A stretch of 22,323 nt of DNA from a virus. The stretch is taken from positions 1 to 22,323 of IMG/VR virus record IMGVR_UViG_3300037153_000682; one strand, given 5' to 3'. Positions 1 to 22,323 of the stretch are shown here, in pieces. A model generated the notes under the pieces. It worked only from the letters and a program-made list of their open reading frames with translations, ran no database searches and had not been told where the DNA came from. How positions within the stretch are numbered: the first letter of the stretch is position 1; the number at the start of each line of letters is the position of its first letter. The position numbers were made by a program, and so were the translations under genes.

Positions 1-146
1 CGGCAGCCAGCCTGCGCTTTGGTCGGTCCACAAGCCAAGGTGGTAGGTCTGGAATTCGCGCGCCGATAGCAGCCCGGCCTGCACGGCCAGCGCATCGGCC
101 TGCAGGAAGCCCGCCCGCAGGGCCGGGTTTGCCCGGCGCCAGGCTT
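1..146. repeat. Terminal direct repeat, left copy (circularisation overlap)
   Basis: Positions 1-146 match 22178-22323 at 145 of 146 bases; the one difference is G at 127 against A at 22304. The repeat lies inside the large terminase gene, and the reading frame continues without a break when the ends are joined. This is best read as an assembly overlap from a circular or circularly permuted molecule, giving a unit of about 22,177 bp. A physical terminal repeat inside a coding gene is less likely. Confidence 0.93.
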
Positions 147-900
147 TGCGGTCGAGCGGGTCCGATCCCGGTTCGGCCGCCCATTCCAGGTAGGTCACCC
201 CCGGCGGCAATTCGCCATCGAGGGAGGCCGAGCGGAGGCGCTGCAGGATGTTCGGGTCAAAGCCCGGCGTCCCGATTCCGATTAGGCGGGCATCGGGCCG
301 CTTGCCCAGGCGGGCAAGCAATGACTCCACCGTTTCGTCGTGGGCAAAGCCCACCTCATCGACCACCGCCAGCGAGAAATTGAGGCCCTGGACGGCGCTG
401 AGCTTGGCCGGGTGCGCGCGCAGCCGGGAACCCGTTGGGCGGTACTCCAGCATTTGCTCCCGGCTATGCCAGCGGCAGAGGTCCACCAGCTGCGGGCAGG
501 TTTCCACCATCCGCTTGGCGGCCTCCACCAGGATTCCAGCCTGTTCCTGTTTGGTTGCAACGATGTCGATTTCCGCGTAGTCGTCACCGCGGGTGAGCCG
601 TTCCAATGCGACCGCGGCTAGGAGTGTGGTCTTGCCGTTGGCCGCGGGCAGCGAGACGAAACAGGCCAGGTGGTCATAGAGTGCGCGCAGGATTTGGCGC
701 TGGAATTCGGCCACCTTGAACGGCTGGGCCTGGCCATAGCCGGTGGGCACGACCAGGAATCGTTCGATCCAGCGTTGGGCGCGGGCGGCTTCCGAGCTGT
801 AGCGCCAGCCGTGCCAAGGCGGCAACTCCAACTGGCGCAGGGGCGGGAGGCCACCTTTGTAGGTGAGGCTTTCTAGCTTCGGTCTACGGGCGGCCTCCAC
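1..900 (-). CDS. terL: Large terminase subunit, N-terminal ATPase part (continues at 22177 across the contig join)
   Basis: Motor ATPase/nuclease that packages phage DNA into the prohead at the portal. Translation from GTG at 900-898 gives residues 1-300; the gene continues at 22177 and ends at 21614, for 487 aa in total, normal for HK97-type terminases. Visible motifs: Walker A at residues 83-92 (SLPAANGKTT), Walker B at 176-182 ending in Asp181-Glu182 (SLAVVDE), coupling motif GTPG at 210-213, and the family WxxANP at 254-259. An AGGAGG at 917-912 sits 11 bases before the GTG and overlaps the stop of the preceding small acidic gene, which supports this start. The C-terminal part is cut by the window edge here. 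The fold and role are certain; the exact start is less so. Confidence 0.95.
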   Translation of the reverse strand, partial: MEAARRPKLESLTYKGGLPPLRQLELPPWHGWRYSSEAARAQRWIERFLVVPTGYGQAQPFKVAEFQRQILRALYDHLACFVSLPAANGKTTLLAAVALERLTRGDDYAEIDIVATKQEQAGILVEAAKRMVETCPQLVDLCRWHSREQMLEYRPTGSRLRAHPAKLSAVQGLNFSLAVVDEVGFAHDETVESLLARLGKRPDARLIGIGTPGFDPNILQRLRSASLDGELPPGVTYLEWAAEPGSDPLDRKAWRRANPALRAGFLQADALAVQAGLLSAREFQTYHLGLWTDQSAGWLP

Positions 901-915
901 CCCCGAACCACCCTC

Positions 916-1059
916 CTAAGCGGCGCCTACTTCTTCCCCGTTTTCGTCGGGCTGGTCGTTGCCCTCATCGGGCTGCGGCTGGTCCGGCTCATCAGGCTGG
1001 CCCGGCTGCTCCCCCGGCTGCGGCTCACCGCCCGGAGTTTCTGGCTGGTTTTCACTCAT
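916..1059 (-). CDS. Small acidic Pro/Glu-rich protein upstream of the terminase
   Basis: A 47-aa protein made almost entirely of Pro, Glu, Asp, Gln and Gly (starts MSENQPETPGG, ends NGEEVGAA). Low complexity, probably disordered, with no recognised family. The ATG at 1059 follows a GGGAGG ribosome site a few bases upstream, which favours it over an in-frame start at 1209 whose extra 50 residues lie over the HNH gene. It sits between the HNH nuclease and the large terminase, where many phages have the small terminase, but it shows no helix-turn-helix or oligomerisation region. The function is unknown. Confidence 0.7.
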   Translation of the reverse strand: MSENQPETPGGEPQPGEQPGQPDEPDQPQPDEGNDQPDENGEEVGAA

Positions 1060-1075
1060 GACACCTCCCCTCGAT

Positions 1076-1402
1076 TCAATCGGTCTGGATCGCGCCGGAA
1101 TAGACCGCTTCGGATCGGTTCCCGGCGGATCGAAAATCCCGGCCTGGTCCGTGGGTTTGGGACCTAAAAAACCGCTTCCGTTCCCGAATCCGGTTTCCCA
1201 CCGTGGCACCCCGAGACGAGTTACACCTACGGCAAGCCGCCACCAGGTTTGAGGGGTGGGTACTCCCCCCCTCGATTAGCGCCCGCTTGTGGTCCACCGT
1301 GTTGGCCCTGCCTCCGCACCAGTGGCAGACCCAGCCATCCCGGTTGAGTACCTGAATCCGTAGCCGTTTCCAGCTGCGGCTTTGGTAGTGACTATCGGCC
1401 AA
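1076..1402 (-). CDS. HNH endonuclease next to the large terminase
   Basis: A 108-aa HNH nuclease. Cys26-x2-Cys29 and Cys57-x2-Cys60 form the zinc knuckle pairs around the active segment. Asp37-His38 of the VDH motif, Asn52 (HPSNL) and Asn61 in place of the usual last His (RRCNSSRG) mark the HNH finger. In HK97-like phages an HNH protein encoded beside TerL works with it in cos or headful cleavage; that role is inferred here from position. The likely start is TTG at 1402-1400, because the frame is closed by a stop just upstream. It overlaps the preceding Cys-rich gene by 11 bases, which suggests translational coupling. The C-terminal 30 residues (Gly, Arg, Ser rich) are outside the domain. Confidence 0.9.
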   Translation of the reverse strand: MADSHYQSRSWKRLRIQVLNRDGWVCHWCGGRANTVDHKRALIEGGSTHPSNLVAACRRCNSSRGATVGNRIRERKRFFRSQTHGPGRDFRSAGNRSEAVYSGAIQTD

Positions 1403-1517
1403 CGTCTAGCCAGGCCTGGGCCGCATCGTCCCACCGCTGCTGCTTGCCACAAAGGCGGCACCAGCGGCGCCTGCGACTGGTGTTGTACGACCAGCCAATC
1501 AGGTGCGGGCAGCTCAC
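1392..1517 (-). CDS. 41-aa Cys-rich (putative zinc-binding) protein
   Basis: A micro-gene starting at GTG 1517-1515, whose first bases overlap the TGA of the upstream 27-codon gene (GTGA), and ending at TAG 1394-1392 inside the start of the HNH gene. The product has Cys3, His5 and a Cys19-x2-Cys22 pair (SCPHLIG, WCRLCGK), a plausible four-ligand zinc site. It then has a short polar helix (QQQRWDDAAQAWLDVG). It is similar in style to the small zinc ribbons that sit before HNH genes in actinophages, but I do not recognise a named family. Support comes from coupling on both sides and the paired Cys residues. Confidence 0.55.
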   Translation of the reverse strand: MSCPHLIGWSYNTSRRRRWCRLCGKQQRWDDAAQAWLDVGR

Positions 1518-1597
1518 CACCAATGCACCAGCGCAACCAGCGCGACCAGCGCCAACACCACCTGGGCTAGGCCGGGGAGATTTATCCAGACCCGCAT
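1514..1597 (-). CDS. 27-aa single-helix membrane peptide
   Basis: ATG at 1597-1595 follows directly on the TAG of the small basic gene (TAGATG), and the frame ends at TGA 1516-1514, overlapping the next GTG. The product begins MRVWINLPGLAQ and continues as one hydrophobic helix of Val, Ala and Leu (about residues 10-24), ending His-Trp-Trp. Length and composition fit a single-pass membrane peptide. With the two-helix protein upstream it could take part in lysis (pinholin- or antiholin-like), but that is inference from hydropathy only. The gene is very short, so chance cannot be excluded; stop-start coupling on both sides is the main support. Confidence 0.45.
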   Translation of the reverse strand: MRVWINLPGLAQVVLALVALVALVHWW

Positions 1598-1735
1598 CTA
1601 GTGGGCCTGGTTCCGAATCCGGGCCGAGGCCTGGGCCTTGCCCTTACTGGTCGAGCTGCCCACCTGTTTGCCGGTCCTGGCGTTCTGAATCTTCCAAGGC
1701 TTGCGGCCCTTCCCCTTGCGCACCCTGTATGGCAT
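1598..1735 (-). CDS. Small basic phage protein (45 aa)
   Basis: The product begins MPYRVRKGKGRKPWKIQNAR, continues with TGKQVGSSTSKGKAQASARI and ends RNQAH: very Lys/Arg rich, with the pattern (MPY.V.K...KW.I.N..TG...G...SK.KAQA..R) of a small basic protein seen in many phages and halophilic archaeal viruses. Its function is unknown; charge suggests nucleic-acid contact. The start is well supported: AGGAGG at 1751-1746 precedes the ATG at 1735 by 10 bases. Its first 92 bases overlap the 3' end of the two-helix membrane gene in another frame, and its stop touches the ATG of the next micro-gene. Confidence 0.75.
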   Translation of the reverse strand: MPYRVRKGKGRKPWKIQNARTGKQVGSSTSKGKAQASARIRNQAH

Positions 1736-1973
1736 TGGCATTTCCTCCTAACTCGCCTTGGCCTGCCCGGAATCCGAGGTAGGCCCCCAGCACCCCGATG
1801 ATTCCACCGAATGCCGTCGTCATAACCTGGGTTGCATTCTCGGATAGGCCCGGCCCTTCGGATCGGATCGCGTCGTAGAGAACCCCCATCGTCAGCAGAT
1901 TGACGGCCGTACAAATCCCGATGGCCAGAATGACAGCCACCCAATCCCGAAGCTTGGCCCGCTCATCCGGCAT
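1644..1973 (-). CDS. Two-helix membrane protein, holin candidate
   Basis: A 109-aa protein starting MPDERAKLRDW, with two clear transmembrane helices: residues about 12-33 (AVILAIGICTAVNLLTMGVL) and about 47-66 (TTAFGGIIGVLGAYLGF, Gly rich). A polar, Gln/Gly/Glu-rich tail follows. Size, two helices and a charged tail fit a class II-like holin, and no other clear holin lies beside the endolysin. It is first in the minus-strand packaging operon, though, so a different membrane role is possible. The ATG at 1973 has only a weak ribosome site; a TTG at 2012 would add 13 residues reaching into the control region. The last 92 bases overlap the next gene out of frame. Confidence 0.7.
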   Translation of the reverse strand: MPDERAKLRDWVAVILAIGICTAVNLLTMGVLYDAIRSEGPGLSENATQVMTTAFGGIIGVLGAYLGFRAGQGELGGNANAIQGAQGEGPQALEDSERQDRQTGGQLDQ

Positions 1974-2015
1974 CTTGCGCAGACAATAGCGCGGGTGTAT
2001 TCTCGGCGCCAAGAC

Positions 2016-2038
2016 GGCACCCCGCAGAGCGGCACCCC
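2016..2038. repeat. 23-bp operator-like repeat, copy 1
   Basis: Identical to 2052-2074. The centre is an inverted repeat CCGC-AGA-GCGG (2022-2032), and GGCACCCC occurs at both ends of the unit in direct orientation. Copies are 36 bp apart centre to centre. Likely a binding site for a phage-encoded regulator. Confidence 0.75.
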
Positions 2039-2051
2039 CGAGCTATAGCCG

Positions 2052-2074
2052 GGCACCCCGCAGAGCGGCACCCC
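2052..2074. repeat. 23-bp operator-like repeat, copy 2
   Basis: Perfect copy of 2016-2038, ending 34 bases before the capsid ATG. The inverted core CCGC-AGA-GCGG is at 2058-2068. The midpoint between the two copies (2045) falls on the palindrome GCTATAGC. Confidence 0.75.
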
Positions 2075-2108
2075 GTTGCAGGTAATCCGCAACGAAAGGG
2101 TAAGAGCC

Positions 2109-3341
2109 ATGCTCAACGCCGTCCTACAACGTCTAGTAGACGAACGGACGCACCTGCATGAGGCGGTAGACCAGGTGCTTGCCTCGGCCAACGACGAGGA
2201 ACGCGATCCCTCGGAAGCCGAGACGGAGCTACTGGAACGCCACCGCACCCGGCTGGAGGAACTAGAGCCGCAAATCGAGGGCCTGCTACGGACCGAGGAA
2301 ACGCGCCAGGGGGCCGCCGATGCGCGCGCCTTTCTGCAGCGCGCTACACCGCGGCCCGAGACCGATCCCGAGGGGGCGCCCGCGGGCGAGGTTGTCTACC
2401 GCAATTTCGGCCAGTACGCGCGCGATGAAATCATCCGCCGCTTTCCGATGATTGCATCGCGGGCCGAGCCGGGAGCGCGCGAGGCGGCCGAGGCCCGGCT
2501 TAACCGGGCGATGGAAAACACGCTGCTGGCCGATATCCCCGGCCTGCTTTCGGACCAGCACCTGGCCCAGATCACCGATGTGATTTCCAACGCGCGGCCG
2601 GTGGTCGGGGCCTCGCGCAGCATCGGTCTTACCTCCGGCAAGGTCACCTATCCGAAGATCACCCAGCGGCCCGACGTTGGCCCCCAGGCGGTTGAAAAGA
2701 CCGAGCTGGTAAGCCGCAAGATGACCGTTGCCCTGAATGAGGCTGCGGCCAAGGTCTACGGCGGGTCCGGGGACCTGTCCTGGCAAGACATCGTTTGGTC
2801 GAACCCGGATGCGCTGGCGTTGTGGTTTGACCTAGCGGCCGAGGCCTACGCGATGGAAACCGAGGGAGTCACCTGCACCGAGGCCACCGCCGCGGCCACT
2901 ACCGGGGGCACCGTAGCCATCGAGAGTGACGACCTAAGCGGCTGGATGGCCGCCATTTCGGCAGCGGCGGGCCAGGTCTATGCCGACACCCGCCGGGCGG
3001 CCAACGTGATTGCGGCCGACATCGCCACCGGCTACAAGCTGCTAGGGATGGTTTCCGACGTGGCGCCGGTCTTTATCTCGGCCGGGGCCGGGAGCATTCA
3101 GACCGGATCGGGAACGGTGGCCGGTTTGCGCCTGGTGATTTCCTACGGCTTTACCGGTCCCACGGTGATTGTCGGGGATTTCAACCAGCTGCTAACGGCC
3201 GAGAATTCCGGCGCGCCGGTCGAGCTGCGGGCGGTCGAACCCTCGATTGCCGGGTTTGAGGTTGGCGTCGTCGGCGCCTTCCTGGCAGAGGCAATGGAAC
3301 CGTCCGCGTTCCGGGCGCTGACTCCCCCGGCCCAGCCATGA
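2109..3341 (+). CDS. Major capsid protein, HK97 fold
   Basis: A 410-aa shell protein. Residues about 1-85 are a charged, heptad-like coiled coil (LVDERTHLHEAVDQVLASAN and ELEPQIEGLLRTEE), matching the delta domain that acts as an internal scaffold in HK97-type capsids and is removed by the prohead protease. The rest has the typical arrangement: LLADIPGLLSDQHLAQITD, the strand GLTSGKVTYPKITQRPDV, then WFDLAAEAYAMETE, and a C-terminal P/A domain. The protease is encoded far away on the other strand. ATG 2109 is preferred over TTG 2076 because AAAGGG lies 8 bases before it. The stop overlaps the next ATG (ATGA at 3338). Confidence 0.93.
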   Translation: MLNAVLQRLVDERTHLHEAVDQVLASANDEERDPSEAETELLERHRTRLEELEPQIEGLLRTEETRQGAADARAFLQRATPRPETDPEGAPAGEVVYRNFGQYARDEIIRRFPMIASRAEPGAREAAEARLNRAMENTLLADIPGLLSDQHLAQITDVISNARPVVGASRSIGLTSGKVTYPKITQRPDVGPQAVEKTELVSRKMTVALNEAAAKVYGGSGDLSWQDIVWSNPDALALWFDLAAEAYAMETEGVTCTEATAAATTGGTVAIESDDLSGWMAAISAAAGQVYADTRRAANVIAADIATGYKLLGMVSDVAPVFISAGAGSIQTGSGTVAGLRLVISYGFTGPTVIVGDFNQLLTAENSGAPVELRAVEPSIAGFEVGVVGAFLAEAMEPSAFRALTPPAQP

Positions 3342-3517
3342 CCCCCTACCGGGAGCGGCGGGAGCGCGGGGATTTTGAGCCGGGAAAGGCGGCCGAATCC
3401 TCCTACGACCAGTTGAGTAAGGCCGAGCTAATCGAGGAAGCCCAGCGCCAGGGGATTAGCCCGGCCAATGCGACCATGAGTAAGGCCGAGCTGGTCGAGG
3501 CCTTGGAACGGGGCTAG
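3338..3517 (+). CDS. Small Rho-N/SAP-like protein after the capsid gene
   Basis: A 59-aa protein. Residues about 23-58 (YDQLSKAELIEEAQRQGISP, then MSKAELVEALERG) form the two-helix pattern of Rho N-terminal, SAP or LEM-like domains, with the repeated unit SKAEL at both helix starts. Small proteins of this type are common directly after the capsid gene in actinophages, where they are thought to be accessory head proteins or short neck components. It starts by ATGA overlap with the capsid stop and ends at TAG directly before the GTG of the connector gene. Confidence 0.8.
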   Translation: MTPYRERRERGDFEPGKAAESSYDQLSKAELIEEAQRQGISPANATMSKAELVEALERG

Positions 3518-3847
3518 GTGGCCTACGCCACGATTGACGAGCTAGCGCAGGCCCTCCGCATCCGGGTAACCGAGACGAACACGGAGGGCCTGCAGGCCTG
3601 CCTTGACGCCGCGGCGCAGGAAATCGACCACGATGCCGACCGGCCCGCGGATGAGCCGATCCCGGCCAACGATCCCCTGGCTAACCGGGTCAATCTGGCC
3701 CGCGCGGTCGAGTGGTACAAAGCCAACGATGCCGCCTTTGGCGTTGTCGGCTTTGACGAATCCGGCGCCTTGCAAACCCCGAAGGATTCGTTTGCTCGCC
3801 ATGCCCAGGCCCTTACGCCGCTCAAGCTGCAATGGGGGATCGCATGA
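3518..3847 (+). CDS. Head-tail connector protein (gp6-like adaptor)
   Basis: A 109-aa protein starting with GTG directly after the previous TAG. It is mostly helical: YATIDELAQALRI is the usual N-terminal helix of gp6/gp15-type adaptors, followed by ACLDAAAQEIDHDAD, a loop, and NRVNLARAVEWYKANDAAFGV, typical of the family. Adaptors form a ring beneath the portal. Position directly after the capsid genes and before the tail terminator supports the call. Family-level resemblance is by pattern, not by search. Confidence 0.8.
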   Translation: MAYATIDELAQALRIRVTETNTEGLQACLDAAAQEIDHDADRPADEPIPANDPLANRVNLARAVEWYKANDAAFGVVGFDESGALQTPKDSFARHAQALTPLKLQWGIA

Positions 3848-4266
3848 GCGTGATTGCGAGCGGTGCGCTCACCCTGGCCGAGGTGCGGGCGGCTGCAGCT
3901 GCCGCCCTTGCCCCGGTGCTCGATTCCGACCCGGAGCTATTGCCGCTTTGGGCCGATGCCATCACCCCCCCGGCCCTAATGCTGGGCTGGTGGGACCCCT
4001 GGATTGAGCAGCGCACCGTGGCCGGTGGCCTCGGCCTGTTTGAGGCCCAGCTAAACGTCCAATGCGTTGCCAGCCGGGTGGAACCGGCGGCCGGGTTCGA
4101 GGAACTGGAAAGCCTCGTTGGCTATGTCGTTTCCCGGCTGGCTGCCGACCCGCATAGCTGGTCCCTAACCACCGCCACCACCCCCCGCCAGTGGGATTCG
4201 GGAGGCATCCCGCTGCTGGGTTCCGATCTTGCTTTCCGGGTGCCAATCGCAATACAGGAGGCCTAA
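3844..4266 (+). CDS. Tail terminator / tail completion protein
   Basis: A 140-aa protein starting by ATGA overlap with the connector stop (ATG 3844). The pattern fits tail terminators: an early helical segment, FEAQLNVQCVASRVEPAAGF, ELESLVGYVVSRLAADPHSW, and the terminal strand LGSDLAFRVPIAIQE. Terminators cap the tail tube and join it to the neck. Its position before the major tail protein fits. A head-closure (stopper) role is the alternative, since no separate stopper is recognised between connector and tail. Confidence 0.72.
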   Translation: MSVIASGALTLAEVRAAAAAALAPVLDSDPELLPLWADAITPPALMLGWWDPWIEQRTVAGGLGLFEAQLNVQCVASRVEPAAGFEELESLVGYVVSRLAADPHSWSLTTATTPRQWDSGGIPLLGSDLAFRVPIAIQEA

Positions 4267-4269
4267 GCC

Positions 4270-4758
4270 GTGGCAATTCCCAACCCGCTCATTCTCGATG
4301 ATGCCAGCGTGAAAATTTCTATCGATGACACGGTGGCCAACCTCAAGGAGCTGGCCTGCGTCGCCAACCACGTTGAGCTAAGCCCGGATGTAACCGTCAC
4401 CACCCTCGACACGATGTGTGGGTCGGCCGACTACCCCGGCGTCGTCAAGTGGTCCCTGGTGGCCACCCTCTACCAGTCGTTCGACCTGGACGCGACCGAG
4501 GATGTCCTATCCCAGGCCGTTGCCTTTGGCGCCCCAGTGGCCTTTTCGATTGCCGGGTACAAAGGCAAGCCGATTGGGGCAGACAACCCGGTCTGGTCGG
4601 GTCTGGTGATTCCGCAGCCCTACGCACCGATTAACGGGGATGCCGGGGACGCCTCGACGGTCGAGCTTGAGTGGTCGGTCGTTGGTGAGCCGACCAAGGG
4701 TGAGACCGCGCCGACCGATGCGGCAGCCGCCAAGGCCTCTAGCAGCAGCTCCAGCTAG
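4270..4758 (+). CDS. Major tail (tube) protein
   Basis: A 162-aa protein beginning at GTG 4270, with AGGAGG at 4257-4262 (7 bases upstream). The segments VANHVELSPDVTVTTLDTMC, SADYPGVVKWSLVATLYQSF and a C-terminal STVELEWSVVGEPTKGE are characteristic of siphophage tube proteins, where the last forms the end of the beta-sandwich. The tail end is Ala-rich then six Ser, probably disordered. Hexamers stack to form the tail tube. The order terminator, tube, gp10-like here differs slightly from HK97, where the gp10-like gene usually precedes the tube protein. Confidence 0.88.
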   Translation: MAIPNPLILDDASVKISIDDTVANLKELACVANHVELSPDVTVTTLDTMCGSADYPGVVKWSLVATLYQSFDLDATEDVLSQAVAFGAPVAFSIAGYKGKPIGADNPVWSGLVIPQPYAPINGDAGDASTVELEWSVVGEPTKGETAPTDAAAAKASSSSSS

Positions 4759-5169
4759 GTGGCTAAGGAGGGAGTGACGATTACGGGTGTGGCCCAGCTA
4801 TTCAGCGGGTCAAAGGCCCTGGCCGGGAAGATCGACACCCGCGCCAATCGGGAATTCGTCACGGTCGCACGGCGCCGAGCGGTGATGATTGCCGCCCGGA
4901 TGCCGCGCCGCAGCGGACGCATGGCCGCCGCGGTTCGCGGTCGGCAAGGGCGCAAGGGATCGCAGGCCCTGGCCTCAGTGGGCGCCCGGAAGTCCTCCGT
5001 CCCCTATCTCGGCTGGATCGAATTCGGCGGCACCCGAGGCCGCCCCTACGTTCCCGGTGGCCGCTTCATTTACCCGGTCGGTCTTGAGGCCGACGGGGAG
5101 CTAAAGGCTGCCGGGGTCAAGACCGCCATTAACGAAATCAGGGGGTTCCGATGGCCGAATCCGAGGTAG
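4759..5169 (+). CDS. HK97 gp10-like neck/tail protein
   Basis: A 136-aa basic protein. Residues about 33-62 (TVARRRAVMIAARMPRRSGR followed by MAAAVRG) and the C-terminal YLGWIEFGGTRGRPYVPGGR with a following FIYPVGLEA match the gp10-like family (MPRRSGR... EFGG...G.YV..G.F.YP). The family is involved in joining head and tail or in tail completion. The GTG at 4759 follows the tube-protein TAG directly and has no good ribosome site; GTG codons 15 and 30 bases later are alternatives. It ends 19 bases inside the chaperone gene. Confidence 0.82.
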   Translation: MAKEGVTITGVAQLFSGSKALAGKIDTRANREFVTVARRRAVMIAARMPRRSGRMAAAVRGRQGRKGSQALASVGARKSSVPYLGWIEFGGTRGRPYVPGGRFIYPVGLEADGELKAAGVKTAINEIRGFRWPNPR

Positions 5170-5447
5170 CAAATCTTCCCACCCCGTTGCCGGACACGAT
5201 CACCATTTCCGGTGACCCGTCCGCGATGCGCTGGACACCCAACGAAATGCGCGCGCTGAAAGCGGCCAGTGGTCGCACGATGACCGAGCTATTGGGGGAG
5301 GGCGCCGACGATGCCGACCGGATGCAGGCCCTCGTTTGGCTGCGCCTCTACCAGGATGGCCACCAGCCCGATTGGGAGGCGGCCGGGGACGTGGCGATTG
5401 TCTACCAGGAGGCGCCCGAGCCGGACCCTACTACCGCAAACGGCTAG
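5151..5447 (+). CDS. Tail assembly chaperone, upstream (G-type) frame
   Basis: A 98-aa acidic protein. The segment RWTPNEMRALKAASGRTMTE, then ADDADRMQALVWLRLYQDGH and WEAAGDVAIVY, is the standard pattern of actinophage tail assembly chaperones. These bind the tape measure protein while the tube polymerises. As usual the gene lies directly before the tape measure, with a second open frame (to 5593) after its stop in the -1 frame. Overlaps the gp10-like gene by 19 bases. Confidence 0.85.
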   Translation: MAESEVANLPTPLPDTITISGDPSAMRWTPNEMRALKAASGRTMTELLGEGADDADRMQALVWLRLYQDGHQPDWEAAGDVAIVYQEAPEPDPTTANG

Positions 5448-5452
5448 AGGAA

Positions 5453-5593
5453 TTGGCCGCCTTTTGCCGCTTTTGGCGGATGACGCCACAGGAGGCCTGC
5501 GGGCTTAGCCCGGAGGTGTTCAAGGCCTTTACCGACTACGCCAACCGGGAGATTCGGGCGCTGAACCGGGCCGCCCGCAAGCGTGGCCGGTAA
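5453..5593 (+). CDS. Tail assembly chaperone, downstream (T-type) frame
   Basis: An open frame in -1 relative to the G-type frame, ending at TAA 5591-5593. Its protein-like part is LAAFCRFWRMTPQEACGLSP then EVFKAFTDYANREIRALNRA, the usual T-domain style just before the tape measure. In lambda-type phages it is made as a G-T fusion by -1 slippage. Here I find no canonical slippery heptamer near the G stop (5425-5447). The coordinates give the minimal form from TTG 5453, which has a poor ribosome site. Fusion by an atypical shift and re-initiation after the TAG are both possible. Confidence 0.6.
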   Translation: MAAFCRFWRMTPQEACGLSPEVFKAFTDYANREIRALNRAARKRGR

Positions 5594-7319
5594 CCCCCAA
5601 ATCGTTGTCGAGTACGTCGCCAAGACGGCCGATTTCGCCAAGGGCCTAAAGGGGGCCGAGCAGCAGGCCGAATCCACCAGCGGACGCCTCAAGTCGATGG
5701 GCAAGGTGGCGCTGGCCGCGGCGGGCGCGGCGGGCCTGGGTGCGCTGGTGGCCACCTTCAAGGTTGGGATTGACGAATTCAGCGAGGCCGCCAAGGTCGG
5801 GGCACAAACCGAGGCGGTCATAAAATCGACCGGCAAGGCGGCCGGGGTCTCGGCCAAGCAAGTGGAAAGCCTGGCCACCCAGCTGATGAACAAATCTGGG
5901 ATGGACGACGAGGCCATTCAGTCTGGCGAAAACCTGCTGCTGACCTTTACCCGGATTCAAAACGTAGCCGGGAAAGGCAATGACATTTTCAACCAAACGA
6001 CCAAAACGATGGTCGATATGTCGGTCGCGCTGGGCCAGGATGCCAAGACCAGCGCGCTGCAGCTGGGCAAGGCCCTCAACGACCCGATAAAGGGTGTGAC
6101 CGCCCTACAGCGGGTTGGAGTGTCGTTCACCAAGGCGCAAAAGGAGCAGATAAAGACGCTGGAGGAAAGCGGCCACCATATCGAGGCCCAGAAACTGATC
6201 CTCCATGAGCTGAACAAGGAATTCGGCGGGTCGGCCGAGGCCGCGGGCAAGACGCTGCCGGGGCAAATGAAAATCCTCCGCGAGAACTTCAACAACCTGG
6301 CCGGGTCGATTGTCGGCGCACTAGTGCCCGCCCTCTCGATGGTGGCCTCATTTTTCACCAAGCACCCGGACCTAGCCAAGGCGGTCACCATCGGGGTGCT
6401 GGCGCTGGCCGCGGCGATGGTCGCGCTCAACGTGGCGATGGCGGTTACCGCGGCCCTCTCGGCCGGAATCCTGGGGCCATTTGCGGCCATCGCTGCCGCC
6501 CTAGCGGCCATTGTGGTGGTCGCCATCCTGGTGGTCAAAAACTGGGACAAGATCAGCGAGGCGATGACCACCGCGATGAACACCGTTAAGCGGGTCGCGC
6601 TGGCAACGCTCAACTGGCTGCGGGCCAATTGGCCGCTGATCGTCGGAATTCTGACCGGACCTATCGGCGCCGCGGTGGTGCTGATCGTGCGCCACTGGGA
6701 CAAAATCAGCGGGGCCGCCCGCGATGCCTTTAACGCGGTCAAATCGCTGGTCACTAGCTTCACCAGCTGGCTGGCGGGGATGGCGGGCAAGGTCGGGGAT
6801 GCGGTGGCCAAGGTGGCCGATGCGCTGGGCAAGATCGATGACCCGTTTGTGGCCGCCATCGGCGCGATAAAGAGCGCGATTTCCTCTTTGCCCGGATTCA
6901 TCACCGGGCTGGTCGGCAAGATTCGCTCAGCCGCCAGCGCGGTGGCCGATGCGCTCAAGGCGCCGATTAACGCGGTGCTCAAGGCCTGGAATGGGCTGGA
7001 GTTTCATATCCCCAAGATCAGCCTCCCGAGCGTGAAAATCCTGGGGAAGAAGATTGGCGGGGGGAGCTTCGGCGGCCAGACCTTCGGTTTCCCGAACATC
7101 CCGCTGCTGGCAAAAGGGGCCGTCATTTCCAGCCCCACCTTGGCGATGGTCGGGGAGGGTGGCGGTCGGGAAATCGTCACCCCGGAGGCATTGCTACGGG
7201 CGATAGTGAGTGAAAGCGGGGGCGGTAGCTACACCCTCAACCTGTACCCGCGGCAGGTGAATGCGGCCGATGTGGCCTGGGGGTTCCGGCGGCTTGAGCT
7301 ATTGCGGGCCGCCCGATGA
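5583..7319 (+). CDS. Tape measure protein
   Basis: A 578-aa protein that spans the tail tube lumen and sets tail length; at about 0.15 nm per residue it predicts a tail near 85-90 nm. Residues 1-260 are helical and resemble the conserved tape-measure core (MVDMSVALGQDAKTSALQLG, TLPGQMKILRENFNNLAGSI). Residues about 266-320 and 350-370 are hydrophobic helices. A repeated unit starts at Trp321 and Trp372 (NWDKIS and HWDKIS). The C-terminus ends with the typical AVISSPTLAMVGEGGGREIV. Start GTG 5583 overlaps the chaperone stop by 11 bases. Confidence 0.92.
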   Translation: MAGNPQIVVEYVAKTADFAKGLKGAEQQAESTSGRLKSMGKVALAAAGAAGLGALVATFKVGIDEFSEAAKVGAQTEAVIKSTGKAAGVSAKQVESLATQLMNKSGMDDEAIQSGENLLLTFTRIQNVAGKGNDIFNQTTKTMVDMSVALGQDAKTSALQLGKALNDPIKGVTALQRVGVSFTKAQKEQIKTLEESGHHIEAQKLILHELNKEFGGSAEAAGKTLPGQMKILRENFNNLAGSIVGALVPALSMVASFFTKHPDLAKAVTIGVLALAAAMVALNVAMAVTAALSAGILGPFAAIAAALAAIVVVAILVVKNWDKISEAMTTAMNTVKRVALATLNWLRANWPLIVGILTGPIGAAVVLIVRHWDKISGAARDAFNAVKSLVTSFTSWLAGMAGKVGDAVAKVADALGKIDDPFVAAIGAIKSAISSLPGFITGLVGKIRSAASAVADALKAPINAVLKAWNGLEFHIPKISLPSVKILGKKIGGGSFGGQTFGFPNIPLLAKGAVISSPTLAMVGEGGGREIVTPEALLRAIVSESGGGSYTLNLYPRQVNAADVAWGFRRLELLRAAR

Positions 7320-8167
7320 GACCCTATGAGCCAACCAGCTGCGAAACGCTGGAGTACACAAACCCGGATGGGGATAGCGTCACCGTGCGCATGTTGAGCG
7401 GCACCACCGGGCGGATGATGCCGCCCGCCAATCTCGCGTTGGTCGGGCTGCCGCAGGGGGACGGCTCACTGTTCCTCGGCGCCAACTATCTGGCGCGCGC
7501 GCTAACGGTCCCGGTCGCATTCCCCGGCCCGCTGATCGACCGAACCGAGCTGCGCCGCTGGGCCAAGGTGCTTGACCCGAAACGAGGCGAGGGAACGCTA
7601 ACGGTCGTGCAGGGGCCGTGGGCCGGGCGCCAGTTGGTCTGCACCTATGAGGCCGGGTTGGAGGAACTGGAGGAAATCGACGGCGGGCTAAACGTCGGCA
7701 ATCTGATCTTCCGGGCGGGCGCCCCCTACTGGCAAGACAGCAGCGATTCGGAAATCGACGTGTCCCAGGGTGGCGCCCTTACCACCTGGTTTCCGTTCCT
7801 GCCGCTGATCCTCGGCGCCTCGGATGCCTTTGCGGGCTTCACCATCGACAACGACGGGGACGCAATCTCATGGCCGGTGGTGCTGGTCACCGGGCCGGGC
7901 CAGGAGGTAGAGGCCCGCAACGAGACGACCGGGGAACGCTGGCATATCAGCGGCAGCCTGGCCGCCGGGGTAGTGGCCGAAATCGACACCCGGCCCGGCC
8001 ATAAGACGGTCGATATCGGGGGCCTCAATGGTTTCGGCCGCCTCACTAGCGAATCGAGTCTTTGGGGCCTAGTGCCGGGGCCAAACCGGGTCACCATTTC
8101 CATGGCGGCCACCGATCCCACCAGCCTAATCCGCTTTAGCTGGCGCCGGAATTGGCTAGCGGCCTAA
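7316..8167 (+). CDS. Distal tail protein (Dit-like)
   Basis: A 283-aa protein joined to the tape measure by ATGA overlap. Position directly after the tape measure, length, and the pattern of an N-terminal beta domain followed by FRAGAPYWQDSSDSE and a C-terminal galectin-like beta region (FAGFTIDNDGDAISWPVVLV, GLVPGPNRVTI) fit the Sipho_tail/Dit family. Dit forms the hexameric hub at the tail tip. Family membership is inferred from pattern and synteny. Confidence 0.83.
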   Translation: MRPYEPTSCETLEYTNPDGDSVTVRMLSGTTGRMMPPANLALVGLPQGDGSLFLGANYLARALTVPVAFPGPLIDRTELRRWAKVLDPKRGEGTLTVVQGPWAGRQLVCTYEAGLEELEEIDGGLNVGNLIFRAGAPYWQDSSDSEIDVSQGGALTTWFPFLPLILGASDAFAGFTIDNDGDAISWPVVLVTGPGQEVEARNETTGERWHISGSLAAGVVAEIDTRPGHKTVDIGGLNGFGRLTSESSLWGLVPGPNRVTISMAATDPTSLIRFSWRRNWLAA

Positions 8168-9219
8168 CAGCCCCCGAATTTGAGCTGGTGGTCGCAGACT
8201 GGAAAACCCCGCTGGCGCTAGTCGAAGCCTACGAACGGGGGATGATTGCCGCCCGCTTTAACGCGGTCTCTAGTTGGGAGCTGGTCCTACCCTCGGAAGG
8301 GAAAGCGGCCCAGGCTTTTCTTTCGGCCGACCGGCCACGGCTACTGGTGCGGCATGGCGATGAGGTGTTTCGTTCCGGGCCGGTAATCCGGGCCGAGCGG
8401 CAGGCCGAGCTAGACGGGGATTTCCTCACCCTCACCGGGGCCGATGATTTGGTTTGGCTGCAGCGCCGCCTTGCCCACCCAACCCCGGCGCTGGCTGCAC
8501 CTCCCTACAACACCCAGGCCTACGATGCCCAGACCGGCGCGGCCTCCAGCGTGATTGCGGGCTATGTGGATCGCAACGCGGGGCCGGGCGCGGTCACCGC
8601 GCGCCAGGTGCCCGGCTTGACGGTCCCACCCCCGGCGGCTTTCGGGCCGGTGGTTTCGGTGCAGGCCCGCTATGACAACCTGCTCGATTTCGTGGCCGGG
8701 ATCGCCAACGCGGCGGGCCTCGGAATCGAGGTGCACGATCTGGCCTTTCAGGTGTTCCAGCCCAGCGGCGCAGCGGTCTTTTCGGTCGAGCTGGGAACGT
8801 TGGCCGGGTGGACCTCGACGCGCGAGGCGCCCAGCGCAAACTACGTCTATGCCGCTGGCCAAGGCGAGGGCCAGGCCCGCACGATCCGCGAATACCAGGA
8901 TGGGCAAAGCTTCCTCGACTGGGGACGGTTTGAGACCTTCCTAGACCGGCGCGACACCAACGACCCGGCCCAGCTAGACCAGGCCGGGGCCGAGGCGCTA
9001 GCCGATGGCGTGAGGGTCGATACGGTCGATATGGAAGCCCTCGATACCCCGGCGCAGGAATTCCTCACCGATTGGACCCTGGGGGATATCGCCACGGCCT
9101 ATGTCGGCAACCAGGCAATCCGCCAGATCATCGCGGAGGTGGATATCGAGCTTGAGCCAAACGCACCGGCCCGGATTACCCCGGTCTTAGGAGGGCCGCC
9201 GCTTGGCCCGGCAACCTGA
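8152..9219 (+). CDS. Gp37-like tail tip (hub/Tal-type) protein
   Basis: A 355-aa protein resembling the actinophage ReqiPepy6 Gp37-like family, found directly after the Dit gene. Motifs include WKTPLALVEAYERGMIAARF, WELVLPSE, RSGPVIRAER and GADDLVWLQRRLAHP near the start, and DTPAQEFLTDWTLGDIATAY near the end. The protein probably forms the baseplate hub below Dit. TTG at 8152 overlaps the Dit stop by 16 bases and has no clear ribosome site, so the start is uncertain; the family-like sequence begins by residue about 8. Confidence 0.78.
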   Translation: MASGLTAPEFELVVADWKTPLALVEAYERGMIAARFNAVSSWELVLPSEGKAAQAFLSADRPRLLVRHGDEVFRSGPVIRAERQAELDGDFLTLTGADDLVWLQRRLAHPTPALAAPPYNTQAYDAQTGAASSVIAGYVDRNAGPGAVTARQVPGLTVPPPAAFGPVVSVQARYDNLLDFVAGIANAAGLGIEVHDLAFQVFQPSGAAVFSVELGTLAGWTSTREAPSANYVYAAGQGEGQARTIREYQDGQSFLDWGRFETFLDRRDTNDPAQLDQAGAEALADGVRVDTVDMEALDTPAQEFLTDWTLGDIATAYVGNQAIRQIIAEVDIELEPNAPARITPVLGGPPLGPAT

Positions 9220-9679
9220 AATCTTCGGCCGCCTGGACGGAATCGAAGAAAGGCTGCGGCGCCTGGAACGCTTCGACAAATTGAGTCTGGGCGCCAACAT
9301 CGCGCCGGGGTCGGCGGGCGGGCAGGTGCCGGTTTGGGATGCCACCGCGGCATCCTGGGTTCCGGCCGCAGCTGCGCCGCAGGCCACCCAGGCCGCTAAC
9401 GCCACCACCCTGGCCGGAAATGCCGCGGCCACCTTTCTGCAGCACGTTTTGGCGGGCGGCCACAAGACCTGGTGGACCCATTACGGGCCGTCCGTTGTCG
9501 ATGCCTCATTTCAGCTGGCAATCCCACACCTGCTGGGTGCCGCCCCAGCCGAGATTTCCGTTACCCCTCGGATCGGCGGCCCGAGCTTTGAAGGGGTGGT
9601 TAGCTGGAATGCCTCGCAAATCGTCTTGCTATTCGACACGTCGGGATCGGTAGAAGGATGGGTGTTCGCAATCGTCTAG
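9203..9679 (+). CDS. Small tail fibre/tip protein
   Basis: A 158-aa protein. TTG 9203 lies behind a strong AGGAGGG (9189-9195). Residues about 5-26 form a short charged coiled coil (IFGRLDGIEERLRRLERF), typical of trimeric fibres. Then come GQVPVWDATAASW and ANATTLAGNAAATFL, the latter like the A.TL.G..AA.F. repeat of fibre shafts, and a beta-rich end (VSWNASQIVLLFDTSGSVEG). It likely forms a short fibre or tip cap after the hub. The receptor is unknown. Confidence 0.65.
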   Translation: MARQPEIFGRLDGIEERLRRLERFDKLSLGANIAPGSAGGQVPVWDATAASWVPAAAAPQATQAANATTLAGNAAATFLQHVLAGGHKTWWTHYGPSVVDASFQLAIPHLLGAAPAEISVTPRIGGPSFEGVVSWNASQIVLLFDTSGSVEGWVFAIV

Positions 9680-9691
9680 ATTGGAGGCGCG

Positions 9692-10597
9692 ATGGCGCTG
9701 CTAACTGGCTGGCCAACTGACGGGGCCGACGGATCAGTTTCCTCGGAAGCCCGCTGGCGAGCAATGGCCCGGCAATGGCTGGGGTCCGGGGTACTCCGGG
9801 GCCTCTATTCCGAACTAGCCCCGAGCTATGCCGCCAGCGTGATTACCACCCAGGCGGGGGCGGTCTGGATCGATGGCCACTACGCCGAGATTGCGGCGGT
9901 GGCCAATACCCCGGTGACCGCCAACGGGTTGTTGGTCGTGCGTTTCACCCCGGCCGATAACAAGTTTGAGCTGCTATTCCGCGATGGCGTAACGGTTCCG
10001 ACCCAGACAACGGCCACCTGGGAATTGCCGATTGCGCTAATGACCGCCGGGGCAATGCGCGACCAACGGCCCTTTGTCGGCCCTGCCGGGGGTATGACCA
10101 AGCTCGCGGAGGCCGTTGTTACGGCCCCGACCGCAAATGTCGATTTCCAGAATATCCCGCTGAATTACCGCCACCTACGGATTAGCTACTTGGCCCGCGG
10201 GGATGGTGGCGCCACGGTCGGAATCCTGCTCATGCGTTTTAACGGGGACGCCACCGCGAACTACGACTACCAGGGCTTGCTGGCCAACAATGGGGCGGTC
10301 ACAAACTCGCAAGGCGCGGCCCAGACATTCCTCCGGGCCGGGAACATTTGCCAAAACCTTGCGGCAGCCACCGAATTTGCGGCCGGGGATATCGAAATTC
10401 CCTACTACGCCGGAATAGTGGCTAGCAAAGCCTTTAGCGCCAAATCGGCCGGGCCAAATATCACCGTGGCGACGAGCTTTGTCAGTGTTTTTGGCGGCTC
10501 ATGGCGCCCGCAAAACCAGGTAAGCCGCATCACGCTGCTGCCGGATGCGGGCAATTTCGTGGCTGGCTCGCTAGTAACCCTCTACGGCCTGGCCTAG
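9692..10597 (+). CDS. Putative receptor-binding / minor tail protein
   Basis: A 301-aa protein with a TTGGAGG ribosome site before ATG 9692. The N-terminal half (VWIDGHYAEIAAVANTPVTA, GLLVVRFTPADNKFELLFRD) resembles fibre attachment domains. The C-terminal half is beta-rich, with LRISYLARGDGGATVGILLM and RFNGDATANYDYQGLL, a pattern seen in jelly-roll-like phage tail proteins. It is last of the tail structural genes, where receptor-binding proteins are usual. The specific ligand cannot be read from the sequence. Confidence 0.7.
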   Translation: MALLTGWPTDGADGSVSSEARWRAMARQWLGSGVLRGLYSELAPSYAASVITTQAGAVWIDGHYAEIAAVANTPVTANGLLVVRFTPADNKFELLFRDGVTVPTQTTATWELPIALMTAGAMRDQRPFVGPAGGMTKLAEAVVTAPTANVDFQNIPLNYRHLRISYLARGDGGATVGILLMRFNGDATANYDYQGLLANNGAVTNSQGAAQTFLRAGNICQNLAAATEFAAGDIEIPYYAGIVASKAFSAKSAGPNITVATSFVSVFGGSWRPQNQVSRITLLPDAGNFVAGSLVTLYGLA

Positions 10598-10613
10598 AAA
10601 GGGGCGAAACACA

Positions 10614-10751
10614 ATGACCGATCAGCGACCGCAGAAACTCGTTCTGGACATTGAGACCGGGGAGCAAACCCTGGTCCCACTGGAGGATGAGGAACTAGCC
10701 GAGTACGAAGCCCGCCAGGCCGAAGCCGAGGGCGCGGCCAGCGATGGCTAG
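10614..10751 (+). CDS. Small acidic protein after the fibre genes
   Basis: A 45-aa protein beginning MTDQRPQKLVLDIETGEQTL and ending in an acidic helix (PLEDEELAEYEARQAEAEG). Short acidic proteins of this style often follow tail fibre genes and may help fibre assembly, but the function is not established. AAAGGGG at 10598-10604 precedes the ATG by 9 bases. The stop overlaps by a few bases a possible leftward micro-gene. Confidence 0.75.
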   Translation: MTDQRPQKLVLDIETGEQTLVPLEDEELAEYEARQAEAEGAASDG

Positions 10752-10849
10752 TGATCCCCGCGGCGGGAGCGGTGCCCGCAATCCTCGCAAACGTAGGGCG
10801 CGCCGCCCTTCACATAGGGAACTAGCCGGTAGCGGTGGCGCCGCCGCAT
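10748..10849 (-). CDS. Possible leftward 33-aa zinc-ribbon micro-protein
   Basis: An open frame on the minus strand in the gap before the endolysin, starting MRRRHRYRLVPYV and ending YVCEDCGHRSRRGDH. The C-x2-C-x-H pattern after a strand-like YV is typical of small zinc ribbons, but only three ligands are evident. No Shine-Dalgarno sequence precedes the ATG, and the frame is short, so chance is a real alternative. If real it would be transcribed against the structural operon, as lysogenically expressed cargo often is. Confidence 0.35.
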   Translation of the reverse strand: MRRRHRYRLVPYVKGGAPYVCEDCGHRSRRGDH

Positions 10850-10887
10850 GAGACAACGGAGGTATGCCCACATAGGAGGGCCGCACT

Positions 10888-11931
10888 ATGACAGCTAGAC
10901 CGCCCGAGCTGGGTGACCGGGAAAGCCGGATCGCAGAACCCCCGGCCTGGCCCGACGAGGCCATCGAGGCCTTTGCCGCAGCTCCCCCGGCCTTGCCCTG
11001 GGAAGTCGGCCCCGGCCCGAGGCCGCACAACAATAGCCGCCTAACCCGCACCCTTTACGCGCCCGACAACCCCAACCAGCCGACCCAGGCCAACGGCAAA
11101 GACGTTAAGGCCCTCAAGCGGATGGTCTCGCGCGCGGGTTTCTGGAAGTGGCAGGAGTTTTCAACCGAGTACACAAACGAATTTGCCCACGGCGCCACCG
11201 GGCCGACCGGCAGCGGGCCGGGAGTCGATGGCCTGCGCAAGGCGCTGGGGATCGGGGACGGGTCCGGCACCCTCAACGAGCGCACCTATCACGCGCTGCT
11301 GTACGCGCGCGTTCCGGCGGGCGGGCCTCACGCGGGTGAGTGGATTTGCGACCCGACCAGCGAACACCTGCTGGAGGAATACCAGCAGGCCTGGGACCGA
11401 GACCACCAGCCCCCCAAGCCCGCCAAGCCCAAGCCCGACCAGCCACCCACCCAGACGGCCGACCAGCAGCGCACGGCCGTGCGCAACGCGATGGCCGACT
11501 ACTGCCGCCGCTCGATTTCCAGTGAGCCGGGAATCCACTATGCCCAGGTGCGCCCGATTGCCTGTTTCGGGGTCAAGCCCGAGGCCGGGTTCACCACCGA
11601 TTGCAGCGGCCACTCCACCTGCGTCTACTACTGGGCGCGGAAGGTAACCGGGATCGCGGTCCCCGACCCGAACGGCAACGCCTACAACGGCTATGGCTAC
11701 ACCGGCACCCTGGTATCGAACCCCGAGTGCCACCCCAACTACCTGGTGGGGGACCTGGCTATCTACGGTTCCAGCCTGGGCAACACCCAGCACGTTGTTA
11801 CCTGCTACCAGGGTGGCGATGGCGGCTCATCGCGCTGGTGCTCGCACGGGTCCGAGGCCGCGCCCTATTCGGTCTCGCTGCACTACCGCTCGGACCTGCT
11901 CAAGGTGGTGCGCCCGGACCTGCTGCCGTGA
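10888..11931 (+). CDS. Endolysin with NlpC/P60-type peptidase domain
   Basis: A 347-aa cell-wall lytic enzyme. Residues about 70-170 resemble the peptidoglycan-binding region of actinophage LysA proteins (NGKDVKALKRMVSRAGFW, GPGVDGLRKALGIGDGSGTL). A Pro/Lys linker (172-188) leads to a C-terminal domain (about 195-347) with Cys239 in TDCSG and His302 in QHVVTCY, the catalytic pair expected of NlpC/P60 or CHAP-like peptidases. No signal peptide is visible, so release would need a holin. AGGAGGG at 10876-10882 supports ATG 10888. The specific bond cut is not known. Confidence 0.82.
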   Translation: MTARPPELGDRESRIAEPPAWPDEAIEAFAAAPPALPWEVGPGPRPHNNSRLTRTLYAPDNPNQPTQANGKDVKALKRMVSRAGFWKWQEFSTEYTNEFAHGATGPTGSGPGVDGLRKALGIGDGSGTLNERTYHALLYARVPAGGPHAGEWICDPTSEHLLEEYQQAWDRDHQPPKPAKPKPDQPPTQTADQQRTAVRNAMADYCRRSISSEPGIHYAQVRPIACFGVKPEAGFTTDCSGHSTCVYYWARKVTGIAVPDPNGNAYNGYGYTGTLVSNPECHPNYLVGDLAIYGSSLGNTQHVVTCYQGGDGGSSRWCSHGSEAAPYSVSLHYRSDLLKVVRPDLLP

Positions 11932-12194
11932 AACTTCCCGCAAAGAGCGGAAAGCCTGGAAACCCGCCGAAAGCCACCCAACCGAAGCCAGCGGCTAGCA
12001 GCCGAATTCATCACGATGCTGGCGAAGCCTACGCGCTGCTTGCGTTTCAAAACGGCAGCGGTTACAACCACCTTTCCGGCCGCATTCCCAGACCGATGGC
12101 AACCCAGGGGGGACCATCGGGGCGCCCGGCTCAAGCCGCCAGAGCGGGAGGGAATCGCAATGCAGCGGGCAGGAGTTTTGGCAGGGGCCTCTAG
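11928..12194 (+). CDS. Possible 88-aa protein coupled to the endolysin (doubtful)
   Basis: A GTG at 11928 overlaps the endolysin TGA (GTGA), the coupling used throughout this genome, and opens 88 codons to TAG 12192-12194. The product is Pro/Lys/Gly/Ala rich (starts MKLPAKSGKPGNPPKAT), with no membrane helix and no recognisable domain. Third-position GC is lower than in neighbouring genes. A competing minus-strand frame in the same DNA has a C2HC-like finger. I rate this as uncertain coding or decayed sequence. Confidence 0.3.
   Translation: MKLPAKSGKPGNPPKATQPKPAASSRIHHDAGEAYALLAFQNGSGYNHLSGRIPRPMATQGGPSGRPAQAARAGGNRNAAGRSFGRGL
11995..12117 (-). CDS. Possible leftward C2HC zinc-finger micro-protein (doubtful)
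   Basis: A minus-strand frame from ATG 12117 to TAG 11995 encodes 40 aa ending in the segment CNRCRFETQAARRLRQH then RDEFGC. This fits a zinc finger of the form C-x2-C-x12-H-x5-C, with Phe and Leu at core positions as in classical fingers. No ribosome site is seen. The alternative is that the region is read on the plus strand, or not at all. Confidence 0.25.
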   Translation of the reverse strand: MVPPGLPSVWECGRKGGCNRCRFETQAARRLRQHRDEFGC

Positions 12195-12340
12195 GAACCA
12201 CCCCTTTGCGGCGGGTGGGGCTAGTGAGGTCCGAGGCACCCGGTCAGTGGGCTGGGGGTGGCCGTCCCTGGGAACGGCGCACCCCTGGCCCGAGGACCGA
12301 GGCGCGCCCCAGCCCGGAGCGGAGAGTAACGGGCTGGCCG
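12195..12340 (+). ncRNA. Candidate structured RNA upstream of the excisionase gene
   Basis: No convincing gene covers this 150-base stretch, which is rich in strong hairpins on the plus strand. Hairpin 1: 12198-12203 with 12213-12218 (CCACCC/GGGTGG). Stem 2: 12228-12232 with 12294-12298 (GGTCC/GGACC), enclosing a long hairpin, 12249-12265 with 12274-12291, with one bulge at 12279 and a few G-T pairs. Hairpin 3: 12309-12316 with 12330-12337 (CCAGCCCG/CGGGCTGG). I do not recognise a known family. It ends about 10 bases before the likely ribosome site of the excisionase gene, so it could be a 5' regulatory element or a separate small RNA. No homology or folding program was run. Confidence 0.4.
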
Positions 12341-12368
12341 AGATTTGCAAGGTGGGCCAGTGTCAGTG

Positions 12369-12548
12369 ATGGCCGAGACACACCTACTGACGCCAGCTGC
12401 CGCGGCAGCCTATTGCGGCGTGTCGAAATCCACCCTCTTTCGCGCCACCGCCGCGGGCAGGGTTAAGCGGGTGCGCCTCGGCCCGCAAACGATCCGCTAT
12501 GAGGTCGAGGAACTTGACCGCTGGATTCGCAAGAGTCGTGGCCAGTAG
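12369..12548 (+). CDS. xis: Excisionase / HTH_17-type DNA-binding protein
   Basis: A 59-aa protein with a MerR-like winged-helix layout: LLTPAAAAAYCGVSKSTLFR (helix-turn-helix), AAGRVKRVRLGPQTIRYEVE (wing) and a final helix ELDRWIRK. This is the form of phage recombination directionality factors and HTH_17 proteins. It lies two genes upstream of the integrase in the same direction, so an excisionase role is likely; a small regulator is the alternative. ATG 12369 is used here, but GTG 12366 (10 bases after AAGGTGG at 12349-12355) is better spaced from the ribosome site. Confidence 0.78.
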   Translation: MAETHLLTPAAAAAYCGVSKSTLFRATAAGRVKRVRLGPQTIRYEVEELDRWIRKSRGQ

Positions 12549-12572
12549 CTATGATGGGGTCAAGACAAAAGC

Positions 12573-12602
12573 GGCCGGGCGACGCGGCAAACGTCCCCGG
12601 CC
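12573..12602 (+). terminator. Strong GC hairpin after the excisionase gene
   Basis: GGCCGGG (12573-12579) pairs with CCCGGCC (12596-12602), and GACG (12581-12584) with CGTC (12592-12595); one base is bulged and the loop is 7 bases. It lies 25 bases after the excisionase stop and just before the next ribosome site. There is no T run, so it could be a U-less terminator, an attenuator or an RNA-stability stem. Confidence 0.45.
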
Positions 12603-12624
12603 AGGCACCGAAAGGATGGTTTCA

Positions 12625-12795
12625 GTGCAACACCGACGTTACACGGTCGAGATTTACACCACCGAGGGGGCTTGGCTCACGGTGGCCAACCAGGTCACTA
12701 AGGCCAAGGCCCTGGCTGAGCTTAAGGCGGTTGAGGCCGAGGGCTACAACGCGCGCCTATGGTCTGAGGTCAAGGCCAAGCGGGGGCGGTCCTAA
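12625..12795 (+). CDS. Small protein between excisionase and integrase
   Basis: A 56-aa protein. GTG 12625 is placed 8 bases after AAGGA; an upstream ATG at 12616 touches the ribosome site and is less likely. Sequence: RRYTVEIYTTEGAWLTVANQ (two strands), KAKALAELKAVEAEGYNARL (helix) and a basic end KAKRGRS. The strand-strand-helix pattern resembles short integrase arm-binding (AP2-like) or general small phage domains, but I cannot name a family. Its TAA overlaps the integrase ATG by one base, so the two are translated together. Confidence 0.72.
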   Translation: MQHRRYTVEIYTTEGAWLTVANQVTKAKALAELKAVEAEGYNARLWSEVKAKRGRS

Positions 12796-13925
12796 TGGCC
12801 AGCGTTCACCCCTACAAAGGCGGCTACCGCGTGATGTGGCGCGAGGCCAACGGGCGCCAGCGCCAGCGGTCCCTCCACTTGAAGAAGGATGCTGAGAAGG
12901 TGGCCCGCGATATCGAGCGCAAACAGGAACTGGCCCCGTTCGGTCTCACGGTCGAGCTTGAGCCGATGAGCGGCGCCCAGCTCTGGGCCGATTGGCAGGC
13001 CGCCAACGCCGACCTAAGCCCCAACACCCTGGCCAGCTACCGCAGCACCTACCGCAAGCACCTGGCCGAGCGGATCGGAACGCGCGACGTGCGCGAGCTG
13101 ACCCCGGTTGTCTGCAACGAACTTGCCACCAGCCTGCGCAAAGGCAAGACCGGCCCGGCCGCCCAGGCCAAGGCCTTGGCCCTGCTGTCCTCGCTGCTGC
13201 GCCACGCGGTGCAGGCGGGCCGCCTGCCCAGCCACCCAATGCGAGGGAACGTTCGCGTTCCCCAGCCGCGGCGCAAACGGGTGGTTGGGCCACCGGCCCC
13301 GGCCACGATCTGGAAGCTGGCCGCGGGCCTGCGCGCGCGAGGCGATGAGGCCGGGCGCATGCTGGTGCTGCTGGTCGGCTTCGCGGGCCTGCGACCGCAG
13401 GAGGCCCTGGCCCTCGATTGGGCCGACGTGGGCAAGCGGTCACTGTTCATCGGCAAGGCCGTCGTGCAGGGACAGGTTCGGCCGGTGACCAAGACCGGCC
13501 AGGACCGCTCCGTCACCCTGGTGCCCGCCCTTGAGGCCGAGCTAGTGGCCTACCGGCTGGCCCAGGGTGGTGACGCGCGCGGGCTGGTGCTGGCCCACAA
13601 CGGCCAGCCCTGGAATGACAGCCGCTATCGCAACTGGCGCAAGCGGGTATTCGGCAAGGTGGCCACGGCGGCCGGGATCGACAACCCCCGCCCCTACGAC
13701 CTGCGCCACGCCTATGCCTCGCTGCTCCTACATGAGGGGCGGTCGGTTATCGAGGTGGCCGCCCAGCTGGGCCATAGCCCCAGCGTTTGCCTCGATACCT
13801 ACGGGCACGTTATGGCCGAGCTGGGAAACCGGCGCGTGTCGGCGGCCAAGGCGATTGAGCGGGCCAGGCCCGCCGCGGATGTTGGTCCCACGTTGGTCTT
13901 GCGCGAGGGGGCCGAGGTCGAGTGA
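12795..13925 (+). CDS. int: Tyrosine integrase
   Basis: A 376-aa site-specific recombinase that inserts the phage at a host tRNA. Residues 1-50 look like an arm-binding domain (ASVHPYKGGYRVMWREANGR). Residues about 60-150 are the SAM-like core-binding domain. The catalytic domain has Arg200 (GLRPQEA), Lys233 (VTKTGQDR), Arg304-His305 (PYDLRHAYAS), His327 (LGHS) and nucleophile Tyr336 (DTYGHV). The first His of the HxxR box is Tyr301, a variant common in actinophage integrases. The attP core lies 26 bases after its stop, and one pair of probable arm sites is inside its 3' end. Confidence 0.95.
   Translation: MASVHPYKGGYRVMWREANGRQRQRSLHLKKDAEKVARDIERKQELAPFGLTVELEPMSGAQLWADWQAANADLSPNTLASYRSTYRKHLAERIGTRDVRELTPVVCNELATSLRKGKTGPAAQAKALALLSSLLRHAVQAGRLPSHPMRGNVRVPQPRRKRVVGPPAPATIWKLAAGLRARGDEAGRMLVLLVGFAGLRPQEALALDWADVGKRSLFIGKAVVQGQVRPVTKTGQDRSVTLVPALEAELVAYRLAQGGDARGLVLAHNGQPWNDSRYRNWRKRVFGKVATAAGIDNPRPYDLRHAYASLLLHEGRSVIEVAAQLGHSPSVCLDTYGHVMAELGNRRVSAAKAIERARPAADVGPTLVLREGAEVE
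13881..13898 (+). other. Probable integrase arm-type site pair, left arm
   Basis: Two direct copies of GTTGGTC at 13881-13887 and 13892-13898, 11 bp apart, inside the end of the integrase gene. The same pair with the same spacing occurs on the other side of the attP core. About one helical turn between copies fits integrase monomers binding on one face of DNA. Confidence 0.6.
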
Positions 13926-13950
13926 ACCGCAAACCCGCTTGGTTGAGCCA

Positions 13951-13992
13951 AGCCGACGGTGGGAATCGAACCCACGACCCCTTCATTACGAG
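13951..13992 (-). other. attP core: 3' part of tRNA-Thr(CGU)
   Basis: On the minus strand this reads as tRNA positions 32-73: anticodon loop CTCGTAA (13992-13986, anticodon CGT), stem TGAAG, variable loop, T arm GTGGG-TTCGATT-CCCAC (13975-13959), acceptor strand CGTCGGC (13958-13952) and discriminator T (13951). The 5' half of a tRNA is absent, so this is not a functional gene. It is the phage attachment core that rebuilds the host tRNA after integration, as in L5-type phages. The host tRNA should start GCCGACG, by pairing. Confidence 0.85.
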
Positions 13993-14041
13993 GGATAAAA
14001 GGCCCAAATTCAACCGGCGCCAGCCGATAGCAGAAACAGTC

Positions 14042-14067
14042 AAAACCCCCGGTAACACGGGGGTTTT
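14042..14067. terminator. Bidirectional Rho-independent terminator
   Basis: AAAA-CCCCCG (14042-14051), loop GTAACA, CGGGGG-TTTT (14058-14067): a 6-bp GC stem extended by four A-T pairs, with T runs in both directions. It stops transcripts from the integrase side and shields the early operon. It lies between the attP core and the right arm sites. Confidence 0.88.
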
Positions 14068-14112
14068 GCTTTTGGGTGACTTCCGCAGCATTTCGCTGGC
14101 TGCGGCTGGTCT

Positions 14113-14130
14113 GTTGGTCTGGTGTTGGTC
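14113..14130 (+). other. Probable integrase arm-type site pair, right arm
   Basis: GTTGGTC at 14113-14119 and 14124-14130, 11 bp apart, same orientation and spacing as the left pair. The match also includes the T before and the T after (TGTTGGTC...GTTGGTCT). A weaker GCTGGTC sits at 14105-14111. Confidence 0.6.
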
Positions 14131-14211
14131 TAACCGTGGCCCTGGGTTGGGTCACTCCAGGGGCCTGCCGCTGGTCCCCTCCCCGCCCAGGGCCGCCGAA
14201 AGGTTGGCCTA

Positions 14212-14502
14212 ATGCAGCTCCCCGAGACCAAGGCCCAGCCCTCGCGCCAGGGCTTCGGCGCGCGCAAGCTTGAGCGCGACCAGGCCGACCGGGAAAGGTG
14301 CGTCAAAGCCCGCAAGGGGGGCGCCCCCCGCCGCGGCTATGTCACTTGGCTGCTGACAGTCCCGGCGCCGGTCGTGCGCGATGTGCTGGAGGCCGGGCAC
14401 GGCGAGCTGAGCGAATACGAATTCCTTTCCGAGCTGACCCCGGAGGGGATTCTGTTCCGGGTGGTTGGGCGCACGGCCCCCACGCAGGGATGGCCGGAAT
14501 GA
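14212..14502 (+). CDS. Unknown protein, first gene of the early operon
   Basis: A 96-aa protein. GAAAGG at 14197-14202 precedes the ATG. Residues 1-40 are basic and polar (QPSRQGFGARKLERDQADRE); residues about 43-90 hold a compact domain (YVTWLLTVPAPVVRDVLEAG, LSEYEFLSELTPEGILFRVV). I do not recognise a family. First of at least nine co-oriented genes that overlap by ATGA, so it probably follows the early promoter in 14068-14211. Confidence 0.8.
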   Translation: MQLPETKAQPSRQGFGARKLERDQADRERCVKARKGGAPRRGYVTWLLTVPAPVVRDVLEAGHGELSEYEFLSELTPEGILFRVVGRTAPTQGWPE

Positions 14503-14642
14503 ACCCACCCCATTCCGACTGGTACCGGGAGCGGCGCGCGCGCCTGCTGCGGGCTTGCCTGGGTGCACGCGACCCCCGGCGCCAGGTGCGGGCGGTCGAG
14601 CGGCTTTTGGCGCAGGCCCCCGGCCCGAGGTGGGGCCGATGA
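14499..14642 (+). CDS. Small basic protein (47 aa)
   Basis: ATG overlaps the previous stop (ATGA at 14499), and the end overlaps the next ATG. The product is Arg-rich and helical (SDWYRERRARLLRACLGARD, RRQVRAVERLLAQAPG). No family is recognised. Tight coupling on both sides is the main evidence that it is translated. Confidence 0.65.
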   Translation: MNPPHSDWYRERRARLLRACLGARDPRRQVRAVERLLAQAPGPRWGR

Positions 14643-14932
14643 TCGGCTGGGCGGTCCTGGCCGCAATCGTGGCGCTGGGTTTCCTCACGTTCCGGCGCCC
14701 GCCCCCGCCGATGCGGCGCAAGCGGGCCGAGGCCCGCCTAGTCGAAACGCGGGGAAACGTCACCGTGCTGCGACCGCTGCAGGACGATGACCCGTTCATC
14801 GGGTGTTGTGGCCGCTGCGGGCGCTGGTGGTCACAACACCCAGGCGGCTATTGCCCGGACGGAATCGACGCGGGCGGCCTGGTAGCCGTCGATGGCCCGG
14901 TGTTTGAGCTGTCAGATGAGGTGGCCGAATGA
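14639..14932 (+). CDS. Single-pass membrane protein with Cys-rich cytoplasmic part
   Basis: A 97-aa protein. Residues about 2-20 are a membrane helix (IGWAVLAAIVALGFLTF) followed by a positive patch (RRPPPPMRRKR), so the C-terminus is probably inside the cell. Residues about 59-76 contain CCGRCGRWWSQHPGGYC, a possible zinc site. The function is unknown. ATGA overlaps at both ends keep it in the operon. A membrane role in exclusion or lysis control would be speculation. Confidence 0.72.
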   Translation: MIGWAVLAAIVALGFLTFRRPPPPMRRKRAEARLVETRGNVTVLRPLQDDDPFIGCCGRCGRWWSQHPGGYCPDGIDAGGLVAVDGPVFELSDEVAE

Positions 14933-15102
14933 GGGGCCGAAGCCACCCGGCCGGGCTGCTCAAGCAATGCGCCTACTGCGGGCGCAAGGGAACGCGCCAA
15001 TTCGTCACCATCGGGGCGGGCGGGTACCTATGCGCGCGGCTGGCTAGTTGCGAACGCAGGCGCCGGGCACTACTGGCGCCGTTCAAGAGGTGGGCCGCAT
15101 GA
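14929..15102 (+). CDS. 57-aa Cys-rich putative zinc-binding protein
   Basis: The product has Cys14-x2-Cys17 (LKQCAYCGRKG) and Cys35/Cys41 (YLCARLASCERRRR), a treble-clef or ribbon-like arrangement with a basic C-terminus. It probably binds zinc and perhaps nucleic acid; no family is named. It begins with ATGA overlap and its stop overlaps the start of the Rpf-like gene. Confidence 0.72.
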   Translation: MRGRSHPAGLLKQCAYCGRKGTRQFVTIGAGGYLCARLASCERRRRALLAPFKRWAA

Positions 15103-15623
15103 GGGGGCGCGCTGCAGCCGCATCGGCTGGGGCTGCAGCCATCCTCGGCCTGCCGGTGGTGGGGGCTGGCGTAGGGAGCGGCGCTGACGACGGCGGCAGC
15201 ACCGGCCAGCCCCCGGCCACCGAGCCGCGCGAGGCCCGACCCAACCAGGTGGCGCGTTTGCAGGACCAGCTAGAGGCCTCACAACGGCGGGTGCGCTACT
15301 GGCGTCGTAAGGCCCGCTTCAACTGGCGCCTGGTCGGCCAGCTGCGCGCGGTCGTGCGCCAGGGCTATGACCCGGTGCGCGCGGGCTTGCTTTGCATTCA
15401 CTCCGGGGAGGGCGCCTGGTCGGCAGCCACCGGCAACGGCTATTTCGGCGGGCTGCAAATGGATCGCACATTCATGGCCACCTACGGCCGCCCCCTACTG
15501 CAGCGGTTCGGCCCGGCTCATCGCTGGCCCCCCTACGCACAGGTGGCCGTTGCCGAGGTGGCCTACTACTCCGGTCGGGGCTATGGCCCCTGGCCGAACA
15601 CCCGCAGGAGGTGCGGACTATGA
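15099..15623 (+). CDS. Secreted Rpf/transglycosylase-like muralytic protein
   Basis: A 174-aa protein. Residues 1-29 form a signal-like segment (AAAASAGAAAILGLPVVGAG), residues about 48-75 a coiled coil, and residues about 97-174 a lysozyme-fold domain of the resuscitation-promoting-factor/transglycosylase type: HSGEGAWSAATGNGYFGGLQ, then EVAYYSGRGYGPWPNT and a final Cys-Gly-Leu. Glu104 sits at the expected catalytic position. Rpf proteins of actinobacteria cleave peptidoglycan and can wake dormant cells. Its place in the early operon, away from the endolysin, argues against simple late lysis; entry, wall remodelling or resuscitation of the host are options (inference). Confidence 0.83.
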   Translation: MRGRAAAASAGAAAILGLPVVGAGVGSGADDGGSTGQPPATEPREARPNQVARLQDQLEASQRRVRYWRRKARFNWRLVGQLRAVVRQGYDPVRAGLLCIHSGEGAWSAATGNGYFGGLQMDRTFMATYGRPLLQRFGPAHRWPPYAQVAVAEVAYYSGRGYGPWPNTRRRCGL

Positions 15624-16432
15624 GGATGGTCGTAGAGGAAATCACCCCGGCGCGGGCGGCCCAACTGCTCGCCGGGAGCATCGGCAATCGCCACCTGCGG
15701 CCCGCGGTCTGGCGCGCCTATGCCCGCGATATGAAAGCCGGGCGCTGGGTCCTCAACGGAACGGCGGTAATCCTCAATGGGACCCGCCTTATCGATGGCC
15801 ACCACCGTTGCCGGGGGTGCGTAGCGGCCGAGGTGCCCTTTCCCACGGTCGTGGTGTATGACGCCGACCCGGCTATTCACTTCTCAATTGACCGTGGCGT
15901 AAAACGCTCGATTGGGGATGAGCTGCGCTGGCGCGGTGAGGTCGAGGTAAATCTCCTGGGGGCGGGCCTCTCATTGCTTTGGCGCTATCAGAACGGCGCA
16001 CTACAGGCCGCCCAGCTCAGCCCAACGGTAAGTGAGCAAATTGAGCTTTTGGAGGTCAGCCCGGAATTGCGCCAGTCGGTGCGCATTGCCGCCCGAGTAC
16101 ACCGGGCTATCCCAGTCTTGGCCTCCCCGTTTGCGGTGGTCGATTTCCTGATTCGGACGAAACACGGCGCTGAGCTGGCCGACCGCTTTGCCGAACTGAC
16201 GGCTAGCGGGGCAAACCTAAACCGGGATGACCCGGTGTTGGTCCTGCGCACCTACGCGCTGAACGTGGCCGCCAGCCGGATGACCCGGCCGCGGCGTGAG
16301 GAATGGCTAGCGGTCCTCAACAAAGCAGCCAATGCCTGGCTGCTAGGGCGCCCGGTCAAGTCCCTGCGCTGGCGCCGGGTTGGCGCCCACGCCGAAAGCT
16401 TCCCGCGCCTCATCGAGGCCGACGAGCTATGA
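15620..16432 (+). CDS. ParB/Srx-like phage protein
   Basis: A 270-aa protein. Residues 5-100 have the ParB N-terminal/sulfiredoxin-like pattern: ITPARAAQLLAG, NRHLRPAVWRAYARDMKAGR, WVLNGTAVILNGTRLIDGHH and DGHHR at 59-63, the nucleotide-binding box. The following FSIDRGVKRSIGDELRWRGE is typical of the actinophage group annotated ParB-like nuclease. The rest is helical with no known domain. A DNA-binding or nucleotide-dependent regulatory role is inferred; there is no ParA nearby, so plasmid-type partition is unlikely. Confidence 0.8.
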   Translation: MRMVVEEITPARAAQLLAGSIGNRHLRPAVWRAYARDMKAGRWVLNGTAVILNGTRLIDGHHRCRGCVAAEVPFPTVVVYDADPAIHFSIDRGVKRSIGDELRWRGEVEVNLLGAGLSLLWRYQNGALQAAQLSPTVSEQIELLEVSPELRQSVRIAARVHRAIPVLASPFAVVDFLIRTKHGAELADRFAELTASGANLNRDDPVLVLRTYALNVAASRMTRPRREEWLAVLNKAANAWLLGRPVKSLRWRRVGAHAESFPRLIEADEL

Positions 16433-16836
16433 CCCAGGGCCGCACCCTGGCCAAGGGTGGCGCTGAGCGGTCGGTAACGATCACCTTCGGCTACCCCGAC
16501 CGGCTGCGCACCCTGGTGGCCGGGAGCATCCGCCTGGGCCTGGTCCTGGCCGAGGCCCGCTGGGGCCGCTGGCAAACCATCGAGTCGATTTCGACCCCGG
16601 ACACGATCTACAACGACCTAACCGGCAAGACCAAGACCCAGCACACCCCAGGGGTTCCCCGCGGCCCGCTGACGGTCGAAAGCAAGCTGCTAGCCATCGG
16701 CTACCGGCCCGCGCCGGGGGAGGTCGGAACCCTGCGCTACTTCCGCAGCGAGCTGGGCAGCCACCTGCGCCCGCATCGGCGCCCGGTGCGCAAGACCCCG
16801 ACCGCCACCGATGACGAGTTTGGGGACGGCCGATGA
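16429..16836 (+). CDS. Unknown early protein
   Basis: A 135-aa protein coupled by ATGA to the ParB-like gene and to the sigma factor. Begins TQGRTLAKGGAERSVTITFG; the middle is beta-rich (RWGRWQTIESISTPDTIYND), and the end is basic then acidic (SHLRPHRRPVRKTP, DDEFGDG). No family is recognised. The pairing with a sigma factor could mean it is its partner, but this rests on position alone. Confidence 0.72.
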   Translation: MTQGRTLAKGGAERSVTITFGYPDRLRTLVAGSIRLGLVLAEARWGRWQTIESISTPDTIYNDLTGKTKTQHTPGVPRGPLTVESKLLAIGYRPAPGEVGTLRYFRSELGSHLRPHRRPVRKTPTATDDEFGDGR

Positions 16837-17354
16837 CCGCGGCCGACCGCTTTGCCGCCCACGCCGACGAGGCCCGGCGCTACGCGCGCGGAATCGGCTG
16901 GTTCCTGCCCGGCGCCGAGCTGGCCGACCTTGAGCAGGAGGCCCTGCTGGGCCTTTGGCTTGCCTGTTGCGACTACCGGCCCGAGCTTGGCCCCTTCGGG
17001 AGCTTTGCCCGGATGTGCGCCCGGCGGCGGATGGTTACCGCCCTCAAGGCGGCCCAGCGGTTCAAGCACCAGCCCCTTACCGAGGCCGCCCGCGAGGCCG
17101 TCGGACCGGAGGGCGGCCCGATGCCGGTTTTGGAACTGCTAGCCGACCCGCAAGCCGATCTTGCCGCCCAACTGCTCCAACGCGAGGCCCTGAGAACGCT
17201 TCTAAGGGCCTGCGATGACCTAACGCAGGTAGAACGTCGCGCCTTTTTCGGGATCGCGCAGGGGCGCCCCTACCGTGAGCTTGGCTCAAGCAAGCGGATC
17301 GACAACGCCAACCAGCGGGCCAAGCGGAAGCTGCGGCGGGCGATGGCGGCATGA
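16833..17354 (+). CDS. Sigma-70 family RNA polymerase sigma factor
   Basis: A 173-aa protein. Residues about 28-85 match sigma region 2 (AELADLEQEALLGLWLACCD, FGSFARMCARRRMVTALKAA); residues about 118-171 match region 4, with a helix-turn-helix (TQVERRAFFGIAQGRPYREL, NANQRAKRKLRRAM). It would direct host RNA polymerase to phage promoters, perhaps the divergent structural promoter at 1974-2108 (inference). Region 4 is a little unusual in having GSSKRIDNANQR before the recognition helix. ATGA overlap with the preceding gene. Confidence 0.85.
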   Translation: MTAADRFAAHADEARRYARGIGWFLPGAELADLEQEALLGLWLACCDYRPELGPFGSFARMCARRRMVTALKAAQRFKHQPLTEAAREAVGPEGGPMPVLELLADPQADLAAQLLQREALRTLLRACDDLTQVERRAFFGIAQGRPYRELGSSKRIDNANQRAKRKLRRAMAA

Positions 17355-17542
17355 GGCTGCGCGAGGGCCAACGAGTCAAGACGCCGCTGGGAGCCGGGCG
17401 AATCTTCCAGCTGCGCAATGCCAAGGATGAGGTCAAGGGCCACGGAAAGCCCATCCGGGGGCTGGCCTACGCGGTGGTGGACCTGGACAAAGGGGGCCGC
17501 CGTGTCTACCCGGCCAGGGAGCTAGAGACCTTAGACAGCTGA
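17351..17542 (+). CDS. Small SH3-like protein (63 aa)
   Basis: A compact, strand-rich protein: MRLREGQRVKTPLGAGRIFQ and AYAVVDLDKGGRRVYPAREL. The pattern G..V.T..G.G.I.....Y.V.LD.G.R....EL is that of small SH3/Tudor-like barrels, common in phages without a fixed role. Starts by ATGA overlap with the sigma factor; ends just before a GC hairpin. Confidence 0.78.
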   Translation: MRLREGQRVKTPLGAGRIFQLRNAKDEVKGHGKPIRGLAYAVVDLDKGGRRVYPARELETLDS

Positions 17543-17543
17543 G

Positions 17544-17561
17544 GGGGGCGGCACCGCCCCC
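17544..17561 (+). terminator. GC hairpin terminating the first early operon
   Basis: GGGGGCGG (17544-17551), loop CA, CCGCCCCC (17554-17561): a perfect 8-bp stem directly after the stop of the SH3-like gene. No T run follows, as is common in high-GC actinobacteria, so it may slow rather than fully end transcription. Confidence 0.6.
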
Positions 17562-17821
17562 GGCGCCAAGCGGGCACGGAGGCCGCCCCTGGGACTAGAC
17601 CGGCGCTACCGACCGGGACCCCCAGGGAACCTCCCCCGTTCTATACACAATGCTTTCCCCAGATTCCACAGGGGAATTCACAGCCAAAAACTCGCGGTGA
17701 ACATAGGGGGTTAGGTCTTTGCTTTCTCTAATTCCAAGGCCTTTGAATTTGCGCCCCAGCGCATCGCCTATTACTAGAAAGGCAAAACCGGAAAGGCCGC
17801 AATGAAAGGAAACAAAACCGC
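17562..17821. promoter_or_regulatory. AT-richer control gap before the recombination operon
   Basis: About 260 bases without a convincing gene, with clearly lower GC than the rest of the window. It holds an inverted repeat TTCCCC...GGGGAA (17655-17660 and 17671-17676), a TATACACAAT stretch (17643-17652) and TATTACT (17768-17774), either of which may be part of a promoter. A 7-codon frame (ATG 17801, MKGNKTA) ends with ATGA on the next gene start and may only mark its ribosome site. A replication origin is possible, but no iterons or clear DnaA boxes are visible. Confidence 0.4.
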
Positions 17822-18574
17822 ATGAGCGTTCTAGATGAGGCCTACCGCAAGCAAACGCGGGAGCTGAACGCAGCCCTCGCATCCGCCCAGGCCGAGTTTC
17901 CGCCGATCCCGCAGGATCGCAAGGTGGAGGTGGAGGCCAAATCGGGCGCGCGCTACTCCTACACCTACGCGCCCCTAGAAAGCATCCTGGCCGCCGTGCG
18001 CCCGGTGCTGGCCAAGCACGGCCTGGCGCTACTGCAGCTGCTGGAGGATGACGGCCGCGGCCCGGCGCTGCGAACCGAGCTGCGCCACTCCGGGGGAGGC
18101 CTGGTGAGTGGCACCTTCCCGCTGCCGCGGGTGCCCGAGGACCCGCAGGCCCTCGGCTCGATGCTGACCTACCTACGCCGCTATGCCGTCACCGCGGTGC
18201 TGGGGATTGCGACCGAACGCGACGACGACGGGGAGCGGGCCAAGCCGAAGCCTCGAGCCAGCCGAAGCCAGCCGAAGCCAGCTGAACCCAGCCAGCCCCG
18301 GCCGATGTTTGAGCCACCGGAGGCGAAACCGGAGGCCGAGCTGGCGCCGCTGGTAACCGAGGTGCAGCACCGCTTTGAAACGCTGCGCAAACTGGAGGCC
18401 CAACTGGAGATTCCGCAGCGGCGCGACTGGACCCAGTGGGTGCGGGTGCAGCTGGGCCTCAAGGGTGGCGAGGTCGGCAACCCCGACCAGTACCGGCGCG
18501 CGATCCGCTTGCTTGAGGCCGAGGAAGCCAAGCTAATCAGGAAGCTGGAGGAAAAAAGCGGCCAGGGGGGCTAA
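17822..18574 (+). CDS. erf: Erf-family single-strand annealing protein
   Basis: A 250-aa recombinase. Residues about 1-140 match the ERF domain: AYRKQTRELNAALASAQAEF, YTYAPLESILAAVRPVLAKH, GLALLQLLEDD and LTYLRRYAVTAVLGIATERD, with the typical YA.LES and YLRRYA motifs. A Pro/Lys/Gln linker (about 143-165), encoded by short repeats, leads to a helical C-terminus. Such proteins anneal complementary strands for genome circularisation or replication-linked repair. No partner exonuclease is seen. First gene after the control gap. Confidence 0.9.
   Translation: MSVLDEAYRKQTRELNAALASAQAEFPPIPQDRKVEVEAKSGARYSYTYAPLESILAAVRPVLAKHGLALLQLLEDDGRGPALRTELRHSGGGLVSGTFPLPRVPEDPQALGSMLTYLRRYAVTAVLGIATERDDDGERAKPKPRASRSQPKPAEPSQPRPMFEPPEAKPEAELAPLVTEVQHRFETLRKLEAQLEIPQRRDWTQWVRVQLGLKGGEVGNPDQYRRAIRLLEAEEAKLIRKLEEKSGQGG
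18261..18290 (+). repeat. Three tandem 10-bp units in the erf linker
   Basis: GCCGAAGCCA twice (18261-18280) and a diverged copy GCTGAACCCA (18281-18290). They encode the flexible Ser/Gln/Pro/Lys linker of the Erf-like protein, and probably vary in number between related phages. Confidence 0.7.
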
Positions 18575-18634
18575 CATCCGCGTTGCCGCCAGTTTTCGCT
18601 AGCGCCCCTAGTGGCGAGGAACGGAGGAACCCCT

Positions 18635-19075
18635 TTGCAAGCGTTCAATACGGACGCAGCCCTACAGGAAGCCCTGGAACCGCTGCGCCAGCAAATGGCG
18701 ATGATCGAAACCGAGATAACAGAGCTGGAGGAACGATTGCGCGACCGGCGCAACGTGCGAACCAACGTTGGCCGGGCGCTGATTGCGCTAGACCCGCAAT
18801 GGGCGGCCGACCATCGGCCGAAAGGGAAGAAATCCAGGGGCGGTCCGCGCCTCAGTGACGAAAAGCTAGAAAAGCTGCGCGCGCTGATTCGGGAGCGCGG
18901 GCCAAATGCCGACCTATCCGCGCCCGAGCTGGCGCCTGCGCTGGGTCTCGCCAATTCGACCCTTAACCCGGCGCTGAGCTACCTGGCCGATCAGGGATTT
19001 ATCCGGCTTGACCGGATGGGCGGCCAACGTGGCACGACCAAGTTTTACCGCTACACCGGCCAGGCCAGCGAGTGA
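18635..19075 (+). CDS. Coiled-coil winged-helix protein
   Basis: A 146-aa protein. TTG 18635 is 8 bases after GGAGG; a GTG at 18611 would add eight residues but has no ribosome site. Residues about 6-45 form a coiled coil (LEPLRQQMAMIETEITELEE RLRD), then a basic patch (KGKKSRGG) and a winged helix of about 70 residues (SDEKLEKLRALIRERGPNAD, LANSTLNPALSYLADQGFIR, TTKFYRYTG). It probably binds DNA, either as a regulator or as a replication accessory protein next to Erf. Confidence 0.75.
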   Translation: MQAFNTDAALQEALEPLRQQMAMIETEITELEERLRDRRNVRTNVGRALIALDPQWAADHRPKGKKSRGGPRLSDEKLEKLRALIRERGPNADLSAPELAPALGLANSTLNPALSYLADQGFIRLDRMGGQRGTTKFYRYTGQASE

Positions 19076-19086
19076 AAGGGGGAACG

Positions 19087-19500
19087 ATGACGAACGGGTC
19101 GCGTAGCCGCCACGCCACCCTGTATGACTTCCGAGACCTTGACCTAATGCTCAAGCTCAAGGCCGAGGCCAACGGGGATGGCTGGGCCGACACCGAGACG
19201 ATGGCCGAGGCGCTGGGCTTTGGGGAGGATCGCCTGCCCATTGCCCAGCGGCTTACCTGGATGCGCCGCTACGGGATGATCGAATTCGATGACCAACGCA
19301 GGATGTGGCGCCTCAGCGAAGGGGGCGAGCGGGTAACCGAAGCCCGCCTGCGGGCCGCTCAGTCCAACGCCATCGAGCGGCTAGACGATGAGGTGATGGT
19401 CGAGGTGATGGCCAAGGTGACCCAGCGTTACATTCACGGCTCACCGATGCTGGCCTCGTTACTACGGCGCGAATTCATGTTCGGGACGAAACCGCGGTGA
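19087..19500 (+). CDS. Winged-helix-like protein
   Basis: A 137-aa protein. AAAGGGG six bases before ATG 19087 fixes the start; a GTG at 19072 would overlap the previous stop. Residues about 14-75 are a winged-helix type domain (FRDLDLMLKLKAEANGDGWA, MAEALGFG, LTWMRRYGMIEFDDQRRMWR, LSEGGERVTEA). The C-terminal helices (RLDDEVMVEVMAKVTQRYIH) may mediate multimers. It is a possible transcription regulator; the immunity repressor cannot be assigned to it on present evidence. Confidence 0.75.
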   Translation: MTNGSRSRHATLYDFRDLDLMLKLKAEANGDGWADTETMAEALGFGEDRLPIAQRLTWMRRYGMIEFDDQRRMWRLSEGGERVTEARLRAAQSNAIERLDDEVMVEVMAKVTQRYIHGSPMLASLLRREFMFGTKPR

Positions 19501-19643
19501 GCAAAGGGCGCACCGTTGGCGACCAGCTACAGGACCCCCCGCGGCCCGATTGGCCGTGTGACCTTTGCGGCCACCGCCACCAGCCAGGGAGGCCCTGCGG
19601 CGCCTCCCGGCCGGATGGCAAGGCCTGCGGCTGCCGTGCCTAA
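19497..19643 (+). CDS. 48-aa zinc-ribbon-like protein
   Basis: GTG 19497 overlaps the preceding TGA (GTGA). The product holds Cys21-x2-Cys24 (WPCDLCGHRHQP), then Cys33 (RPCGAS) and Cys44-x-Cys46 (KACGCRA), enough for one zinc site. No family is named. It ends inside the start of the following Cys-rich gene. A different frame in this DNA begins at 19516 but reads as low-complexity until the next gene, so this frame is preferred. Confidence 0.6.
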   Translation: MSKGRTVGDQLQDPPRPDWPCDLCGHRHQPGRPCGASRPDGKACGCRA

Positions 19644-19842
19644 AGACGGCGGCTGCCATTGTCTTTGCAGCCATAACCACCCCGAGGCCCTGGCCGTATG
19701 CGAGGGCCACCAGGCCACGGCGCTGATTTTCTGGCTGCCCGACGAGCTAGCAGAGGCCCACGATCTATGGTCGGTCGAGGTGCCGTTGTGCCGGGCCTGC
19801 CTGCTGGCCTGGGTCGAAGCCGCTACAGCGCGATCCCGATAG
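19636..19842 (+). CDS. 68-aa Cys/His-rich protein, last early gene
   Basis: GTG 19636 overlaps the preceding stop by 8 bases. The sequence contains CHCLCSHNHPEALAVCEGH near the N-terminus and LCRACLLAWVEAATARS at the C-terminus: paired Cys motifs at both ends with a Trp-rich middle (IFWLPDELAEAHDLW), fitting a zinc-binding fold. The function is unknown. Its end overlaps the convergent prohead protease gene by 20 bases, with no terminator between them. Confidence 0.68.
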   Translation: MPKDGGCHCLCSHNHPEALAVCEGHQATALIFWLPDELAEAHDLWSVEVPLCRACLLAWVEAATARSR

Positions 19843-20395
19843 TGCGCAGCCGGGTTAGCTGTTCCTCAAGCGGTCCCGGCGGGAGCTGGAAATCGTCGCG
19901 CCCGCGCGCGCGGTGGACTACCTCCGTGCCCGCGTAGGCCGGTTCGGGAACGAGAGACACATCGGCCAGGTGGCAGCGGGTCCGAACGAGCTGCCCGGCC
20001 TCGTTTTTGCGGCTGCGCCCGAGCGGCACGAAGCCGACCGAAAAACCGCTTACCATTCCCTCATCGACCAGGGCCAAGGCATGGTCACCGATCATCCCGC
20101 CGACCACCTGGAAGGAACCCCAAAGGCCCTCGGCGGCCTCGCGCAATTCCAGCGCCCGCCCGATCCGGTCGGTAAGGCCGTCCCGGTGCTCAAACCGTAG
20201 GTGCACCCGGTTGGGCGCCTTGAGCGCGCGCGCGAAGGAACCGGGGGCGAACACCTCATCGTAGGGAGGCCCGCCGGGGTCCTGCACCCGCGCCGGGGTG
20301 TTGTAGGGAACGCAAAGGCCCTCAAGGATGCGCCCCTCGGCGCCGCTCATTTCCGCCGAGACGAACCGGCGCAGGATTTCCGGGTGTTCATTCAC
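19823..20395 (-). CDS. Prohead protease (HK97 family, U35-type)
   Basis: A 190-aa serine protease that matures the capsid by removing the delta domain. His70 (LRFEHRDG) and Ser119 (SGFSVGF) match the catalytic pair. The third position, usually Glu in EvSLV, is Asp145 in ADVSLVPEPA. Other signatures: ILEGLCVPYNTPARV near the start and DEVFAPGSFARAL. GTG 20395 is 9 bases after GGAGG and preferred over TTG 20401; it overlaps the portal stop by 8 bases. Unusually the capsid gene does not follow; an early-operon gene converges on its end. Confidence 0.92.
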   Translation of the reverse strand: MNEHPEILRRFVSAEMSGAEGRILEGLCVPYNTPARVQDPGGPPYDEVFAPGSFARALKAPNRVHLRFEHRDGLTDRIGRALELREAAEGLWGSFQVVGGMIGDHALALVDEGMVSGFSVGFVPLGRSRKNEAGQLVRTRCHLADVSLVPEPAYAGTEVVHRARGRDDFQLPPGPLEEQLTRLRTIGIAL

Positions 20396-21581
20396 CAGCA
20401 ATCACCTCCAGGGCGGGTGGCATTTCGGGGGCCGGGTTGGCCGGGGTGGCGTGGGCGCCCGCCGGTTCATCGATGAGGTCGAGGGCCTCCCCCTCAGACA
20501 GTGGCGGAAGGTCGAACACATAGGCGCGGTATTCGTCTTGGCTCATCACCCCATCGGCCAGGGCTTTGGAGGCAATCGATTGCCGCCCGGCCACGTCGGG
20601 GCCGACCAGCGCCGAGGGATCGAATTCCACCCACGACCCGCGCGGCAGCCAGGTGGACAGGTTGGCCTCTACCCGGTGGGCGGTCGGGTACAGCTCGGAC
20701 CGCCACCAGGTCTCAAACAGCATTTCTGGGTTGGAGTAGTTGAGGCCCCCGGCCTGTTCCAGATTGAGCATGAATGCGGGCACCCCAAAGGCCGCCGCAA
20801 TTTGCTTGGCGTCCCACTCGCGCGACTCCAGCAGCATGAGGTCGCGCGGGTTGAACGCAAACTCTTTGAACGCGATATCGGGCGGGATCACCGCCGGGGC
20901 AGCACCGCGGGCGGTCGCGCGCGCTACCCACTGGGCCTGCAATTCGGCCGCCTGTTCGGCATCGAGGCGCCGGGCGGGCTGCAGCACCGCCCAGGGGATG
21001 CCGCCTCCCGAAAACACATCGGTGGCATAGGCCGAGGCCGCCGCCGAGGCGGCCACGTTGGGCGCGTAGGCAGCCAGGGCCGAGGTCCCACGCAGGCTGC
21101 CGGGGGTGCGCGAGATTTGCAGCACATCGGCCGCGTCTAGATCGACGTTGCCGACCCGATAGCCCCGGCCGCCGGTCGGTTCCTCCTTGACCGTGACCGC
21201 GGCCGGGTCGAGCACGGTGAAGGTTTGCGGGAAGCCCGATTCGTAACGGCTGGTCACCCAGAGAAACGCATCCCCGTAGCCGTAGATCGACGCCACAATC
21301 GCAAAGGCGCAATCACCGAAGCCGCCGGGGAACCACACCGGGTCTGGATCGCTGACCCAAAGCGGCTGGTAGCTGCCGCGGAAGCGCAGCGGCAGGGTGG
21401 CAACCTGTTGCGAGACGAGCTGCAGGCAGCGCGCGACCGCGCCCACCCGGCGGGCCAAATTGGGGTTGGCCCAGGCGCCGGTCTCTAGGAACCAGTCAAT
21501 AGAGGTTGGGTGTAGGCCCTCTAGGTCGGGGTCGAGACCGGCGGGCGCCCGGCGAAAGCGGATGCGGTCAAGCAATCCCAC
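20388..21581 (-). CDS. Portal protein (HK97 family)
   Basis: A 397-aa protein forming the dodecameric ring through which DNA passes. Family features: WFLETGAWANPNLARRVGAV and ARCLQLVSQQVATLPLRF early, YGYGDAFLWV in the wing, DVLQISRTPG and GTSALAAYAPN, then AFGVPAFMLNLEQAGGLNYS and LFETWWRSELYPTAHRVEAN in the stem/crown region. The acidic/Pro-rich C-terminus (EPAGAHATPANPAPEMPPAL) is typical. GTG 21581, 11 bases after GGGAG, is used; the frame is open to 21671, but that overlaps the terminase end. Stop overlaps the protease start. Confidence 0.92.
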   Translation of the reverse strand: MGLLDRIRFRRAPAGLDPDLEGLHPTSIDWFLETGAWANPNLARRVGAVARCLQLVSQQVATLPLRFRGSYQPLWVSDPDPVWFPGGFGDCAFAIVASIYGYGDAFLWVTSRYESGFPQTFTVLDPAAVTVKEEPTGGRGYRVGNVDLDAADVLQISRTPGSLRGTSALAAYAPNVAASAAASAYATDVFSGGGIPWAVLQPARRLDAEQAAELQAQWVARATARGAAPAVIPPDIAFKEFAFNPRDLMLLESREWDAKQIAAAFGVPAFMLNLEQAGGLNYSNPEMLFETWWRSELYPTAHRVEANLSTWLPRGSWVEFDPSALVGPDVAGRQSIASKALADGVMSQDEYRAYVFDLPPLSEGEALDLIDEPAGAHATPANPAPEMPPALEVIAGE

Positions 21582-21613
21582 GGCCGGATTAGCTCCCGAG
21601 ATTACACCCCCAG

Positions 21614-22323
21614 CTAGTAAATGGCCAGCGGCCCATCCGGCCCAGCATCGGCCAGCTGCAAAGCTCGCCACCAGGCATTGCGGGCAGCGATAGCGGCATC
21701 GACAAAGGCGCCATCATCGGGCCGGGCGAGGCGCAACGAACCATCGACCCCATAGCGCACCCGTAGGCGGCTCATATGGTCGGCCAATAGCGGGTGCGCA
21801 TCGTGGGCTAGGTAATTTCCTTCCTCATGGCCGACGATGGCGCGGTAAAACTCATTTGCGCTGGTGGCCTCGTTATCCGGCCCGCCGTCCCAGGCCTCGC
21901 ACGGCAGCCCGGCCTCACGCAGGTCGGCAAACAGGCGCGGCCGAATCCGCTTCGGGTGCACCAGCGCGCGAATTTCCCACTGGTTGGCCGCCGTTTCCAG
22001 AATCCGCTTGAGGTCGGAATCCAAGGCGGCCTCTGCGCCCCAGCCGAAGAACACCCCGCCATCGAGGCTTGCCCCGACCACCGCCGAGGTGCGCCGGAAC
22101 GTTCCCTCTACCGCCAAGACCACCTCCGCGCCCGCGGGGGGCGCCTCCTGGTAGGGGCAGGCATCCCAGGCCCCGACCGGCAGCCAGCCTGCGCTTTGGT
22201 CGGTCCACAAGCCAAGGTGGTAGGTCTGGAATTCGCGCGCCGATAGCAGCCCGGCCTGCACGGCCAGCGCATCGGCCTGCAGGAAGCCCGCCCGCAGGGC
22301 CGGATTTGCCCGGCGCCAGGCTT
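21614..22323 (-). CDS. terL: Large terminase subunit, C-terminal nuclease part (partial at right edge)
   Basis: Continues the gene that begins at 900: position 22177 corresponds to residue 301, and the stop is TAG 21616-21614. This part cuts concatemeric DNA. EVVLAVEGTFRRTSAVVGAS (about 318-337) is the first strand of the RNase H-like fold; the usual metal-binding Asp is Glu324 here. NEFYRAIVGHEEGNYLAHDA and the end GAFVDAAIAARNAWWRA hold further acidic residues. Bases beyond 22177 repeat the start of the window. Confidence 0.93.
   Translation of the reverse strand, partial: AWRRANPALRAGFLQADALAVQAGLLSAREFQTYHLGLWTDQSAGWLPVGAWDACPYQEAPPAGAEVVLAVEGTFRRTSAVVGASLDGGVFFGWGAEAALDSDLKRILETAANQWEIRALVHPKRIRPRLFADLREAGLPCEAWDGGPDNEATSANEFYRAIVGHEEGNYLAHDAHPLLADHMSRLRVRYGVDGSLRLARPDDGAFVDAAIAARNAWWRALQLADAGPDGPLAIY
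22178..22323. repeat. Terminal direct repeat, right copy
   Basis: Copy of positions 1-146. The single mismatch (A at 22304, G at 127) changes an AAC Asn codon of the terminase to AAT, without effect on the protein. This suggests strain variation in the sampled population or a read error at a contig end. Confidence 0.93.

Follow-up and report, generated by a model that had tools for sequence, protein, structure and literature searches.

The repeat array that precedes the major capsid protein (MCP) gene in the 22,323-nt stretch of viral DNA analyzed here, referred to below as the window, encodes a conserved and structured 5' leader of the MCP mRNA, a conclusion to which we assign a probability of about 0.95. 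The RNA, read from the + strand, folds into a rod with four short helices, a pair of symmetric 4x4 CACC/CACC internal loops and an apical hairpin. Dozens of distantly related phages keep this rod, changes in one strand of a stem being matched by changes in the other. Its probable role is that of an undescribed RNA switch, or of a docking site for a protein, that controls the amount of capsid protein. The elements of the leader in the window are the following.

1975-1980, + strand: TTGCGC, predicted -35 of the MCP promoter (TTGCGC-17-TATTCT; weak alone)
1998-2003, + strand: TATTCT, predicted sigma70-like -10, placing the likely start site near 2009-2011
2014-2076, + strand: rod of the MCP-leader RNA, from the pairing search, covariation, RNAalifold and model R1 (2012-2078)
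2014-2017, + strand: ACGG, 5' strand of P1, pairing with CCGT at 2073-2076 (helix 1, 95.7% paired, 4/4 pairs compensated)
2018-2021, + strand: CACC, 5' side of the outer internal loop (C1, C3 and C4 invariant in each loop strand of 46 leaders)
2022-2025, + strand: CCGC, 5' strand of P2, pairing with GCGG at 2065-2068 (helix 2, 94.6% paired)
between P2 and P3, + strand: AGA/AGA, part of the rod in the window
2029-2032, + strand: GCGG, 5' strand of P3, pairing with CCGC at 2058-2061 (covariation analysis)
2033-2036, + strand: CACC, 5' side of the inner internal loop (loop invariance)
2037-2040, + strand: CCCG, 5' strand of P4, pairing with CGGG at 2050-2053 (helix 3, 96.2% paired)
2042-2049, + strand: GCTATAGC, apical GC-UAUA-GC hairpin, not conserved in relatives
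2054-2057, + strand: CACC, 3' side of the inner internal loop (loop invariance)
2058-2061, + strand: CCGC, 3' strand of P3 (covariation analysis)
2065-2068, + strand: GCGG, 3' strand of P2 (covariation analysis)
2069-2072, + strand: CACC, 3' side of the outer internal loop (loop invariance)
2073-2076, + strand: CCGT, 3' strand of P1, with bases shared with the competing hairpin P5
2074-2094, + strand: alternative hairpin P5, CGTTGC (2074-2079) with GCAACG (2089-2094), which abuts the Shine-Dalgarno and excludes P1
2094-2100, + strand: GAAAGGG, likely Shine-Dalgarno, from the sequence
2109-3341, + strand: MCP gene, the gene proposed to be regulated (phrog_2263 major head protein, E 8e-31)

An earlier note on this DNA had described two perfect 23-bp repeats around a central palindrome, and both were found exactly: GGCACCCCGCAGAGCGGCACCCC occurs at 2016-2038 and at 2052-2074, 36 nt from start to start, and the center of GCTATAGC at 2045.5 was verified. 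A perfect repeat of 23 nt is not expected by chance in 22 kb. Each copy is composed of GGCACCCC-N7-GGCACCCC, so that the array holds four boxes, at 2016, 2031, 2052 and 2067, and only two further copies of GGCACCCC are present in the window, at 1205 and 20779. The symmetry of the array results from its being one long hairpin; with CCGC-AGA-GCGG inside each 23-mer, the repeats look direct and inverted at once. Predicted folds pointed to pairing of box 2 with box 3 and of box 1 with box 4, around symmetric internal loops; a first idea of four separate mini-hairpins (CGG-CACC-CCG) was dropped once the long-range pairing proved to covary.

All IMG/VR homologs of the MCP with 59-67% identity carry GGCACCCC-like boxes just 5' of the MCP gene, with different spacers, and a wider profile search for the MCP yielded 80 loci, with leader variants such as GGCG-CACC-UCGCC and CCGA-CCCC-UCGG. 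The analysis was performed on 55 non-redundant leaders of homologous MCP genes, most of them from metagenomic contigs. Under a strict definition of the rod (two nested 4x4 C-rich loops, each flanked by at least 3 bp on both sides), it was present in 39 of the 55 leaders, and in 50 of them when one non-Watson-Crick pair per helix was permitted, whereas no strict rod was found in 2,200 dinucleotide shuffles, in 6,416 other windows from the same contigs, or in the 55 reverse strands. The earlier note had proposed that its own reading be abandoned if related phages lacked conserved repeats at this position; these were looked for and found in the MCP leaders. Its view of the array as a single control element preceding the capsid gene is thus supported, and the comparison makes of it an RNA element.

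For the covariation analysis, 46 distinct sequences were trimmed to 16 core pairs, the boxes having been picked partly by pairing. In this set 95.2% of the cells were paired, compensatory double changes occurred in 16/16 pairs, and the covariation score was 0.797 vs 0.204 for shuffled sequences, with slid structures pairing at 26-49%. Compensatory base changes therefore exceed both the shuffled and the slid controls, as befits a conserved structured cis-regulatory RNA. Because pairing had entered into the choice of the boxes, RNAalifold on an ordinary alignment served as an independent check: from a plain MAFFT alignment of 25 leaders it produced the same rod, with double changes in 13 of 17 pairs. 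A first full alignment of 37 rods had misaligned the window and was left out of the results. A covariance model (R1) trained on those 25 leaders, with the window excluded, matched the window at a single site, 2012-2078, with a score of 34 bits and an E of 0.0068 in 775 kb; it also recovered leaders L240/L241 and L258, none of them in the training set. In the MCP-bearing contigs, all 51 matches with E<0.1 were MCP leaders. No family of Rfam 15 matched the rod above its gathering score, the best sub-threshold match being at chance level (E about 1, wrong strand), and no description of an MCP-leader element was found in the open-access literature searched.

Repeats with dyad symmetry next to a predicted promoter resemble operator arrays, and could be protein sites on double-stranded DNA, for an activator, a repressor, or a sigma or winged-helix protein. 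We consider this extremely unlikely, as partners up to about 90 nt apart covary while the arms vary, the spacing of the boxes is variable (15/21/15 in the window vs 16/16/16 in L240), and chimeras that combine a 5' half and a 3' half from different phages do not pair, scoring 18.2 vs 51.1 for the native leaders. In addition, the loops invariably face the mRNA-sense strand, and non-Watson-Crick pairs beside them are G-U more often than A-C (35 vs 12), as expected for sense RNA; this excess would be supportive rather than decisive, given the phylogenetic non-independence of the leaders, and interior helix positions display no difference (G-U 5 vs A-C 4). DNA iterons, operators or a packaging site were accordingly discarded as candidates on the basis of covariation and the single-strand orientation of the loops. 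The earlier note had further suggested service of the array by the phage sigma factor or by winged-helix proteins, and no finding points there, the signal consisting of RNA pairing with invariant loops. The Pfam match of this "sigma factor" (16833-17354) is limited to sigma-70 region 2.

In 26 of 50 leaders the first loop is preceded, at 13-16 nt, by a TAnnnT hexamer, and in most relatives a TTGnnn (TTGACG, TTGCGA, TTGTCG, TTGCAA) is located at the same distance as in the window, about 17 nt above it. This predicted -10, being conserved and upstream of the array, implies that the array is transcribed, and the placement of both hexamers suggests that transcription probably begins within a few bases of P1. 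The 3' end of the rod is about 29-48 nt from the MCP start codon, so the element occupies a fixed position in the 5' UTR, between the predicted promoter and the start codon, as a structured cis-regulatory RNA would. The proposal of a -10 shared by both directions within the array does not hold: GCTATAGC is the apical hairpin, replaced by TTTA in L240 and by unrelated apical loops in other leaders, and the conserved -10 sits upstream. No promoter-like site was predicted at GCTATAGC, where the last base of the -10 would be C on both strands. A weak candidate promoter for the leftward gene was predicted at TTGGCG (2012-2007), 18 nt, TATTGT (1988-1983); since it overlaps the rightward promoter, any shared promoter region would be at 1975-2012, to the left of the array.

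The leftward gene adjoining the gap (ATG at 1973-1971) had no match in PHROGs or Pfam. The earlier note had taken the leftward genes at the gap for packaging genes, but this one resembles a gene for a small membrane protein; HNH, TerL, portal and protease genes come after it on the same strand (19823-22323 and 1-1402, - strand), opposite to the MCP gene. The ends of the contig (1-146 and 22178-22323) are 99% identical, indicating closure of the contig at about 22,177 bp, as a circular or permuted molecule. The window is the only case in which portal and protease run opposite to the MCP gene. Wherever else the protease was located, in 67 loci, it lies upstream of the MCP gene on the same strand with the element still present, implying that the packaging/capsid module has been rearranged in the phage of the window, where the rod remained with the MCP gene. 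The element therefore belongs to the MCP gene only, and a bidirectional function is not borne out.

A protein-blind search of DNA patterns, for three GGCACCCC boxes and then with R1, led to rods located 9-44 nt before nine remote MCPs (L008, L012, L013, L026, L028, L044, L047, L080 and L085), which match the MCP profile at only E 1e-6 to 1e-20. The rod thus acts as a gene-independent marker, a DNA pattern search alone having reached very divergent capsid genes. Four of these rods are weaker (L013, L080, L028 and L047; R1 E 0.2-0.5) and rest on their position, and in L080 the longest reading frame begins slightly within the rod, an ATG following 42 nt later. Many matches to the triplet of GGCACCCC boxes were coding tandem repeats and were discarded, and an R1 match in a Streptomyces contig (L171) corresponded to a G/C tandem repeat and not to an MCP leader. 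A search for the MCP across 396 Actinomycetota genomes gave one remote homolog (32% identity), in a contig that ends at the MCP start, leaving its leader unreadable. Separately, a fragment resembling the 3' half of a tRNA, with T-arm GTGGGTTCGATTCCCAC, is found directly after the integrase gene of the window (13950-14000, - strand) and is the probable attP core; it had no match in 396 Actinomycetota genomes.

A structured RNA near the probable 5' end of a transcript, ahead of a long operon, might also mediate processive antitermination at the start of the late transcript, like put of HK022, and let RNA polymerase read through terminators of the structural operon. This role is distinctly unlikely, because no strong terminator was predicted from the MCP gene to the end of the structural genes, with weak stems inside genes only, and because the element keeps its distance to the MCP start codon under any operon order.

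The reading that we favor, with slightly better than even odds, is that of a protein-bound operator of MCP translation, possibly switching with a hairpin that blocks the Shine-Dalgarno. Transcription would start a few bases before the array, and the RNA would fold into the rod with its two C-rich CACC/CACC loops, which are putative binding sites for a protein encoded by the phage, perhaps the MCP itself, or by the host. We infer recognition by a protein because the stems vary freely and the loops, in several copies, do not. Their invariance, together with the position of the rod, is compatible with an autogenous translational operator, though the class of loop follows neither the MCP phylogeny nor the host cleanly, which weakens the idea of the MCP as the ligand. 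On the other hand, the loops might pair with RNA, since CACC is close to the anti-Shine-Dalgarno CACCUCC, and would then bind G-rich ribosome-binding sites in cis or in trans, in the manner of sRNAs with C-rich loops. In predicted folds box 4 is able to pair with the Shine-Dalgarno region, and GGAGGUG is present in many leaders. However, the loops are fixed and the Shine-Dalgarno varies (GAAAGGG in the window, GGAGGTA in L240, GGAGGTT in L278), so that the two do not covary, and such pairing would not need four copies; we regard it as very unlikely.

In the less secure part of the proposed operator, binding of the protein would stabilize the outer helix P1, which competes with P5 for shared bases, and as P5 abuts or overlaps the Shine-Dalgarno, occupancy of the loops could set the translation of the MCP. 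In many leaders such a hairpin, running up to or into the Shine-Dalgarno, could begin with the 3' strand of P1, as in L240 (CCGTCG/CGACGG), L309 (CCAGGG/CCCUGG) and L317 (GCCGAACCU/AGGUUCGGC), and P5 is enriched over shuffles (mean score 9.1 vs 6.8; window p=0.04). Just 11 of the 50 leaders reach p<0.05, and some appear to lack P5, which makes the switch a weak step. The P1 and P5 states share 1-4 nt in 13 leaders, picked for having P5, and in 12 of these 13 the nearest-neighbor energies, from a model that ignores possible structure in the C-rich loops, favor P5 over P1; the naked RNA of the window is likewise predicted to prefer P5. As these energies strongly disfavor P1 in most of the leaders tested, P1 would be stabilized by a ligand, held by non-canonical pairs, or transient. 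Its conservation despite unfavorable energies would look like that of a ligand-stabilized helix.

Remote relatives of the MCP were found in mycobacteriophages, whose protease-MCP gaps carry reiterated hairpins with other loops. In Omega-like phages, Typha and Bipper there are two tandem UGGCACU heptaloops on varied stems (GCCCCC/GGGGGU, AACCCUC/GAGGGUU, CCCCCUUU/AAAGGGGG, UCGUCG/CGACGG, GCCC/GGGC), and the leaders with this pair of hairpins include those of Courthouse, Typha, Bipper, Baka and WXIN (L334, L335, L336, L338 and L339, respectively). A search for the pattern of paired UGGCACU loops retrieved 15 contigs, 13 of them with a readable downstream ORF, which scored as an MCP homolog in 12 of the 13. 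MooMoo and prophiGD91-2 (L324 and L325; 1350-1440) have three tandem GAAnnnnAGUA loops upstream of the MCP gene, on GGCC/GGCC, GACC/GGUC and GGCU/AGCC, which make up a third loop class; cluster O carries two CUCG-(CUGGC or UUAGC)-CGAG hairpins, seen in Dylan (L323, 2110-2186) as two tandem UCUCG-(CUGGC/UUAGC)-CGAGA before the MCP gene, and prophiGD43A-5 (L337) has GCCCC-UGCUC-GGGGC and GCCC-AGCUC-GGGC. Hairpins in the MCP leader are not mentioned in the papers on clusters J and O. What these classes share with the rod is position and reiteration, which need not mean common descent of the RNAs.

The mycobacteriophage leaders also bear on another possible role, in which a 5'-terminal rod with protein-coated loops would guard the abundant MCP mRNA from decay and give a high yield with no switching. 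P1 lies within a few bases of the likely 5' end, the MCP gene has its own predicted promoter even in mid-operon, and the related mycobacteriophages show by eye an apparent terminator, then the hairpins, and then the MCP gene. Plain protection, however, needs no invariant loops, yet C1, C3 and C4 are fixed in all four strands and the other loop classes are likewise invariant, so we judge a stabilizer of this kind unlikely. More tentatively, and with the odds still against it, the MCP genes throughout a large superfamily of tailed phages of actinobacteria could be under a common, undescribed control, in which an mRNA leader with 2-4 lineage-specific invariant loops (CACC/CACC rods; UGGCACU, GAAUnGnAGUA and CUGGC/UUAGC hairpins) would be recognized by a protein that coevolves with it, perhaps the capsid protein, and capsid synthesis would be tuned to assembly.

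Hundreds of copies of the capsid protein are needed, at a level proportionate to that of its partners, and to our knowledge little is known of how its amount is set post-transcriptionally in tailed phages. An RNA that is conserved, confined to the MCP messenger and furnished with several copies of an invariant loop points to a specific regulator, for which a search can be made. Since the remote relatives with UGGCACU hairpins have been isolated as phages of Mycobacterium smegmatis, the question is testable in a laboratory host.

Phage translational operators include the coat-protein hairpins of MS2 and Qbeta and the operators of T4 gp32, RegA and gp43. Like these, the rod is a structured, repeated RNA just 5' of the start of a structural gene, where a protein, probably bound to it, would set translation; unlike them, it belongs to the MCP gene of tailed dsDNA phages and has four C-rich loop strands in a single rod. 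It shares with leaders of the CsrA/RsmA and TRAP types a short motif reiterated in the loops of a 5' leader, suggestive of multivalent protein binding, but the motif is CMCC in symmetric internal loops, instead of GGA or GAG, and occurs at phage MCP genes only. As in riboswitch-like leaders with mutually exclusive helices, P1 and the predicted Shine-Dalgarno-adjacent P5 share bases, whereas the rod sits at a capsid gene with no small-molecule logic and matched no Rfam family. The put RNA of HK022 is likewise structured and 5'-terminal in a phage transcript, but its target is RNA polymerase in early operons, while the position of the rod is tied to the MCP start codon. Finally, short repeats near phage start codons or promoters are represented by the start-associated sequences of cluster K mycobacteriophages and the stoperators of cluster A (named in PMC4351075); in contrast to these DNA sites dispersed over the genome, the rod occurs once per genome, as a folded RNA site whose stems covary.
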